A stretch of DNA of 64,000 bases from Reichenbachiella ulvae. Its GTDB lineage: Bacteria; Bacteroidota; Bacteroidia; Cytophagales; Cyclobacteriaceae. Each line of letters begins with the position of its first letter. Position 1 is the stretch's first letter. The position numbers and the translations under genes are program-made. The stretch covers positions 4,216,001 to 4,280,000 of the forward strand of contig NZ_JAOYOD010000001.1 in NCBI RefSeq assembly GCF_025833875.1. Reading direction: 5' to 3'. Below the pieces are notes generated by a model. That model was not told where the DNA came from. It saw only the letters and a program-made list of their open reading frames with translations, and searched no databases. This document shows, one piece after another, positions 1 to 64,000 of this stretch.

Positions 1-513
1 GAGGGCAAAATAAAGCTCCCGATTGTTTAGAAAGGCATCTCGGCTTGAAATCCCAAAAATATAAGGCTGAAGAAATGAGAGCACTTTGGTCTTGAAATAA
101 TAAAGACAGGCTGACTTTTGGTCATCATTGAGTTGCTCAGGTGACAATATGAACACACCATTTTTTTCTAATTCGAGCAATACTTTATAGCGAAGTGTCT
201 CGGTAAACTCTTTCAGGTGCTCTTGAACCCGAAGGTGGATATCTTTTAAAAGATCTTTTGGATCATAGTCCAGCGCCTTGTTGATTTTCTTTTTATCGAG
301 TTTGATGTAGCTACGAAGGTTGGCTACTCTCACACGAAAAAACTCATCTTGATTGGAAGAATATATGGCTAAAAACTTAAGCCGCTCGAACAGGGGAACG
401 TCCGGGCTTTGGGCTTCTTTGAGCACCCTATAGTTGAAAGTGAGCCAACTCAGGTCCCTATCGTAATAGATATTTTCTGTATTGTTGGTAGTGTCGGTGC
501 TTTGGTTTTCCAA
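1..513 (-). CDS. ppk1: Polyphosphate kinase 1, N-terminal part (cut by window edge)
   Basis: Reading the minus strand from about 513 gives an open frame to the window edge containing IYYDRDLSWLTFNYRVL, PLFERLKFLAIYSSNQDEFF and RVRVANLRSYIKLDKKK, the conserved start of Ppk1, which polymerises ATP gamma-phosphate into polyphosphate. Only the N-terminal domain (about 170 residues) is here; the catalytic histidines lie outside. The frame has no ATG or GTG between its upstream stop (TAA near 547-549) and the conserved core. TTG at 511-513 is the best start, about 14 residues before the core, as usual for Bacteroidota Ppk1. Family assignment is firm; the start is uncertain. Confidence 0.9.
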   Translation of the reverse strand, partial: MENQSTDTTNNTENIYYDRDLSWLTFNYRVLKEAQSPDVPLFERLKFLAIYSSNQDEFFRVRVANLRSYIKLDKKKINKALDYDPKDLLKDIHLRVQEHLKEFTETLRYKVLLELEKNGVFILSPEQLNDDQKSACLYYFKTKVLSFLQPYIFGISSRDAFLNNRELYFAL

Positions 514-631
514 TTGGACTTTGGCTTTTTTAGTGTAGGTGTGAATTTATCCAAAAGCCAATTGAATTTGAAAGAAGGGTGATTATCATTTCATCATCTG
601 GCCAAAAAACATAAATCCAGATGTATGCATC

Positions 632-661
632 AAAAAAACCCCTGAGAATGATCTAGGGGTT
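632..661 (-). terminator. Rho-independent terminator after the 39-aa gene
   Basis: On the minus strand AACCCCT (655-661) pairs with AGGGGTT (637-643) around an 11-nt loop, followed by a run of seven T. It lies 26 nt past the stop of the 39-aa gene and separates it from ppk1. Confidence 0.75.
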
Positions 662-686
662 ACAAGTTCTTTTAATCAAGGTATGA

Positions 687-806
687 TTATTCTTCTTCTT
701 GCGTCTTTTTAAAATCGATGAAAGAAACTGCTGCACCGAAGGCAACAATGCAAATAAAAATGTTGACAAAAAGGTTTACTCCGTCTGTAACCGCTGGATT
801 TAACAT
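687..806 (-). CDS. Small single-pass membrane protein, 39 aa
   Basis: An ATG at 804-806 opens a 39-codon frame ending in TAA at 687-689. The product begins MLNPAVTDGVNLFVNIFICI, has one hydrophobic helix at about residues 11-30 and ends in a charged FKKTQEEE tail, so it should be a bitopic inner-membrane microprotein. A clear terminator follows the stop, supporting expression as its own unit. Function unknown. The helix, tail and terminator together make chance unlikely, but no family was recognised. Confidence 0.6.
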   Translation of the reverse strand: MLNPAVTDGVNLFVNIFICIVAFGAAVSFIDFKKTQEEE

Positions 807-866
807 AATGCTCTAGTTTTATTTCTAAGGCGAAGTTAAAGAAGAATCTACAAATCCTTTAAAAGA

Positions 867-1439
867 TCACTTTAAAAGTTCGGTATAGCGAAAGCAATCT
901 ATCGAATGATCGTTGACCAGACCAGTCGCTTGCATATGGGCATAGATGATCGTACTACCGACAAATTTGAACCCCCGCTTTTTTAGATCTTTGCTCAGAG
1001 CATCTGATTCGGCGGTAGTTGCAGGCACTTCGCTCATAGATTTCCAATGTCCTACGATTACCTTATGATTTACAAAGCCCCATATATAGTTGTCGAAGGA
1101 CCCAAATTCCTTTTGTATCTCAAGAAAGCATCGTGCATTGGTGACGGCACTCCTTATTTTCAGTTTGTTTCTGACGATTCCTTCGTATTGAATGAGTTCT
1201 TGAATCTTCTCTTCTGAGAATTTAGCTACCTTTTCTACATCGAAATCAGCGAAGGCCTGACGGTACCCTTCCCTTTTCTTAATAATTGTACTCCAGCTGA
1301 GACCCGCCTGTGCACCTTCTAAGATGAGAAATTCGAAGTGCGTTTTGTCATCGTGTACAGGGACTCCCCATTCCTCATCGTGGTATTTTTCATAAGCCTC
1401 AAAAGAGTTCTCCGCCCAGCCGCATCTTTTTTTACACAT
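867..1439 (-). CDS. tag: DNA-3-methyladenine glycosylase I
   Basis: TAG excises 3-methyladenine from alkylated DNA in base excision repair. The 190-aa product begins MCKKRCGWAE with YHDEEWGVPVHDD next, then the GLSWSTIIKKREGYRQAF helix-hairpin-helix region and a C-terminal MQATGLVNDHSIDCF. The zinc ligands known from the E. coli enzyme (Cys, His, His, Cys) have counterparts at C6, H20 and the C-terminal DHSIDC. A longer frame starts at a GTG at 1539-1541, but its extra 34 residues are not family-like and would overlap the divergent gene at 1524, so ATG at 1437-1439 is chosen; the resulting length matches the family. Confidence 0.93.
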   Translation of the reverse strand: MCKKRCGWAENSFEAYEKYHDEEWGVPVHDDKTHFEFLILEGAQAGLSWSTIIKKREGYRQAFADFDVEKVAKFSEEKIQELIQYEGIVRNKLKIRSAVTNARCFLEIQKEFGSFDNYIWGFVNHKVIVGHWKSMSEVPATTAESDALSKDLKKRGFKFVGSTIIYAHMQATGLVNDHSIDCFRYTELLK

Positions 1440-1523
1440 TTGTAGAGTGTTTATCTCTGGTACTTTAATTTCAATAGATCTAAGTTTCAATTTCGAAAGA
1501 AAATCATTCTCTTTGGCCTGCTG

Positions 1524-2663
1524 ATGAAACAAAAATTTCACTTCTTTTTATTCATGACCCTTGGTCTGCTCTTAAGCAGCTATGGCCAGGTTGAGGCTCA
1601 GATGGTAGGTGCAGACGCTATGCAGTTCAAGGAGCTAGTTTATCACGACAATCTTCCTAAATACTTACTTTCTACCAAAACTGCTGTGCTGGTCTCCACC
1701 CCGAGATCGGAGGAGGATCCAAGGTTGCGTTCCAATTGGAAGGAACTTTCTGAGTTTGCGCATAAGTATTTTCGACAAATGAAAATTGATGCGATTGCCT
1801 ATTACTATCTGGATGATGTATTTGCCAATGTGCGCCAAAATGAAATCTTTTATACTGAGATGGCCGAAAGAGAGATCAAATATTTGATTCTCTTGGATCA
1901 AAAAAGAGTGGAATTGGATAGTGGTACCACCAATTATTACAGGATTACGGTCACTTCGTTCAATGATGAATCAAGCTTCGTTTCGCAAGGTCAAAACGCA
2001 TGGAAAATAGAAGGCTATAATCTCATGGATTTGCTGATCGAGATGAACAAAGATGTAGTCAGGGCAGAGATGGAGATGTCTAACTATTTGATCCCAGAGT
2101 TTCCAGAGTTTTTTAATTCTACTAATATCATTGGTGGTAGACGCATTCCGACTTATGCCATGGATTTGAAGGTGGAGACCCTAGTAGTACCCCGATTCAA
2201 AAAGCTGATGGTAGAGGACAGCTCTTCTGTAGACCAGGCTTACCTATCTGAGGTGGCAAAATACAATCGTGAAGTGGATCGAAAAAATCGAAAACTGGAA
2301 CAGATCATGGAGACTTACAGTCCCCTAAAGTATAAATTGACAGACGAAGTGACTGCAAAGGCCATCTACAACGACGGACACCAATTTGCTCTAATGCGAA
2401 TAGATGGCACAGGAAAAATGATTCGTGAATCCTTAGGGTATGAGACCAATACGGGAGAGACGGACTATGTTACACTTAAGGCTGGGCTTGGGGGATCATA
2501 TACCTATCCCCTTCCTGTAGATGCTGTAGTTAGCAAATATTATGTGCAGCATGTCTTCACCAAAGATGTGTATGTGGGTCTCAAATGGGATGCGGATTTG
2601 ACATGGGAGGAAGCCCTTCAAAACTTCATCTTTCATATGAAAGATATATTAAGAGTAAAATGA
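1524..2663 (+). CDS. Exported protein of unknown function, 379 aa
   Basis: Begins with a clear Sec signal peptide (MKQKFHFFLFMTLGLLLSSY, cleavage near VEAQ), so the mature protein is periplasmic or outer-membrane associated. No family was recognised. The body is mixed alpha/beta and rich in acidic and aromatic residues, with a basic coiled segment around residues 245-265 (KYNREVDRKNRKLEQIME). No lipobox and no type IX sorting domain. It is divergent from tag with an 84-nt gap and is 68 nt ahead of the peroxiredoxin gene on the same strand, so co-transcription with it is possible. Confidence 0.8.
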   Translation: MKQKFHFFLFMTLGLLLSSYGQVEAQMVGADAMQFKELVYHDNLPKYLLSTKTAVLVSTPRSEEDPRLRSNWKELSEFAHKYFRQMKIDAIAYYYLDDVFANVRQNEIFYTEMAEREIKYLILLDQKRVELDSGTTNYYRITVTSFNDESSFVSQGQNAWKIEGYNLMDLLIEMNKDVVRAEMEMSNYLIPEFPEFFNSTNIIGGRRIPTYAMDLKVETLVVPRFKKLMVEDSSSVDQAYLSEVAKYNREVDRKNRKLEQIMETYSPLKYKLTDEVTAKAIYNDGHQFALMRIDGTGKMIRESLGYETNTGETDYVTLKAGLGGSYTYPLPVDAVVSKYYVQHVFTKDVYVGLKWDADLTWEEALQNFIFHMKDILRVK

Positions 2664-2731
2664 ACTATTTGATTTCAGTTCGTTTATTCTGGTGATTCAG
2701 TGTATCTTAGTATTCAATCAGTTATTTATTA

Positions 2732-3325
2732 ATGAAAAAAATTGTTCCATTTGGTTTGTTTATCCTGTTGAACCTCTGTCAGTATGTGCTTTATGCACAG
2801 GCAGATGAGTCGACATTTAGTGTTGGAGATCAAGTCCCGAACTTCACAGGAGTAGATCAATTTGGGAATGATTTTATGCTTTCGGAGCAATTAGAAAAAG
2901 GGCCTGTCGTTCTCATGTTTTACAGAGGTTATTGGTGTCCCTATTGCAACAAGCAACTCTCTGAAATGCAGGATTCCTTAAAATTTATCAGCGAAAGAGG
3001 AGGAGCTGTGGTAGCAGTGACCCCAGAACAACCAGAGTATATAGAAGAGACGGTCAATCAAACCGATGCTTCATTCAAAATCATCCACGATAAGGATTTA
3101 CAAATCATGAAATCTTTTGGGGTGGCTTATAAAATGGAAGATGCTTTGGTCAAAAAATACAAAAGAAACGGTCTCGATGTAGCCCAGACTAATGGAGACA
3201 ATGGTACTTATCTACCTGTACCCGCTACATATATTATTAATTCCGACGGTAGCATTTTATTTGCTTTTTATGATCCCGATTATAAAAAGCGTGCTACAGT
3301 AAGTAAGATTCTTAAAAATCTTTAA
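2732..3325 (+). CDS. Exported peroxiredoxin-like AhpC/TSA family protein
   Basis: A signal peptide (about residues 1-22) precedes a thioredoxin-fold peroxiredoxin domain. The motif YRGYWCPYCNKQL at residues 64-76 has the peroxidatic-type cysteine C69 and a second cysteine at C72, as in the PRX-like2/redoxin group that reduces peroxides with thiol donors. VVAVTPEQPEYI and VPATYIINSDGSILFAFYD are typical of the fold. Export suggests protection of the envelope. The EF-hand gene starts 10 nt downstream, so the two are probably co-transcribed. The family is clear; the substrate is not. Confidence 0.88.
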   Translation: MKKIVPFGLFILLNLCQYVLYAQADESTFSVGDQVPNFTGVDQFGNDFMLSEQLEKGPVVLMFYRGYWCPYCNKQLSEMQDSLKFISERGGAVVAVTPEQPEYIEETVNQTDASFKIIHDKDLQIMKSFGVAYKMEDALVKKYKRNGLDVAQTNGDNGTYLPVPATYIINSDGSILFAFYDPDYKKRATVSKILKNL

Positions 3326-3335
3326 TCAAGCAATT

Positions 3336-3893
3336 ATGTTAAGTCCATTACAAATTGAGAAGCAAACACATTTTTTCAACATTCTAGACTTTGATCGCAG
3401 TGGTACTATAGAAAAAGAAGACTTTGAAGCCATAGGTGAAAATCTCTGTATCGTTAGAGATTTTGATATGGATACAGAGGCCTACGATACGGTGATGGGA
3501 ATGACCACATCGATCTGGGGTCATTTGCTTCCCTTTGTGGAAGGAGACCATGGTACTCTGGATCAGTGGCTCAAATTCATGTCTTCCCTGTTAGATCCTA
3601 GCAACATAGAAACATACAAAAAGTATGTGTTGAATTTCACCTCTACCTTGTTCAAACTCTTTGATTTGAACGATGATGGTTACATTTCTCAAAATGAATA
3701 CATAGATCTTTTTATAGGTCTTAGAATAGAAGTTCGTTTTGCACCGAAGGCTTTTCGTGCCTTGGATGATAACAAAGATGGGAAAATCTCTCATGATGAG
3801 TTAGTTCGCTCAGTGGATCAATTCTTCCGAAGCAACAAGCAAGAAGCTTTGGGAAATTGGCTATTTGGTTCATGGGAGCCGGAAGATGATTAA
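3336..3893 (+). CDS. Cytoplasmic EF-hand calcium-binding protein, 185 aa
   Basis: Three canonical 12-residue calcium loops are visible: DFDRSGTIEKED (residues 18-29), DLNDDGYISQNE (about 110-121) and DDNKDGKISHDE (about 144-155). A fourth, degenerate hand probably lies near GDHGTLDQWLKF. The length and four-hand layout resemble the sarcoplasmic calcium-binding protein/calerythrin group. There is no signal peptide, so it would act as a cytosolic calcium buffer or sensor. It follows the peroxiredoxin by 10 nt. The role of calcium here is not known. Confidence 0.88.
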   Translation: MLSPLQIEKQTHFFNILDFDRSGTIEKEDFEAIGENLCIVRDFDMDTEAYDTVMGMTTSIWGHLLPFVEGDHGTLDQWLKFMSSLLDPSNIETYKKYVLNFTSTLFKLFDLNDDGYISQNEYIDLFIGLRIEVRFAPKAFRALDDNKDGKISHDELVRSVDQFFRSNKQEALGNWLFGSWEPEDD

Positions 3894-3988
3894 GATCATC
3901 TTTCTGGCCTTCTTTGTGTAACAATTATCACTTTTATCGGTTCGAAATCCTGCTAGATTGAATCATTGTTCACTTAAATCTCAAAACA

Positions 3989-4207
3989 ATGAAATCTAAC
4001 ATGGGAACCCTGGATAGGGTCATTCGAATTGTCGTGGCATTGGTGCTGGGCATCTTGTACTACTTTGGAGTTATCTCAGGTATTTGGGCTACCATTCTGA
4101 TTGGTCTGTCAGTGATTTTTATTCTGACTAGTCTGGTGAGTGTTTGCCCTTTGTATCTACCATTTGGTATCAGTACTTGTTCAAAAAGGGAAAAGCTATC
4201 AAAATAA
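3989..4207 (+). CDS. DUF2892 small membrane protein
   Basis: This 72-aa protein begins MKSNMGTLDRVIRIVVALVL and has two hydrophobic helices (about residues 11-29 and 33-52), followed by CPLYLPFGISTC. That matches DUF2892, the YgaP-type transmembrane domain, which ends with a conserved CPxYxxxGxxTC-like stretch. Stand-alone DUF2892 proteins are common in Bacteroidota and are often linked to sulfur or redox metabolism through rhodanese fusions elsewhere. No such partner is present here. Confidence 0.85.
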   Translation: MKSNMGTLDRVIRIVVALVLGILYYFGVISGIWATILIGLSVIFILTSLVSVCPLYLPFGISTCSKREKLSK

Positions 4208-4215
4208 GATAGGAG

Positions 4216-4240
4216 AAAACGGATTCTTATCAGAATCCGT
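4216..4240 (-). terminator. Hairpin between convergent genes, probable terminator
   Basis: ACGGATTCT (4219-4227) and AGAATCCGT (4232-4240) form a perfect 9-bp stem with a 4-nt loop. On the minus strand it is followed by TTTTC. It overlaps the stop codon of the 1671-aa gene and lies 12 nt past the convergent DUF2892 gene. The T run is short, so efficiency is uncertain. Confidence 0.5.
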
Positions 4241-7200
4241 CATCTTCTTCCTCATCGTCTTTTTCTTCCTCATTCGGAGGCGTGTCTTCTTCTATTATTT
4301 CATCAAAGGTATCGGCGTGTTCTTCTTCGAAGGTATTTAGGTCCTCGGTTTCGTCTTCGATGGTTTCATAGCTCTCTTCCTCCTGTACTTCCAGATGTGC
4401 TCCATCAGGGAAGGACAAATTGTATTGATCGTCTATGTTATAATATTTTCTTCGGAAACCATCTATAAAGTCTGTTACCTCAAATTCATCTCCCAATACG
4501 GTCGTGTATTCGCCAAATCCTATCTTAGCCACAGTGGAGTGTTCAGCCACTAGATTGTTGAATTCCTCATTGGCGGAATATAGCAATAGTCGACCCCCTT
4601 TGTAGCTGAAGTAATACCAGGTAGATGGCGAAAACTGGAAGAAAAGCTGTACTACGTCCTCCCCTTCCTCATCTTTAGTGATTTCCATAAAACCTTCAGT
4701 CGCTGCATTGAGGTCCACATCTTGAATGTTCGACAAACCAATCATAGACGTATTGTACCAAGCGTGATAGTCAGAAGACCATTTGAGATCAATATCAGAA
4801 ATCAGCAGTGTTTTCAAAAGACTATGACTGGCACTATACAGTGGTGTATAGTCGTTGAGCAATTTTTCTTCATAATTGAGAGCTGCTTGATCTCCGACTA
4901 TATTGGCTAACTTGATCATCAATGATTCATCGTTGTTGTGTGCAGCATGAGGCCCCAGACGCTCAATCATATCCAGGATATCAGATGTCATCGTGGCAAT
5001 CAACTCCTTGTGCAGATCCATATGAATTCCTATCATGGCATTCATTTCATAGGTGCTGGAGTCCGGTAAACCTTCCCCAACTATCGAAGTGGTCAAATTG
5101 AATTTGTCCCTATTTCTGATCAAATCTAGTTTTCCATCAAAATTTAACTGACCTGTTCGATCGTTATAGACGAAGGATTTACCTGAAAAACCTTTCAGGC
5201 TTCTTCTATTGGCTTGCTGAATTTTGAATTCTTTCTTATCCAGGTCATAGGACAGAATACCTTTGGCCGGAAAGAAATATTCGTCTTCCAAATTGTTTCT
5301 GGGCCTTCCGATGGCCATATAGATATCCGAAGTAGTTTCATCTATTAATAGACCCGCAGTTACATCTTCACCTTGCTCTGTTCTGGAGTCCTCTATTTTC
5401 AGCTCGACATCTGCTGTGTCTCCGGGCGTTTCGTAGCTGATCCAATAATCATATCGGCCCTGACTTTCCATATCCAGACTCACAAAACCCTTTTTGGCCA
5501 AAGATTTTTGATCTGCATACATGGTCACATCACCTTTGAAATAGAAACCGGGGGAGATTCGGATGTTTTCACCATCAGTAATGGTACCACCTGAAACTGT
5601 CATGGTTTTAATTTTTCCATCTGGTCGTTTCAGCTCCTTCAAGTCGAAACTCGCGAATTCAATGGCAAAGGTGTCCTTAGCGGTGTTTACCAATTCGTAA
5701 GTAGCGCTACCAGTAAATTTATTTCTTGAGATCACGGTTAAGTTCCCATCGAAGAGATTGTGATAACCATTGAGTGTATCGATTTTCAGTTTGGCGTTGT
5801 TGAAGGGTTGCAAAACCGCATTTTCCAGGATGGTTGTTTCGTTGTTGTCCGGAATGATCTCGGCATCTGCTACTCTAATGAATGGAATCCCTTTGATGTT
5901 GAGATCATAGCTATCCATATGATAGATAGCTTCTGTAGCACTAAAGGCAAGTGAATCCAATTCTTCTCGGGTAGTGTAAAAATAGGAGTGATCGATATCG
6001 ATATAGTCAGGTTTCGACATGACTACTTTAGCAGAGTCCAGATACCAAACAGCATCAGGTATGGAAGTTTTCATCTGCGCGTAGGGAAAGCTGATCGCAG
6101 CTACACCTTGCACCTCTGGGTGCACGTTGGCAATGTTTTTTACCAAATCGAAATGAACGTCGAGATCACTACCAGCCATCGCAGGCTTTTCGGGATTATC
6201 TGTTAAAATCTCGAAATCTGAATGCTGCCCGAAGTATTCATATTGACTAAACTGAAATTCTTCAGATTCGGTCTTCGACCCTCTGGTTAGCATTTCACCC
6301 GAACCATATACCCCATTAAGGGTAATGTTGGCCTTACCATCGAGTGTGGCTGTGGCATTGTAAAACTCAAATGGAGCGGCCGTATTTTCGACATACATAC
6401 TGTCCTTTCTGGGTCGCCATAGCATTTTAAAATTTGTGAGTTTAGCTTCAGGATAGCTGGCTTCTTCTACCTGACCTTCTCGAATGAGCCCATCTTGACC
6501 TACTGCAGAAACAGAATCCATGTAAAAAATGAATTCGTCAGAATAGACAGTAGTAGTTCTAAAATCGATTCGGCCTGATGCTCTTAAACCTCCCGAATTG
6601 AGAGTGATGGATCCATAGAGCTTTCCTTCACCCTGATACAATTGGTATCCTTCTTCGGGGATTTGGTGTTCAAACCCCAGAGATTTATCGGGCATGATTC
6701 TAAGGGTCTCCTTGAAGGTCGGAAAGAACCCTCCTGAATAGAAATCACCTTCGAAACCAATGGCGCTTACTTCACCTAGATTACTACTATCCATTTCGAA
6801 TGGAGGTACAATGAAATAAATAGATCGGTCGTATGCCCCATTCAGAATGTCCTTTTTGTCGAAATATACGATGGCCTCAGAGTCGGATACAAAGTAGGGG
6901 TATTGACTGTACTTCCTTAATCCCGCCTTATTTTTTGGATGGTTGATATAGAGCGTACCAGAGGTCAATTCCAAGTGGTTACTTAGCTCTTCTTTTTGCG
7001 AGTTGTTCTTTTCATGAAAATCAACCTGAATATTGATCGAATCGATGTGGGGCATCTCTACCAGATAGGCATCATAGTTAAAGCTGGTTTCTTTACCATG
7101 GTAACGATAGGTACCCGCATTGACCATACCGTTGAACTTCATCCCTTTGTTTTTGGTCAAAGACAAAAGACTGCTATCCGGTTCGATGTATACCTCTGTA

Positions 7201-9245
7201 TCTGGAGTGATGTTGACTCGGCGAACGCCTCTTACGTCCATTACTCCCTCATCAAAATGTAGCGTGGCATTCGATCCTTTGGAAGGCGAAACTGAGCTGA
7301 TCAAGAAGCTGTCATAGTCTTTCAACTTATTGTATGACATTTGGTAGTGATAGGCCTTTCGGAGTACGGTGATCTGACCCGATTCCTTGTCATAGGTGAT
7401 ATATTGGTTTTGCTCTAGAAACACTGCAGCTGCATCAGCCAATTCCAATTTGATTTGGTAGGCATCTACCAGCTCCAGAACATTGAATTTCGAATCCTGG
7501 ATCTTACGCGAATATTGGACGACCAGCATGATGGGGTGGAAACCAAATAAACCGGTCATTTTTTTGTATCGTATTTCGTTGAAGTAATCCTCTGATTCGA
7601 AAAGAGCAGGTACACGGTTAGCAGCATTGAGAATCTTTAGGTCCAGATAGGAAGAGTCCAGGTTCCACTGAATCATGTCCGTTTGGAATTCCATTTTGAA
7701 GAAGGACGAATAATAGTAAGTATGTTTATATCCTCCTGGATCTTTTAGCAGGGTCAATTTCGAAATGGCTGCATCATAATTGACTCCCACTGCCGGATGA
7801 TAAATAGAATCAGATTGGTGATATAGCACAATGGAGGACCGATTGGCGGTGATCAATGAATCTTGAAATTCGTACTCATAGGATCTACTTGTAAAACTAC
7901 GGTCTTCCGGGGCAGTCACAGTCAGGGTGGACAGATCCTTGGAGATAGATCTTCCATATTTACGAGCTCCTTTCATGGCAAATCCTCCTACATACTTGAT
8001 GTTGTCTCCAGGAAGCTTTAACTCAATATCTGCTTTATTCGAAGTAAATACGGGATACATTTTCTCATCCGTTTTTCTTCTTTTTCCACTTTTGAAGTAA
8101 AAAACACCTGGCACAGGATTGTCAAACATCTGAGGATAGGTCATTTCAGCTCTTGCTGTTTTGATGGCAGGCTTGTTTGTGTCAAAAGAAAAGCCATTGA
8201 GTTTAACTACAGCGCCATCGGTACCTTGAAGATCATCTGGCCAGTCGATCTCACCACTGGTTCCTACGAATTTTTGATCCTTGATCAAAAAACTACCTTT
8301 TACATTTTTGATGGTGAGTGTGTCATAGGGAGTGGCGATTTTAAATTCCATGCCCGTAACTTCGATGACTGGCCCTCCAACAATCGGATCTATGTCATTG
8401 GATTGAGCCAGCGCCACTAGATCCGGTTTTTCGAAAGCATAAAGCTTTCTTTCATAGGTTTCTTTTTGTTCTGGTTCGTCCTCAATAAACCCACCGTCAT
8501 CCACACTGTCCCAGGTCGAATCGTCATTGCCGCCCCAGCTGTCGTTTCCCCAGCCATCATCCGCACCCCAATCGTCCGCTGTATCCCAGCTGTCGTCACT
8601 TCCCCAATCATCAGATGCCCAACTGTCATTTGCAGCTTCATCCACATTTGGGAGTGGTTCATCTTCGACAATAAATTCTTCTTCAGGCTCATCTTCTTCC
8701 ACGACCTCTTCGGTCAGTGGATTGCTGGGTGCTGCAGCTTCTTCTTTTAGAGCAATGGTAAATGTGCCTCCTTTACTTTTAAGCTTGTTGTAATGAGAGT
8801 GATATAGCGTGCCCTCTGCGAAAAAGTAAGCCATGTTTTTGTAGAGAGTAATGATCTCATTTTTCTCGTAAAGGTCAACTGCATGATGGCAGATGTTGAG
8901 TACTTCAGAAAACTGATCATTGGTCAGACCTTCTTGCTCGTGAGCATGAGTAATCAAACTAAAAAACAAGGTATAGTATGGCCTAGTTGATAAGCGACGA
9001 TCATCCATTTTGGTACAGATGGCAATCAGCGAGGTTTTTTGATCATCAGTGATTTTGCTGTCCCAGATGTTCTGAAAATCATAGGCAATTTTGTCCGTCT
9101 GTTCACTTTGGAGTGCGCGGAGATTTCGTACCACATCTACAGCAAAGCTATCTGGCTGTGGGGCAAAGCCAAAGTATTGGGCTGCCGCCAGATGCGTGCC
9201 TAGGGTACATAGCAGAACGAGAAATAAACACCTGTTTTTGAACAT
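4230..9245 (-). CDS. Very large secreted protein of unknown function, 1671 aa
   Basis: A signal peptide (MFKNRCLFLVLLCTLGTHLA, cleavage near AAAQ) precedes a helical domain (about 25-150), an acidic low-complexity linker (about 165-260) dense in Trp-Asp pairs such as DDWGSDDSWDTADDWG, and roughly 1200 residues of beta-rich sequence with recurring phrases like GMFNGMVNAGTYRYHG and GFVSLDMESQGRYDYW. These resemble LptA/OstA- or AsmA-like beta-repeats, by pattern only. The tail (about 1620-1671) is extremely acidic and ends in EEEDDGF. No beta-barrel signature or type IX domain was seen. It follows prmA by 62 nt and may be co-transcribed, although a -7-like TATCTTTA at 9270-9277 (minus) suggests its own promoter. 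Function unknown. Confidence 0.9.
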   Translation of the reverse strand: MFKNRCLFLVLLCTLGTHLAAAQYFGFAPQPDSFAVDVVRNLRALQSEQTDKIAYDFQNIWDSKITDDQKTSLIAICTKMDDRRLSTRPYYTLFFSLITHAHEQEGLTNDQFSEVLNICHHAVDLYEKNEIITLYKNMAYFFAEGTLYHSHYNKLKSKGGTFTIALKEEAAAPSNPLTEEVVEEDEPEEEFIVEDEPLPNVDEAANDSWASDDWGSDDSWDTADDWGADDGWGNDSWGGNDDSTWDSVDDGGFIEDEPEQKETYERKLYAFEKPDLVALAQSNDIDPIVGGPVIEVTGMEFKIATPYDTLTIKNVKGSFLIKDQKFVGTSGEIDWPDDLQGTDGAVVKLNGFSFDTNKPAIKTARAEMTYPQMFDNPVPGVFYFKSGKRRKTDEKMYPVFTSNKADIELKLPGDNIKYVGGFAMKGARKYGRSISKDLSTLTVTAPEDRSFTSRSYEYEFQDSLITANRSSIVLYHQSDSIYHPAVGVNYDAAISKLTLLKDPGGYKHTYYYSSFFKMEFQTDMIQWNLDSSYLDLKILNAANRVPALFESEDYFNEIRYKKMTGLFGFHPIMLVVQYSRKIQDSKFNVLELVDAYQIKLELADAAAVFLEQNQYITYDKESGQITVLRKAYHYQMSYNKLKDYDSFLISSVSPSKGSNATLHFDEGVMDVRGVRRVNITPDTEVYIEPDSSLLSLTKNKGMKFNGMVNAGTYRYHGKETSFNYDAYLVEMPHIDSINIQVDFHEKNNSQKEELSNHLELTSGTLYINHPKNKAGLRKYSQYPYFVSDSEAIVYFDKKDILNGAYDRSIYFIVPPFEMDSSNLGEVSAIGFEGDFYSGGFFPTFKETLRIMPDKSLGFEHQIPEEGYQLYQGEGKLYGSITLNSGGLRASGRIDFRTTTVYSDEFIFYMDSVSAVGQDGLIREGQVEEASYPEAKLTNFKMLWRPRKDSMYVENTAAPFEFYNATATLDGKANITLNGVYGSGEMLTRGSKTESEEFQFSQYEYFGQHSDFEILTDNPEKPAMAGSDLDVHFDLVKNIANVHPEVQGVAAISFPYAQMKTSIPDAVWYLDSAKVVMSKPDYIDIDHSYFYTTREELDSLAFSATEAIYHMDSYDLNIKGIPFIRVADAEIIPDNNETTILENAVLQPFNNAKLKIDTLNGYHNLFDGNLTVISRNKFTGSATYELVNTAKDTFAIEFASFDLKELKRPDGKIKTMTVSGGTITDGENIRISPGFYFKGDVTMYADQKSLAKKGFVSLDMESQGRYDYWISYETPGDTADVELKIEDSRTEQGEDVTAGLLIDETTSDIYMAIGRPRNNLEDEYFFPAKGILSYDLDKKEFKIQQANRRSLKGFSGKSFVYNDRTGQLNFDGKLDLIRNRDKFNLTTSIVGEGLPDSSTYEMNAMIGIHMDLHKELIATMTSDILDMIERLGPHAAHNNDESLMIKLANIVGDQAALNYEEKLLNDYTPLYSASHSLLKTLLISDIDLKWSSDYHAWYNTSMIGLSNIQDVDLNAATEGFMEITKDEEGEDVVQLFFQFSPSTWYYFSYKGGRLLLYSANEEFNNLVAEHSTVAKIGFGEYTTVLGDEFEVTDFIDGFRRKYYNIDDQYNLSFPDGAHLEVQEEESYETIEDETEDLNTFEEEHADTFDEIIEEDTPPNEEEKDDEEEDDGF

Positions 9246-9307
9246 TCAAAACGTTTCTGTATGAACTGCTAAAGATAAGTAAGGTGCTACGATATTCTAA
9301 ACGAATA

Positions 9308-10141
9308 TTAGTATTTGGTCAATTTTAGTGCAGCCCAATTGTCCTTAATAACTGATTTGTCTAGTGAAAGATTGTGCTCTTTTGCCTTTTCGGTGATATC
9401 ATGGATATCGGATTCATAAAACCCACTCAAATACAATTCGCCTCCGGCGGGGAGCAGCTTAGCGTAACTTGGGATTTCAACTAACAGGACATTTTTATTG
9501 ATATTGGCCAGAACCACGTTGTATTGACCTTGATTCAGTTTGATCTCGTCAATGACACCTTGATGTGTAGGCACATCTACCATGTCATTCAGCCCAAAAT
9601 TCTCCGTACTGTTTTCTATGCACCAGTCATCTACATCTGTTGCTTCAATATGTGTTGCGCCCAGCTTATGTGCCATGATGGCCAATACACCGGTCCCAGT
9701 GCCTACATCCAATACTGATTTACCCTGAAAATCGTTTTCCATTTCGAGGGACAGCATATTGTAGGTTGTGGCATGATGACCTGTACCAAAAGACATTTTA
9801 GGGATGATGACTATCTCGTATTTGAATTCCGGTTTAGCCTCATGAAAAGTCGCTCTTACTCGGCATTTACCTTCCACCTCTATGGGATGATAATTTTTTT
9901 CCCACTCTTCATTCCAGTTTTCCTTTTCTATTTCCTGATAGGAATATTTGGCCTGAGTCAGCTCCTTGTATCTTTGAACCACCTCTCTTACAGCAGTTTC
10001 TTGAAAGAGCTCACTAGCAATATAGGCTTCCAGTTCTTCTTCTTTTTCTTCGAAAGTGTCAAAACCAATTTCGGCAAGTTCTGCTAGAAATATCTCTTGA
10101 TACTCAGGTGCGCAGTTGATGGTAAGTTGAATAAATGTCAT
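9308..10141 (-). CDS. prmA: Ribosomal protein L11 methyltransferase
   Basis: PrmA trimethylates ribosomal protein L11 using S-adenosylmethionine. The 277-aa product has an N-terminal substrate-recognition domain (about 1-75), the linker NEEWEKNYHPIEV, the family signature FGTGHHATT at about 118-126, SAM motif I DVGTGTGVLAI at 145-155 and the catalytic-region motif ANINKNVLL. Its start codon overlaps the stop of the upstream DUF6150-like gene by four bases (ATGA, 10138-10141), indicating translational coupling. Confidence 0.96.
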   Translation of the reverse strand: MTFIQLTINCAPEYQEIFLAELAEIGFDTFEEKEEELEAYIASELFQETAVREVVQRYKELTQAKYSYQEIEKENWNEEWEKNYHPIEVEGKCRVRATFHEAKPEFKYEIVIIPKMSFGTGHHATTYNMLSLEMENDFQGKSVLDVGTGTGVLAIMAHKLGATHIEATDVDDWCIENSTENFGLNDMVDVPTHQGVIDEIKLNQGQYNVVLANINKNVLLVEIPSYAKLLPAGGELYLSGFYESDIHDITEKAKEHNLSLDKSVIKDNWAALKLTKY

Positions 10142-10470
10142 CGATTACATCCCGCAAAGGATTCTGTTTCGGTATAATAAATGCTGAAATCAGCCATGTT
10201 TCTATTCTTTTCGATGTAGATAAATACATCGGCAAACCCTGGTTTGTCTACAGTAGCCCAGTGACCCGGACGATCGGCATAGAGCTGATTTTGTTCCTCG
10301 TACACAATCACGTCAGCAAAGGATTCGGAATCCTCTATATATACCCGAAAATGCGCACGATTAGGATCGCGGGTTTCATAGTACACTTTACCATAGATAT
10401 CGCAAGGGTCATGTTGCGAATCCTCAGCGAAGGGCAAAAGCAATAGAATAAAGCAAAAAATGTTGATCAT
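10138..10470 (-). CDS. Small exported DUF6150-like protein, 110 aa
   Basis: A short signal peptide (MINIFCFILLLLPFAEDSQ) precedes about 90 residues with repeated beta-hairpin-like phrases: CDIYGKVYYETRDPNRAHFR, SFADVIVYEEQNQLYAD, FADVFIYIEKNRNMADFSIY and ESFAGCN. The paired terminal cysteines and the F/VYIE-ADV repeat resemble DUF6150, a small beta-sheet family of Bacteroidota. The stop overlaps the prmA start by four bases. No enzymatic role is visible. Confidence 0.8.
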   Translation of the reverse strand: MINIFCFILLLLPFAEDSQHDPCDIYGKVYYETRDPNRAHFRVYIEDSESFADVIVYEEQNQLYADRPGHWATVDKPGFADVFIYIEKNRNMADFSIYYTETESFAGCNR

Positions 10471-10526
10471 ATCTAATGATTCTTTTGGCGAAGATAGTTG
10501 TCCTTGATCAGAAGAGGATAAAAATC

Positions 10527-11219
10527 TTAGACCGCCTCTGCTTTTAGCATTTTCGTGCCAGCTAGTCGCACGATCTGATCGACTTGCTCTTCGAAAAACA
10601 TATGGGTGGTATCTACTTCTTCACTATCCTCAGGTCGGATCAAAGGACTCTCCTCTCTGGTTGTATCTATTTTATCTCTTTTCTTGAGGTTTTCTTTTAC
10701 CTCCTCCAGATCTACCAACTGATCCTTATCAAAAAGTTCTTTTTGTCTTCTTTCTGCCCTCACATCAAAGTCAGCAGTCATGAAGACTTTGAGTTCAGCA
10801 TTTGGAAATACAACTGAACCAATGTCTCTTCCATCCATCACCAATGCCTTGGACTTGCCCATTTTCTGCTGTTGCTCGACCATGGCTTCTCTTACCGCTT
10901 TGATGGCACTCACCTCGCTTACATTTTGCGAAATCTCCATTTCACGGATTTTATCCTCTACATTGAGTCCGTTCAGGTAAGTGTCACTTTTACCTGTTTT
11001 TTCGTTGTGATGAAAAGTGATTTCAATATTGGAAAGGGCCTTAGCTACCGCCTTTGGGTTGGTTTGGTCCACGTAGTTTTCTAAAAAATAAAGAGTCACA
11101 GCACGATACATGGCACCCGTGTCGACATAGCGATAATTGAGTTTAGAAGCTACAGCTTTGGCCGTGGAACTTTTGCCACAGGCTGAATATCCATCAATGG
11201 CGATTATAATTTTTTTCAT
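10527..11219 (-). CDS. cmk: Cytidylate kinase
   Basis: Cmk phosphorylates CMP and dCMP for nucleotide recycling. The P-loop GYSACGKSSTAK is at residues 9-20, followed by the CMP-binding stretch YVDTGAMYRAVTLYF and the later conserved VMDGRDIGSVVFPNAELKVF and RAERRQKE. The 230-aa length is normal. It lies 37 nt downstream of a small lipoprotein gene on the same strand, and the two probably share a promoter. Confidence 0.96.
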   Translation of the reverse strand: MKKIIIAIDGYSACGKSSTAKAVASKLNYRYVDTGAMYRAVTLYFLENYVDQTNPKAVAKALSNIEITFHHNEKTGKSDTYLNGLNVEDKIREMEISQNVSEVSAIKAVREAMVEQQQKMGKSKALVMDGRDIGSVVFPNAELKVFMTADFDVRAERRQKELFDKDQLVDLEEVKENLKKRDKIDTTREESPLIRPEDSEEVDTTHMFFEEQVDQIVRLAGTKMLKAEAV

Positions 11220-11256
11220 TTGTCGGGATTTTTAGTGAAATAAATTCAACTATAAT

Positions 11257-11406
11257 TTAACAGTCTTTGACTGGACAAGGAATAGGTTTGCCTTTTTTTA
11301 TTTTGCGCGCCTTCCTTTCCTTGGGGTACTGGAAAGACTTGCAGGAGCCAAAACTGATGAGCCCCAGCAATAAGATCAACGAAAAAATACGTCTGCTATA
11401 TTTCAA
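11257..11406 (-). CDS. Small basic lipoprotein, 49 aa, TTG start
   Basis: Reading the minus strand from TTG at 11404-11406 to TAA at 11257-11259 gives a 49-residue product. It has a basic N-terminus (KYSRR), a hydrophobic core (IFSLILLLGLIS) and a lipobox FGSC with C22, so it should be lipidated. The mature part is short and very basic (PKERKARKIKKGKP) with cysteines at 44 and 49. No in-frame ATG exists nearby. A TATATTTG -7 box lies 24 nt upstream. The complete signal architecture makes a real gene likely; function unknown. Confidence 0.65.
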   Translation of the reverse strand: MKYSRRIFSLILLLGLISFGSCKSFQYPKERKARKIKKGKPIPCPVKDC

Positions 11407-11429
11407 TTTTCTTTGGTTTAAGCGTCGAA

Positions 11430-11437
11430 CAAATATA
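11430..11437 (-). promoter_or_regulatory. Candidate -7 box for the lipoprotein-cmk unit
   Basis: TATATTTG matches the Bacteroidota -7 consensus TAnnTTTG exactly and lies 24 nt upstream of the TTG start. No good -33 TTG was found at the expected spacing, so support is partial. Confidence 0.4.
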
Positions 11438-11484
11438 GAAATTCTGAAACTTTTGGTCGACGAAAAATTATAGGGTTCGTCAGA

Positions 11485-12282
11485 TTAAGATTGGATGGTT
11501 CCGATGACGACCATTTGATCCAGCGTTGGCACTTCGCTGCCTCCTCTTGGTTCAATCGTGATAGCAAAAGCTTGGGGCACTTCATTATTTTTCATTTTGA
11601 TCAGGTAGTCGGAGCTATCCAGATCAAAAACACCCGCATCCACTGGTTGTCCATCCTGAATGCTCCAAAGCTGGTACTGTAGGTTTTCGTCCAGGGATTT
11701 TAGGTTCCCGATGTTGAGGAATGTTTCTTTTGTGTCAGGATTCCAGAGAACCGTAGATAGTAATTCTGGCGAACCTTCTACCCCCTTGAGCTGAATCATT
11801 TCGAACTCTGGATTAGACATGAGTGCCAAAGAGTTTTCAGCCGCGGATAGCTTTTGATTGGTAAACTGACTGTTTTCAGCCAATACAGAATTTTCCTGCA
11901 TGGCAATGGCCAGTTGATTTTCGGTGGATTGCCATTTGTTGAAAAACAAAAGCGCAAGTGCACTGGAGATAACCGCCAATGAAACCGCGGCAGCCAGCCA
12001 ATATCTGTTGGAATTAGCTTTCTCTACCTTGGGTTGAAGAGGGATCACCGGTTTTTCTTCTTCCTCCTCCAATTGAGACATAAATTTGTCTTTCAAATCG
12101 GCGGGAGGCGCCATTTGATTAGCAAAAGCAAATGCTTCCAGACCCTCTTCGATGGCATCTAGCTCCGCTTTTATCTCTGGATCAGAAAGGGCCTGCTCTA
12201 TAGCCATCCTTTCTTCCTCAGAAAGCATCCCCAGAGCATATAGCTCTAGATCTCCTTGCGATATGTTGCTTTTCGATTTCAA
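11485..12282 (-). CDS. RskA-type anti-sigma factor
   Basis: The 265-aa membrane protein is predicted to bind and inhibit the ECF sigma factor encoded just upstream. The cytoplasmic N-terminus carries the anti-sigma pattern (ELYALGMLSEEERMAIEQAL, about 14-32). One transmembrane helix lies at about 94-114, and the periplasmic C-terminal half (about 140-265) matches the RskA anti-sigma-K domain (LWSIQDGQPVDAGVFDL, FAITIEPRGGSEVP). The start is TTG, overlapping the sigma stop as TTGA at 12279-12282, indicating coupled translation. Release would be by regulated proteolysis, as known for RskA. Confidence 0.9.
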   Translation of the reverse strand: MKSKSNISQGDLELYALGMLSEEERMAIEQALSDPEIKAELDAIEEGLEAFAFANQMAPPADLKDKFMSQLEEEEEKPVIPLQPKVEKANSNRYWLAAAVSLAVISSALALLFFNKWQSTENQLAIAMQENSVLAENSQFTNQKLSAAENSLALMSNPEFEMIQLKGVEGSPELLSTVLWNPDTKETFLNIGNLKSLDENLQYQLWSIQDGQPVDAGVFDLDSSDYLIKMKNNEVPQAFAITIEPRGGSEVPTLDQMVVIGTIQS

Positions 12283-12836
12283 TTGACGTTCATTCTATCC
12301 CTTAATAAATTAATCGCACTCCTCAGCCTGGTCTTGACTGTACCTAGCGGAATCTCAAATTCTTTTGACAATTCAGCATGGGTATATCCTTTGTAATAGA
12401 TCATCTCTAAAACAAATTTTTGGTCCTCGTTTAGGGTGTTGACAATCTCCTGAAGCCCTATGGCGTCCGTATTCTGCTCGTACTCTCCGGCCTTGTCGAG
12501 AATAGATACGACATCATTGATAGAATCGGATTTATTTTCTCTTCTAACTTCTGCAGATCGTACTTTATCAATCGCCTTATTTCTGACGATATTCAACATC
12601 CAGGTAAATAACCGTGCTTTTTTTGGGTCATATGAATCTATTTTGTTCCATATATTCATCAAGGCATCTTGCATGACCTCCTCGGCAAAAGATTGATTTT
12701 GGACGATTCGGTATGCCGTACCATAAAGAGCCGCCGAATATTTGTCGTAAAGATAGGAGATACCTTTACTGTCTTTGCTTTTCAGCAAGGCTATGAGCTG
12801 CTCTTCTGCGATGAAATCTTTATTTGGCTTGGACAA
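12279..12836 (-). CDS. ECF RNA polymerase sigma factor (SigK-like)
   Basis: The 185-aa product has sigma region 2 (LYDKYSAALYGTAYRIV through FTWMLNIVRNKAIDKVRS, about 28-95) and region 4 (EDQKFVLEMIYYKGYTHAEL with IPLGTVKTRLRSAI, about 136-176), with no other domain. It starts at TTG (12834-12836); no usable ATG lies near. It is coupled by a 4-bp overlap to the RskA-type anti-sigma gene. A well-formed promoter lies 26 nt upstream. The target genes cannot be read from the window. Confidence 0.93.
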   Translation of the reverse strand: MSKPNKDFIAEEQLIALLKSKDSKGISYLYDKYSAALYGTAYRIVQNQSFAEEVMQDALMNIWNKIDSYDPKKARLFTWMLNIVRNKAIDKVRSAEVRRENKSDSINDVVSILDKAGEYEQNTDAIGLQEIVNTLNEDQKFVLEMIYYKGYTHAELSKEFEIPLGTVKTRLRSAINLLRDRMNVN

Positions 12837-12861
12837 TTAGAATTATAGATTCAAGTGCGGT

Positions 12862-12890
12862 CAAAGATATAAATTTTAAATAAATCACAA
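12862..12890 (-). promoter_or_regulatory. Bacteroidota-type promoter of the sigma/anti-sigma operon
   Basis: On the minus strand a TTG (12888-12890) is followed after 18 nt by TATCTTTG (12862-12869), an exact match to the TAnnTTTG -7 element. The element lies 26 nt upstream of the sigma TTG start, giving a short leader of about 20 nt. Confidence 0.6.
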
Positions 12891-12953
12891 GTTTAGAAAT
12901 CCATGTTACTACATTATCTCGTAAGTTGTTGTGAGAGAAAAAATTAATAACTT

Positions 12954-14045
12954 ATGGAAACTTCAAACAAAGTAAAATGGCCTGAAATCTTAAGCTTAGC
13001 GGCACTCAACGTGGCGCTTGTCATTAGTTGGATTGCCTACCACGAATATCAGCCTGTATTACTAGAGAATTTTAGCTTTACCGACCTTTCCTCATTTCTG
13101 GTCATTTCCAAAGCCATTGTTTTAGTTATTATCCCCCCTATTGCAGGTTTGACTGCAGATTATTTTTTGAGAACAAAAGGAAAATCTTTTGTCATTTTCA
13201 CAGTTGGTATAGGTGCTACGGCTATGATTTTTATGATCGTGGCATCCATCATCGGGGCTGGACCAGCGAGTCAGCTCAAGACATTTTTACCCTACATGAT
13301 ATTGCTCTGGTTGATCTCCATGAACTTATTTATCAGCCCAGCTTACTCTATGATTGAAGCTTTCGCCCCCGCTAAAAAGCTTCCAATTGTAGTGGGATTC
13401 CTTTTTTTGGTGACAGAGTTGATTTATGCACTGGAGCCTGTGGTGGTTTCATTGGTTCGATTCTTTGGAGACACCCTTACTTTTGTTGTCGGTGGTTTAT
13501 TGATTTCAGGAAGTGGCTATTTGTTTCACAAAATTTCATCATCGAATGTTGAAGATTTTAAAAGAGAATCCGTGGCTAGCCCTAACAAACCCGTCACCTT
13601 TTCGACCTATGTAGCCATTATTGGTGTTGGTATATTTTTGGGAGCTGGAAAGGCCGTTTTGGTGGAGTATTTTCCAGAGTACATTGGTTTTACCTTTCCA
13701 GATCATGAAAATATTGCAGGGTATTTCTCGCTTGGTCTTTTGGCCTTTGCAGCCATATTCGCTTTTAGTATGAGTAGCAAGGTGGCAACCATGAACCTGA
13801 AGAAGGTTATTATCATTAGCTTTTTGCTACTAGCAGTAGGTAGTGTGAGTATGGTTATAACCTCTAATCTTTACTTCACTCTTATTGCGGGTGTAGTAGT
13901 CGCTGGAGGTTTTGGTTTGATCAATTTGGTAGGGATTCCATTTGCCATTGCCAACTTATCTGCCAAGCATATCACCTATGGTATTGGGATTTTTATTGGA
14001 GCCTCAGAGTTATTGACAGGTGTTTTTGAAGTAGCACTTCATTGA
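12954..14045 (+). CDS. Multi-pass membrane protein, MFS-like
   Basis: The 363-aa product is almost wholly hydrophobic, with about ten to eleven helices. The first runs at about 12-28, and a charged central loop (ISSSNVEDFKRESVASPNKP) at about 193-212 divides two halves, as in major facilitator superfamily transporters. It is somewhat short for a 12-helix MFS protein and lacks the classical loop 2-3 motif, so substrate and mechanism are open. It is divergent from the sigma gene with 117 nt between. Confidence 0.75.
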   Translation: METSNKVKWPEILSLAALNVALVISWIAYHEYQPVLLENFSFTDLSSFLVISKAIVLVIIPPIAGLTADYFLRTKGKSFVIFTVGIGATAMIFMIVASIIGAGPASQLKTFLPYMILLWLISMNLFISPAYSMIEAFAPAKKLPIVVGFLFLVTELIYALEPVVVSLVRFFGDTLTFVVGGLLISGSGYLFHKISSSNVEDFKRESVASPNKPVTFSTYVAIIGVGIFLGAGKAVLVEYFPEYIGFTFPDHENIAGYFSLGLLAFAAIFAFSMSSKVATMNLKKVIIISFLLLAVGSVSMVITSNLYFTLIAGVVVAGGFGLINLVGIPFAIANLSAKHITYGIGIFIGASELLTGVFEVALH

Positions 14046-14063
14046 TTTATGGTATAGCAACAC

Positions 14064-14095
14064 AAAAATAAAAGCCAGCTCTCTCGAACTGGCTT
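14064..14095 (-). terminator. Rho-independent terminator of clpB
   Basis: AAGCCAG (minus, 14089-14095) pairs with CTGGCTT (14072-14078) around a 10-nt loop and is followed on the minus strand by TTATTTTTG. It lies 18 nt past the clpB stop and also sits between convergent genes. Confidence 0.8.
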
Positions 14096-14113
14096 AGGAT
14101 ATTTCGACTTGAC

Positions 14114-16729
14114 TTATTTTTCTATTTCGACTTCATCGAGGTTAATAAACTCGATATTATTCTGATCATTGAGCGTGACTCCTATGACCGCCTCGTTATC
14201 AATCTTGCCTGCAAGAATCTGCTTGGACAACTCGTTGAGGATCTGCTTTTGGATCACACGCTTGAGCGGTCTGGCACCAAACTGCGGATCGTAACCCAGC
14301 TGACCCAGCTTGTCCAGCACCTGTGCAGAAGCTTCAATCTTCACCCCATTCTCAGCCAGACGTTTCTTGATCTGTCTGAACTGGATATCGACGATCTTTC
14401 TGATGTTCGCTTTGTCCAGTGGTCGGAACATGATCGTCTCGTCCACTCGATTGAGGAACTCAGGTCGCACCGACTGCTTCATCAACTCAAATACTTCACG
14501 CTTGGTCTTGTCTATGATTTCGTCCTCATTGTCAAAGTCCATCTGCGCAAAATTCTCCTGAATCAAATGCGAACCGATGTTGGTTGTCATGATGATGATC
14601 GTGTTTTTGAAGTTTGCCACACGACCTTTGTTATCCGTCAATCGCCCATCGTCCAGCACTTGGAGCAGTACGTTGAAAGCATCCGGGTGCGCCTTCTCGA
14701 TCTCGTCGAGCAGCACCACAGAATAGGGCTTTCTCCTCACTGCCTCGGTCAATTGACCGCCCTCATCATAGCCCACATATCCGGGAGGTGCTCCGATCAA
14801 GCGGCTCACCGCATGACGTTCCTGGTACTCCGACATATCGATACGCACCATGGCATTCTCGTCATTGAATAGGTAATCGGCCAAAGCTTTCGCCAGCTCC
14901 GTTTTACCTACTCCGGTAGTACCCAGAAAGATGAAAGATCCAATCGGACGTTGCGGATCGTGCAATCCTGCACGACTTCTGCGCACCGCATCAGAGATGC
15001 TCTCAATAGCTTCTTCCTGGCCAGCCACACGTTTACTCAACTCATCTTCTAAATGCAGCAACTTTTCTCTATCGCTTTGGAGCATCTTCTGGACGGGAAT
15101 ACCGGTCCATTTGGCTACTACCTCCGCAATGTCTTCTGCTCCTACTTCTTCTTTCAAGAGTGTGCTTTCGGCTTGCATCTCAGTCAGCTTCACTTTCAGC
15201 TCTTCCAGCTTTTTCTCTGCCTCCTGAATCTTACCATATCGGATCTCCGCTACCTTACCAAAGTCACCCGCACGCTCAGCCTGCTCTGCTTCAGTTTTGA
15301 AGCGTTCAATGTTTTCCTTCTCTGTCTGGATGCCTGTAATGACCGCTTTTTCATTTTGCCATTTGGCTTTCAGGTCATCGCGTCTCACAGACAAGTCAGA
15401 TATCTCACGAGAGATCGCTTTTTCTCTATCCTTGTTTTTCTCTCTTTTGATTGCCGCCCGTTCTATCTCCAACTGCATGATCTTACGATTGAGCTCATCC
15501 AGCTCTTCTGGCATAGAGTCAATCTCGATCCTCAGCTTGGCAGCTGCCTCGTCCATCAGGTCAATCGCCTTATCCGGCAAGTGACGATCCGAAATGTATC
15601 GGCTGGACAGCTCCGCCGCAGCGATTACCGCATCGTCTTTGATGCGCACGCCGTGGTGCACCTCATATTTGTCCTTGATACCCCGTAGGATGGAAATCGC
15701 ATCCTGCACGTCCGGCTCATCTACAATCACCGTCTGGAATCGACGTTCTAGCGCCTTGTCCTTCTCGATGTACTTCTGATATTCCTTCAGTGTCGTAGCA
15801 CCGATTGCATGTAGCTCGCCTCTCGCCAAAGCAGGCTTCAGCAAGTTGGCCGCATCCATGGCGCCTTCTCCAGCACCCGCACCCACCAGAGTGTGAATCT
15901 CATCGATGAAAAGAATGATCTCTCCGGCACTGTCTTGCACCTCTTTGATCACGGCCTTCAATCGCTCCTCGAATTCACCTTTGTACTTGGCTCCTGCTAC
16001 CAGCATACCCATGTCCAGCGAGATCAAAGTCTTTGACTTCAAATTCTCTGGCACATCTCCGTCGACAATACGCTGCGCCATACCTTCCACGATGGCAGTT
16101 TTACCCACACCAGGCTCCCCGATCAGCATCGGGTTATTTTTGGTCCTACGAGACAGGATCTGTAGCACCCGACGAATCTCCTCGTCTCTACCAATCACCG
16201 GATCAATCTTGCCATCCTTGGCCAGCTGATTCAGATTTTTGGAGTAGCGCTCCAAAGACTGGTAATTTGATTCTGCGTTTTGACTATTCACGTTGTTTCC
16301 TCCTCTCAATTCTTTTACGGCCGCCTCTAGATCTTTCTGATTAAAGCCTATTTCCTTCAGCAATCCAGCCGCTTTGTCCTTTCCGGCGAGTATGCCCATC
16401 AGGATGTGTTCGATGGCTATGAACTCGTCCTTTTGCTTTTTGGCAATCGACTCAGCCTTTTGCAAAGCTGCGGCTGATTCATTGGACAGGTACGGTTGCT
16501 GGCCAGAGACCTTGGCGTAGCTATTCACGGCATCCTCGATGCGCGTGGTAAGCTGCTCTTTGGCCAGCCCCAATTTCTTCAAAATGAAGCCAATGACATT
16601 TTCGTCTGTTTCCACAATCGCCTTCAGGATGTGCGCGGGCTCGATGGCCTGCTGACCCATACCGATCACGATCTCTCCGGCCTTGTTGATGGCCTCCTGT
16701 GATTTGACTGTATATTGATTGAAATTCAT
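14114..16729 (-). CDS. clpB: ATP-dependent disaggregase ClpB
   Basis: ClpB is a hexameric AAA+ chaperone that, with DnaK, extracts proteins from aggregates. The 871 residues show the full layout: Clp N-domain repeats (about 1-145), NBD1 with Walker A GEPGVGKT (about 205) and Walker [14 protein letters not shown], the long coiled-coil middle domain (about 400-525, e.g. [19 protein letters not shown]), NBD2 with GTTGVGKT (about 605), and the C-terminal region with arginine-rich LSKR/GARPLKR. The coiled-coil M-domain distinguishes it from ClpA and ClpC. Monocistronic, with its own terminator; no HrcA/CIRCE element was seen upstream. Confidence 0.97.
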
Positions 16730-17035
16730 ATCTTAACTATTTGGGTTACCCGATTATACGGGATTCAAATCTCCTTGATCAATTCTCATTCCATTTGATT
16801 TTATAATAATAATCCAGCCACATTGTCCGATAATGAACGATGAAACAAGAAAAGCAAGTCAAGGTGACAGTATACTTCAGTTACAGTAATTTTTAAGAAT
16901 AAGAATCCTCCAATTTGCCTTTTCATTAGTTGATTGAATTTGATATCTTAAATTTGTAAAAAACTCAAACCAAGCTTTAACCACCTACCAGATCATTATT
17001 TGGCAAAAATTTGATCAGGTTAAAATCCAATCTCA
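16730..17035. other. 306-nt divergent intergenic region (clpB / TPR-LuxR gene)
   Basis: AT-rich, with no open frame of note. It must hold both divergent promoters. The only box I can point to is a TAAATTTG at 16949-16956 on the plus strand. No CIRCE inverted repeat was found on the clpB side. Confidence 0.5.
16949..16956 (+). promoter_or_regulatory. Candidate -7 box for the TPR-LuxR gene
   Basis: TAAATTTG matches TAnnTTTG and lies 79 nt ahead of the ATG at 17036. A TTG at 16930-16932 is 16 nt upstream, slightly closer than usual for a -33 element. Confidence 0.4.
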
Positions 17036-18631
17036 ATGCGCTTCCCTGTTTATTGTATCCTTATTTTTCTCACCTTTAGTTCTATGGCCCAAAACAAAGC
17101 GATTTTGGACTCCCTGCATCTAGAACTCTCTACAGAACAGAATGATAGCCTAAGAGCACTCTATCATTTCGAAATCAACCGGCAATGGGCAGAATACAAT
17201 TTTGATTCGGCTATGCACCATGCTGATCAAGGCAATGAACTAGCAAAGCAATTGAATAATCCCGCATTGATTGCAAGAGGTTTGAATGCCATAGGGCTGG
17301 CCTTTGACTTCCAGAACCAATTTGACAGTGCCATCCATTATTTTAAGAAATCTGAGTCATACGCACAAGAAAACAATGATATCACAGGTAGAGCAAGAGC
17401 ACTTTTAAATCTGGGATCTGTATACCTGATTATTGGCAATCTGGATGAAGCGTTGGATAAATACGAACAGGCAACACTGCTGTATAAGCAATTGGAACAG
17501 CACGTTTACCTAGCCATGGTCTTGAATAATCAGGCTCTCATCTATCGAAGAACCAAAAGATATGATATGGCCAAGGAGGTGCTTCATCAATCATTGGAGA
17601 TCTATGAGGCCAATGAGATGAGGAGTAAGCAACTCAACTCCCTGATCAATTTATCCGGGATCTATCAATTATTAGAGGAATTCGACAGTGCGATCTTAAC
17701 TGCAAAAAAATCATTGCCAATCGCAGCAGAATTGAACAATGCAGATTTATCCTCCCAGATTTTTGTAGTCCTTGGTCAGAATTTTGCCGAAAAAGACCTG
17801 CTCGACAGCTCCTTCTATTACTATAAAAAAGCGGAAGCTGCCATGACTAAAAATTCTCCTACCGCTTTAGATGTCTATGTTTATTTTGGAAATGCCACTT
17901 ACTATTTATCTACCAAAGACTATCCAAATGCCAAACTTTACCTTGATAAGCTGACAGAATTGAGAACCGCCATCGACAAGAATGTTGACTTAGCGATTAC
18001 GTACTACGAAATCAGCTCGCAATATTATGAAGCCACTGGTCAATGGAAAAGAGCTTTCGCCGAACAGCAGCAGTTACTTAAAAACAAGGAAGTGTTTCTT
18101 GATCAAAAAATAGCGGAGCGTACCACAGAAATGGAACAGCTCTTCAGAAAGGAACAGCGAGAATGGGAAATAGAAAGGCTCGGCGCAGAAAACAGAGAAA
18201 ACAAGCTGATCATCGACAAGCAGACTCAGCAAACCACAGGACTCCTGGTGATATCGGTACTAGCTGGGATCATCTGCATTTTCTTAGTAGTCGTTCTTCG
18301 ACAGAGACATACCTCTCACCAGCTTCAACAATCACTCCTTCATGAAGAAATCGATGGCTTGCGTCTTAGAATCGGAAATATCATGTCCAATATCAAATTG
18401 GAGGAGGTAACACTTGATTCAAAAAAACTGGAAAGCGAACTACCCAACACACTTACTGAAAGAGAAATTCAGGTGCTGCAAGTGGCTATCACCAATAAGA
18501 CCAATTCAGAGATAGCAGAGGAGGTACACCTCAGTGTCAATACAGTTAAATACCATCTTAAAAACATCTACAACAAACTCGGAGTATCTACCAGACTAGA
18601 AGCGAGAGAGGTGCTTTCAAACATTAATTAG
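17036..18631 (+). CDS. TPR-transmembrane-LuxR-HTH regulator, 531 aa
   Basis: A signal peptide (MRFPVYCILIFLTFSSMAQ) is followed by a periplasmic TPR superhelix (about 35-360; e.g. GLNAIGLAFDFQNQFDSAIH, ALLNLGSVYLIIGNLDEALD), a short coiled coil, one transmembrane helix at about 402-422 and a cytoplasmic LuxR/GerE helix-turn-helix at about 472-525 (LTEREIQVLQVAITNKTNSE with LSVNTVKYHLKNIYNKLGV). This one-protein sensor-to-DNA architecture is common in Bacteroidota. Two secreted-protein genes lie directly downstream on the same strand and are natural candidates for its regulon, which is inference. Confidence 0.9.
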   Translation: MRFPVYCILIFLTFSSMAQNKAILDSLHLELSTEQNDSLRALYHFEINRQWAEYNFDSAMHHADQGNELAKQLNNPALIARGLNAIGLAFDFQNQFDSAIHYFKKSESYAQENNDITGRARALLNLGSVYLIIGNLDEALDKYEQATLLYKQLEQHVYLAMVLNNQALIYRRTKRYDMAKEVLHQSLEIYEANEMRSKQLNSLINLSGIYQLLEEFDSAILTAKKSLPIAAELNNADLSSQIFVVLGQNFAEKDLLDSSFYYYKKAEAAMTKNSPTALDVYVYFGNATYYLSTKDYPNAKLYLDKLTELRTAIDKNVDLAITYYEISSQYYEATGQWKRAFAEQQQLLKNKEVFLDQKIAERTTEMEQLFRKEQREWEIERLGAENRENKLIIDKQTQQTTGLLVISVLAGIICIFLVVVLRQRHTSHQLQQSLLHEEIDGLRLRIGNIMSNIKLEEVTLDSKKLESELPNTLTEREIQVLQVAITNKTNSEIAEEVHLSVNTVKYHLKNIYNKLGVSTRLEAREVLSNIN

Positions 18632-18734
18632 GGCCCTTTTGAAAGAACTACCCGGGGTGGGTGAGAAAAATATCACGGAATCATGAGTTTTTTGGAGTCT
18701 CAAAATTGAGATGTAAAACCAAAAATCACTAATC

Positions 18735-19925
18735 ATGAATTCACTGAAAATTTCCCTGTTTTTAATTTTATCAATTGTAGTCATTCGTTCGCAAGCGCAG
18801 AACGTTCTAATCGCAGACAATAACCACAACGCCCCTACAGGCGACTTTGTATTTCCGAACATACAGGAAGCTGTAGATGCTGCCGAAGATGGAGACATCA
18901 TACAGGTACAACCCAGCCCTGTGACCTATGGTGGAGCTACCATTAACAAACAAATCACCCTGATGGGTATCGGCTTTAATGTAGACAAGGACATCCCACT
19001 GATGTCCAAAATGGGAAACATCGTATTGACCAACAATGCAGATAATACCAGCGATGCGGATGGTACCATCATCAAAGGTCTCTGGATCGCCAACATTTAT
19101 ATCGGGTCGAACACAGGAGCAGAATATCTGTTGGAAGATATTTTGATAGAAAACTGTCAGTTCAATTTTATCGAGAGTTATCAAACCGCTACTTATTCCC
19201 CGATCGATGGACTAGAGATTATTGGTTGTCAAATTACCGGCCAAGCTCCGAATGGCTACTCTATTAGAATTGTAGAACACCTGACCAATGCCATCTTTAG
19301 AAACAACATTATTTATCTGGGTATTGGTCTCTTTAATGGCACACCGGGTAGCAACATCATTGCCAATAACATCATGTACGAAGGCATCTACATCAATGCC
19401 GAGGGAAGCAATACAACCATCATCAACAATAATTTCATCGCTTCTATGGGTGGTGATGCGGCCTTTGTCACAGAACTACAAGACTGCATCGTCGCAAACA
19501 ATATCTTCTATGGAATGACTCCTAGTATAGCCAATGGAGGCAACTCCACTTCAGGCGAATTTGAGCGAAATGTTTTTACGAACAATCTGGTCTACTCCAC
19601 AGGAGACGATGTGATGCCACCTGCTGGGGGGGGAGCCGGAAATTCCGGTTCGGGTAACATATCCGGTATTGATCCTGAGTTTGTCAATTCTCAGTTACTT
19701 GATACCTGGTCTGAGGATTACGATTTCACTCCGCAGGCCGCGGAAGTACTCAATGGAGGTAGCGATGGTACGGACATAGGCATCACGGGCGGGTCGTATC
19801 CTATTGCTGACGTGAATTTCTTTTTAAAAACTTCCGAAGTACCCGTCATTCAAATCCTGAACACTTCTACAGTGATCAATCCGGGTGATGATCTACCCGT
19901 TCACATTAAGGTCAAAAGCAACTAA
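18735..19925 (+). CDS. Secreted right-handed beta-helix protein, 396 aa
   Basis: A signal peptide (about 1-22, RSQAQ) precedes FPNIQEAVDAAEDGDIIQV and YGGATINKQITLMGIG, the usual opening of parallel beta-helix proteins of the pectate-lyase/NosD type. Asn-rich rungs follow (LFNGTPGSNIIANNIMYEG, INAEGSNTTIINNNFIAS, ELQDCIVANNIFYG). Many such proteins bind or cleave polysaccharides, but no catalytic residues can be assigned. There is no type IX sorting domain. It is 20 nt ahead of the 1048-aa T9SS cargo gene and probably shares its mRNA. Confidence 0.85.
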   Translation: MNSLKISLFLILSIVVIRSQAQNVLIADNNHNAPTGDFVFPNIQEAVDAAEDGDIIQVQPSPVTYGGATINKQITLMGIGFNVDKDIPLMSKMGNIVLTNNADNTSDADGTIIKGLWIANIYIGSNTGAEYLLEDILIENCQFNFIESYQTATYSPIDGLEIIGCQITGQAPNGYSIRIVEHLTNAIFRNNIIYLGIGLFNGTPGSNIIANNIMYEGIYINAEGSNTTIINNNFIASMGGDAAFVTELQDCIVANNIFYGMTPSIANGGNSTSGEFERNVFTNNLVYSTGDDVMPPAGGGAGNSGSGNISGIDPEFVNSQLLDTWSEDYDFTPQAAEVLNGGSDGTDIGITGGSYPIADVNFFLKTSEVPVIQILNTSTVINPGDDLPVHIKVKSN

Positions 19926-19945
19926 TCACCTCTCAACTTTAGCTT

Positions 19946-22900
19946 ATGAAAAAGATGAGAAGATTCCGATCAAGGAGCTCAGATCAAAACTGTGTTCCCA
20001 GAAAAACAGCTTTCGTATTTCTATTAGTAGTGCTGTTCTTATGTCAAAACGCTATTGGTCAGAATATCACGGAAGTAGAATACTTCTTTGACGAAGATCC
20101 GGGTGTGGGTAGCGCTATTGGGATGACCATAAGTTCGTCAATCGATATTGACCTATCCGAATCATTGACCCAAGGGTTAAGTCAAGGATTTCATGTCCTG
20201 AGTGTTCGCGCAAAAAATGAAAATGGATATTGGGGCTTTGCCGAGAGGCGAACATTCTTTGTGCCATCAGTGGCAATCGCCGAACCTACGCCATCTGATA
20301 TCACGGCCATGGAGTACTACATAGATCATGATCCTGGTGTAGGGGCAGCCACGCCTATCACTATTTCTTCTGCAGATGCAGTCGAACTTTCCAATGAGAT
20401 CATTGATGCTTCTGCTTTATCCGCGGGCTTTCATTCGATTTTTATCAGAACTCAAAATGCAGATGATATATGGGGCTTACCTGAGAGCCGAGCATTTTAT
20501 GTCACGGCTGAAGCAGCCGGTGCTGATCCCATTGCAGACATTGCGGTTTTGGAATATTTCTTCGATGAAGATCCTGGCGTAGGTCAAGCAACGGGAATCA
20601 CCATTTCGGCTGGCCAAACGCTGGAAATAGATGAGTTGATTCCCCAATCTTTGTCCACTGGTTACCATCAGATTTATATCCGTGCTCAAAATACCAACGG
20701 TACATGGGGACTCAATGAACGCCGGACCATCTATGTGAAACCAGAAGTAATCGCAAGCACAACAAGCAACATAGCACGCCTGGAGTATTTTATTAACCAA
20801 GACGCAGGTCTCGGTGATGGTATAGCGCTGACCTTAGATCCAGCGGCAGAAATAAATATAGAAAATTTGATCATAGACCCTGAGGAGGATCTACCACTAG
20901 GCACCAATACCTTCGGCGTGAGAGCGCAAAATGCAGAAGGTCAATGGGGCTTTACCGAAATCCGGGAGTTTGAGGTCGAAGATGACTGTATTCACCCCGT
21001 CGCTAATTTTGAAATCGATTTGGCTTGTGAAGGCGAGGAAGTGACCTTCACTGATATCAGTAGTAATCTTCAAGAGGATGCTTCCTACACCTGGTATCTT
21101 GATGGGGCTGAACTAGTGGATGAAAGCAGTTCTATCTTATCGATGATTTTTGAAAACTCCGGTGAGTACAGCATGAGTCTGGTCGTCAAACAAGGGCAGA
21201 TTTGTAAGGACAGCACAGGGGCTACTTTCAATATCAAGAAAAAACCCATTGTCGTGTTCAGTGCTGATCCGGTATATCTTGGCGAACCAACTTCTTATGA
21301 AGTAGATACTTTCTACGCCAATCCATCGGCCTCCTGGGTTTGGGATTTCGACGGTGATGGCCATGTGGACGACCAAACCGTCGGTAATAACACATACACT
21401 TTTAGCGCAATCGGAACATACACATCCACGCTGTCCATAAGCGATGGGGTGGGGTGTGAAGCCTCTTATACTAGAGAAATAGAAGTTCTGGAAGAATCAT
21501 CCATCATTTTGATACCGGATGTTGAAATTTCAGTCTTCGATGGTTTGGATAATTCAGGAACAGAAATATCTAACCATCAGGAAACAAAAATTGACTTAGG
21601 CGAAATCCTTGTGGGTGAAACTGTAACGCGCAGTTTTACCATTGAAAACTCTGGGACTGATATATTGGCAATTTCTTCGATCCTCAGTTCAGACCAACAT
21701 TTTTCAGTGAGTGAAGTTCCCGCCGAAGTGGCTGCATTGGGCATGGACAGTTTCAGCATTTCCTTCATCAGTACGGTGGCGGGACTATTTTCTTCTTCAA
21801 TAATTATAGAAAATGAGGATGCTGATGAATCCGTTTTTGTCATCAATGTAGTCGCAAATGTCTTGCAAAAACCATTGCCCACTTTGATAATGGATTTGGG
21901 AGACATCACCTATGGAGATGAAGATTTTGCTTTGCAGGCAAGTAGTAATTCAACGGGATTAATCACCTACGCCAGTTCGGATGAATCCATCATTAGCATC
22001 ACAGATGGGGTGGCCAGTGTGGTAGGTACGGGACCTTGTCAAATCACTGCTCATCAGGCCAGCAGCGACGAGTTTCTATCTACCAAAGTGATCTCTAGTA
22101 TTGCAGTTCAAAAGAAGGTTCTTTTTGTTTTTGCAGATCCTATTTCAAAAAAATATGGAGATACAAATCCTGAACTAGGCCTTAACTATAGTGGTTTTGT
22201 TGATGGCGAAACAGTCAGCAACCTTGTTGTACCACCAATAGCTAATACAAACTGTAACGAACTAAGTGAAGTGGGTTCCTATACAATTAATGTGATCGTT
22301 GGAACGGACGATCATTATGACGTTGTGGCAATCAATGGTGAATTGGAAGTGGTCAAAACAGAACTGCTCGTGTCTGCAGATGATCTCTCTAAAACTTATG
22401 GGGACTCAAATCCAGAATTATCGATCACTTATGAAGGCTTTGTGAACGAGGAGGGACTAGAGGTACTAGATTCCGCTCCATCAACAGAAACTGTAGCCAA
22501 CGAACTGAGTCCGGTTGGAGCCTATGTGATAGAGGTGATTGCTGGTTCAGACAACAACTACGAAATTGTAACCGAAGATGCTGAATTGGAAGTCAGAAAA
22601 GCTCAGTTGACCATCACGGCAGACGATCAAACGAAAATGGCAGGCTTTGATAATCCTGAGCTGACTTTATCCTATGCTGGATTTGTAAATGATGAAGATG
22701 AAACTGCAATTATTCCTCCATCGGTCCACACCACAGCTAGTTTGGATTCGGACGAAGGAACCTATGAGATCTTTTTAACCGGCGGCTCGGGGGATAACTA
22801 TGAGTTGACTCTGGTGAATGGTACACTCACCGTCAAACCAAGCAATATTCTGAGTGCAGATAATCCAGAAACCACTTTGACTATTTACCCTAACCCTTGT

Positions 22901-23092
22901 TTGGATCAATTTTATATCCGAGGATTAGAAGCGAAGGCAGCGCTATCCATCATTGACCTTCAGGGAAAACAAGTGGCTTATTTTGATCAAGCTCAGGAAA
23001 AGTATGACATCAGATCATTGAAATCGGGAATCTATTTTGTCAAAATACAATCAAAGAATGACTCTCACTCTTTCAAATTGGTAAAACCTTAA
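19946..23092 (+). CDS. Multidomain surface protein with type IX sorting domain, 1048 aa
   Basis: A long signal sequence (hydrophobic core at about 22-38) is followed by four tandem repeats of about 78 aa (about 41-350), each opening with a motif like VEYFFDEDPGVG and ending in WGFxExRxFxV. Then come PKD-like domains (about 355-515, e.g. SWVWDFDGDGHVDDQTVG), a choice-of-anchor/Hydin-like domain (about 530-650, LGEILVGETVTRSFTIENSG), a BIG2-like domain, and three MBG-type domains (about 728-966, each with KxYGDxNPEL or similar). The C-terminal type IX domain (about 975-1048; LTIYPNPCLDQFYI, LKSGIYFVKI) sends it through the T9SS. It probably mediates adhesion; no enzyme domain was seen. Confidence 0.92.
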   Translation: MKKMRRFRSRSSDQNCVPRKTAFVFLLVVLFLCQNAIGQNITEVEYFFDEDPGVGSAIGMTISSSIDIDLSESLTQGLSQGFHVLSVRAKNENGYWGFAERRTFFVPSVAIAEPTPSDITAMEYYIDHDPGVGAATPITISSADAVELSNEIIDASALSAGFHSIFIRTQNADDIWGLPESRAFYVTAEAAGADPIADIAVLEYFFDEDPGVGQATGITISAGQTLEIDELIPQSLSTGYHQIYIRAQNTNGTWGLNERRTIYVKPEVIASTTSNIARLEYFINQDAGLGDGIALTLDPAAEINIENLIIDPEEDLPLGTNTFGVRAQNAEGQWGFTEIREFEVEDDCIHPVANFEIDLACEGEEVTFTDISSNLQEDASYTWYLDGAELVDESSSILSMIFENSGEYSMSLVVKQGQICKDSTGATFNIKKKPIVVFSADPVYLGEPTSYEVDTFYANPSASWVWDFDGDGHVDDQTVGNNTYTFSAIGTYTSTLSISDGVGCEASYTREIEVLEESSIILIPDVEISVFDGLDNSGTEISNHQETKIDLGEILVGETVTRSFTIENSGTDILAISSILSSDQHFSVSEVPAEVAALGMDSFSISFISTVAGLFSSSIIIENEDADESVFVINVVANVLQKPLPTLIMDLGDITYGDEDFALQASSNSTGLITYASSDESIISITDGVASVVGTGPCQITAHQASSDEFLSTKVISSIAVQKKVLFVFADPISKKYGDTNPELGLNYSGFVDGETVSNLVVPPIANTNCNELSEVGSYTINVIVGTDDHYDVVAINGELEVVKTELLVSADDLSKTYGDSNPELSITYEGFVNEEGLEVLDSAPSTETVANELSPVGAYVIEVIAGSDNNYEIVTEDAELEVRKAQLTITADDQTKMAGFDNPELTLSYAGFVNDEDETAIIPPSVHTTASLDSDEGTYEIFLTGGSGDNYELTLVNGTLTVKPSNILSADNPETTLTIYPNPCLDQFYIRGLEAKAALSIIDLQGKQVAYFDQAQEKYDIRSLKSGIYFVKIQSKNDSHSFKLVKP

Positions 23093-23125
23093 TCTACAAC
23101 AATACAGTTTAAGTTAGCTAGAATA

Positions 23126-23158
23126 GGGACTCGCGACTATGTCCGAGTCCCTTGTTTT
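23126..23158 (+). terminator. Rho-independent terminator after the T9SS cargo gene
   Basis: GGGACTCG (23126-23133) pairs with CGAGTCCC (23144-23151) around a 10-nt loop and is followed by TTGTTTT. It lies 33 nt past the stop. On the minus strand there is no T run, so it mainly serves the plus-strand gene. Confidence 0.8.
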
Positions 23159-24557
23159 ATTTCAGAGTCAAAACCAATGTGCTGATCGATTCACCTTTGA
23201 ATTCCAGCTCTTGAGTTAGATCCACATCAACCGAGACAAAATGTTCGTCTTCCAGACTGTAATACATCTCAGCTGTGGCTATTTCATTTCCTGTGATCTC
23301 CAAATCGCGGTTCACTGCGCTAGTATTTGCATTAACCACAACCAAAGTAATCGCAGTTCCCTCTGGATTCAGGAAGGCAACCTGATCCAATGTTTCGTCC
23401 ATATCCACTTCGATTCGTTTGTATCCCCCATCTACATATTTGGCATAATGCTTCATCAAGTGATAAAATGGCGTCAAGGTATAATTGCCATTACTCTGAA
23501 CCTGAAACATGGCCAGGTCAGAATCTTCTGCCCACATCAGGGTCCAATAGAGGTAGGCCGAAACATTTCCTTCCCTAACGTTGATGTTGATGAATTGTGC
23601 CGTTTTGATCCAATCGAGACCGTCATACTCTGTCATGATCTTAGGCTTATCGCTAAAATTCGTGCCCAGACTGGCCAGCGTAGATTGCATGTCACTGATC
23701 GAACTGCTATTGTTGAAGTTGTAGGGGTGAAAGCCATAGGCGCCTAAGCTCGGATGATTGGAGAGAACCTCAGCAAAGTCGTCAAAGGCACCTGACGACA
23801 AGTTTGCAGACTCTGGACCCAGCATGATGGGTTTTGAATCTCGTGCATCCAGCAGTTTGGATACCTCCTCGAATGCTACATCATAACCCGGAAGGCTGGA
23901 GGTTTCTGATGGTGCCCATTCGCAGGTCTCCCAATCCGCCAGCCAGGTAGGTTCATTTTGAATGCTGAGGTAGTCAGGCATAAATGAAATGTTGTCCAAC
24001 ATGTCGATCGTATATTCAGCAAAGGCATCATACATAAATTCACCTGCTTCTTGCTTGAGTGTCCCACGATTCAAGGAACCATTACTCTTGAGTGCAGAGG
24101 GTGGGCCCCATGAACTCAGTAGCACCTTCACATCCGGATTAGCTGCTTTCACCAAATCGTAGAGTTCGTCCGTAGCTGTAAAGTGATTGATGAACCAGCT
24201 GGTCTCCATCTGGTCGGGTACTTTGTTATTTGGATAGTCCACAGGATAATACCAGTTTTTGAGCCTCACCATATCCATTCCGAGATCATTGACCATCAGA
24301 TCGATGATTTCGTTTTTCTTACTGCTGCTGGTAATACGGTCACAGTACCAGGTCAGTGCCCCACCGAAACCGATCATCTCCTGGTGTTGATTCGAGGGGT
24401 CAATACTAATCTCTACCGTTTCCTCGGGTGTTTCAATTGGTGTCCCTGTGTTGTCGTCCGGTTTGCTGACTTCATCGTCACCACCACACGCTCCTAGCAA
24501 CAGCAAAGATGCAAGCATCAAGGTTACCCTTCCCTTCTTTAGTAATTTGTCTTTCAT
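23157..24557 (-). CDS. Glycoside hydrolase family 30 lipoprotein
   Basis: A lipoprotein signal (LLLLGACGG, lipid-accepting C24) is followed by a Pro/Thr-rich linker and a GH30 (beta/alpha)8 barrel with the C-terminal beta domain. GH30 hallmarks are visible: QEMIGFGGALTWYC at about 59-72, SIQNEPTW with acid/base E202, and KIMTEYDGLDW with nucleophile E310. GH30 enzymes retain configuration and act on beta-glucans, xylans or glucosylceramide; the subfamily cannot be assigned here. The enzyme should sit on the outer membrane facing polysaccharide substrates. It is convergent with the T9SS gene. A perfect 17-nt inverted repeat lies 42 nt upstream of the start. Confidence 0.9.
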   Translation of the reverse strand: MKDKLLKKGRVTLMLASLLLLGACGGDDEVSKPDDNTGTPIETPEETVEISIDPSNQHQEMIGFGGALTWYCDRITSSSKKNEIIDLMVNDLGMDMVRLKNWYYPVDYPNNKVPDQMETSWFINHFTATDELYDLVKAANPDVKVLLSSWGPPSALKSNGSLNRGTLKQEAGEFMYDAFAEYTIDMLDNISFMPDYLSIQNEPTWLADWETCEWAPSETSSLPGYDVAFEEVSKLLDARDSKPIMLGPESANLSSGAFDDFAEVLSNHPSLGAYGFHPYNFNNSSSISDMQSTLASLGTNFSDKPKIMTEYDGLDWIKTAQFININVREGNVSAYLYWTLMWAEDSDLAMFQVQSNGNYTLTPFYHLMKHYAKYVDGGYKRIEVDMDETLDQVAFLNPEGTAITLVVVNANTSAVNRDLEITGNEIATAEMYYSLEDEHFVSVDVDLTQELEFKGESISTLVLTLK

Positions 24558-24598
24558 AGTCTTAGTTTCAAGAGATCAAAAGTAGCTCGTCTTTATTT

Positions 24599-24615
24599 CC
24601 CTTTGAGTCAAAGGG
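24599..24615. promoter_or_regulatory. Perfect inverted repeat upstream of GH30 gene, candidate operator
   Basis: CCCTTTGA-G-TCAAAGGG is an 8+1+8 perfect inverted repeat whose nearer end is 42 nt upstream of the GH30 ATG. Position and symmetry suit a repressor or activator site. A 1-nt loop does not suit a terminator. Confidence 0.45.
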
Positions 24616-24702
24616 TTACTTCACGTCCTCTTCAATTTTACTCATTCCTACTTCATTAGTGGAAATGATTCATGGCCATTTACATATCAACACCTCCCCA
24701 GT

Positions 24703-24954
24703 CAAAAAATGCTTACCCCAAAATGGAATATGCCCACCATCGACTGGAAAATGCACATCGATAACTGGAAAATGAACGTCATCAGATAGAAAATGACCCT
24801 CCCCCGGCGGAAAATGACCATCGCTGACCAAAAAATGTATGCCGTCAGTCAGAAAATGTGCATCATTCGCTGGAAAATGACCACCATCCAGTAAAAAACG
24901 AGTGTCTCAAACCAAAAAATCACCATCGTGAGTTAAAAAATGGGCATCTTATGA
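24703..24954. repeat. Degenerate tandem array, 12 units of exactly 21 bp
   Basis: Twelve consecutive units start at 24703, 24724, 24745 and so on to 24934 without a single indel. Each opens with a purine-rich core like TGGAAAATG or CAAAAAATG and often has CATC at unit positions 12-15. The rest of each unit varies. Each unit therefore carries an A4-A6 tract, placed once per two B-DNA turns. The array ends 56 nt before the ATG of the TRAP-binding-protein gene. Confidence 0.9.
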
Positions 24955-25009
24955 TTGGGTGGGGTTATTCGCTGAATTACTTATCTTCGACGATCTAACG
25001 AAGCATGCT

Positions 25010-26110
25010 ATGTCAGATCAGAATAGAAGAAAGTTCATCAAGGCAGGAAGTTTAGCACTGGCAGCAGGGGTAACGGGCACCTTAGCCTCCTGTGGAGAAA
25101 GCAAAAAATCTGCTGTAGATACTCCCAATATCAATTTCAACAAGAACTATCAGTGGAAAATGGTGACCACCTGGCCTCCAAATTTCCCTGTATTGGGTGA
25201 AGGCTGCAAGCTGCTCGCCCAATGGGTGAAGGAGATGAGCGGCGGTCGACTCAAGATAGAAGTCTATGGTGGAGGCGAACTGATTCCATCACTCGAGTGC
25301 TTCGATGCAGTTAGTCATGGTGCCGTAGAGATGGCCAGCGGTTCCGGCTACTATTGGGCGGGGAAATTACCCGCTGCTACCCTCTTTTCATCCGTACCCT
25401 TTGGAGTGACTGCTCAGCAGATGAACACCTGGATTCTGAATGCCGGAGGTCTGCAGCTCTGGGAAGAAATCTATGCACCTTTCAATCTCCTTCCTCTCCC
25501 TGGCGGTAACACCGGGCAGCAAGCTGGCGGCTGGTACAACAAAGAAATCAACAACCTGTCGGATTACGAAGGTCTGAAAATTCGTATGCCTGGCCTGGGC
25601 GGAAAGATGATCAAGAAAGCAGGTGGTAATGCGGTGCTCGTGGCTGGTGGCGAACTCTTCACCAATCTAGAACGTGGCGTCATCGATGCAACAGAATGGA
25701 TCGGCCCCTATCACGACTACAAAATGGGCTTTCATCGAGTCGCGAAACATTACTATTTCCCCGGTTGGCACGAGCCGGGCACGGTTCTGGAGATGATGAT
25801 GAACAAAGACAAGTTCCTGGAACTACCTCTGGACATTCAAGAAATCCTAAAAACGGCTTGCCTGAAACTAAACCAATGGATGCTGCTAGAATTCGAAGCG
25901 AAAAATGCCATCTACCTGCAGAAAATGCTGGACGAAGGGGTGGACATTCGCACCTTCCCAGCGGAAGTATTGGACGGCATGCGACGCATAGGTCAGGAGG
26001 TCATCACCGAACTGACCGACACAGATCCCCAAAGCAAAAAGATCTACGAGCACTTTTTGGATTTCAGGAAGAAAGCGGAGCTGTGGAGTCGTGTGAGTGA
26101 GGGAAGATAA
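25010..26110 (+). CDS. TRAP transporter DctP-family substrate-binding protein (Tat lipoprotein)
   Basis: The chosen ATG gives a 366-aa product beginning MSDQNRRKFIKAGSLALAAG, a twin-arginine signal, followed by a lipobox-like LASC. An upstream start at 24959 would bury this signal behind 17 extra residues. The mature part matches the periplasmic TRAP ligand-binding family: YQWKMVTTWPPNFPVLGEG, LKIEVYGGGELIPSLECFDAV, GLKIRMPGLGGKMIKKAGG and LERGVIDATEWIGPYHD. The group includes TakP-like 2-oxoacid binders, whose ligand arginine corresponds to R in KIRMPG. No DctQ/DctM membrane genes are nearby, so it is an orphan here. Confidence 0.9.
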   Translation: MSDQNRRKFIKAGSLALAAGVTGTLASCGESKKSAVDTPNINFNKNYQWKMVTTWPPNFPVLGEGCKLLAQWVKEMSGGRLKIEVYGGGELIPSLECFDAVSHGAVEMASGSGYYWAGKLPAATLFSSVPFGVTAQQMNTWILNAGGLQLWEEIYAPFNLLPLPGGNTGQQAGGWYNKEINNLSDYEGLKIRMPGLGGKMIKKAGGNAVLVAGGELFTNLERGVIDATEWIGPYHDYKMGFHRVAKHYYFPGWHEPGTVLEMMMNKDKFLELPLDIQEILKTACLKLNQWMLLEFEAKNAIYLQKMLDEGVDIRTFPAEVLDGMRRIGQEVITELTDTDPQSKKIYEHFLDFRKKAELWSRVSEGR

Positions 26111-26185
26111 TAGTTTTAAGTACTTAGTAATTAGACGCTAGACTTGTTTTAACCTGTAAAAGAGATACTTATCAATAATTAGGTT

Positions 26186-26207
26186 TATTTTTGTACCAAA
26201 ATGGTAC
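26186..26207 (+). promoter_or_regulatory. Promoter -7 box and palindromic operator of the toxin-antitoxin operon
   Basis: TATTTTTG (26186-26193) fits TAnnTTTG and runs directly into the inverted repeat GTACC-AAAAT-GGTAC (26193-26207), 6 nt before the antitoxin ATG. Overlap of promoter and palindrome is what autoregulation by a Phd/YefM antitoxin would require. A clear -33 element was not found. Confidence 0.6.
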
Positions 26208-26213
26208 GCAATT

Positions 26214-26465
26214 ATGTTAGTGATCAGCAGCAGAGAATTCAGACAAAATCAGAAAGAGTATTTTGAAAAGGTGGATCAAGGCGAACAGGTAATCGTGCAA
26301 CGCGGCAAGGACAAAGCCTATATTCTCACTCCTGTCACCAAGGATGATTTGTACTTTAATGCTGAAATGGTTGAAAAAATAAGAAACAGCATTTCTGAAA
26401 TCAACCAAGGGAAATCTAAAAAAGTCAACAGTCCTGAAGAAATCAATCAATTACTTGGTCTATGA
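26214..26465 (+). CDS. Antitoxin, Phd/YefM family
   Basis: The 83-aa product begins MLVISSREFRQNQKEYFEKV and continues QGEQVIVQRGKDKAYILTPV, the conserved DNA-binding N-terminal fold of Phd/YefM antitoxins. The charged C-terminal tail (SEINQGKSKKVNSPEEINQL) would fold on the toxin. The stop overlaps the toxin start by four bases. A palindrome in front of the gene is its likely operator. Confidence 0.92.
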   Translation: MLVISSREFRQNQKEYFEKVDQGEQVIVQRGKDKAYILTPVTKDDLYFNAEMVEKIRNSISEINQGKSKKVNSPEEINQLLGL

Positions 26466-26740
26466 TTTATGTGCTCGAATTTTCGAAAACAGCATTAGAA
26501 GATATCGAGAAACACAAAAAATCAGGTGATCAAGCTACGCTCAAGAAGATCCAAAAACTCTTAATCGAACTTACAGAACATCCAAGAACTGGAACTGGAC
26601 AGCCCGAATTATTAAAACACAACCTGGCAGGACTATATTCAAGGCGAATCAATCAAAAACATCGTCTCGTCTATGCTATTGAAGAGAAAAAAGTAATTGT
26701 ACATGTACTTAGTGCATATTCACATTATGGGGATAAATGA
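26462..26740 (+). CDS. Toxin, YoeB/Txe family mRNA endonuclease
   Basis: YoeB-type toxins cleave mRNA in the ribosomal A site. The 92-aa product (full length for the family) shows LEFSKTALEDIEKHKKSGD, then TGQPELLKHNLAGLYSRRIN, then HRLVYAIEEKKVIVHVLSAY and a final SHYGDK. Acid/base residues known from YoeB have counterparts at E49 and R61 or R68, with H88 near the C-terminal catalytic position. It appears intact and is coupled to the antitoxin by a 4-bp overlap. Confidence 0.92.
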   Translation: MIYVLEFSKTALEDIEKHKKSGDQATLKKIQKLLIELTEHPRTGTGQPELLKHNLAGLYSRRINQKHRLVYAIEEKKVIVHVLSAYSHYGDK

Positions 26741-26771
26741 TCAATTAACTCCTGCATCACCAAAATCAAAT

Positions 26772-27152
26772 ATGAAATCCTTCATTCTATTATTAGCCAC
26801 ATTTATATCAATAATCTACTGTCTAAGATTTGGCTATATCTGGACCGCCTATGCGCATGGCGGCCAAATTGCAGGCCTGCCATTTGCATTTATTCAATTG
26901 GTGCTATTGGCAATATTTGTATTGCTCAAAAGAGAATCATGGAAACAAATCCTGTTTATTCTTGCCTGCTGCTTTTTCCTTTCATTAGCCGGATTTAGCC
27001 TAACTATTGAATTAATCAGAAATATAAAAACCGATTATTTTGAATTTTTGTACGACTACAGAGATGGACAAGTAAACTCAATCTTAATAGCATGGATTTT
27101 ACTAGGATTAGTGGCTACCTTTCTAATTAGCTACCTCAAAAATCGACGGTAA
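26772..27152 (+). CDS. Small membrane protein, 126 aa, unknown
   Basis: Four hydrophobic helices are visible: about 2-17, 32-50, 56-74 and 103-120. No family was recognised. ATG at 26772 (MKSFILLLATF) is chosen because the frame upstream of it would run back into the toxin gene and adds a non-hydrophobic leader; 26727 is an alternative. It starts 31 nt after the toxin stop and may ride on the same mRNA. Confidence 0.65.
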   Translation: MKSFILLLATFISIIYCLRFGYIWTAYAHGGQIAGLPFAFIQLVLLAIFVLLKRESWKQILFILACCFFLSLAGFSLTIELIRNIKTDYFEFLYDYRDGQVNSILIAWILLGLVATFLISYLKNRR

Positions 27153-27169
27153 ATAATTATCGCATCTTT

Positions 27170-27361
27170 CTAATTTCGTCGATCATCTGCTGAGGATTCT
27201 GGACAGGAGTATGGGAAGCTTTCTATTTTGGCTACTGACGACTGAAGTTCTGAAAGAAAATTCTGCTTAGTTTGCTCGCCCCATTCGTCTGAAAGATACT
27301 TAATCAACACCTCAAGTTTAAACTCTACTACTGGGGAGAGATAAACCTTGTGTTTCTTCAT
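27170..27361 (-). pseudogene. Truncated ParE/RelE-family toxin
   Basis: The 63-residue frame begins MKKHKVYLSPVVEFKLEVLI and reads DEWGEQTKQNFLSELQSSV and KIESFPYSCPESS, typical of the N-terminal two-thirds of ParE/RelE toxins. It then stops at DDRRN, where the family continues for about 30-35 more residues carrying the C-terminal strands. No reading frame downstream restores that part: a shift gives only a few residues before another stop. Probably an inactive remnant. Its start overlaps the antitoxin stop by four bases. Confidence 0.65.
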
Positions 27362-27570
27362 TTTACTTTTTCAATGAAAGATTCAAAAGAAGCTCTATTC
27401 CCCTTATTTAGCTGGTTAATGGCGATTTGAATTTCCTCTTTCTCAACATCGGTAAGCGTAAAACTACCTTGTTCTGTCAAAACCAAGTTTCTAATCTTTT
27501 CAAGAATAGATGGGTTATCCAAGTTAAGGATGAGTTTTGCTAGTTCTATTTTTGAGGTCTGAAGATCCAT
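27358..27570 (-). CDS. Antitoxin partner of the truncated ParE-like toxin, 70 aa
   Basis: The product begins MDLQTSKIELAKLILNLDNP and continues LEKIRNLVLTE, the conserved start of small Bacteroidota antitoxins found next to ParE/RelE toxins. The ATG at 27568-27570 is preferred over a TTG two codons upstream. The -7 box TATCTTTG lies only 3 nt before the ATG, so the mRNA may be leaderless. The antitoxin appears intact although its toxin is not. Confidence 0.75.
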   Translation of the reverse strand: MDLQTSKIELAKLILNLDNPSILEKIRNLVLTEQGSFTLTDVEKEEIQIAINQLNKGNRASFESFIEKVK

Positions 27571-27573
27571 ACC

Positions 27574-27581
27574 CAAAGATA
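27574..27581 (-). promoter_or_regulatory. Candidate -7 box of the second toxin-antitoxin pair
   Basis: TATCTTTG matches TAnnTTTG exactly and ends 3 nt before the antitoxin ATG. Transcription would begin at or within a few bases of the start codon. Confidence 0.45.
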
Positions 27582-27633
27582 AGAAAAAGCAAGATGCAAT
27601 GAACCATTTTCATCTGACTGCTGTTGATTGTCC

Positions 27634-27654
27634 CGAATGAGCAAGAGTCATTCG
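27634..27654. promoter_or_regulatory. Inverted repeat before the peroxiredoxin-like gene
   Basis: CGAATGA and TCATTCG are perfect 7-bp arms separated by 7 nt, ending 21 nt before the ATG at 27676. It may be a regulator site or a leader hairpin covering the translation start region. Confidence 0.4.
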
Positions 27655-27675
27655 CTTTAACTAAAACAGAATCCT

Positions 27676-28227
27676 ATGAAACTAAGCGCTGGCCAGCAGG
27701 CCCCATCTTTCTCCACCTCTGATATCCATGGCAATCCTGTAGAATTAAAAAGCTACGCCGGAAAGAAAGTACTTCTCAGCTTCTTCCGAGATGTTTCCTG
27801 CCCCTTTTGCAATCTCCGAATCAGAGAGCTCATGAAGCACAAAGAGGAATGGGAAGCCAAAGGCCTGCATATGATTTTCTTCCTGGACAGCACTGCCGAA
27901 GAGATCAAAGCCAGCCCATTTCACAACAAATTAGATGGACTCCCCGTGATCGGCGATCAAAGCTTTGAAGTTTACTCAATCTATGGCGTGGAAAAATCCT
28001 TAGGTAAAATGATAAAGACCTTTACCCGCCAAGGTTCGATTTCCGCTTTGAAAGAAGGAGGAAAAATCGAAGGAGGAAAAAGTGCCAAAGCCAGTATGAA
28101 TCTCATCCCCGCAGACTTTTTCATAGATGAAGATCAAAAAATTGTAGTTGCCAACTATGGCCAGCATATTCGAGATCACATCAAAGTAGAGGAAATAGAG
28201 AAGTTTGCCAATCAGGTGCTTGCTTAA
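27676..28227 (+). CDS. Peroxiredoxin-like AhpC/TSA family protein, cytoplasmic
   Basis: The 183-aa product has no signal peptide. The redoxin opening GQQAPSFSTSDIHGNPVELK is followed by FFRDVSCPFCNLRIRELMKH with C42 and C45, and by MNLIPADFFIDEDQKIVVAN. The CPFC motif and the missing second resolving-cysteine pattern place it in the PRX-like2 side of the AhpC/TSA superfamily. The role is thiol-dependent peroxide or disulfide chemistry. It is distinct from the exported homologue at 2732. It is monocistronic, with REP-like elements following. Confidence 0.87.
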   Translation: MKLSAGQQAPSFSTSDIHGNPVELKSYAGKKVLLSFFRDVSCPFCNLRIRELMKHKEEWEAKGLHMIFFLDSTAEEIKASPFHNKLDGLPVIGDQSFEVYSIYGVEKSLGKMIKTFTRQGSISALKEGGKIEGGKSAKASMNLIPADFFIDEDQKIVVANYGQHIRDHIKVEEIEKFANQVLA

Positions 28228-28244
28228 ACACCGTTAAAAAACAT

Positions 28245-28296
28245 CGTCATATCGAGACCTAACATTTGGTATCCAACCGCACAAAAGGGAATGACG
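28245..28296. repeat. Short dispersed inverted repeat
   Basis: CGTCAT (28245-28250) and ATGACG (28291-28296) bound a 52-nt element containing TCATATCGAGAC, a diverged copy of the GTCAT-TCGA core seen in the larger element at 28348. Confidence 0.4.
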
Positions 28297-28347
28297 AAAA
28301 CTGATGGGATGTATAGGTAGCCGGAATTGAAATGCTAAAACAGTTGT

Positions 28348-28488
28348 GTCATCTCGACGGAAGGAGAGATCTAAGGCGGTCCTAAGGTCAAGAAACACAA
28401 GTAATACAAACACGTCATTGGTAAGCAAAGCGAGATATCTCAATCGGCCTACTAGACCGAATGAGACTTCTCCTATCGTCGAAGTGAC
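28348..28488. repeat. REP-like inverted-repeat element, about 141 bp
   Basis: The left arm GTCATCTCGACGGAAGGAGA (28348 onward) and the reverse complement of the right arm, GTCACTTCGACGATAGGAGA (to 28488), match imperfectly over about 25 bp. Inside is a second palindrome, GAGATATCTC. The GTCAT-CTCGAC-GGAGAGAT core is typical of dispersed intergenic repeats in Bacteroidota chromosomes. It fills the gap between convergent genes. Confidence 0.65.
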
Positions 28489-28495
28489 GTGTTTT

Positions 28496-29815
28496 TTAAT
28501 CGGCAGCATTTCTATGATACCACCTAAAACTCACATAACCCACAGCCACTATCCCCCAATAGATGAACATCAACTGCACATTGTAAATGCTCATGGCGAT
28601 CATGGCCACAACAGCGATTACTAGCGCGATGGCCGGAAAGTATGGAAACATAGGTACGCGGAAGGGTCTTTCTAAATCCGCACGCTTCTTCCTCAAGGCG
28701 AAAAAGGCCACCATAGACACAATGTAGAGGGTCAGCGCACCAAAGCAGGCGATGGTAATGATCTCTCCCGTTTTACCCGTGAGGAGGGCGATGATGCCGA
28801 TCAGCATATTGGCGATGAGGGCATTGACAGGGGTCTGGGTTTTGGGATGGACTTTGCCTACCCAGGGGGAAATATAGCGCTCTCTTCCCAGCTCCAGCGT
28901 AGAACGACCAGCCGCCAGAATAATACCATGGAAGGATGCTATCAAACCAAACAGCCCAATGGTGATCAGCAGATGATAGAGTATATTGTTTTCTCCTACG
29001 ATTTGGGCCAGTGCAAGAGGCAAAGGAGAATCAGAAGCCTCCGCTCCAGGTTCAGGGTAAACGACTGCCTCCCATCCCGCTACACCTACAGCCGCAGTAA
29101 AAGTCAGAATACAAAGCACCACTAGTGTAAAAATAGCCGAACCAAAACCCTTCAATATATCCTTCTGCGGATTCTTGGCCTCCTCCGCTACATTGGCGAC
29201 TCCCTCGATCGCCAGAAAAAACCAGATCGCAAAAGGAATGGCAGCAAAAGCCCCTCCCCAGCCGTTGGGTAAGGCATTTCGAGTGAGGTTCTCCACTTCA
29301 AATGCCGTAAAACTAACCCCTGAAAATATCAGCAACTCCACCACGGCCAGAACAGTAACGAAGAGCTCGAAGTAGGCCGCTGATTTTACCCCCCAAATAT
29401 TCAATCCTGTAAAAACCAGATAAGAGACGATGGCGATGGTCATCACATCAACCTCCGGCAAAAACATATTGAGATAGGCACCAATGGCCGCTGCTATCGC
29501 TGGCGGGGCAAAGATGAACTCGATGCTCTGCGCCATTCCTGCCAAATATCCCCAATGCTTACCCAATCCCATACGCGCATAGTCAAAAGCCCCTCCCGCT
29601 TTTGGAATCGCACAGGCCATTTCGGTATAGCTGAAGGTAAAGGTTACATACATCACGATGATGAAGAAGGTCGCCACAGCTAGCCCCAAAGTTCCTCCTT
29701 CGGCCAGTCCCAGGTTCCAGCCAAAGTACATACCCGAAATCACATAGCCCACACCCAGCCCCCAAAGCATCAAGGGCCCGAGGGTCTTTTTTAGTTCATT
29801 CTTATTTTCACTCAT
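28496..29815 (-). CDS. Ethanolamine permease, APC superfamily
   Basis: The 439-aa product has about twelve transmembrane helices and the amino acid-polyamine-organocation signature (LGPLMLWGLGVGYVISGMYF, TEMACAIPKAGGAFDYARMG). APC permeases next to eutBC form the ethanolamine permease type of Proteobacteria and Bacteroidota, importing ethanolamine by cation coupling. Location on the same strand, 139 nt after eutC, supports this. An inverted-repeat element lies in that gap on the shared transcript. The substrate is inferred from context and family resemblance. Confidence 0.88.
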   Translation of the reverse strand: MSENKNELKKTLGPLMLWGLGVGYVISGMYFGWNLGLAEGGTLGLAVATFFIIVMYVTFTFSYTEMACAIPKAGGAFDYARMGLGKHWGYLAGMAQSIEFIFAPPAIAAAIGAYLNMFLPEVDVMTIAIVSYLVFTGLNIWGVKSAAYFELFVTVLAVVELLIFSGVSFTAFEVENLTRNALPNGWGGAFAAIPFAIWFFLAIEGVANVAEEAKNPQKDILKGFGSAIFTLVVLCILTFTAAVGVAGWEAVVYPEPGAEASDSPLPLALAQIVGENNILYHLLITIGLFGLIASFHGIILAAGRSTLELGRERYISPWVGKVHPKTQTPVNALIANMLIGIIALLTGKTGEIITIACFGALTLYIVSMVAFFALRKKRADLERPFRVPMFPYFPAIALVIAVVAMIAMSIYNVQLMFIYWGIVAVGYVSFRWYHRNAAD

Positions 29816-29857
29816 TGCGAGTAGTTAATGGTTAATAGGGTTTCCATTGACAAATTC

Positions 29858-29965
29858 AAAAGCCTAAAACATCCCAGAATTGTCACATTGAGGTCTTCGA
29901 AATGTCTGTCTGCATTTAGCAGCAAAGCTTCGAGGGCCTCAGTTTGACAGCTTCTTAAGGCTTTT
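29858..29965. repeat. Inverted-repeat element between eutC and the permease gene
   Basis: Outer arms AAAAGCCT (29858-29865) and AGGCTTTT (29958-29965) are perfect. Inner arms at 29881-29899 (TGTCACATTGAGGTCTTCG) and 29930-29949 are imperfect complements. The transcript would fold into a long hairpin whose base overlaps the last codons of eutC. The sequence is of the same TGTCA-TTGAG-TCGAA class found as dispersed repeats in Bacteroidota. Confidence 0.6.
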
Positions 29966-30749
29966 GGATATGTCTTATTTTATTGCTCTTTACATCTTTC
30001 GCAAAATCAGAGTCTAGTAATTGGTCGTCGAATGTGTCTTTCAGATTCACGCCAGATATTTTTCTTCTCAATGCTTCGGAGATCAAAAAAGCCAGCTTTT
30101 GTGCGGCATAGTCGTAGGACAAGCCTTCTGCCCGAATATTTGAGATGCAATTTCTTTTTTCGTCTGTATTACCCGTTTTAGGGTCAAAAGTCAGATAAGC
30201 ACCCAAACTATCCGGAGAACTCAAGCCCGGTCTTTCACCTACCAATACCACGGTAATCTGACATTTGCATAGCTCACCGATAGGATCCCCAATGGCCACC
30301 CTTCCATTCTCCACGAGCATCAGAGGCGCCAATCGAAAGGACGAAAGTAAAGGCAACAAAGCAGAAAGAAAAGGGAGAACATGTGACTCAATCGCCATAG
30401 CAGAAAGTCCATCACTAATGACAATGGCTACTTCCGTTTCCGTGATCGATTGTTCTTTTAGACTACTTTGCGAATCGGGATGCAAAAGTCTCCCAAGGTC
30501 TGGTCGCTGGATGTATTGCTGACGATTTCCAGCTTGACTTTTCAAAAGATGCATGGGTTGATTGAGAGGAGTCAAAACTGATTGCATAGACTCCCAATCG
30601 ACTTCAGACCAAACCGCATCCCTCGCCAGCGCATGATCCATTCGAAAGGAAAGCATCTCTGAAGTCGTCAGGCTTCCTCCCGTTCGACCCAATGCGATTC
30701 GTGCATTGGTGAAATTCCGATATTTTTCCCAGGCATCTCCGTTGCTCAT
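29955..30749 (-). CDS. eutC: Ethanolamine ammonia-lyase, small subunit
   Basis: EutC pairs with EutB to form the adenosylcobalamin-dependent enzyme that splits ethanolamine to acetaldehyde and ammonia. The 264-aa product shows TNARIALGRTGGSLTTSEML, FRMDHALARDAV, VIVISDGLSAMAIESH-like (VAIVISDGLSAMAIE), VLVGERPGLSSPDSLGAYLT and CISNIRAEGLSYDYAAQKL, all conserved in EutC. The start overlaps the eutB stop by four bases. Confidence 0.96.
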   Translation of the reverse strand: MSNGDAWEKYRNFTNARIALGRTGGSLTTSEMLSFRMDHALARDAVWSEVDWESMQSVLTPLNQPMHLLKSQAGNRQQYIQRPDLGRLLHPDSQSSLKEQSITETEVAIVISDGLSAMAIESHVLPFLSALLPLLSSFRLAPLMLVENGRVAIGDPIGELCKCQITVVLVGERPGLSSPDSLGAYLTFDPKTGNTDEKRNCISNIRAEGLSYDYAAQKLAFLISEALRRKISGVNLKDTFDDQLLDSDFAKDVKSNKIRHIQKP

Positions 30750-32116
30750 AGGTACAAAAGTTTATGTCGATGCTTCCCTTCGAGCATTTGCCCTTGATCA
30801 TCTACCAAATTCATTTTTTGCAACCAGGATTCAAACTCAGGGGCATATTTCAATCCAAGCACCTGACGGATATACAACTGGTCATGAAAAGAGGTGCTTT
30901 GGTAATGGAGCATCACATCATCCGCCCCCGGCACCCCCATGATAAAGTTGCAACCAGCCAATCCCAGCAGCGAGAGCAAATTGTCCATATCATCCTGATC
31001 GGCCTGGCTGTGGTTGGTGTAGCAGATGTCACAGCCCATCGGCAGTCCCATCAGCTTGCCGCAGAAATGATCCTCCAGTCCAGCACGAATGATCTGCTTG
31101 CCATTGTAGAGATATTCCGGACCGATAAATCCCACCACCGTATTCACCAAAAGAGGGTCATATATTCGCGCCAGGGCATAAGAGCGAACCTCACAAGTCT
31201 GCTGATCCACGCCATGATGGGCATTGGCCGAGTGTGCACTGCCCTGACCGGTTTCGAAATACATCAGATTCTTGCCTACTGTTCCTCTTTTCAGCGATAG
31301 TCCGGCATCATAGGATTCATCTAATATTTCCTTTGTAACGCCGAAGCTCTCATTGGTTTTTTGGGTGCCGCCTATGGATTGAAAAATGAGGTCAACAGGA
31401 GCTCCCTCATTGATCAACTGCAGCGTAGTAGTGACATGAGATAGCACACAGGTTTGGGTCGGGATGTCAAATCTCTTGCGCAGCTCGTCCAGCATTTCCA
31501 ACAGATTTCTGGTGCTTTGTGCATGATCGGAGACGGGGTTGATTCCGATCACCGCATCACCTACCCCGTACATCAGTCCGTCAATCGTGCTGGCCATGAT
31601 GCCTTTCGGGTCATCGGTAGGATTGTTGGGTTGGAGCCGAGTAGAAAAATGCCCATCCAGGCCCAGGGTATTTCGAAAGCGGCTGACATTGCGAATCTTG
31701 GAGGCGACCAATATGAGGTCCTGATTGGACATAATTTTACTCACAGCTGCGACCATTTCTGGCAAAAGTCCCGGGCTTATTCTCTTGAGCAGAGCGCCAT
31801 CGGTCTCATAGGCCAGTAGCCAATCCCGAAAGCTCCCCACGGTATGATGGCTGATTAACTGAAAAGCTTTTGGATCATGATGATCAAAAGCCAATCTCGT
31901 GATATCGTCCTCCTCGTATGGGATCAACTGCTCTTCCAGAAATTGCTTCAGTGGAATATCGGCCAGTGCCAACCTAGCCGCTATCCTTTCCTTTTCATTC
32001 TTAGCAGCCAACCCAGCCATCACATCACCAGACTTTTCAGGGGTCGCCTTGGCCAGCACCGTCTTAAGATCAGGAAAGGAGTAGGAGAAATTTCCGACGC
32101 TGCTTTGGTATTTCAT
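30746..32116 (-). CDS. eutB: Ethanolamine ammonia-lyase, large subunit
   Basis: The 456-aa catalytic TIM-barrel subunit shows the expected conserved stretches: ASTIDGLMYGVGDAVIGINP, THVTTTLQLINEGAPVDLIF-like (SHVTTTLQLINEGAP), FETGQGSAHSANAHHGVDQQ, GFIGPEYLYNGKQIIRAGLE, LMGLPMGCDICYTNHSQADQ and NFIMGVPGADDVMLHYQSTS. It is first gene of eutB-eutC-permease. No EutA reactivase, EutD/E/G or shell-protein gene is nearby and no cobalamin riboswitch was recognised upstream. Confidence 0.97.
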   Translation of the reverse strand: MKYQSSVGNFSYSFPDLKTVLAKATPEKSGDVMAGLAAKNEKERIAARLALADIPLKQFLEEQLIPYEEDDITRLAFDHHDPKAFQLISHHTVGSFRDWLLAYETDGALLKRISPGLLPEMVAAVSKIMSNQDLILVASKIRNVSRFRNTLGLDGHFSTRLQPNNPTDDPKGIMASTIDGLMYGVGDAVIGINPVSDHAQSTRNLLEMLDELRKRFDIPTQTCVLSHVTTTLQLINEGAPVDLIFQSIGGTQKTNESFGVTKEILDESYDAGLSLKRGTVGKNLMYFETGQGSAHSANAHHGVDQQTCEVRSYALARIYDPLLVNTVVGFIGPEYLYNGKQIIRAGLEDHFCGKLMGLPMGCDICYTNHSQADQDDMDNLLSLLGLAGCNFIMGVPGADDVMLHYQSTSFHDQLYIRQVLGLKYAPEFESWLQKMNLVDDQGQMLEGKHRHKLLYL

Positions 32117-32205
32117 GTGGGGCTCGCTTTATGACGAAAGCATGAAAATGAACAATAATTCACTGAAAAGCAATGGATTGATTAACTCAGCATGGTCAAA
32201 AAAGC

Positions 32206-32241
32206 AAAAAAAAGGGAGCTCCATTCGAGCTCCCTTTTTTT
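32206..32241 (-). terminator. Strong terminator between the small lipoprotein gene and eutB
   Basis: GGGAGCTC (32214-32221) and GAGCTCCC (32227-32234) form an 8-bp stem with a 5-nt loop, flanked by eight A and seven T, so it can work in either direction. On the minus strand it ends transcription of the lipoprotein gene ahead of eutB. Confidence 0.85.
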
Positions 32242-32255
32242 ACACGCAATACTTT

Positions 32256-32519
32256 TTATTGTGGACAGTCTGCCTCAACTGCAGCTATCACATCAGCAGC
32301 AGCATCAATACAATCAGCAGGTCCAGCACAATCATATCTTTGTCCATTATAAGTGTACCAAGTTTCCACCCCGTTGCTACATGCTTCATAAGTCTTATCG
32401 CAAAGAGTTGTATCAGTACATTCGGTTATGGCATCTTCTATTTTATCATCCAGGTTACATGAAGTGATAAGAAAAGTTCCAAAAAGGGCAATTAGTGCCG
32501 TTACGTAAGTCTTTTTCAT
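32256..32519 (-). CDS. Small cysteine-rich lipoprotein, 87 aa
   Basis: The signal MKKTYVTALIALFGTFLITS ends at a lipobox cysteine, C21. The mature part (about 66 aa) is acidic and contains seven further cysteines (TECTDTTLCDKTYEACSNG, YDCAGPADCIDAAADV, EADCP), suggesting a disulfide-stabilised envelope protein. No family was recognised. It is monocistronic, with its own strong terminator. Confidence 0.8.
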   Translation of the reverse strand: MKKTYVTALIALFGTFLITSCNLDDKIEDAITECTDTTLCDKTYEACSNGVETWYTYNGQRYDCAGPADCIDAAADVIAAVEADCPQ

Positions 32520-32685
32520 AATCGTAATAAAGTTTTAGTTAAATAATCATTTCAATAAAATCAAAACGTTTCTCTCTTGAAATTTATTATTCTCAAAAAA
32601 TTCTTTGGCAGATTTCGTCCTTTGATCGGAATGCCTTCAATCTTTTATTATCTTCATCATTCTTTTAACCGACTAGAACAATAAG

Positions 32686-35600
32686 ATGAAAAAAATTTCC
32701 TGCCTGTTTTCTCTCCTTTTGCTCATTTATGCCTGTGGAGACAAGAATGCTTCCAATGAAACCAATAAGTTTGATAGTCCGAAGAGTCTCTTTGTAGATT
32801 ATATCTCGGAGTACAGTTCGGGACTGATCAGTTCTTCAGCCCCTATTGTGATCAAGTTGTCCAAAAGTGTCGAGGGGATTAAACCTGGAGATACTGCTAG
32901 TGATTTGATCAAGTTTGACCCTAATATCAAAGGTGAAGCTAAGTGGGAAGATGATCGCACCGTTGTTTTTCAGCCTGAAGGTAAATTGCCACAGTCCCAG
33001 TCTTATCAGGCGGTTTTTAAAATTGGAGAGATATTAGAAACTCCCTCTGATAGAAAGGAATTCAAGTTCAGCTTCAAGACTCTACTTCAAAATTTTGATG
33101 TTGAGTTTAAAGGACTATCTCCCTATGATATCACTGACCTGACCAGGGTAAAGCTGGAGGGAAGTATTCAAACAGCAGATGTGGCAGATGCCCAGAGCAT
33201 AGAAAAAATCTTGAGCGCTCAGCAGAATGGAAAGGCGCTGGATATCAGCTGGACACATCAGTTGGAAAAGAAGGTTTCTAATTTTAGTATCGAACAGATC
33301 AGCCGAGGAAAAAAAGAATCTGAAGTACAAATTAGCTGGAAAGGGGAAGCCATAGGAGTGGATGAAGAAGATGACGAGGATTATGTTATTCCTGCATTGG
33401 ATGACTTCAAGATCACCAATGTCAAGGTCAATCGTGGCACAGACAAATACATATCAGTTATTTTTTCGGACCCCTTGCTCGCCAAACAAAATTTGAGCGG
33501 TTTTGTGACTTTGAATAGAAGTGAACCGCGCTATGTAATTGACAAAAATGAGTTGAAACTGTACCCAACCAGCAATTTGCAAGGGCAGGTCAATTTGAAA
33601 GTATTTAGTAAAATCAAGAATGTGGCGGGCTTTACCTTGAAAGCGGATTATGAAGCTTCTTTCAGGCTATCCCAGTCCAAACCAGATGTAAGAATCGTAG
33701 CGAATGATGGGGTGATTATTCCAAATTCCGAAGGACTGATCTTACCCTTTGAAGCCGTAGGTCTTAAGGCTGTGGATGTGATGGTCGTGCAGGTCTTCAG
33801 CGAAAATGTTTTTCAACATCTTCAAGTCAACAACCTGCAGGGCCACTCGGAGTTAAGCCGAGTAGGCCGCCCAGTGATCAAAAAAGTAGTGGATCTGAGA
33901 GGGCAAGGCGTCACAGACCTGAATGTTTGGAATCGCTATACGCTGGATTTGGCCAGTATCATAGAAGTGGATCCCGGAGCGATGTACGAGGTTCAAATGA
34001 GTTTCAGGCCACAGCATTCTATCTACTTTTGCTCTAATGGAGACGAAGAAATTGAAGAGCTGAGCCTTAACGAAAACTGGGAAGAAGAGGAGGAAGAAAG
34101 CAACTGGGACTCTTACCAATATTATTACAATTCGGATTACGACTGGAGAGAAAGAGAAAACCCCTGCCACATCAGCTACTACATGTATCGTGACAAGGCC
34201 AAAAAAATGGTTTTTGCTTCCGACATTGGGTTGATAGCTAAGCGTGCAGACAAAGGTGACTTACATGTCTTTGCCAGTAACCTGGTAGACGCTAAGGCCA
34301 TGGCGGATGTCAACTTTGCCGTATATGACTATCAACATCAGGTGGTTGGTTCTGGTATTGCCAATAGCAAGGGCGAAGCAAAGATTCAGATAAAAGGGAA
34401 TCCCTTTTTGTTGATGGCTAAGAAGGGGGAGCAATATGCTTATTTGAAATTGAGCGATGGTGAATCATTGTCCCTCAGCAATTTTAATACGACTGGCCAG
34501 GAGATCAAAGAAGGGATCAAAGGTTATATCTATGGGGAGAGAGGGGTATGGAGACCGGGCGATGATATTTATCTTTCATTCATGCTGGACGATCCACAGC
34601 ATCGTCTGCCTGAGAACTATCCGGTGGTGCTGGAGCTAAACAACCCGATGGGCCAGCGAGTAAAAAAGGTAGTCAAATCAGAATCTGTAGAAGGCTTATA
34701 TCATTTTGCCCTCAACACTTCTCCAGATGCGCCCACTGGCAACTGGCAAGCGGTCGTTAAAGCAGGTGGAGCTTCTTTCACCAAGAAACTTAAAATCGAG
34801 ACAGTCAAGCCCAATCGTTTGAAGATAGAGCTGGATTTCAAGCAAGACAGAATCACCGCTGCGCAGGGCAGTGTATCAGGTTCGCTAGACGTCAAATGGC
34901 TGCATGGAGCTGTCGCCAATGGCCTGAAAGCTGAATATGATATGACGCTCTATCCGGTGAAAACGACTTTTGAGGATTACCCTAATTATACCTTTGATGA
35001 TAATTCAAAGGATTTCTATTCCAGTACAGAGCAGATTTTTTCTGGTCGACTCGATCAAAATGGTCATGCCAGTGTCAACGTGCCTATTGAAACGCAGGAA
35101 AACGCCCCGGGTGCTTTGCGAGCAGTTTTTGATGGAAAAGTGTACGAAGAAGGAGGTAACTTCAGTATTGACAAAACTTCGATTCCCTTCTACCCCTATG
35201 CTTCATTTGTGGGTATTCAGGCTCCCGAGGGGGATAAGCGAGGCATGCTGTTGACAGATGAAGATCATACGATTCAGATTGCAACCGTCAGTGCAGATGG
35301 AAAGGCATTGTCTCGCAGTGACCTGGAAGTAGAACTCTACAAACTAGAATGGAGATGGTGGTGGGATCAAAGTGCCAATCAGGCCGGATATGTCAGTAGA
35401 TCCTATAGCAGTCCGATTCAGACTGATCGAGTGGATAGCAATGGTGGTAAGGCCACCTGGAAACTAAGAGTGAATCACCCAAGCTGGGGTCGATATTTTC
35501 TTCGCGTAACTGATCCCGTTTCAGGGCACAGTGTGGGTAAGGTGATCTATATGGACTGGCCGGGTTGGGCAGGCAAAGGCAAACGTGGCGACATGGGTGG

Positions 35601-38205
35601 CGTGAATATGCTGAGCTTTGAACTCGAAAAAGAAGAATACCAGGTAGGGGACGAAATCAAAATCAACATACCGAGCAGCAAAGGATCCAGAATTCTAACG
35701 AGTCTAGAAACAGGAGATAAAATCATTCAATCTTTTTGGGTAGAATCGGAGGAGGAATCTACCACGATTTCCTTCGAGGCGACTAGCGACATGGCACCCA
35801 ATGTATACGCCAACATCATGATGATCCAACCTCATGCGCAAACGGCCAATGATTTACCGATTCGTTTGTATGGCATTCAGTCGATTCAGGTGACCGATCC
35901 TACGACAGTTTTGCATCCAGAGATCAAGATGCCAAAAGAGCTTAGCCCTGAACAGGAATTTACTGTCGAGGTATCAGAGCAAGAGGGCAGAAAAATGGCT
36001 TATACATTAGCGATGGTAGAAGAAGGGCTTTTGGACCTTACCCGCTTCCAGACTCCGAATCCATGGGGAAGTTTCTATGCAAGAGAGTCGCTAGGAGTGA
36101 AAACCTGGGATGTCTATGACGATGTGGTCGGTGCCTATGGTGGCAAGATAGAGAGACTGTTGGCCATCGGTGGAGGGGGTGAAATGGACGAAGAGGCCAA
36201 GAAAAAACTAAAGGCCAATCGATTCAAACCTGTGGTGAAATACTTGGGGCCTTTCTTCCTCGAAAGCGGGAAGACAGCCAAGCACAAAATCAAGATGCCC
36301 CAATATGTCGGTAGTGTCCGTACCATGGTGGTGGCTGGATACGAAGGAGCTTTTGGTTCTGCAGAGGAAACCACAGCCGTGAAGCAGCCTGTAATGGTAC
36401 TGGCCACTTTGCCGCGAGTAGTTGGGCCTGATGAAGAAATCAGCATTCCTGTAACGATATTCGTCAATGATCCGAACGTAAAAACGGTCAATCTAAGTGT
36501 GAGTAGCGATGCAGGCCTGAGTATACTAGGTAGTGCGACACAAAATATCAGCATGAATGGAAATAGCGAAATGGTTCACTATTTCAAGGCCAAGGCTGGG
36601 AGAAACATTGGGATTGCCAAGGTGGAAGTAAAAGCGAAGGCTGGCAATCATGAGGCCAAATATGATGTAGAAATGAATCTGCGTCCGGCTAATCCTATGA
36701 TGGTAGATGTGCAGGACAAATTCCTGTCCGCCAATGAGAGCATACAATTGACTTACGATCCTTTGGGGATGATCGGGACTAATGAGGCCAAATTGGAAAT
36801 TTCTTCTCTGCCTCCGATCAACCTGGAGCAGCGACTGAAGTACCTGATCCGTTATCCTCATGGCTGTATCGAGCAGACTACTTCATCGGTTTTTGCTCAG
36901 CTCTATCTGGGAGAGATTACGAGTTTAAGCGAAAACACCAAATCCGAAATAGAACGAAATATCAAAGCGGCCATCGATCGACTTAGAACTTTCCAGACCA
37001 TCAATGGCGGGTTTAGCTACTGGCCAGGTCAGGCGATGGAGAGCGATTGGGGCAGTAACTATGCAGGACACTTTTTGGTTGAGGCCAAAAAGGCAGGTTA
37101 TGCTGTTCCGGAAAACATGTTGAGTTCCTGGATCAAATACCAAAAGAATCAAGCGCGCCAATGGTCTCGCGGAGGACGAACAAGAAGCGATCTGGTTCAG
37201 GCTTATCGCCTGTATGGACTGGCGCTGGCTGGAGAAAAGGCCATGGGAGCGATGAACCGACTGAAGGAAACTACTCCGCTTTCCAACTCTGCCAAATGGC
37301 GACTGGCACTCACTTATGCAGTGGCTGGATACGACGATGTGGCCAACGAACTGGTGGCAGACCTGAGTACAACCGTAGAGGATTATCGAGAGCTGTCCTA
37401 TACTTATGGATCTGGAACCAGAGATGAGGCCATGATTTTGGAGACCTTGGCTTATTTGGATCAGAAAGAAAAAGCCTTCCCTGTGCTGCAGCGATTGGCA
37501 GAGAAGATGGGGCAGAAAAACCAATGGATGAGTACGCAGACAACCGCCTTCTGTTTGATCGGAATTCAGGCCTATACAAAAGGGGTCGACACCAAAAATG
37601 TGAGCTTTCAGGTCAAGGAAGGTGGAGCTAATGCCGATTATCAAACGGGAAATTACATCACGACTGTGGTGCTAAAGGATGTTGACAAGAAGGTTCCGTT
37701 GTCCGTAAGCAACTCAGGAAATGCCCCAATCTATGTGCGATTGATACGCGGAGGGATTCCAATCGAAGGAAATGAAGAAGCCAGAGCCAGAAACTTATCC
37801 TTTAAGGTGAAATATGTCGCTCGAGATGGTTCTACGCTTGATCCAGCGGACATAGCGCAAAGCACGGATTTCTCCGTCTTGATGACGGTACACAATACTG
37901 GCTTGAAGGGAGATTACGAAGAGTTGGCATTGACTCACATTTTCCCATCCGGATGGGAAATCCTGAATGATCGAATCGGAGGCGAATCACAGAGCACAAG
38001 CTATGATGTACCCGAGTATTCGGATATCAGGGATGATCGCGTGATGATCTATTTTGATCTAAAAGCCAATGAGAAGAAAACCTTCGAGGTAAAGTTGAAT
38101 GCTGCCTACAAGGGTAAATACTACATGCCAGCTGCCGTAGTAGAAGCCATGTACGATAACGATATCTATGCGAATACGGCCGGGAAGTGGGTGACTTTGG
38201 AATGA
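32686..38205 (+). CDS. Bacterial alpha-2-macroglobulin, thioester type, lipoprotein
   Basis: This 1839-aa protein traps proteases in the periplasm. The signal MKKISCLFSLLLLIYAC places the lipidation cysteine at C17. The layout is that of YfhM-type macroglobulins: N-terminal MG domains, a central bait-region neighbourhood with GERGVWRPGDDIYLSFML (MG2-like), and a C-terminal thioester domain with GCIEQ (C1394 to Q1397), the residues that form the internal thioester. An acidic insert at about 450-480 (ENWEEEEEESNWDS) is unusual. It is followed by a YARHG lipoprotein gene and a PBP1C gene, the classical partner of YfhM. Confidence 0.95.
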   Translation: MKKISCLFSLLLLIYACGDKNASNETNKFDSPKSLFVDYISEYSSGLISSSAPIVIKLSKSVEGIKPGDTASDLIKFDPNIKGEAKWEDDRTVVFQPEGKLPQSQSYQAVFKIGEILETPSDRKEFKFSFKTLLQNFDVEFKGLSPYDITDLTRVKLEGSIQTADVADAQSIEKILSAQQNGKALDISWTHQLEKKVSNFSIEQISRGKKESEVQISWKGEAIGVDEEDDEDYVIPALDDFKITNVKVNRGTDKYISVIFSDPLLAKQNLSGFVTLNRSEPRYVIDKNELKLYPTSNLQGQVNLKVFSKIKNVAGFTLKADYEASFRLSQSKPDVRIVANDGVIIPNSEGLILPFEAVGLKAVDVMVVQVFSENVFQHLQVNNLQGHSELSRVGRPVIKKVVDLRGQGVTDLNVWNRYTLDLASIIEVDPGAMYEVQMSFRPQHSIYFCSNGDEEIEELSLNENWEEEEEESNWDSYQYYYNSDYDWRERENPCHISYYMYRDKAKKMVFASDIGLIAKRADKGDLHVFASNLVDAKAMADVNFAVYDYQHQVVGSGIANSKGEAKIQIKGNPFLLMAKKGEQYAYLKLSDGESLSLSNFNTTGQEIKEGIKGYIYGERGVWRPGDDIYLSFMLDDPQHRLPENYPVVLELNNPMGQRVKKVVKSESVEGLYHFALNTSPDAPTGNWQAVVKAGGASFTKKLKIETVKPNRLKIELDFKQDRITAAQGSVSGSLDVKWLHGAVANGLKAEYDMTLYPVKTTFEDYPNYTFDDNSKDFYSSTEQIFSGRLDQNGHASVNVPIETQENAPGALRAVFDGKVYEEGGNFSIDKTSIPFYPYASFVGIQAPEGDKRGMLLTDEDHTIQIATVSADGKALSRSDLEVELYKLEWRWWWDQSANQAGYVSRSYSSPIQTDRVDSNGGKATWKLRVNHPSWGRYFLRVTDPVSGHSVGKVIYMDWPGWAGKGKRGDMGGVNMLSFELEKEEYQVGDEIKINIPSSKGSRILTSLETGDKIIQSFWVESEEESTTISFEATSDMAPNVYANIMMIQPHAQTANDLPIRLYGIQSIQVTDPTTVLHPEIKMPKELSPEQEFTVEVSEQEGRKMAYTLAMVEEGLLDLTRFQTPNPWGSFYARESLGVKTWDVYDDVVGAYGGKIERLLAIGGGGEMDEEAKKKLKANRFKPVVKYLGPFFLESGKTAKHKIKMPQYVGSVRTMVVAGYEGAFGSAEETTAVKQPVMVLATLPRVVGPDEEISIPVTIFVNDPNVKTVNLSVSSDAGLSILGSATQNISMNGNSEMVHYFKAKAGRNIGIAKVEVKAKAGNHEAKYDVEMNLRPANPMMVDVQDKFLSANESIQLTYDPLGMIGTNEAKLEISSLPPINLEQRLKYLIRYPHGCIEQTTSSVFAQLYLGEITSLSENTKSEIERNIKAAIDRLRTFQTINGGFSYWPGQAMESDWGSNYAGHFLVEAKKAGYAVPENMLSSWIKYQKNQARQWSRGGRTRSDLVQAYRLYGLALAGEKAMGAMNRLKETTPLSNSAKWRLALTYAVAGYDDVANELVADLSTTVEDYRELSYTYGSGTRDEAMILETLAYLDQKEKAFPVLQRLAEKMGQKNQWMSTQTTAFCLIGIQAYTKGVDTKNVSFQVKEGGANADYQTGNYITTVVLKDVDKKVPLSVSNSGNAPIYVRLIRGGIPIEGNEEARARNLSFKVKYVARDGSTLDPADIAQSTDFSVLMTVHNTGLKGDYEELALTHIFPSGWEILNDRIGGESQSTSYDVPEYSDIRDDRVMIYFDLKANEKKTFEVKLNAAYKGKYYMPAAVVEAMYDNDIYANTAGKWVTLE

Positions 38206-38240
38206 CAGTATGCCAATTTTTTCTGTGTAATAAATTATTT

Positions 38241-39170
38241 ATGATAAATAAACTGATATATCTAGCAGTTTTGGTTTTGATCATTTCCTGTGGTTTTGAA
38301 AAGAAGGAAAATAACTCCATAAAAACTGAATTGATTGCTATTGAAGATCTCAATGAAAAATCATTGGATGACCTGAGAATAATCAGAAATGAAATTTTTG
38401 CCAGAAAGGGGTACAGGTTTAAATCGGACGACCTTGTTAAATATTTTTCGGGTTTTGACTGGTATGAACCCAAGTATGACAATGTTGATTCTTTGCTATC
38501 TGATTTGGATAAGCAAAACATCCAAAACATAGTAGAATTGGAAAAAGAAAAAAGAAGAGAATTAGAGCGAAAAGAAATTAAGATTGACGATGCAGTACTG
38601 AGCCAATATGAAAGTTCTGAGTTATCCGCAGATGGGTGGACTAAGCAATTTCTGGCAAAGATGTTTCAGACTATAGATCAGTTCGAGGGAAGACCAGCAG
38701 ATACCACCATGTTTACAATTGGAAATATAGATGGAATAGGTAATCAAGATACTATCAAAACTCATATTCAAGCTGTTGACAATGATATTTTTGTTAGTTC
38801 TACTTGGAGCAGAAAAGGGGAAATAATTTGGAGTAATTCTCAAAAAAACCCATATCTAGGAATAAATTCTGACGACATTTTCTCCTACGAAGGGAGACAT
38901 CCATGGGTCACTTTTACTATCGCGCTAAATTATAGTTCGCCAGAATTAAGTAGTCGAAATGATTACGCTGGTATCGATAGGGAAACCGCTATCAAAATGG
39001 CAGAATGGTACATTGAAAGAAAAAACCTCAATATTTCAATGGTTGAATATACTTCATATTTTGATTCATTCGACGGTCAACTGATCCTCTTTGGAGAACC
39101 TGAAATTAGGCATGAATTGATGCAATGGTATGAGCCAAAGAAGCAGTTCATATTGTATTATGCTCCATGA
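38241..39170 (+). CDS. Lipoprotein with YARHG domain, 309 aa
   Basis: ATG at 38241 gives MINKLIYLAVLVLIISCG, a lipoprotein signal with C17; upstream starts add a non-signal leader. Residues about 38-80 (LDDLRIIRNEIFARKGYRFK through FSGFDWYEPKYDN) match the YARHG domain, found in extracellular bacterial proteins of unknown function. The remaining 200 residues are unassigned. It lies 35 nt after the macroglobulin gene and 208 nt before pbpC, and looks more AT-rich than both neighbours, which hints at a later insertion. Confidence 0.8.
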   Translation: MINKLIYLAVLVLIISCGFEKKENNSIKTELIAIEDLNEKSLDDLRIIRNEIFARKGYRFKSDDLVKYFSGFDWYEPKYDNVDSLLSDLDKQNIQNIVELEKEKRRELERKEIKIDDAVLSQYESSELSADGWTKQFLAKMFQTIDQFEGRPADTTMFTIGNIDGIGNQDTIKTHIQAVDNDIFVSSTWSRKGEIIWSNSQKNPYLGINSDDIFSYEGRHPWVTFTIALNYSSPELSSRNDYAGIDRETAIKMAEWYIERKNLNISMVEYTSYFDSFDGQLILFGEPEIRHELMQWYEPKKQFILYYAP

Positions 39171-39378
39171 GTTGTTTTGAGGACAATTAACAATATTCGT
39201 ATTTGAGTATGATCTAGTTAGCTTAGGACCAATAAGCGAATTTATTTCTTCTGAATAAGTAGAGGAAAACAAGGGGAACTTTGTGTGCTACTAGTTATTT
39301 CTTTTCATCAATAACCTGCAATGAATAAAAATTATTTTACCAATCTGACTCCAGACAGGATCCAAAAAACATGAAGGG

Positions 39379-41760
39379 ATGATTTCAGTAAATAAAACCT
39401 GGAATTATCTCAAGTCGCGAAAGCCCTACCAAAAGATTCTTTTGCTAGGGCTTTTGGTCTGTGGGGCGGTTTTATTGGCTCCTTTGCCTTCTCCTGTTTT
39501 TGAGACTCCCTATGCTACTACGCTGGAAACCAGGGACGGGCACCTACTGGGTGCAATGATTGCTGAGGATGGGCAGTGGCGATTTCCCAAACAGGACAGC
39601 GTTCCAGCTAGGTTTGCTGTGGCAATCCGAATGTTTGAAGATGAGTATTTTCCTTATCATTTTGGTGTCAATCCTGTTTCGGTATTTAAGGCACTATTGA
39701 CTAATTGGGAAGAGGGAAGAATCGTGCGAGGAGGCAGTACGCTGAGTATGCAGGTCATACGATTGTCCAGAAACAATCCACCACGTACCCTATGGGAAAA
39801 GCTTTGGGAAACCTGGTTGGTCTTGAAACTGGAACTACTCTACAGCAAATCAGAAATTCTGGATATGTATGCCGGGCATGCGCCCTTTGGGGGCAATGTG
39901 GTAGGACTGGAAGCTGCGGCATGGCGTTACTTTGGCAGGTCGCCGCACGAACTGTCATGGGGAGAAACAGCAGCCCTGGCGGTATTGCCGAATAGTCCGT
40001 CGCTGGTAAGACCGGGTAAGAATGAGACTTTACTAGCCAAAAAACGCGCCTTCCTTTTGGGCAAACTGCTGGATCGAGGGGTTTTGGATTCTATGACCTA
40101 TCGTTTGGCACTTGAGGAAGACCTGCCGGGACAGCCGAGAGACTTACCGAGATTGGCTCCCCATTTATTGACAAGAGTGATGGCGGAAGGTCATGCTGGT
40201 GAGCGAAATGTAGTCGCTCTGGATGAAAGGCTCCAACGCATCGTAGTTCAAAAAGCCAACGCCCATAGCAGGAGGATGAAGTCCAATTACATACACAATG
40301 CCGCGGTATTGGTAGTAGATCTGGAAAACGCAAAAGTAAAGGCCTATGTGGGCAATACTGATGCAGGTGATCTGCATGGGGAAGATGTAGATGTGATCCC
40401 TGCGATGCGTAGTACAGGTAGCTTGCTCAAGCCATTTCTCTATGCTGCGGCTATCGATCAGGGAGTGATTGCCCCTCAGCAGTTGACCAAAGATTATCCC
40501 CTGATCCATCAGGGCTTCTCTCCCAAAAACTTTGACAAGACCTATCGAGGTGCGGTGGCTGCCGATGAAGCACTGCGACGATCTCTCAACCTGCCCTTTG
40601 TTAATATCCTGATGGACTATGGATATGAAGCCTTCCATGCCAAACTTCAATCCTTAGGCATGAACAGTTTGAAGCAGGGGGCGGATCATTACGGACTATC
40701 GCTGATACTGGGTGGATCGGAATCCAGTCTCTGGGAGCTGACCAATATGTATGTGAACTTATTTGCGGTTTATCAAAATGGACTGGACCGACCTGTGACC
40801 CGAAGCTATGATAGAAGCGACTATCGTCAGATCACCTATGAGGCTAGCCAGCCTGCTGAAGTACTGTCGGTAGATGGGGAACCATTGAGTATTTCTGCCA
40901 TTTGGTCTACGCTGCAGGCTATGACTCAGCTCAGCCGTCCGCAGGATTATACAGACTACCCATGGTCGCAGCGTCACAGTCAGATCGCCTGGAAGACAGG
41001 AACCAGTTTTGGATTTAGAGATGCCTGGGCCATCGGCCTCAATGGTAAGTATGCAGTGGGTGTGTGGGTAGGCAATGCCGATGGAGAAGGCCGTCCGGGT
41101 TTAGTCGGTGTGCAGGCTGCAGCCCCTTTGATGTTCGATGTGTTTTCCGTGCTGGATGGTAAACTGGAGTTAATAGTGCCCACCTCAGAGACGGCAGAGT
41201 TTAGCATCTGTCACCAAAGTGGACAGAGAGCTGGTGACTATTGCGGCGAAAGCCAATTGATGAGTTTGCCTGTTTCGGTGAGTCAGTCAGAGATTTGTAC
41301 TTATCACCGTACGGTTCATCTGGATAGTACGCGTAGTTTTCGTGTAAATAGCTCTTGCTACCCAGTTAATCAGATGCTGCATGAATCCTGGTTTGTTTTG
41401 CCTCCGGTGCAGGCCTGGTATTACCGCCGATATCATTCGGATTACCAATCTTTACCTCCTTTCTTACCAAGCTGCGATGAAGCACTATCAGGGAAGAAGA
41501 TGTCTTTTATCTATCCTAAGAATCGATCTCGTGTTTTCATCCCAAGAGAAATAGATGGAACGCGGGGAAAGGCAGTTTTCGAAATCGCCCATGAAGACAG
41601 AAAGGAGAAGCTATACTGGCACCTGGATGGCGAGTATCTGGAAGTGACAACTGCTCCTCATCAATTGGGTATTTCTACTTTCGCAGGTCAGCATCAGTTA
41701 CATGTTGTCGATGAGGATGGTTTTGAACTTAATTTAAATTTTGAGGTGATCAGGGAATAG
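39379..41760 (+). CDS. pbpC: Penicillin-binding protein 1C
   Basis: A bifunctional peptidoglycan synthase with one N-terminal transmembrane helix (about 18-37). The GT51 glycosyltransferase domain has catalytic-type E87 in FEDEYFPYHFGVN, then RGGSTLSMQVIRLSRN. The transpeptidase domain has SLLK (S348, K351), SLN in RRSLNLPFVN, and KTGT from K539. A C-terminal BiPBP_C domain (about 705-790; MSFIYPKNRSRVFIPRE) marks the PBP1C class. The pairing with a nearby thioester macroglobulin is a conserved arrangement taken to reflect repair after protease attack on the envelope. Confidence 0.96.
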   Translation: MISVNKTWNYLKSRKPYQKILLLGLLVCGAVLLAPLPSPVFETPYATTLETRDGHLLGAMIAEDGQWRFPKQDSVPARFAVAIRMFEDEYFPYHFGVNPVSVFKALLTNWEEGRIVRGGSTLSMQVIRLSRNNPPRTLWEKLWETWLVLKLELLYSKSEILDMYAGHAPFGGNVVGLEAAAWRYFGRSPHELSWGETAALAVLPNSPSLVRPGKNETLLAKKRAFLLGKLLDRGVLDSMTYRLALEEDLPGQPRDLPRLAPHLLTRVMAEGHAGERNVVALDERLQRIVVQKANAHSRRMKSNYIHNAAVLVVDLENAKVKAYVGNTDAGDLHGEDVDVIPAMRSTGSLLKPFLYAAAIDQGVIAPQQLTKDYPLIHQGFSPKNFDKTYRGAVAADEALRRSLNLPFVNILMDYGYEAFHAKLQSLGMNSLKQGADHYGLSLILGGSESSLWELTNMYVNLFAVYQNGLDRPVTRSYDRSDYRQITYEASQPAEVLSVDGEPLSISAIWSTLQAMTQLSRPQDYTDYPWSQRHSQIAWKTGTSFGFRDAWAIGLNGKYAVGVWVGNADGEGRPGLVGVQAAAPLMFDVFSVLDGKLELIVPTSETAEFSICHQSGQRAGDYCGESQLMSLPVSVSQSEICTYHRTVHLDSTRSFRVNSSCYPVNQMLHESWFVLPPVQAWYYRRYHSDYQSLPPFLPSCDEALSGKKMSFIYPKNRSRVFIPREIDGTRGKAVFEIAHEDRKEKLYWHLDGEYLEVTTAPHQLGISTFAGQHQLHVVDEDGFELNLNFEVIRE

Positions 41761-41800
41761 GTACTACAAATAACTAAGAATATTTTTACCTTCGGTACTG

Positions 41801-44800
41801 GTGAAGAAGACAATAAAAATCATATCATTCATTTTTCTTGCTTTGGTTCTGTTGGCCGTAGCTCTTGAACTGACGGTCCGTTATTTCTTTCATGAACGAA
41901 TCAAAGCTGAGATTGAAGCCATTGTCAATGATGTTTTAGAGTCGGAAATCAATTTCAATGACATTCATGTTTCGAGTATTCGCAACTTCCCCTCTTCAAC
42001 TGTATTTATAGATTCCTTGTGGATCATAGAGAATGGTCACACGGTTTTGGCCATAGATGAGATGTTTCTCCGCATCAATCCGAGGGACCTGATCAACGAC
42101 AATTTTATCTTTTCTGAGGTGCTGGTCGAGCGGGCGTTTTTCCATTCCTATGTGGATTCTTTGGCTCAGAAGTATATGATTCGTGGCAAGAAACACCCCG
42201 ATCAGGCCAGCAAAACTTTCGACTATCATATCCCGCAGATAGATCTAAGGGATGTAGAGATCAGAGTGACGAATGATTATAAAAAGAATGACCTTGAGAT
42301 CTCCATTGATGAGGGTCATTTTCAAATGATATCAACCAATGATCTGATCTCCTTTGAAGGGAGCGCTAGTGGTATGCTGCAGCGTATGATCAATAAGGGA
42401 AAACCAGTAGCAAGGGGAATACCAGTTTCGACAGATGACGCAGCCTTTCGTATTGGTCAACTGGACAAGCGCAATTTGTTTGAAGGGACCTTGAAATTGG
42501 ACAAGGCGAATGTCAAAGTGAATGGCGTATTGAAACCTACTGGGGATGGTAATATCCTGGATATGAATCTGGAAGGTGCAGAGGCAGATCTTAATAACTA
42601 TCTGGCCTTGATTCCCCAACTCAAAGATTTTCCTTTCAAACAAACCAGCCCCGATGCACACCTGAGTTTTAGGATGCGGTCCACCGGGTTTATTGACCCG
42701 ACCCATTTTCCTAATGTTGATTTGGACTTTATGCTGACCCATGCCGATTTCGAAAAGGAAGGGATTCCTTACAAGATCCAGGATGTGTATCTGAACGGCA
42801 TCTATTCTAATGGAAAGGAAGCAACACCAGAATCGAGTTTTCTTATTATCAAGGAAGGCTTTGCTAGGGTAAAAGAAAGTTTTGTAAGGCTGAGTGGAAG
42901 TATGGCAAACTTTAAGGATCCTTATATCGATTTGGACTTAGAGTCAGAGTTGAGTTTGGAGGAACTAAACAATTTGTTTGACCTCCCAAAAGTTGGACAA
43001 CTGGCCGGAAAAATAAAAGTCAATCTGGATCTGGAAGGTAAACTATCCAACCGAGACGATTTGACCAGTAAGGCTTATCGCGAATTCAAAGGGAATGTTG
43101 AGTTTTTGGATGTTTCGGGAGATATACCTTCTTTGGGTCTGGAAACCCATCATTTGGATGGGTCGATATCTATTCAGGACGAAAACATTTTATTGGAAAA
43201 CTTTAAGGGCTTGATTAATCAATCCCCTTTTGCTTTGAACGGAGGCTTGTACAATTTCATGCCACTGCTGGACTCGAGTTCTATCCGTCGCTCCAGAGCT
43301 AATCTGTATGTGAATGTAGATAAGTTTCTTTTTAAGAGAGCACAAATTCAGTCTTCGGAAGGTACCGAAAATTCGGGTATCGATTTTAGTTTCTTTCCTA
43401 AGCGACTCGACTTTGGCTTAAAACTGACCTCCAGAAAACTGGCTTTAGATGGTATTGCTATAGAAAAAGTGAATATGGGAATTCAGCTCAACAGCGATTC
43501 TATTTTGGTCGATAGATTTCATTTTTTCTTTGATCGTGGCGATATCAGAGTATCAGGGAGTAGCAAATTCAAGAATGGAAAACCAATCAAAAATGACATT
43601 CGCCTAACTGCTGATCTGCACCATGTCAATCTAGACACCTTGCTCACTAGTGAATTGTTTTCCAAAAAAGAATCGAAAAAGGGCAAAGGAGCCAGCTCGA
43701 TTCCGGATAACATGAGTGTAACTGCTCAGGTTAGTATGGATGAGTTTATTTTTAAAAATCATGAATTCAGGAATGTAGCCCTAAAGGCCAACTACCAAGA
43801 TGATAAATTGAAATTGACGCATCTGGATTTTGATTTCGAGTTGGGAGAGGTTAGGTCTAGCTGGGATGTAGAATCGATTTTGGATGCACCGGTGATAGAT
43901 GGAAAGCTGGACATGAGGCTGGATCCCGTTCAGGTCAATCAGATGCGTGAGTATTATACGACCTTTAGACCTCCAAAAGACAGTGCCAAACTCAAAAATG
44001 AAAAGTCGAGTTTTTATTATAAGGACATCGAGATCAAGATATCTGCACCGAGAGTGAGTCACCATGATATTATTGCGAAAAATCTAAAATCTGATTTCGT
44101 ACTGTTTGAGAACAACATGAGATTGAATTATCTGAATTTTGATTTGTTCGGAGGCCAATTCAATCTCAGAGGTTTGTTAGAGCAAAATGACACGATTCAT
44201 GTAGTGAGCACTGCGAAACTACAAGCCAGAAATATCGATGCAACTCAGGTAGTGGCTGCTTTGCCTCAGCACGAAGGCAGTATCGTCACCAAAGAAAATG
44301 TCTATGGAAAGGTACAAGTCGATGGGATGTTGATCCTGCACTATGACGAAAACCTATTGTATCGAAAGAATGATATGATTGGTCGTGTTCAGCTGAGTTT
44401 GGATCAAGGGCGCCTCATCCAGTTTCGCCCTGTGACCGAATCGCTGAAGTTTCTGAAAGCAGAGGCCACAGATACGATTTTCGTGGTGAATGATCAGATA
44501 GACATGCTCTTTCACAACGACGAAATATTGGTGCCCAACACTGTATTTGCCACCAACCTGACCAATATTGAATTTATGGGTTATCACAATCAGGAAATAG
44601 ATTTTGGTTTCAATCTCAAAGTCAGTGTCAGTGATTTGCTGAAATCAGAGAAAAAGAAAAAGGCCAGAATGCAGGAAGAAGACGCTCAGGTCAAAGGGCT
44701 CCACTATTATTTGGGTGCCCGGACACGGGAGAGTAAACTCAAGATCGAATCCTTGAAAAAGAAGGATTATCAATGGCAGGAAAAGCTTCTTCAAACCCGA

Positions 44801-44863
44801 TACAAACAAGTAGATGTCCTACTCGGTTTTAATATCGAGAAGTATAAGGAGATGTTGGATTGA
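41801..44863 (+). CDS. AsmA-like membrane-anchored protein, 1020 aa
   Basis: The GTG-started protein has an N-terminal membrane anchor (IISFIFLALVLLAVALELTV, about 7-26) and a long periplasmic body of beta-rich repeats, beginning with the AsmA-type region (SEINFNDIHVSSIRNFPSST, ENGHTVLAIDEMFLRI). Late in the protein, VQLSLDQGRLIQFRPVTESL and FATNLTNIEFMGYHNQEIDF resemble AsmA C-terminal domains. AsmA/TamB-like proteins form hydrophobic grooves moving phospholipid or helping outer-membrane assembly. It lies 40 nt after pbpC, probably in the same operon. Exact role inferred. Confidence 0.85.
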   Translation: MKKTIKIISFIFLALVLLAVALELTVRYFFHERIKAEIEAIVNDVLESEINFNDIHVSSIRNFPSSTVFIDSLWIIENGHTVLAIDEMFLRINPRDLINDNFIFSEVLVERAFFHSYVDSLAQKYMIRGKKHPDQASKTFDYHIPQIDLRDVEIRVTNDYKKNDLEISIDEGHFQMISTNDLISFEGSASGMLQRMINKGKPVARGIPVSTDDAAFRIGQLDKRNLFEGTLKLDKANVKVNGVLKPTGDGNILDMNLEGAEADLNNYLALIPQLKDFPFKQTSPDAHLSFRMRSTGFIDPTHFPNVDLDFMLTHADFEKEGIPYKIQDVYLNGIYSNGKEATPESSFLIIKEGFARVKESFVRLSGSMANFKDPYIDLDLESELSLEELNNLFDLPKVGQLAGKIKVNLDLEGKLSNRDDLTSKAYREFKGNVEFLDVSGDIPSLGLETHHLDGSISIQDENILLENFKGLINQSPFALNGGLYNFMPLLDSSSIRRSRANLYVNVDKFLFKRAQIQSSEGTENSGIDFSFFPKRLDFGLKLTSRKLALDGIAIEKVNMGIQLNSDSILVDRFHFFFDRGDIRVSGSSKFKNGKPIKNDIRLTADLHHVNLDTLLTSELFSKKESKKGKGASSIPDNMSVTAQVSMDEFIFKNHEFRNVALKANYQDDKLKLTHLDFDFELGEVRSSWDVESILDAPVIDGKLDMRLDPVQVNQMREYYTTFRPPKDSAKLKNEKSSFYYKDIEIKISAPRVSHHDIIAKNLKSDFVLFENNMRLNYLNFDLFGGQFNLRGLLEQNDTIHVVSTAKLQARNIDATQVVAALPQHEGSIVTKENVYGKVQVDGMLILHYDENLLYRKNDMIGRVQLSLDQGRLIQFRPVTESLKFLKAEATDTIFVVNDQIDMLFHNDEILVPNTVFATNLTNIEFMGYHNQEIDFGFNLKVSVSDLLKSEKKKKARMQEEDAQVKGLHYYLGARTRESKLKIESLKKKDYQWQEKLLQTRYKQVDVLLGFNIEKYKEMLD

Positions 44864-44890
44864 TCGCACCCGCTGATTCAATAGTGGCTT

Positions 44891-44933
44891 AAAAACAAAA
44901 AAGTCTCTGCCCTAATGATAAGGAACAGAGACT
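44891..44933 (-). terminator. Rho-independent terminator after the DUF4249 gene
   Basis: AGTCTCTG and CAGAGACT (44902-44909 and 44926-44933) form an 8-bp stem with a 16-nt loop. On the minus strand it is followed by TTTTTTGTTTTT. It lies 29 nt past the stop. Confidence 0.85.
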
Positions 44934-44962
44934 GCATGGCTATAAAAATTTTTCAACTTGGA

Positions 44963-45886
44963 TTATTCTTCTTTAGGAACCTCATCGACATTCAGTCGTT
45001 TTCCTCCAGCAGAAACAGCCGAGACACTGAAACAACCCAGGACGACCTCTTCAGAGTTTGGATCTACCGGACTAATGTTGCCATAGGTATTGCTCAGTGG
45101 AGAAGCGAATAGAGCACCAAAGCCACTAGGCAAGTTGGTATTGCTGACCGCTAAAGTGAGGAAATCGAAAACCTCAGGGTTAATCGCATGGATCTCGACA
45201 TAAAGCGAATCTCCATCTTCGAAAGGACTGACGAACTCATCGTCCTCGCCATCATAGTCATTCACATTCTCTCTGATGGGTACGATAAAATTGAGGCCAT
45301 CTACCTCGCTACCTGCGCTGAATCCTGCATCATAGGCAAGATTGATCATATCTAGTTTGTTTTGAAACTCACCGTTTTTGTAGGATTTGATCCAATAGGT
45401 GTTGCCCTCTCCTTCCAGATCTTTGGCCCAAAAAGCACCAACATAAAAAATTTCGTTCTCTCCAAAGAGGTCGAATTCATCATATCGAAATGTGACACTA
45501 TCTACTGGTGGCACGGGATTCATGGATGAGAAGGAATGGTAAGTTTCTCCATCCACTGTTACTCTTAGTTCGAAGCTATCCCCAACCGAGCCAAAACCTG
45601 CGGGGATGGTATAAACACCCTCCCCTGCGTGATTGAAGACGACTGTGTTAGCTGGGCTGCCATAGAGTACCTCGACTGTGGCATCTTCTATGCCAATGAT
45701 TCGTGTTTCGTCGAAGTAAGGCTGGCTTCTTGCCACAGTGATCTTTTGCTCATTGCTGGTGTTATCTATGAAGGCATCGATCACAACGAGTGGATCTTTT
45801 TCTTCCACATCTACTGAGATCAGGTCATCGCATGAGAACAAAAATGCGCTTAAAATGATGAGTGAATATTTGATATAAACTGACAT
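44963..45886 (-). CDS. DUF4249 family lipoprotein
   Basis: The 307-aa product has a lipoprotein signal (YSLIILSAFLFSCDDL, C19) and the DUF4249 opening EEKDPLVVIDAFIDNTSNEQ, then ITVARSQPYFDE and IEDATVEVLYG. DUF4249 proteins occur next to TonB-dependent receptors in Bacteroidota and are presumed surface-exposed partners in uptake, comparable to SusD in position but not in fold. Here it follows the receptor by 5 nt on the same strand. Confidence 0.92.
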   Translation of the reverse strand: MSVYIKYSLIILSAFLFSCDDLISVDVEEKDPLVVIDAFIDNTSNEQKITVARSQPYFDETRIIGIEDATVEVLYGSPANTVVFNHAGEGVYTIPAGFGSVGDSFELRVTVDGETYHSFSSMNPVPPVDSVTFRYDEFDLFGENEIFYVGAFWAKDLEGEGNTYWIKSYKNGEFQNKLDMINLAYDAGFSAGSEVDGLNFIVPIRENVNDYDGEDDEFVSPFEDGDSLYVEIHAINPEVFDFLTLAVSNTNLPSGFGALFASPLSNTYGNISPVDPNSEEVVLGCFSVSAVSAGGKRLNVDEVPKEE

Positions 45887-45891
45887 GTCGA

Positions 45892-48267
45892 TTAGAAGCT
45901 AAAGTTGTAAGAAATAGATGGAATCACAGTACCCACGATGGACACTTGTCTCGCCTGGGTCTGTACATTTTGGGTATCACCCTCAGCTACATCGGCTTGA
46001 GTAAAATAGATGGAGAATGGATTCTTTCTCGCATAGGCATTGTACACAGAGATTACGATATCATGATGAAACTTTTTCTGCTCAGTCAGGGCACCCAGTT
46101 CGATGGTGGCTGACAGATCCAATCTATGATAGTTTGGGATACGCACATTGTTTCTTTGGTTTTCATTGTTGTGAGGGATCACAAATGTATCCTGAATCAC
46201 ATATTTCGAATTGGGGTAGGTGGTAGGTGTACCTGACAGGAAGGTGAAATTACCCGAAAGAGTAACTCTTTTATTCAAGTCATAAAAGGCGGCCAGCTTG
46301 AAGTTGTGCGCCTGATCGTAGCGGGTAGGATACCATTCGCCCTGATTGATTCCGTCCACTTGCAGTTCTGTGCGTGCCAGCGTATAACTGACCCATCCAC
46401 TGAGTCTACCTGTATTCTTTTTGACCAAAAACTCCAGTCCATAGGCCCTGCCATCTCCACTTAGTAGGTCTCCTTCCAGTTCTTCGTTGATCAGCAACTC
46501 TGCACCATCGATGTAGTCGATTTGGTTGAAAGTTTTGCGATAGTAGGTCTCAACCGAAAACTCTACATCATTGCTGGCGCCAAAGTTTCTGAACCATCCG
46601 ACGGCTACCTGATGACCGATTTGTGGCTTGATATTGTTGCTGCTGGGCGTCCAAACGTCTAATGGGTTAGAGGCAGTCGTATTGGATATGAGGTGGATAT
46701 ATTGGGCCGTTTTGTTGTAACTGGCCTTGATACTGTTTTGTGAGTTGATTACATAATTGGCTGAGAGTCGTGGTTCGAAGTTGTCGTAGGTATCGATGAT
46801 CTCTCCCTGATCAAATTCACGAGTTTCTTCCAGAGGCTTTCTCTCTCCGGCTTCTGCCTCACCATAGTAGTAAGCTTTGCCAGGACCAATCAAAGAAAAA
46901 CTGGAATAGCGAACCCCATATTCTACCTGGAGCTGACTGCCTATCTTTTGATTGTTGGAAAGGTAAACAGCTGTTTCTATGCCGTATTTATCATCCAGGC
47001 TTAGATCTAAATCATCCCCGCTGCTGGATACCGTAGCATTGGCAGGCTCGAACTGTTGAAGCGCCACTTCCCCACCAAAGGCCAATTCATTGTTAGGATT
47101 GATGAAGTAGGTGAACTCTGGTTTGAAATCGTAGGTTCTGATATTAGATCTCCATTGGAACCTGTCGTCAGCGTCTTCACCAAACGAAAGGGCATAATCA
47201 TAGTCGCTAAAGAAGAAAGTGAAGTTCGAGAAAAGCTTATCCCCAAAAATGTGATTCCAACGAACGGTCGCTGTATTGTTACCCCAGTCGAACCCTTGCT
47301 CCTTGTCGAACATGAAGACGTCTCTACCGAGATAGCCCGAGACATAGACACGGTTGTTTTCGTTGATATTGTAGTTGGCCTTCATCGTCAAGTCGTAGAA
47401 GTTGAGCTGAGCACCTCCATCAAAAACATCTGTGAAAGGCTTGGCCAGTACGTCGATATAGGATCTACGGCCCGCGATGATAAAGGAAGCTTTATCCTTG
47501 ACCAGTGGGCCTTCTACTGCCAGACGACTAAAAATCGTTCCGATCCCTCCCTGTCCATGAAAACTCTTGTTGTTACCTTCCTTCATTCTGATATCCAATA
47601 CAGAAGCGATTCGGCCCCCATATCTGGCAGGGATTCCGCCTTTGATTAGGTTGACATCTTTGACTGCATCAGGATTGAAAACACTGAAGAACCCCAACAA
47701 GTGAGATGAATTATACACTGGAGCCTCGTCTAGTAGTACCATGTTTTGTCCTACGCTACCACCACGCACGTTGAATCCAGAAGCACCTTCACCCACGGTA
47801 CTTACCCCGGGTACGAGCTGCAAACTGCGAAGTACATCTGCTTCACCTAAAAATGATGGAATCTTGGTGATGGTTTCTATGTCGAGTTTGTTGCTACTCA
47901 TTTGTAGATCAGTGACGTTGGCATCATCGGATTCGGCGCTGATCACAACTTCTTCCAATTCTTGACCTGAGGCACTGAGCTCTACATCTACTCTTTGGTC
48001 TCCCGAACTGATGTCGATGGATCTCTGCATATTGTCAAAACCAATGTATCTGTATTCTACATCGTAGTTTCCTGCTGGTAGAGTGATGGAATAAAATCCA
48101 TAAACATTGGTGATGACTCCTTTGTTGCTGTCTTTGATCACCACAGTAGCGCCGATCAGAGTTTCGCCATTGCTGGCATCTTTGACGTACCCGCTGATCG
48201 TATGGTCTTGAGCGAGACTCGAATATGCCCATAATACGCTGATTAGGGCAAATAGAAGGTGTTTCAT
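45892..48267 (-). CDS. TonB-dependent receptor with carboxypeptidase-like N-domain
   Basis: Signal peptide (about 1-19), then a CarboxypepD_reg-like beta-sandwich (DHTISGYVKDASNGETLIGA to about 110), then the plug (about 125-235; SLQLVPGVSTVGEGASGFNV, VRGGSVGQNMVLLDEAPVY), then a 22-strand barrel ending in GTVIPSISYNFSF with terminal aromatic Phe. The substrate is not evident. The 791-aa length is shorter than SusC-type receptors and the partner is DUF4249 rather than SusD. It forms a two-gene operon with the downstream DUF4249 gene. Confidence 0.95.
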   Translation of the reverse strand: MKHLLFALISVLWAYSSLAQDHTISGYVKDASNGETLIGATVVIKDSNKGVITNVYGFYSITLPAGNYDVEYRYIGFDNMQRSIDISSGDQRVDVELSASGQELEEVVISAESDDANVTDLQMSSNKLDIETITKIPSFLGEADVLRSLQLVPGVSTVGEGASGFNVRGGSVGQNMVLLDEAPVYNSSHLLGFFSVFNPDAVKDVNLIKGGIPARYGGRIASVLDIRMKEGNNKSFHGQGGIGTIFSRLAVEGPLVKDKASFIIAGRRSYIDVLAKPFTDVFDGGAQLNFYDLTMKANYNINENNRVYVSGYLGRDVFMFDKEQGFDWGNNTATVRWNHIFGDKLFSNFTFFFSDYDYALSFGEDADDRFQWRSNIRTYDFKPEFTYFINPNNELAFGGEVALQQFEPANATVSSSGDDLDLSLDDKYGIETAVYLSNNQKIGSQLQVEYGVRYSSFSLIGPGKAYYYGEAEAGERKPLEETREFDQGEIIDTYDNFEPRLSANYVINSQNSIKASYNKTAQYIHLISNTTASNPLDVWTPSSNNIKPQIGHQVAVGWFRNFGASNDVEFSVETYYRKTFNQIDYIDGAELLINEELEGDLLSGDGRAYGLEFLVKKNTGRLSGWVSYTLARTELQVDGINQGEWYPTRYDQAHNFKLAAFYDLNKRVTLSGNFTFLSGTPTTYPNSKYVIQDTFVIPHNNENQRNNVRIPNYHRLDLSATIELGALTEQKKFHHDIVISVYNAYARKNPFSIYFTQADVAEGDTQNVQTQARQVSIVGTVIPSISYNFSF

Positions 48268-48470
48268 TACAAGTGAATGTTTATCGTTATTAAGTTAATA
48301 ATGGGTATTTTGAGTCTTTAGACTTTCAGATTTTCACGCTACAAGTCTCTTATAATATGTAGGTTGAGTAAAAAAGGTTGCATGCATACCTGTTTATCTT
48401 TTTTATTTTTTCATTCACAGAGATGACAAACGAATAAACCAATACCCTTACAAATAAGATGTTGGGAGTC

Positions 48471-48914
48471 TTATTTTGTTCTTTTCTCTTTTTGTAAAGA
48501 GATGAACTGCTCTAGCGTAAGTGCAGATATGGCCTTTCCAATCACATCGAGGGGCAGGTCATCTACTTTTTTGAATCGCACACAGCTTTTGCCTATATCC
48601 ATTTTCTTTCCACTGGCTCGGTATGCTTCTTCAAACTCCTTTTGAAGCTGTGGGTCACAGTATATACCGCTGAGGTAAACAGCCATATGGTTCTTTTGGG
48701 AAGCCAAAGCTGCATACATCAGAGGTTTTTTGTTGTAGGTATTGGGAAAGACCGATAGCGGTATTTCGTAGCTGATCATGCCCCAGTTCATGTTTTCTTC
48801 CATCCCTTTGGGCAGATGTTGCAGAATTACTTCTCTGACTTGAGAGATCTGATTTCTTCTATCTTCAGCTAATTCTTCCAGATAGGCTTCTACGGTTTCG
48901 GCTTTGCTTTGCAT
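48471..48914 (-). CDS. DUF1801 family protein, 147 aa
   Basis: The product begins MQSKAETVEAYLEELAEDRR and contains LPKGMEENMNWGMISYEIPL, KPLMYAALASQKNHMAVYLS and MDIGKSCVRFKKVDDLPLDV, the conserved features of DUF1801 (YdhG-like, frataxin-like fold). Cytoplasmic, function unknown. It stands alone between the TonB receptor and divergent plus-strand genes. Confidence 0.9.
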   Translation of the reverse strand: MQSKAETVEAYLEELAEDRRNQISQVREVILQHLPKGMEENMNWGMISYEIPLSVFPNTYNKKPLMYAALASQKNHMAVYLSGIYCDPQLQKEFEEAYRASGKKMDIGKSCVRFKKVDDLPLDVIGKAISALTLEQFISLQKEKRTK

Positions 48915-49054
48915 GGGTAGATTGTTAGATGAAACGCCAATTTATCCCGATTATCCGTGACTTTAATTGAAATTAGCCTTAGATTCATCAACTGGCTAGT
49001 GGACCACAGGATCTGTATTACATTTGCCTTGCTTTAACACTTTTGATCTTAAGA

Positions 49055-49735
49055 ATGGCTAAGGAACTCGAACATGCGGAGATGCTCTCCATGGAAGAAT
49101 TTGGGATATTATGTTTCACCAATTCCTTCTATCTGGACGATGAGCTTAATAACAAAATAGAAGTCGTGATGACTTCTAAACCTACCTACTTTTGGATACC
49201 GGTACTGTCTCACCTGATTCGATCCACGGACCTTAGCAACGAAGACATCAAAGTGTTCATCGAGCTGTCGCTCAATTCCCTGATGACTAAAAATGAAGTG
49301 AGATGGAACAATCGAGCGCTCGGTATCGAAGGGATGCTGGCCACTCTGGAGTCAGTATTGTTTTATACCTCTCGTATCAAATTCAAAAACCAGGTATTGG
49401 AGCATCAAAGTCTTTTGGGATCTTTCATTGATGAGATGGTCGAGCGACTGGAAAGCCATGGATTGATCGAGGATCACAACATCGAAATGCTGAACGGGTC
49501 TCCTAGTGTGATGATGGGTCTGATGCCGCTAGGTTTCACCAAGCGTACCCGTCTGGGTGAGGAGATCTATTTGAAACTGCTCAGCAAATTTCGCAAAATG
49601 GAATTGCAGAATGATATCAAAGGCAATCAGTACGAATATCACTATCGACTGAATCTACTCTGGGATATTTTCAAGAGAAGTCTCTTCACCATGGAAGAGA
49701 CCTATGGCCCGACTAAGCGAAAAGGAAAAAAATAA
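49055..49735 (+). CDS. Conserved-looking cytoplasmic protein, 226 aa, unknown
   Basis: ATG at 49055 (MAKELEHAEMLSMEEFGILC) is chosen over a TTG four codons upstream. The protein is mostly alpha-helical with no signal or membrane segment and ends in a basic TKRKGKK tail. No family was recognised. A TACATTTG box at 49019-49026, 28 nt upstream, fits the -7 consensus. Its stop and the next start overlap as TAATG, so the two genes are translated together. Confidence 0.75.
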   Translation: MAKELEHAEMLSMEEFGILCFTNSFYLDDELNNKIEVVMTSKPTYFWIPVLSHLIRSTDLSNEDIKVFIELSLNSLMTKNEVRWNNRALGIEGMLATLESVLFYTSRIKFKNQVLEHQSLLGSFIDEMVERLESHGLIEDHNIEMLNGSPSVMMGLMPLGFTKRTRLGEEIYLKLLSKFRKMELQNDIKGNQYEYHYRLNLLWDIFKRSLFTMEETYGPTKRKGKK

Positions 49736-49980
49736 TGGCGGGTTGTGTCACTGGCAAGCGTTGCTTCGACTCGCAGCACGAAGCAGAACAAGCCCTGATC
49801 GAAAACTGGATTCGGTTTCATCATCAGCCAGGATCAGGACCGCAAAATGTGTACCTCTGCGATGATTGTGGCCAATACCATTTTACCTCCAGAGGCCCTA
49901 TGAACGACGTGCTAGAAGACAACATGTCCATGATCAAATCTCAACGAATCGCCAGAGATTGGGAATCGAAGCTGCGATAA
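49735..49980 (+). CDS. Small zinc-ribbon-like protein, 81 aa
   Basis: The product has MAGCVTGKRCF near the N-terminus and VYLCDDCGQYHFTSRG in the middle; the two cysteine pairs, C4/C10 and C42/C45, could bind one zinc ion. The remainder is helical and charged. Start and upstream stop overlap by one base, indicating coupling with the 226-aa gene. Function unknown; a nucleic-acid contact is only a guess from the zinc-ribbon form. Confidence 0.75.
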   Translation: MAGCVTGKRCFDSQHEAEQALIENWIRFHHQPGSGPQNVYLCDDCGQYHFTSRGPMNDVLEDNMSMIKSQRIARDWESKLR

Positions 49981-50048
49981 TCCCCTTTATAAGGATCAAT
50001 CTCTCTTATTATTTAGGCTAAATCTCTAAAAATTAATAATTTGTGGAG

Positions 50049-50579
50049 ATGAATGACTTCCTTGATCGGCATGGATACCGGATCTACCAGGGAGATTCTT
50101 TCTTAATGATCCGCCACTACAACCGAACCAACGGTTGCGTACACGCTATTTTCATTTTTATAATTTTCTCGCTAGCGGTTATTTCTGCTTTGTTCGTTGT
50201 CTTTGCCCAGTCATATACCATGGGGATCATTACGATTTTGGCTGTCGCGGTTTACATCTTTGAGATGGAGCGGAGGCGAAAAGATGTGAAGCAACTGTTT
50301 CTGGAGGTGCCCAAGCGAAGGTTCAGAATTCGAAAGGGGAAGACAGATCAGACTTATCCCTTTGATCAGGTCATGCAGGTAGTCAGTACATCCGAGCACC
50401 TAGGGGGCTATGCTTCGTCTGATCGGGACAGCACCGAAGAGTATAAACGTGAGATCAATGTGCTATTCAAGGATGGGCAGGTACTCACTGCGTTTTCCTT
50501 TATCTCTGATGCGGAGGAGCCGGAGAAAGAAACCTTATCACTTATCGATTGGCTAAAGGCGCTGACCGATAGAAGCTAA
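50049..50579 (+). CDS. Two-helix membrane protein, about 176 aa, unknown
   Basis: ATG at 50049 gives MNDFLDRHGYRIYQGDSFLM; a GTG two codons upstream is possible. Two adjacent membrane helices (about 32-52 and 56-74) precede a basic cytoplasmic domain (about 75-176; VPKRRFRIRKGKTDQTYPFD) with a beta-strand pattern reminiscent of membrane-bound PH-like domains. No family was assigned. It ends 22 nt before the structured RNA candidate. Confidence 0.7.
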   Translation: MNDFLDRHGYRIYQGDSFLMIRHYNRTNGCVHAIFIFIIFSLAVISALFVVFAQSYTMGIITILAVAVYIFEMERRRKDVKQLFLEVPKRRFRIRKGKTDQTYPFDQVMQVVSTSEHLGGYASSDRDSTEEYKREINVLFKDGQVLTAFSFISDAEEPEKETLSLIDWLKALTDRS

Positions 50580-50600
50580 TTCTTAATCATTTCATAACAT

Positions 50601-50768
50601 AGAGGCGATAACCTATCGCCGACTTTTGCGTTCATTTGTAACAGAAAGCAATGGCAAGACCATTGTCAAAGTCACAGCGGCTGTGGCCAAGTAGAGAGCA
50701 GACAGTCGCGAACGAGGTTTTACTAACAGGACGCCTCACAGCAGCTGGTTTTTACCGGCTATTTTTTT
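50601..50768 (+). ncRNA. Candidate structured RNA with intrinsic terminator
   Basis: Three perfect hairpins occur in 85 nt: GGCGATA-ACC-TATCGCC (50604-50620), CAATGG-CAAGA-CCATTG (50649-50665) and CACAG-CGG-CTGTG (50673-50685). A terminator AGCTGG/CCGGCT with seven T follows at 50743-50768. GAGGCG (50602-50607) is also fully complementary to CGCCTC (50732-50737), offering a long-range closing stem that competes with the first hairpin. No open frame fits. It could be a 6S-like RNA, another sRNA or an attenuated leader; I could not match it to a known family. The 5' end is a guess. Confidence 0.5.
50743..50768 (+). terminator. Intrinsic terminator of the structured RNA
   Basis: AGCTGG (50743-50748) pairs with CCGGCT (50755-50760, one G-T pair) and is followed by A and seven T. 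Confidence 0.7.
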
Positions 50769-50770
50769 GC

Positions 50771-50921
50771 CCTTAACTTTCTGGGAAGGTCCCCGCTCTT
50801 GTATTTTGATCCCTTCAACAAAAAATTGTGACTCCTCAACACTCATTAGGACTCCCTTAACATAAATTTCTTAGTCCTTAACATGTTTTTGCTATCCCTC
50901 AACGTTGAGGGGCTTTTACTT
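50771..50921. repeat. Second degenerate 21-bp periodic array
   Basis: The motif CTCAAC or CTTAAC followed by a T-rich stretch recurs with AAC starting at 50775, 50817, 50838, 50859, 50880 and 50901. All intervals are multiples of 21 with no indel; the 50796 position is degenerate. Read on the minus strand the units give heptads of the form [T/M/V/L/K]-L-[R/K] plus four variable residues, broken by stops. The last unit forms the palindrome CCCTCAACGTTGAGGG (50897-50912). The sequence is unrelated to the 24703 array, but the period is identical. Confidence 0.75.
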
Positions 50922-50950
50922 TATGTTGAGGGAATGGTTGGATATAGGAT

Positions 50951-50975
50951 GAGCCCGCCAATGACTGGCAGGCTC
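50951..50975 (-). terminator. Hairpin after the YiaA-like gene, possible terminator
   Basis: On the minus strand GAGCCTGCCA and TGGCGGGCTC form a 10-bp stem (one G-T pair) with a 5-nt loop, 8 nt past the stop. There is no T run, so termination is uncertain. Confidence 0.4.
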
Positions 50976-50982
50976 TTAGACA

Positions 50983-51366
50983 TTATTTCATTGCATCTCG
51001 TGTATTCTTTTGGACTGTTACCGCTCCAAACATGGATAATATAAAGGCGAATGCATAGAAGCCTTTTTCGCTTGGTAATATGTCAGCATTCCATAGTCCG
51101 ATTACCAGTAGGGAGATGGAGAGGATCGTCCCAAACCAACAGATGCCATAGTAGATATCCGTCACGGGTATTTGTTCTAGCTTGTCTCTTACCGCCTTTT
51201 GGAGTGACACTACGGCGAATAGGCCAAACATCAGCACGGTGAAATAATATCCTTTTTCGTTGAGTACCATTTCGGCTCTGAATAGCCCTACCAGGTATCC
51301 GACCATTCCTGTCAGCAGTGCCACCCAGGCAGCTGCCACAAATGCGTTTGAAGGTTTTTGATTCAT
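50983..51366 (-). CDS. YiaA/YiaB-type inner membrane protein
   Basis: The 127-aa product has two copies of the YiaAB two-helix unit: [20 protein letters not shown] with [20 protein letters not shown], then [20 protein letters not shown] with [20 protein letters not shown]. Both halves end in QKxxRD. The family has no established biochemical role. The gene is divergent from a TetR-family regulator, with a perfect 16-bp palindrome between them, so it is the natural target of that regulator. Confidence 0.88.
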
Positions 51367-51436
51367 GATTCTAAGTTTTAATTAACAATCATTTTTTAGA
51401 TTGGCAGTTTTAACGAGTACGAGGCTAGCTTTTGTT

Positions 51437-51452
51437 TGTACAGTACTGTACA
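51437..51452. promoter_or_regulatory. Perfect 16-bp palindrome, likely TetR operator
   Basis: TGTACAGTACTGTACA is fully self-complementary and sits in the 112-nt gap between the divergent YiaA-like gene and the TetR-family gene, 26 nt before the latter's ATG. Confidence 0.65.
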
Positions 51453-51478
51453 GTAGACCTGTCTCGTCGACCTGTAGC

Positions 51479-52012
51479 ATGGAGAAAATCAGTGAAAATA
51501 AAGGCAAATGGATTGATCAGGGTTATGCGCTTTTTAGCCAAATAGGCCCTGATGCGCTTAATGTAGAGAAGCTTTCCCATCTGGTTGGGCTCAGTCGATC
51601 CAGCTTCTACTATTACTTTGGGGATCTCCACCAGTTCGAAGAAGTTTTGCTGTCCAAACATGTCGAAAACTATGTCCGCTTTGGAGAATTGATGAAGGAC
51701 TATACGGATTTCAAGCAGCTTTTTTCTGAGGAAATCATGGTGCACAAGGAAGTCCTGGCTTTTCAGCGCCAGCTTCTGATTCACAAATCGCTGGAGAGGT
51801 ATCAGAAATGCTCGGAGGAGGCCAGGGTACATACAGAGGCCAAAACCTACGATCTGTGGACGAAGTACAAGAAGGTGGATAAGGATTCGGATGAAGAATG
51901 GGCGCTTTTTAAGGCCATTAGGGATTTTTACTACATCCAATTTGACCAGTCGGAGCAGGATCCACAGGACGTACTGGTGCTGCTGCATAGCTACCTTACT
52001 CATAAGAAATAG
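51479..52012 (+). CDS. TetR/AcrR family transcriptional regulator
   Basis: ATG at 51479 gives a 177-aa product starting MEKISENKGKWIDQGYALFS. A longer frame from 51401 would translate through the operator palindrome and adds a non-conserved leader. The DNA-binding helix-turn-helix is clear at about residues 10-55 (GPDALNVEKLSHLVGLSRSS followed by FYYYFGDLHQFEEVLL). The C-terminal helical part would bind a ligand that cannot be named. It probably represses itself and the divergent membrane protein gene. Confidence 0.88.
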   Translation: MEKISENKGKWIDQGYALFSQIGPDALNVEKLSHLVGLSRSSFYYYFGDLHQFEEVLLSKHVENYVRFGELMKDYTDFKQLFSEEIMVHKEVLAFQRQLLIHKSLERYQKCSEEARVHTEAKTYDLWTKYKKVDKDSDEEWALFKAIRDFYYIQFDQSEQDPQDVLVLLHSYLTHKK

Positions 52013-52173
52013 CTCTTGACAGTGACCCTTAGTTGATTGATCTGTCCATACCCTCATCGAATCCCGTTTGTTCGCTCTATCTTTGCTCCGGAAATAGTAG
52101 AGCAATGAATGGGTTGACTTGGCGTCAGCAGCAGTTCTTGATCTTTTTCTGAATCACATTTAACTCACAGCAC

Positions 52174-53289
52174 GTGGCGACATTTTCACAACTAGGCATA
52201 TCCAAAGATCTGATCAAAGGTCTCAAAGAATTAGACATACACACTCCAACCGAAATACAGGAGGAGACCATTCCCATCCTGATGCAGATGGAGACCGATT
52301 TCATCGGACAGGCCCAGACAGGGACAGGCAAAACGGCGGCTTTTGGCTTGCCTCTATTATCGAATATCGATCCTAAGCTGGACAAGATCCAGGGGTTGAT
52401 CCTGGCACCTACTCGAGAGCTGTGTCAGCAGATAGCCAAGCAATTGTTCAAATTCACGAAATACACAGACAAGATTTTCATCGAATCAGTTTTTGGAGGG
52501 GCGCAAATAGACGAACAAATCAATCGCCTGAGAAGACCCACGCATATCGTGGTGGCCACTCCGGGTCGCCTGGTGGACTTGTTACACAAGGAAGCATTGA
52601 GCCTAAAGGATGTCAAGACGGTGATTCTGGATGAGGCCGACGAGATGCTGAGCATGGGATTCAAAAAAGAATTGAATGAGATTCTGGATCAGACGCCTAA
52701 GGAAAAGCAGATCTGGTTGTTTTCGGCGACTATGTCAAGTGGTGTGCAGCAGATCATTCATACTTACCTATCTCGCAATGCACAGAAGGTCATATTCAAG
52801 AAGAAGAGTCTGGTCAATGAAAGTATCGAACACAAATATGTGATCTGTGATGCCCAGCAAAAGCTTCAGGTTCTGCTATCGTTTCTCAATTCTCAGAAAG
52901 ACAACAGAGGTTTGATATTCTGCAATACCAAAAAGGCTGCACAGACGCTGGCGAAGCAACTCTTATCAAAAAACATCAAGTCGGATGCGCTAGAGGGCGA
53001 CATGAAGCAGAAGGAAAGAGATAAGGTGCTAAGAGCCTTTAAGAACGAGAGCATTCAAATCCTGGTGGCAACTGATGTGGCTGCTAGAGGCATAGATGTG
53101 AGAGATCTTTCCTATGTCGTCCATTATCAGATTCCGCAAGATCTGGAGTACTTCATTCACAGAGCAGGCCGAACAGGCCGTGCGGGCAAGCAAGGCTTAT
53201 CGCTGTGCCTGATAGAGGACAGAGAGCAAAAGAACATCCGCTTCCTGGAAAAGGAACTCAAGATTAGAATGCAGCGAATTAAGGATTAA
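52174..53289 (+). CDS. DEAD-box ATP-dependent RNA helicase
   Basis: The 371-aa product starts at GTG and has the complete helicase core: Q motif region TPTEIQEETIP, Walker A AQTGTGKT, PTREL, TPGR, DEAD, SAT, then domain 2 with FCNTKKAA, ATDVAARGID and HRAGRTGRAGK. It lacks the basic C-terminal extension of RhlE, DeaD or DbpA, so it is a minimal core enzyme. Likely roles are ribosome assembly or mRNA remodelling. The last stop shares bases with the stop of the convergent DUF2461 gene. Confidence 0.94.
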   Translation: MATFSQLGISKDLIKGLKELDIHTPTEIQEETIPILMQMETDFIGQAQTGTGKTAAFGLPLLSNIDPKLDKIQGLILAPTRELCQQIAKQLFKFTKYTDKIFIESVFGGAQIDEQINRLRRPTHIVVATPGRLVDLLHKEALSLKDVKTVILDEADEMLSMGFKKELNEILDQTPKEKQIWLFSATMSSGVQQIIHTYLSRNAQKVIFKKKSLVNESIEHKYVICDAQQKLQVLLSFLNSQKDNRGLIFCNTKKAAQTLAKQLLSKNIKSDALEGDMKQKERDKVLRAFKNESIQILVATDVAARGIDVRDLSYVVHYQIPQDLEYFIHRAGRTGRAGKQGLSLCLIEDREQKNIRFLEKELKIRMQRIKD

Positions 53290-53972
53290 ACAATAGGCTC
53301 ACCATTGAGGTCAGTAGTTAGGATTTCGCTCATGTAGTCAAAGAAGGGTCGCATATGCCCGAAGTATTCAACCACTTTTTGATCAAAGTCATCGGCCATT
53401 ACCTCCTGGTCGCTGAATGAATGCTGGATCAAGAACTGCTTGTAGCGAAGCAGGTCGACCGATGGATCATCCGCTTCGAATCCCTTGGGCTTGGTTTTGA
53501 GTTGCTGACCTTGAAGACTACCAAAGTGCTGTTTGAATGCTTTACTATCCAGAATATCCCGCAGGGGATCAGGATATTGCTGGATTTGCTTCCTGATCTG
53601 CAGCAGATCCTGCGCACTGGGTCCCCAAAACCCTCCAATCACGAAAGTATTGCCGGGTTCGAGGTGGTAGTAGTAGCCACCTCTCCTTAGGGCAGTAGCT
53701 CTCCTAAAACTTCCACCAAAATGAGTGCTGTAAGGGGTTTTGTCTTTTGAGAATCGTACGTCTCTATAGATGCGATGCAGGCTTTTTTTACCGTTGAGTG
53801 TTTCTATTTCATCTTGCTGGCTGATGCCTTCATGCAATGATTCTGCGAACTGGATGACTCCCTTCTGTACGGATTGATAGGTGGATTTATTTTCGTTGAA
53901 CCATTCGCGGTTGTTGTTGTCTCGAAGTTGGGTTAAAAAATGAAAGGCGGGTTCGAGTAAAATTTGGGACAT
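53286..53972 (-). CDS. DUF2461 family protein (TIGR02453), 228 aa
   Basis: Conserved features are FHFLTQLRDNNNREWFNENK near the N-terminus, HRIYRDVRFSKDKTPYSTHF and GGYYYHLEPGNTFVIGGFWG in the middle. These match the widespread DUF2461/TIGR02453 family of unknown function. Cytoplasmic. It is convergent with the helicase gene and the two stops overlap in TTAA at 53286-53289. Confidence 0.93.
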   Translation of the reverse strand: MSQILLEPAFHFLTQLRDNNNREWFNENKSTYQSVQKGVIQFAESLHEGISQQDEIETLNGKKSLHRIYRDVRFSKDKTPYSTHFGGSFRRATALRRGGYYYHLEPGNTFVIGGFWGPSAQDLLQIRKQIQQYPDPLRDILDSKAFKQHFGSLQGQQLKTKPKGFEADDPSVDLLRYKQFLIQHSFSDQEVMADDFDQKVVEYFGHMRPFFDYMSEILTTDLNGEPIV

Positions 53973-54063
53973 GAAATAAGAATTGTATGAAAGATAGATA
54001 TGACAACTAATACGGTTTTTAGTGGCACGAAGATATAAATTAAACTAAATTTCCTGTGATGCG

Positions 54064-54080
54064 TATATTTGTTGCAACAA
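54064..54080 (+). promoter_or_regulatory. -7 box and palindromic operator of the MarR-MFS operon
   Basis: TATATTTG (54064-54071) matches TAnnTTTG and overlaps the perfect 12-bp palindrome TTGTTGCAACAA (54069-54080), 7 nt before the marR-type ATG. TTGCAA-type symmetric sites are characteristic of MarR operators, and the overlap with the promoter would allow direct autorepression. Confidence 0.65.
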
Positions 54081-54087
54081 GTTAGTT

Positions 54088-54540
54088 ATGAAGATAAGTG
54101 AAGAAATAAAAACTAATTTCAAGGATGACCGCCACATGGCGCTGGTCAACTTGATGTTTACTGCCAATTGGTTTCGAGATCTCAACAAGGATATTCTCAA
54201 GGAGTACAATCTCCTGCCCCAACACTACAATGTGCTGCGCATCGTCAAAGGTAAGTCCCCAGACCCCAGCTGTCCTGGCGATATCAAGAAAGTGATGCTG
54301 GATAAGGGGCCAGACGTGACTCGTTTGATTGACAAGCTGGTCAAAATGGGCTACATCGAGCGCTGTCTCAATGAGATGAACCGCCGAAGCATGGACATCA
54401 AATTGACCGAGGAGGGAGCTGAAATCCTTGAAGATATGAGCCGTAAAATGGACAAGGTATTTGAGGAGAATTTTCATCTGAGCGAAAAAGATGCTCTGCA
54501 TTTAAGCAACCTTTTGGATCAATCTCGTTCACAGGAATAG
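54088..54540 (+). CDS. MarR family transcriptional regulator
   Basis: The 150-aa product has the winged helix at about 48-110: LPQHYNVLRIVKGKSPDPSC, then KKVMLDKGPDVTRLIDKLVK (recognition helix) and MGYIERCLNEMNRRSMDIKL (wing). The N- and C-terminal helices would dimerise. It lies 46 nt ahead of an MFS transporter gene, which it likely controls together with itself. The inducer is unknown. Confidence 0.93.
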   Translation: MKISEEIKTNFKDDRHMALVNLMFTANWFRDLNKDILKEYNLLPQHYNVLRIVKGKSPDPSCPGDIKKVMLDKGPDVTRLIDKLVKMGYIERCLNEMNRRSMDIKLTEEGAEILEDMSRKMDKVFEENFHLSEKDALHLSNLLDQSRSQE

Positions 54541-54586
54541 GTACTCATATGCCTGACATCAAAGCTTATCATATAATCTCAACTTA

Positions 54587-55960
54587 ATGATCAATCACAA
54601 GAAATTGGGTAATTGGCCATTTCATCCAAAGAAATGGCCATTTTTTTATGGCTGGATGATAATCATCAGTGGTACCATAGGGATCTCAATGAGTATCCCA
54701 GGCCAGACGATGGGTGTGTCGACCTTTACGGATAGTTTGATAGAGGTCATGAGCATGTCTCGTTCTCAGCTCAGCTTTGCCTATATGTGTGGTACGATCC
54801 TCAGTGCTTCGATGCTCACCTGGGTGGGTAAGAAATATGACATACATGGCGCTCGTCCTGTTGCATTGATTGCGACTGTAGGTTTGGGAATGGTCCTAGT
54901 ATATCTGAGTCAAGTCAATCATATTCAATCCTTTTTTGGAGCGGATGGCAATAGTGTAATGCTGAATTTTGTCATCATGTGTTTCGGCTTCTTTGCTTTA
55001 CGTTTTTCTGGTCAGGGTGCCCTCACTTTGGTCTCTAGAAATATGATGATGAAGTGGTTCGAAAAGCGACGTGGGTTCGCCATGGGTTTTAGCAATGTGG
55101 TCACATCGCTGACCTTTGCTTCTGCCCCAGTGTTTTTTGAGCACTTGATTCAGCGATTCGACTGGAATGGTGCCTGGTTGGTTTTGGCGGTAATCACCGG
55201 CCTGGGTTTTCCTCTTTACATTATCTTTTTCTTCCGAGATGATCCTGAAAATAGTGGATTGAAACCAGATGGTGGATTTGTGGAAAGTAAAAAACGAGCC
55301 AAAAAGAATCTGTTCCCAGTGGTCAAGGATTTTACTTTGACAGAGGCGCAAAAGACGGTAGGTTTTTGGGTCTTTTCGATGATGCTTGCCATGCAAGCCT
55401 TGTATTGGACTGGGGTTACATTTAACATCGTTTCTTTGTTTGAGCATTCGGGTTATGATCGCGAAACTGCAGTTTCCATCTTTTTGCCGTCCTCTATGAT
55501 AGCTATAGCGGTCACGCTATCTGTCAGTAGTTTGAGTGATCATATCAAGCTGAAGAACCTACTTTATGTCATGGGGGGTAGCGCCTGTCTGGCCTTGTTA
55601 GGTTTTATTTATCTCGAGCCCCTGGATCGATTGTTTCAGCTAGTGATTTTTGGATATGAAATGAGGCTCGGACTTCATAGTATCATATTAGGCAATGGTG
55701 TGATGATGGGCTTGTATAGTGTGATTCTGTCGGTCACCTGGCCGAGGTTTTTTGGTCGATCTCATTTAGGAGAAATATCAGGTCGAGCGATCACTTTTGT
55801 AGTGGTGGGTAGTGCAGTAGGTCCCATATTGTTCAGTGAGTCATTGGCCTATTTCGATTCTTATGAGGGAGCCGAGTGGATCTGTCTGGTGTTGTTTGCC
55901 GGACTCACGATCGCTTCTATCTGGGCCAACAATCCACAGGAAAAATTGAGAGTTGAATAA
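54587..55960 (+). CDS. Major facilitator superfamily transporter
   Basis: The 457-aa protein has twelve predicted helices and MFS features: a long opening WPFFYGWMIIISGTIGISMS with a GQT motif (SIPGQTMGVSTFTDSLIEVM), similar to the OFA/monocarboxylate group, and the loop FEKRRGFAMGFSNVVTS, which corresponds to the conserved RRG(L/F)A pattern. Substrate unknown; small organic acids are possible by family. Co-transcribed with the MarR-type regulator upstream. Confidence 0.9.
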   Translation: MINHKKLGNWPFHPKKWPFFYGWMIIISGTIGISMSIPGQTMGVSTFTDSLIEVMSMSRSQLSFAYMCGTILSASMLTWVGKKYDIHGARPVALIATVGLGMVLVYLSQVNHIQSFFGADGNSVMLNFVIMCFGFFALRFSGQGALTLVSRNMMMKWFEKRRGFAMGFSNVVTSLTFASAPVFFEHLIQRFDWNGAWLVLAVITGLGFPLYIIFFFRDDPENSGLKPDGGFVESKKRAKKNLFPVVKDFTLTEAQKTVGFWVFSMMLAMQALYWTGVTFNIVSLFEHSGYDRETAVSIFLPSSMIAIAVTLSVSSLSDHIKLKNLLYVMGGSACLALLGFIYLEPLDRLFQLVIFGYEMRLGLHSIILGNGVMMGLYSVILSVTWPRFFGRSHLGEISGRAITFVVVGSAVGPILFSESLAYFDSYEGAEWICLVLFAGLTIASIWANNPQEKLRVE

Positions 55961-56060
55961 TTGATAGTGAAGTCTTTGGGGGTAAGTTCGTTCAGGATTG
56001 TCTCACTAGCAGAACGACCTATCCTAAAGTAGCATTTTACATTCAAGACCCTAAAACGTA

Positions 56061-56912
56061 ATGAAATCGAAAATTGTAGCAGCGCTATTGGCCTGCATCG
56101 TATTGACTTCATTTGATGGTGGTAGTAAACTATCAGTCACAGAAAAGGTTAAGGAGGTTTTTAAATCCACCCAGGAAATCCGCAGCATGTCCTACGAGTT
56201 TGTAAGACACGAACGCATCAATGGCAAAATGTATGAGAACACTGCATTCATCAAAATGCAGAAGAAGCCCATCAAAATCTACTATCGTGAGCTATCGCCA
56301 AACAATGGCCTGGAGGTGCTATATCCTCACCCGGATGATTATCTGAAAGCTTTGGTGAATCCCAATGGCTTTCCATATATGAATCTTAAATTGGACCCTA
56401 AGGGAGAGATGATGCGAAGAAACCAGCACTACACCCTGCTGGATGCAGGCTATGATGGGGTGATCTCTGTAGTAGAGCATCTGTTCTATAAGTACAAAAA
56501 CAATATCAATGAATTGGTGGATTATAAGGGTTTGGCTCTGGTAGATGGAAGAACTTGCGACCTGATCGTTATGAACAATCCTTCGTTCAAGTATGTCAAC
56601 TATGCCGTATCAGGAGGAGAGACCGTGGCTAGTATTGCCAAGAAATATCGCCTGAGCGAATACATGATCAGAGAAAAGAACAAGGAGCTTTATCTCGATG
56701 ACTTGAAAAGTGGAGACATTTTAAGACTACCCACAGACTATTCGGCCAGAATGGCCCTGTACATCGATGTGGATAGAAGGATTCCTTTGAAAATCGAAAT
56801 TTATGATGAAGCGGGCCTTTTCGAGAAATACGAATTCAAGAAGGTGAAGCTGAACCCTGAGTTTTCTGATCAGGAATTTTTGGACACTTACAGCGGTTAT
56901 AACTTCAACTGA
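56061..56912 (+). CDS. DUF1571 protein with inserted LysM domain, exported
   Basis: A signal peptide (MKSKIVAALLACIVLTSFDG) precedes a DUF1571 domain (EVFKSTQEIRSMSYEFVRHE, IKMQKKPIKIYYRELSPNNG, DGRTCDLIVM). At about residues 183-228 a LysM fold interrupts it (NYAVSGGETVASIAKKYRLS, YMIREKNKELYLDDLKSGDI, LRLP), after which DUF1571 resumes (MALYIDVDRRIPLKIEIYDE). LysM binds peptidoglycan or chitin-like glycans, so the protein probably sits on the cell wall. LolA-like lipid-binding folds are related to DUF1571, but the role is unknown. Confidence 0.85.
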   Translation: MKSKIVAALLACIVLTSFDGGSKLSVTEKVKEVFKSTQEIRSMSYEFVRHERINGKMYENTAFIKMQKKPIKIYYRELSPNNGLEVLYPHPDDYLKALVNPNGFPYMNLKLDPKGEMMRRNQHYTLLDAGYDGVISVVEHLFYKYKNNINELVDYKGLALVDGRTCDLIVMNNPSFKYVNYAVSGGETVASIAKKYRLSEYMIREKNKELYLDDLKSGDILRLPTDYSARMALYIDVDRRIPLKIEIYDEAGLFEKYEFKKVKLNPEFSDQEFLDTYSGYNFN

Positions 56913-56923
56913 TCAATCAGTTG
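56906..56923. terminator. Hairpin across two convergent stop codons
   Basis: CAACTGA-TCAA-TCAGTTG (7-bp perfect stem, 4-nt loop) covers the stop codons of both the DUF1571 gene and the rhomboid gene, which end 4 nt apart. Neither side has a good T run. A weak bidirectional terminator or 3'-end stabiliser is possible. Confidence 0.35.
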
Positions 56924-57540
56924 AAAATGCTGTAATTGGAGATTTGGCTTACAAAATCCATAAGTACCGTAGGTCTCATGATGATGGTAAATACAATCCC
57001 AAAAAGTGCTCCGATCAGGTGAGCGTTGTGATTGACATTGTCAGACATGTCTTTGCCTTTCATATAGGAGTATATGACATAGCCAGTCCCCAAAATAAAG
57101 CCCGGAATACATACAAATCCATAAAGACAAATGGGGCTGGTAGGAAAGAAAAGTATACTACAGAAAACCATAGCAGCCACTCCACCTGATGCGCCTAAAG
57201 AGTTGTAATGCACATTGTGTCGGTGTTTGAAAAGTGACGGTAGTTCAGAAATCACAATTGCCATTAAATAAAAAACTATGAAGTACACGCTTCCGACAGG
57301 TCCTTTAATCGCAATAAAAACTCGCTCTACCAGTTCACCAAAGAAGTAGAAAGTAAACATGTTGAAACCCAGGTGTACCCAATTGGAATGCACAAATCCA
57401 GAGCTGATCAACCGGAACCACTGCCCCTGATCTGCTACATGCACAGGATTGAACATGAGCTTGTATTTTAGGTTTGGATTTTGAAAGGCAGCGTAACTAA
57501 TGACTACCGTAATGATGATCAATACCAGAGTTAATGACAT
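56917..57540 (-). CDS. Rhomboid family intramembrane serine protease
   Basis: The 207-aa protein has about six membrane helices. The catalytic serine motif GASGG is at 116-120 (S118) and the catalytic histidine is H174 in HNAHLIGALFG. The helix-2 motif HLGFNMFTFYFFGELVE matches the family's H-x-x-x-N region. Rhomboids cleave transmembrane substrates within the bilayer. It is last in a minus-strand run behind RNase R and polyprenyl synthetase (38-nt gap), a probable operon. Confidence 0.94.
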   Translation of the reverse strand: MSLTLVLIIITVVISYAAFQNPNLKYKLMFNPVHVADQGQWFRLISSGFVHSNWVHLGFNMFTFYFFGELVERVFIAIKGPVGSVYFIVFYLMAIVISELPSLFKHRHNVHYNSLGASGGVAAMVFCSILFFPTSPICLYGFVCIPGFILGTGYVIYSYMKGKDMSDNVNHNAHLIGALFGIVFTIIMRPTVLMDFVSQISNYSIFN

Positions 57541-57578
57541 GTATAGTTGTTGTTTGTTTTAATGTTGGATTTTAAGAA

Positions 57579-58556
57579 TCAATGATCTCTTTCTATCAAC
57601 GCCTGTGTGAAAGCTTTGAGCGGAGCTAAATTCAAGCCCTTTTGATCCAGCCCGTACAATTGTTGGAATCCTAAATCGAAGTAGTGATTCATTTTTTGTT
57701 CGGCGATGGTTTGAATGTCCAGTTTGGCATAGATCTCCTTTACTGCAGCTACTTTTTCTTTCGGGTCAAAATCGTCTTTAGCCAACCATGTGTTGAGTTC
57801 TTCAAAAGTGGCTCCATCCGCCTTTTCTATAGCCTTTAGGAGCAAGAAAGTCTTTTTATTGGCAATGATGTCACCGCCTACTTGCTTACCAAATTTTGCC
57901 GCATCTCCATACACATCCAGAATGTCATCTTTCAATTGAAATCCAATCCCGATATTGACACCAAATTCGCGAAGGTGTTTGGCTTCTTTCTGAGTCATGC
58001 CTGATAGCAAGCCACCCAACTCAAGTGAAAAGCCGAGCAATACGGCCGTCTTCAGCTTGATCATATTGATGTATTCCTCCTCGCTGACGGTAGGCAGGTC
58101 TTCGAAATTCATGTCTAACTGCTGCCCTTCACACACTTCTATCGCACAGCGATTGAATAGGCGGAGGATATAGCGGATGTCTTCGTACTCTGCCTCTAGC
58201 AGTAGATCATAAGCCATGATCATCAGTGCATCCCCAGATAGGATCGCGATGTCCTTGTTCCATTTTTTGTAGACTGTCTCTTTACCCCTGCGCAAGGGAG
58301 CCTCATCCATGATGTCGTCATGGATCAGGGTAAAGTTGTGGAACAGCTCGATGGACAAAGCTGGAGTGATGATTTTTTCCCAATCTTTCTTTTTGATTAG
58401 ATAAGCCATGATGGCCAAAATGGGTCTCATTCTTTTGCCACCTAGTTCTAAGGTATAGGCCAATGGCTCATATAATTCTTTGGGCTGCCTATCAAAATTG
58501 ATTTGTCCAATGGCCTCATTCAGTCGGGCCTGAAAAGCTTTTATATCTTCAGTCAT
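57579..58556 (-). CDS. Polyprenyl synthetase (trans-isoprenyl diphosphate synthase)
   Basis: The 325-aa enzyme condenses isopentenyl diphosphate units into a prenyl chain for quinones or carrier lipids. The first aspartate-rich motif is DDIMD in LIHDDIMDEAPLRRGKETVY and the second is DDILD in FQLKDDILDVYGD; GGKRMRP and GELLSGMTQ-like stretches are present. Chain length cannot be read with certainty. It starts 29 nt after the rnr stop. Confidence 0.95.
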   Translation of the reverse strand: MTEDIKAFQARLNEAIGQINFDRQPKELYEPLAYTLELGGKRMRPILAIMAYLIKKKDWEKIITPALSIELFHNFTLIHDDIMDEAPLRRGKETVYKKWNKDIAILSGDALMIMAYDLLLEAEYEDIRYILRLFNRCAIEVCEGQQLDMNFEDLPTVSEEEYINMIKLKTAVLLGFSLELGGLLSGMTQKEAKHLREFGVNIGIGFQLKDDILDVYGDAAKFGKQVGGDIIANKKTFLLLKAIEKADGATFEELNTWLAKDDFDPKEKVAAVKEIYAKLDIQTIAEQKMNHYFDLGFQQLYGLDQKGLNLAPLKAFTQALIERDH

Positions 58557-58585
58557 CTCTGTATTCTACTACATGGTGATTCGGA

Positions 58586-60799
58586 TCAGGAAAAGTCAAA
58601 AGCATCTTGTTTCATGCTTTTTTCTGCTTGATCGTCTACGAATTCCAGATCAATGGTGCGTCGATCTATATCGGTGTCTACTACGACTACCGTCACTTGA
58701 TCCCCCAAAGTAAATACTCTTTTATTGCGTTTGCCAATCATGCAATAGTTCTTTTCGTCGAACTCGTAGAAGTCGTCCGTCATCGATGAGGCACGAACCA
58801 TACCTTCGCATTTGGTCTCTGTGATCTCCACAAAAATGCCAAACTCGGTGACACCCGAGATGACCCCAGCAAAAGCCTTGTCCTCCACGGATTGCATGAA
58901 TTCTACTTGTTTGAACTTAATCGAAGCTCTTTCTGCATCAGCCGCTCGTTTTTCCCTTTCTGACGAATGTCTACACAATTCTGTATATTCATCTACTTTC
59001 GGAGATTTTTTCTTGAGCAGATAGTGTTGGAGCAGTCGATGTACCATCACATCCGGATATCTCCGAATCGGCGAGGTAAAATGCGTGTAATGGTCAAAAG
59101 CCAATCCGAAATGCCCTTTGGGATCGGTGATGTAGACTGCTTTTGACATGGATCTGATGGCCAGAGATTCCAGTACGTTTTGCTCTGGTTTGCCCTGGAT
59201 TTCGTCCATTAGCTTGTTGAGGGCTCCTGAAACATCCGAGTTGATGCCGAGTACCCTGTGACCGAATTTCACTGCGAACTTGGTAAAGCTCTCCAGTTTC
59301 TCAGGGTTAGGATTGTCGTGGGTTCTGTAGACAAAGGTGTCTTTACCTCCATTCAGTTTAAAGACATATTCTGCGACATGCTTGTTGGCCAGCAGCATGA
59401 ACTCTTCCACCAGCTTATGTGCGTCTTTTCTCACTTTTGGAATGATCCCTAGAGGCTTGCCATTTTCGTCCAGCTTAAATTTGACTTCAGTAGTCTCAAA
59501 GTTGATCGCGCCATTTTGGAAACGTCGCTTTTTCAGTTTTTTCGCCAGGCCATTGAGGAAATTGATTTCTTCCTGAAAATCTCCTTCACCTGATTCAATT
59601 CTTTCTTGCGCCTCTTCATAAGTAAACCTTCGGTCCGAATAGGTCACTGTACGACCAAACCATTGTTTTTTGATATTGGCGTTTTCGTCCATTTCAAAAA
59701 CTGCCGAGAAGGTCAGTTTTTCTTCATGGGGTCTAAGCGAACAGACACCATTGGATAGTTTTTCGGGAAGCATAGGGATGGTTCGATCCACCAGATAAAC
59801 GGAGGTGGCTCGATTGATGGCTTCCTGATCGAGAATGCTATCTGGCTCCACATAGTGCGAAACATCGGCAATATGAATCCCGATTTCATAGTTACCATTT
59901 TTCAGTGGCTGAACCGATATCGCATCATCAAAATCCTTTGCATCCTCCGGGTCGATGGTGAAGGTTGTGATCTCACGCATGTCCCGACGTTTCTTGATTT
60001 CGTCTTTGGTGATTTCTGTTGGGATGGCTTCTGCTGCTTTTTCCACATGCTTGGGAAACTCGAAAGGGAGATCAAATTCGGCCATGATCGAATGAATCTC
60101 CGCCTCATTTTCGCCCGCTTGTCCGAGGACTTTTGTGACTTGTCCTACAGGGTTTTTGGCTTTGCCACCGTGCCATTCTTTGATTTTAACCAGTACTTTA
60201 TCGTTGGTTTTGGCTTCTCCCTTTTTTTCTGGATAGACGAAAATGTCTACATGGATTTTCTTATTGTCAGGTACTACGAAAGAATATTTAGGTAGCACCT
60301 CGATTTTTCCGACAAACTCGTTTCTTGCCCTTTCGACAATGCGAACGACTCGTCCTTCTGGCTTGGAACCGTGTCTAGCTCCGCGTTTTAGTTTGACTTC
60401 TACCTTGTCTCCATCGATGGCATTTTGCAGGTCATCGGTTTTGACAAAAATATCTTGCTCATCCTCTGCGCCCTCTATGATCACATAGGCAAAGCGTTTG
60501 TTTACATGATCGACTTTCCCGATCAAGGCGTCTTTGTTTGACGACTCGGTCGAGTCAGCAGTCACAAAATGACCATTGCGGAGCTGCTTGAGGTAGCCCT
60601 CATGCTCTAGCTCGAACAAAAAGGACATGCACTCTTTTTTTCCGTGTTTATCTCTAATCCCGGTTTGGGCGAATATTTTTTTAACAGAAAAGCTAACTCC
60701 TTCATTGTTTTCGAAGAGTTCTTTTACGCTTTGTCTGATGGAAAGTAAACTTGGGGTTTTTCCAGATTTGGAAGATTTTCTTTTTTTATTTTTAGCCAT
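58586..60799 (-). CDS. rnr: Ribonuclease R
   Basis: RNase R is a processive 3'-5' exoribonuclease able to unwind structured RNA. The domains are a winged-helix N-terminus (about 15-80), two cold-shock OB domains, the RNB catalytic domain with DPEDAKDFDDAISVQ (metal-binding aspartates) and YTHFTSPIRRYPDVMVHRLL, and a C-terminal S1 domain (AGVISGVTEFGIFVEITETK). The N-terminus is strongly basic (AKNKKRKSSKSG). ATG at 60797-60799 gives this conserved lysine-rich start; an ATG eight codons upstream (60821-60823) is also possible. Confidence 0.95.
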   Translation of the reverse strand: MAKNKKRKSSKSGKTPSLLSIRQSVKELFENNEGVSFSVKKIFAQTGIRDKHGKKECMSFLFELEHEGYLKQLRNGHFVTADSTESSNKDALIGKVDHVNKRFAYVIIEGAEDEQDIFVKTDDLQNAIDGDKVEVKLKRGARHGSKPEGRVVRIVERARNEFVGKIEVLPKYSFVVPDNKKIHVDIFVYPEKKGEAKTNDKVLVKIKEWHGGKAKNPVGQVTKVLGQAGENEAEIHSIMAEFDLPFEFPKHVEKAAEAIPTEITKDEIKKRRDMREITTFTIDPEDAKDFDDAISVQPLKNGNYEIGIHIADVSHYVEPDSILDQEAINRATSVYLVDRTIPMLPEKLSNGVCSLRPHEEKLTFSAVFEMDENANIKKQWFGRTVTYSDRRFTYEEAQERIESGEGDFQEEINFLNGLAKKLKKRRFQNGAINFETTEVKFKLDENGKPLGIIPKVRKDAHKLVEEFMLLANKHVAEYVFKLNGGKDTFVYRTHDNPNPEKLESFTKFAVKFGHRVLGINSDVSGALNKLMDEIQGKPEQNVLESLAIRSMSKAVYITDPKGHFGLAFDHYTHFTSPIRRYPDVMVHRLLQHYLLKKKSPKVDEYTELCRHSSEREKRAADAERASIKFKQVEFMQSVEDKAFAGVISGVTEFGIFVEITETKCEGMVRASSMTDDFYEFDEKNYCMIGKRNKRVFTLGDQVTVVVVDTDIDRRTIDLEFVDDQAEKSMKQDAFDFS

Positions 60800-60916
60800 A
60801 TGGGCTGTTGTATCTAAATTCATTGTAAATCTAATCAGTTGGTTATAGAATGTTTAATTAATTAATGGAATGTCTGTTTAAATGATTGTTTCTATTTTTG
60901 AGTTAAACGACCTGTT

Positions 60917-61363
60917 ATGACCAAGTCTCTTATTCTCACATTATTGTTTGCAGTTCTTTTGAGTCAACCACTTTTGGCTCAGTTCAATGAGAACTATCGA
61001 GAACCAAAAGATCCCATGAAAGAGCACACCTTGCGAAAGGTGGCACAATACAGCAAACTAAAGAGGACGGGATTTACTTTGCTAGGAGGAGGCATTTTGG
61101 CCACCACCGTAGGTGTCGCATTAATTGCCGGTTCTGATTGGCAGAAAGACATCAATGGAACCTGGTATACAGAAGACGATGAGGCAGTTTGGGGTACGCT
61201 GGGGGTTTTATATGTTGGAATACCCTTGATTGCTGGCGGTACTACCCTTTCCATTATCGGGTCTGTGAAGGAGAAGAAGTATTTGCAGAGACTCGATAAC
61301 CTCAATGCCTATTACATGAACCATAACGGCGCTCACGGAATAAGGTTGGTTTATAATTTTTAG
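60917..61363 (+). CDS. Exported membrane-associated protein, 148 aa, unknown
   Basis: A signal peptide (MTKSLILTLLFAVLLSQPLL, cleavage near LAQ) is followed by a basic helix and two glycine-rich hydrophobic helices (GFTLLGGGILATTVGVALIA at about 52-71 and GTLGVLYVGIPLIAGGTTLS at about 94-113), a layout seen in small Bacteroidota envelope proteins. A TATTTTTG -7 box lies at 60893-60900, 16 nt upstream. Its stop shares bases with the convergent exonuclease gene. Confidence 0.8.
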   Translation: MTKSLILTLLFAVLLSQPLLAQFNENYREPKDPMKEHTLRKVAQYSKLKRTGFTLLGGGILATTVGVALIAGSDWQKDINGTWYTEDDEAVWGTLGVLYVGIPLIAGGTTLSIIGSVKEKKYLQRLDNLNAYYMNHNGAHGIRLVYNF

Positions 61364-62085
61364 TCAAGCAAAGTTATATTTTCTTTTTCGATTAATCCTA
61401 ATCCCTTCATTTTCATATACACTTGCACCGTAGCTACTACGTCTTGATTGCAGTATTGTGCGATTCTTTCCAGATCATTTTCCTCGTAGTAGACACGGTT
61501 CACGTCACTTCCATTGATGTCGCTTTTGGGTGATGGGATGTCAAAAACCTTGGTCAAGAGGTCCAGAGAGGTGAAACTTTTCCAATCTCCAAATCGCCAC
61601 ATTTGTAATGTATCGAGATGTTGGATTTCCCAGGGCTTTTTGCCTGACAGGTCCAGATAATCTGGCAGCTTGATGCCATTTATCAGCATTCTCCTAGAGA
61701 GATAAGGAAAGTCAAATTCTTTGCCATTGTGGGCACAGAGCTGGATTTTGCTTCCATCTTTTTTCTCAAACAACTCGATGAATGAGTTCAATAACTCTTC
61801 CTCATTGTCAGAATAAAGAGCCTTAACACGAAGGTTCGGTTGTTCATCCTCGTCATAGTAAAGAATGCCTACCGAGATGCAGATGATCCTTCCGAATTCA
61901 GCATAGATACCCGCTCGATCAAAGTAGAATTCTTCAGGGTCGTATTCTTCCCCTCGGTTCAGGATGTCAGCTTTTTTGATCCAAAGTTCCTGGAATCGAT
62001 CGTCGAGATTGCCAAAAGAATCGGATTCTGAAACCGTTTCGATATCGAGAAAAATGAGGTTTTGATGGTTGGCTATTTTTTTCAT
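61360..62085 (-). CDS. 3'-5' exonuclease, PolB-like DnaQ superfamily
   Basis: ATG at 62083-62085 gives 241 aa beginning MKKIANHQNLIFLDIETVSE, which puts exonuclease motif I (DIET) close to the N-terminus as usual. An upstream start would overlap the preceding gene's coding end. Motif II is AHNGKEFDFPYLSRR and motif III is IAQYCNQDVVATVQVYMKMK. This fits the predicted PolB-like exonuclease family (PF10108-type), which acts on DNA or RNA ends with two metal ions. It is 2 nt after the MBL-fold gene on the same strand, so an operon is likely. Confidence 0.9.
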   Translation of the reverse strand: MKKIANHQNLIFLDIETVSESDSFGNLDDRFQELWIKKADILNRGEEYDPEEFYFDRAGIYAEFGRIICISVGILYYDEDEQPNLRVKALYSDNEEELLNSFIELFEKKDGSKIQLCAHNGKEFDFPYLSRRMLINGIKLPDYLDLSGKKPWEIQHLDTLQMWRFGDWKSFTSLDLLTKVFDIPSPKSDINGSDVNRVYYEENDLERIAQYCNQDVVATVQVYMKMKGLGLIEKENITLLD

Positions 62086-62087
62086 GC

Positions 62088-63014
62088 TTATTGATTTTGT
62101 GATTTTTTCTTCCAGTAGCGTACCAATCCAGCTACACTCATCCATGAGGGATTGGCTGCTTCGTACTGGTCAATTTCTATTTTGGTGAGACCTGCAGCTT
62201 TTAGTTGGTTCATGGTGAAAGTCTGGAACAATGGAACAATGGCTTCATTGCTTAATCCTTCCTTCCAATTGTCATAGACAAAGTCAGACCAGCTTTTTAG
62301 CATTTTTTCAAGTTCGTTTAGATGTTCATCGATGGCCTCCACTTTATCATAATGTGTCAGGTAGAAGCGTTTGGCACCTGTGTCTCTTAGTATCTTGATA
62401 GACTCTAGCCAATCTTCAATGTTAATGTCAGGTGGTGGACAGGGAGGCTGAACAGGACCATTTCCGATTTTGACTCCAGCGACATCACCCGTGAAGATAC
62501 TGTCTTCTATTCCAGCCTGTCCGGAAAGCAACTGCCACGCAATGTGGTGTTTGGCGTGTCCAGGAGTATGTAGGCTTTTGATTTTTACCCCACCAATCGT
62601 CAAGACTTCCTCGTGTCCAACTTCTACGATTTGATCCTTTGGAATAGGGTTCATCTGACCCCATAGGCTATCCATTTGGTCTTGATAGATTTGTTTGGCA
62701 GAGGCCATTAACTTACCAGGTTCCGCTATATGTCCAGCTCCAAAGGGATGGACATAAATATTCGCGCCTTGTTCAGCAAACGCCCAGGCCGCCCCCGCAT
62801 GATCGAGATGAATATGAGTCAAAAGAACATGCTTTATTTCTGAAGCATTATAGCCCTGGTTTTCGATGGCTTCCCTTAGTACTCTGAAGGTGGAGTGTGG
62901 GCCAGTTTCAATCAAAATAGGGCCTTCTTCACTGGGGATAAGGTACGAGGCGATGGCATGTTCAAGTCCTTTGAATTTTAAATCTATGATCTGAATGTTG
63001 TTCATTTTTGTCAT
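62088..63014 (-). CDS. Metallo-beta-lactamase-fold hydrolase, 308 aa
   Basis: The zinc-binding motif is THIHLDHAGAAW, with further ligands at HTPGHAKHHI and IFTGDVAG and a late LTHYDK. This is the MBL-fold of the glyoxalase II/hydroxyacyl-type group. The C-terminal helical region (about 215-300) is an extension seen in a subset. Substrate unknown. ATG at 63012-63014 or three codons later (MNNIQIIDLKF) may be used. It precedes the exonuclease gene by 2 nt. Confidence 0.92.
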   Translation of the reverse strand: MTKMNNIQIIDLKFKGLEHAIASYLIPSEEGPILIETGPHSTFRVLREAIENQGYNASEIKHVLLTHIHLDHAGAAWAFAEQGANIYVHPFGAGHIAEPGKLMASAKQIYQDQMDSLWGQMNPIPKDQIVEVGHEEVLTIGGVKIKSLHTPGHAKHHIAWQLLSGQAGIEDSIFTGDVAGVKIGNGPVQPPCPPPDINIEDWLESIKILRDTGAKRFYLTHYDKVEAIDEHLNELEKMLKSWSDFVYDNWKEGLSNEAIVPLFQTFTMNQLKAAGLTKIEIDQYEAANPSWMSVAGLVRYWKKKSQNQ

Positions 63015-63135
63015 GTCTGGTTGTCAATTTAAGGATTGTAGTTAGCTGATTAAATCTAAATAGGCATTTTTTTCACTTTTCAGAAAACAGCTTTGTGTCT
63101 TTTTTAGTAAATTATCCTAACCTAAATGATATGAG

Positions 63136-63384
63136 ATGGCTAAAGTTAAATTCATGAATCTTTCTTTAGAAGAAAAAATTCAGCACTTATATGAGAACGC
63201 CAATTTTGTGGCTGACATTCGATACTATCAATATAAGATTAATTTGTTTCTCTTAAATGGCAATTACTTTGAGGTCTTCATCAACCACAAGGATGTGCAG
63301 ATCACCAAGATCGTGCCTTTGGATTATGGCTCCAGTCGATTGAGGTTTTATCTGGATCAGATCAAATTGCCGAAGTGGCGTTAA
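63136..63384 (+). CDS. Small conserved-looking protein, 82 aa, unknown
   Basis: The product begins MAKVKFMNLSLEEKIQHLYE and continues with a beta-rich middle (FVADIRYYQYKINLFLLNGN, YFEVFINHKDVQITKIVPLD) and a basic C-terminus. The helix-then-strands plan is coherent and has no low complexity. No family was recognised. Its stop overlaps that of the convergent TerB-like gene. Confidence 0.7.
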   Translation: MAKVKFMNLSLEEKIQHLYENANFVADIRYYQYKINLFLLNGNYFEVFINHKDVQITKIVPLDYGSSRLRFYLDQIKLPKWR

Positions 63385-63824
63385 GCAGGAATCCCCAGTC
63401 GATGAGCCAATGACTTGATGGATTCTTCTTCTTCATCAGATATACCGCCTGCTATATTGGCAAAAAGGTACATGGTTTCTAAAACAAACTCTTGATCGAT
63501 GGGTTTATCCTTCAGGCTGTTTTCTAGTGCATTCAGGAATTTTTTTCTCCATTTTTCCACGTTGTCTATCAGATAACGAATTTCCGTTCTGAATGATAAA
63601 GCAATCATGTCACGGTCATCATTGGGTGATTTGACAAACTCTGCAGCCAAGCCTCGTGTTGCCATTACGATTCCGTCCCACTCCTCTTTGTCCAGTACGC
63701 CATCACTCATGCAAACCAGTATGGCAGGATACAGTTTGGTCAAATAAACAAACTGATCCTCAGGAATCAGAATCCTACGGTAGTGTGTGTATTCTTTGTA
63801 CAGTTGCTGGATCTGCTTGTCCAT
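63381..63824 (-). CDS. TerB-like helical protein, 147 aa
   Basis: All-helical, with an acidic segment VCMSDGVLDKEEWDGIVMAT near residues 37-56 and a second EF-like stretch FANIAGGISDEEEESIKSLA at the C-terminus. This duplicated D-G-x-x-xxEE pattern is characteristic of the TerB/tellurite-resistance fold, which occurs in many proteins unrelated to tellurite. Function unassigned. The stop overlaps the convergent 82-aa gene in TTAA. Confidence 0.7.
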   Translation of the reverse strand: MDKQIQQLYKEYTHYRRILIPEDQFVYLTKLYPAILVCMSDGVLDKEEWDGIVMATRGLAAEFVKSPNDDRDMIALSFRTEIRYLIDNVEKWRKKFLNALENSLKDKPIDQEFVLETMYLFANIAGGISDEEEESIKSLAHRLGIPA

Positions 63825-63944
63825 TTAGGTTATGGCTTGTAAGTCTGAACCTTTCCTTTCAGAGGTTGGTGGATTTATTCAATAGTTTATGAGTCGGTCG
63901 ATGTTAAATTAATCAAAATCAATATCATAGCAGTTGTTTTCCTC

Positions 63945-63998
63945 CTAATTTGAAGCATACGCCAGACTATCTCCCGGGGCATTCATCTGCAGATATCG
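63945..63998 (-). CDS. Possible C-terminal end of a gene running off the window
   Basis: One minus-strand frame is open from the window edge to TAG at 63945-63947, giving RYLQMNAPGDSLAYASN. It is too short to assign and may be chance. Confidence 0.25.
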   Translation of the reverse strand, partial: RYLQMNAPGDSLAYASN

Positions 63999-64000
63999 AT

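Follow-up and report, generated by a model that had tools for sequence, protein, structure and literature searches.

What holds a repeat unit to one exact length while its letters are free to drift? The question is raised by an intergenic array in the genome of Reichenbachiella ulvae (G000 below), which the original prediction had singled out as twelve non-coding units of exactly 21 bp with phased A-tracts and for which it had proposed a curved promoter, a nucleation site for a helix-phased protein or the remnant of a heptad-coding sequence. The array lies within a stretch of 64,000 nucleotides that was analysed as a whole and is called the window here. The array and the genes and elements next to it are:

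23157..24557, minus strand: GH30-type glycoside hydrolase gene, left flank (PF17189 above cut-off)
24599..24615, no strand: perfect palindrome with 8-bp arms, CCCTTTGA-G-TCAAAGGG, in the gap that separates the GH30 gene from the array (by eye)
24703..24954, plus strand: family A array of twelve 21-bp units, read in register (62-unit consensus)
24982..24989, plus strand: TATCTTCG box, 5' of the TRAP-type gene and outside the array (by eye)
25010..26110, plus strand: TRAP-type solute-binding protein (DctP) gene, right flank (PF03480, E 2e-55)

All twelve units of the window array measure 21 bp, without an indel, and 55 nt separate its end from the ATG of the TRAP-type gene at 25010. An AAAA tract fills unit columns 4-7 and is whole in 11/12 units, T in column 8 and G in column 9 are each present in 11/12, and C in column 15 is invariant (12/12). 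Compared with itself the array is identical at 0.57 of positions at lag 21, 0.55 at lag 42 and 0.59 at lag 63, far above the runner-up at lag 21 in the window (0.41, measured over 231 bp). When measured over 126 bp, as in the scan of 1.26 Mb described below, it peaks at 0.64 (lag 63); in a second-order Markov null made from these 1.26 Mb, 0.50 over that length was reached nowhere at lags 6-99. Tandem Repeats Finder does not list 24703-24954. Stop codons occur in all six frames and, as predicted, nothing points to coding; as a run of head-to-tail units between 10 and 100 bp outside genes the array is an intergenic minisatellite. It is not a CRISPR, which has near-identical repeats and unique spacers, given that the units here are 21 bp and their columns degenerate in a graded fashion. 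The palindrome at 24599..24615 is probably unrelated to it. Elsewhere in the window a weaker intergenic stretch of six units with a 21-bp period (50777..50902), unlike family A in sequence, has convergent genes on either side, and two small adjacent ORF pairs near the window array (26214-26740 and 27170-27576) look by eye like type II toxin-antitoxin systems.

The array has relatives in its own genome. On contig G000:C1, four other full family A arrays are found at 877k, 1884k, 2916k and 4326k and a short one with a one-base shift at 532k, and the two-unit pattern AAAATG-15-AAAATG has 56 matches as opposed to 5 for its backward control. The five full arrays together (62 units, the short array being excluded) yield the plus-strand consensus YRRAAAATGnnYnYCnYnnRn, from which 414/1302 positions differ with zero indels. 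Columns are far from equal: seven are locked (at least 85% one base), seven are of an R/Y type (at least 90% purine or at least 90% pyrimidine) and seven are free. Purity of the R/Y columns is 62/62 in three cases, 61/62 in two and 58/62 and 56/62 in the rest, with both bases common in most of them. Column 12 flips between C and T in 41/57 neighbour pairs over the five arrays; neighbouring units thus tend to alternate between two subtypes, so that the family A array is also ordered at 42 bp. GA at columns 2-3 occurs in 0/57 units, or in 1/62 once the five first units are added. Family A is a direct repeat with no evident palindrome, is found by eye in both senses relative to replication on both sides of skew switches, and has zero matches in plasmid, phage and viral collections.

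Is the two-turn pitch peculiar to family A? A blind lag scan over 60 evenly placed stretches and the window (1.26 Mb, about 23% of the genome), in which a place without an open frame of 250 codons counted as non-coding-like, returned 71 such places at a cut of 0.46 versus 34 in the null, so about half of these are noise, and 19 versus none at a cut of 0.54. Lags of 21, 41, 42, 63 or 82-84 mark 15 of these 19 strongest places (14/18 without the window array), the remaining four having lags of 14, 23, 35 and 51. A comb scan confined to the 60 stretches, the window being left aside, found 22 non-coding places versus 1 in the null, with a base period of 20.5-21.5 or 41 at 13 of them; two more, called 35 and 14, are by eye a 21-bp (105) and a 42-bp array. 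Read in register by eye, the strongest places sort into eleven families (A-K), most of which have a unit with a conserved and a variable part. A unit of about 21 bp is the rule in most of them, although 41- and 22-bp members exist. As the families have no core in common, a single sequence-specific protein cannot be the partner of every one. With the ten non-A families as one joined query (E 1e-3) there are 29 genome loci, source places counted (B 6, C 5, D 3, E 1, F 4, G 1, H 4, I 1, J 1, K 3), which makes 35 together with the six of family A; beyond loci already read, three of the 29 (D2, K2, H2) were read, and some others are short matches. Further families in the genome are likely because the scan took in only about 23% of it. 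At one locus (L146 7845-8370; G000 667341-667866), which comprises some 24 units of 21 bp, there is a higher-order repeat of 105 bp as well; the cores are small and palindromic (ACCTCAGAGGT, AGCTTTTAGCT), and purines show a 7-bp harmonic.

The arrays keep to the spaces between genes. None of 15 overlaps a called gene (calls by a simple purpose-made caller), and where both neighbours were called (n=13) the genes are convergent in 4 cases, divergent in 3 and tandem in 6, which is not clearly different from other gaps of at least 250 bp (n=169; 39, 35 and 95, respectively). Between copies, moreover, it is the length that is preserved: copied arrays of the D, K and H pairs differ by 100 substitutions and 0 indels, whereas the flanks (those of D, K and H, with the L067/L070 tail added) differ by 48 substitutions and 5 indels (Fisher p 0.004), a comparison that draws on three copied arrays, takes 71 of the 100 substitutions from the K pair and excludes the short family A array. 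This bears out the earlier claim that spacing rather than sequence has been kept. Unlike in the R/Y columns of family A, transitions and transversions are about balanced in the four copied-segment pairs (D1-D2 13:9, K1-K2 30:41, H1-H2 18:13, L067-L070 tail 14:10; ratios 0.7-1.4), as they are in two TRAP gene comparisons (128:132 and 126:136, about 0.95); a third, in a poor alignment with 47 gaps, gave 186:389. As for how copies spread, the match between D1 and D2 sets in exactly at the array start and ends just past a terminator-like hairpin; by eye the family D element (L264; L141 16794-17113) ends in this GC-rich hairpin plus a T run, and D2 is directly preceded by another 21-bp array with a GTCCCGCAGGGAG core. 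L067 and L070, by eye, are paralogous segments, each with an array, a tail with a hairpin and the beginning of a 226-aa gene. This beginning is broken in L067, where about 7305-7600 (reverse complement) corresponds in decayed form to the gene start and the sequence preceding it at L070 7909-8073. The 226-aa protein beside the L070 array has no Pfam match.

Outside G000 the arrays are patchy. In seven sister species the best match to family A is no better than E 0.0155. Of the ten other families, searched at E 1e-5, D and H have matches in G124 and D and B in G148; five of the eight genomes in the genus lack a match to any of the ten. An array function, if there is one, cannot therefore be essential. 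Period-21 arrays as such are nonetheless found in relatives: 6/7 non-coding places in a comb scan of G124 (400 kb) have 21, 21.5 or 22 bp, and G149 and G151 (400 kb) have one weak period-21 array; 340 kb from 17 other genera yielded none. Arrays of 21-bp pitch were also picked up in other genera through the AAAATG pattern (e.g. L105, L107, L108, L110). The triple pattern, however, matches 9/148 genomes of the family and its backward controls match 7/148, nearly as often, so that sharing of the AAAATG core beyond G000 is unsupported. The cleanest test, a search blind to spacing (CCCGGG three times, free gaps of 4-34, 148 genomes), had matches in nine genomes. In three of these (G000, G124 and G007, representing two genera) the distance between cores is 21 in 31/34 cases, 20 twice and 28 once, a count that excludes a G000 match whose first core is an additional one, 7 bp before the array; the arrays of G007, from another genus, are family D as judged by eye. 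In the other six genomes the 21 distances are scattered between 10 and 40, with five at 20-22. Two 21-bp arrays of G080 (L106, L107), both situated at contig ends, give by eye an impression of polarity: units are near-identical at one end and diverge more and more towards the other, as if growth came from one side. A Hydrogenedentota MAG carries a near-perfect 20-bp repeat, GCGTGGAAAATGGTTTTCCA (L113 6376-6500). The idea of IS21-like transposase-binding ends was dropped, as no ORF beside the other-genus arrays looked like a transposase (first 40 residues, by eye).

How do these arrays compare with known systems? Iteron arrays of replicons are direct repeats of about two turns, bound by protein on one face; here, unlike in iterons, there are many chromosomal families, and by eye we noticed no replication genes beside them. 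Among the papers listed in searches of an open library, none describes a two-turn array class in its title or the abstract shown. Going by the parts of the sources available to us, the closest known systems are BrickBuilt and PgRS of Porphyromonas gingivalis. BrickBuilt is a minisatellite/MITE with a 23-nt unit, one family of 19 non-identical dispersed copies, 0-11% mismatches within an element, and a leader and tail with terminal inverted repeats (PMC4596501). Like the G000 arrays it belongs to Bacteroidota, is intergenic, dispersed and nearly species-specific, and consists of imperfect direct repeats whose variation is for the most part confined to one half of the unit (PMC4596501). The G000 arrays differ in being far more degenerate and in that by eye we saw no terminal inverted repeats, and a many-family class with a common unit length does not appear in the available parts of the BrickBuilt paper (PMC4596501). 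The W83 strain of P. gingivalis also has the 41-nt tandem repeats of PgRS/MITE464 along with 22- and 23-nt repeats (PMC4596501), close to the 41, 21 and 22 bp of G000 when lengths, not sequences, are compared. This coincidence, which those parts of the paper do not discuss (PMC4596501), hints that the same length rule may hold in a distant member of the Bacteroidota. TAACTGA heptamer arrays, known from genomes that include five Bacteroidetes, are likewise intergenic, patchily distributed direct repeats, yet have a 7-bp unit of a single fixed sequence and, in the main genome studied, mostly lie just 5' of start codons, with a post-transcriptional role proposed (PMC4679880, as available in part). 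Separate intergenic arrays of 7- or 8-bp period in G124 and G000 (L211 13350-13900, L153 7036, L138 9975), with CTAGTTAACTGG-like, TAGATGC and GATTCAA units, resemble these known heptamer arrays. REP/BIME elements too are small, dispersed, intergenic and partly palindromic, but according to the portions available they are 20-40 bp palindromes with regular spacing and alternating orientation, as opposed to the direct repeat of family A (PMC2817692, PMC3733652).

Several explanations can be weighed against this background. That the array is a curved region upstream of the TRAP or GH30 promoter, as originally proposed, was an obvious thought, the genes on either side being divergent and the array having a predicted curvature whose maximum is in the top 1% and whose mean is in the top 4% of the window. 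Predicted curvature of family A drops once the units are re-spaced to other periods, and it is also high in B, D and H and moderate in C and I; E, F, G, J and K, however, are at or below the window median (5/12 arrays tested). A 10.5-bp harmonic (W or R) is significant in just 2/28 tests (<0.05; families C and D), and E and F appear to show a 7-bp purine harmonic instead. Curvature and the 10.5-bp signal being confined to some families, bending is to our minds an extra there and not a general principle, so the phased A-tracts stand up for the window array but not for the class. A promoter role is not supported: no array lies 5' of the TRAP orthologue in any of seven sister species or at five sites next to relatives of two further genes that flank arrays, which excludes a conserved promoter service, other family A arrays sit between convergent (L067) or tandem (L068) genes, and the TATCTTCG box, which is outside the array, recurs by eye 5' of the TRAP orthologue in G068 and G148. 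This box resembles the Bacteroidota -7 element. We thus regard the curved promoter as highly improbable. A remnant of heptad-repeat coding sequence can be argued from 21 bp being seven codons, from a minus-strand frame that is open in 3/5 family A arrays and from best-frame stops below the shuffled mean in 7/11 arrays; none of these is significantly so against column shuffles (lowest fraction 0.12; families B, C, G and H not included). In the open frame, TTT and CAT codons have a fixed third position in 62/62 units while other third positions vary freely, three ORFs have nothing above cut-off in Pfam/NCBIfam, and 41- and 22-bp members do not fit a codon count, all of which leaves this part of the original prediction next to untenable. 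We also hold it very unlikely that the arrays act as RNA, i.e. that a transcribed array pairs with or sponges another RNA and that the R/Y columns reflect G-U wobble. The seven family A columns that vary almost solely by transitions (three of them in 62/62) are as wobble would allow, and on one strand or both the folding of B, C, D, G and H surpasses that of shuffles (z about -2.3 to -3.2), but A, F, J and K have no such advantage, loci with families A, D, H and K have no Rfam match, arrays show no clear orientation bias to genes (n=13), and an RNA has no need of a strict 21-bp pitch. A shared RNA hairpin was rejected for being confined to the palindromic families.

Two further explanations see the array as a product of how DNA moves or multiplies. 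In one, it would be the passenger of a MITE-like mobile minisatellite, comparable to BrickBuilt and moved by a resident IS transposase. Dispersed multi-copy intergenic arrays would agree with this, and so would the D1/D2 matching that starts exactly at the array and stops after the hairpin (by eye), but a check for a leader and tail of the BrickBuilt type, with three further copies compared, found a shared tail with hairpin in D1/D2 and by eye no inverted ends, and neither terminal inverted repeats nor target site duplications are visible at D1/D2 or L067/L070. Since the latter copies take in the start of a neighbouring gene, they look by eye like segmental duplication, and on balance we consider mobility of this kind unlikely. 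The main rival is that we are dealing with neutral or selfish minisatellites, in which same-face tandem duplication (through slippage, recombination or cutting by a nuclease that measures two turns) fixes unit length at birth and functionless arrays then decay. It would explain why unlike sequences have one unit length in common and why families are patchy among species and absent at related places in sisters, and the polar look of the G080 arrays L106 and L107 also suits it. Decay should nevertheless affect columns evenly, yet these differ strongly, and indels, which are present in the flanks, are missing from three copied arrays. A ruler in amplification can account for shared length without function but not for constraint. 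Neutrality to our minds is a real contender, albeit a doubtful one.

We tentatively prefer, at somewhat less than even confidence, a reading in which these are degenerate intergenic minisatellites that have their unit length locked at about two turns of B-DNA (20.5-22 bp, or 41/42 bp where the unit is a double one) and most likely serve as rows of putative protein sites on one face of the DNA. Sites bound side by side on one face would be the simplest account, as this would explain both the missing indels and the unequal columns. Each unit may be envisaged as one site for a DNA-binding protein or oligomer, the two-turn pitch setting every site on the same face, which would allow the protein to line up along the DNA; in family A, recognition might involve the A4 tract with TG and a shape-like R/Y pattern, possibly helped by curvature. 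The role would then be one of DNA organisation or silencing between genes and not that of a promoter for a flanking gene. A nucleation site for a helix-phased protein, the remaining suggestion of the original prediction, is close to this and possible.

That eleven families in G000 agree in unit length and not in sequence points to a length rule. Carried further, one might think of a satellite-like intergenic DNA throughout Bacteroidota in which the two-turn length is selected and sequence is free, read or written by a candidate nucleoid protein that forms oligomers or by machinery that measures two turns, in likeness to eukaryotic satellites, whose units are tied to the nucleosome; we consider a class this wide somewhat unlikely. 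If the length rule stems from binding, it would reveal a nucleoid protein that assembles along one face of the DNA; if it stems from amplification, it would show how bacterial minisatellites arise. Either way, it may account for the 41-, 22- and 23-nt repeats reported in P. gingivalis.
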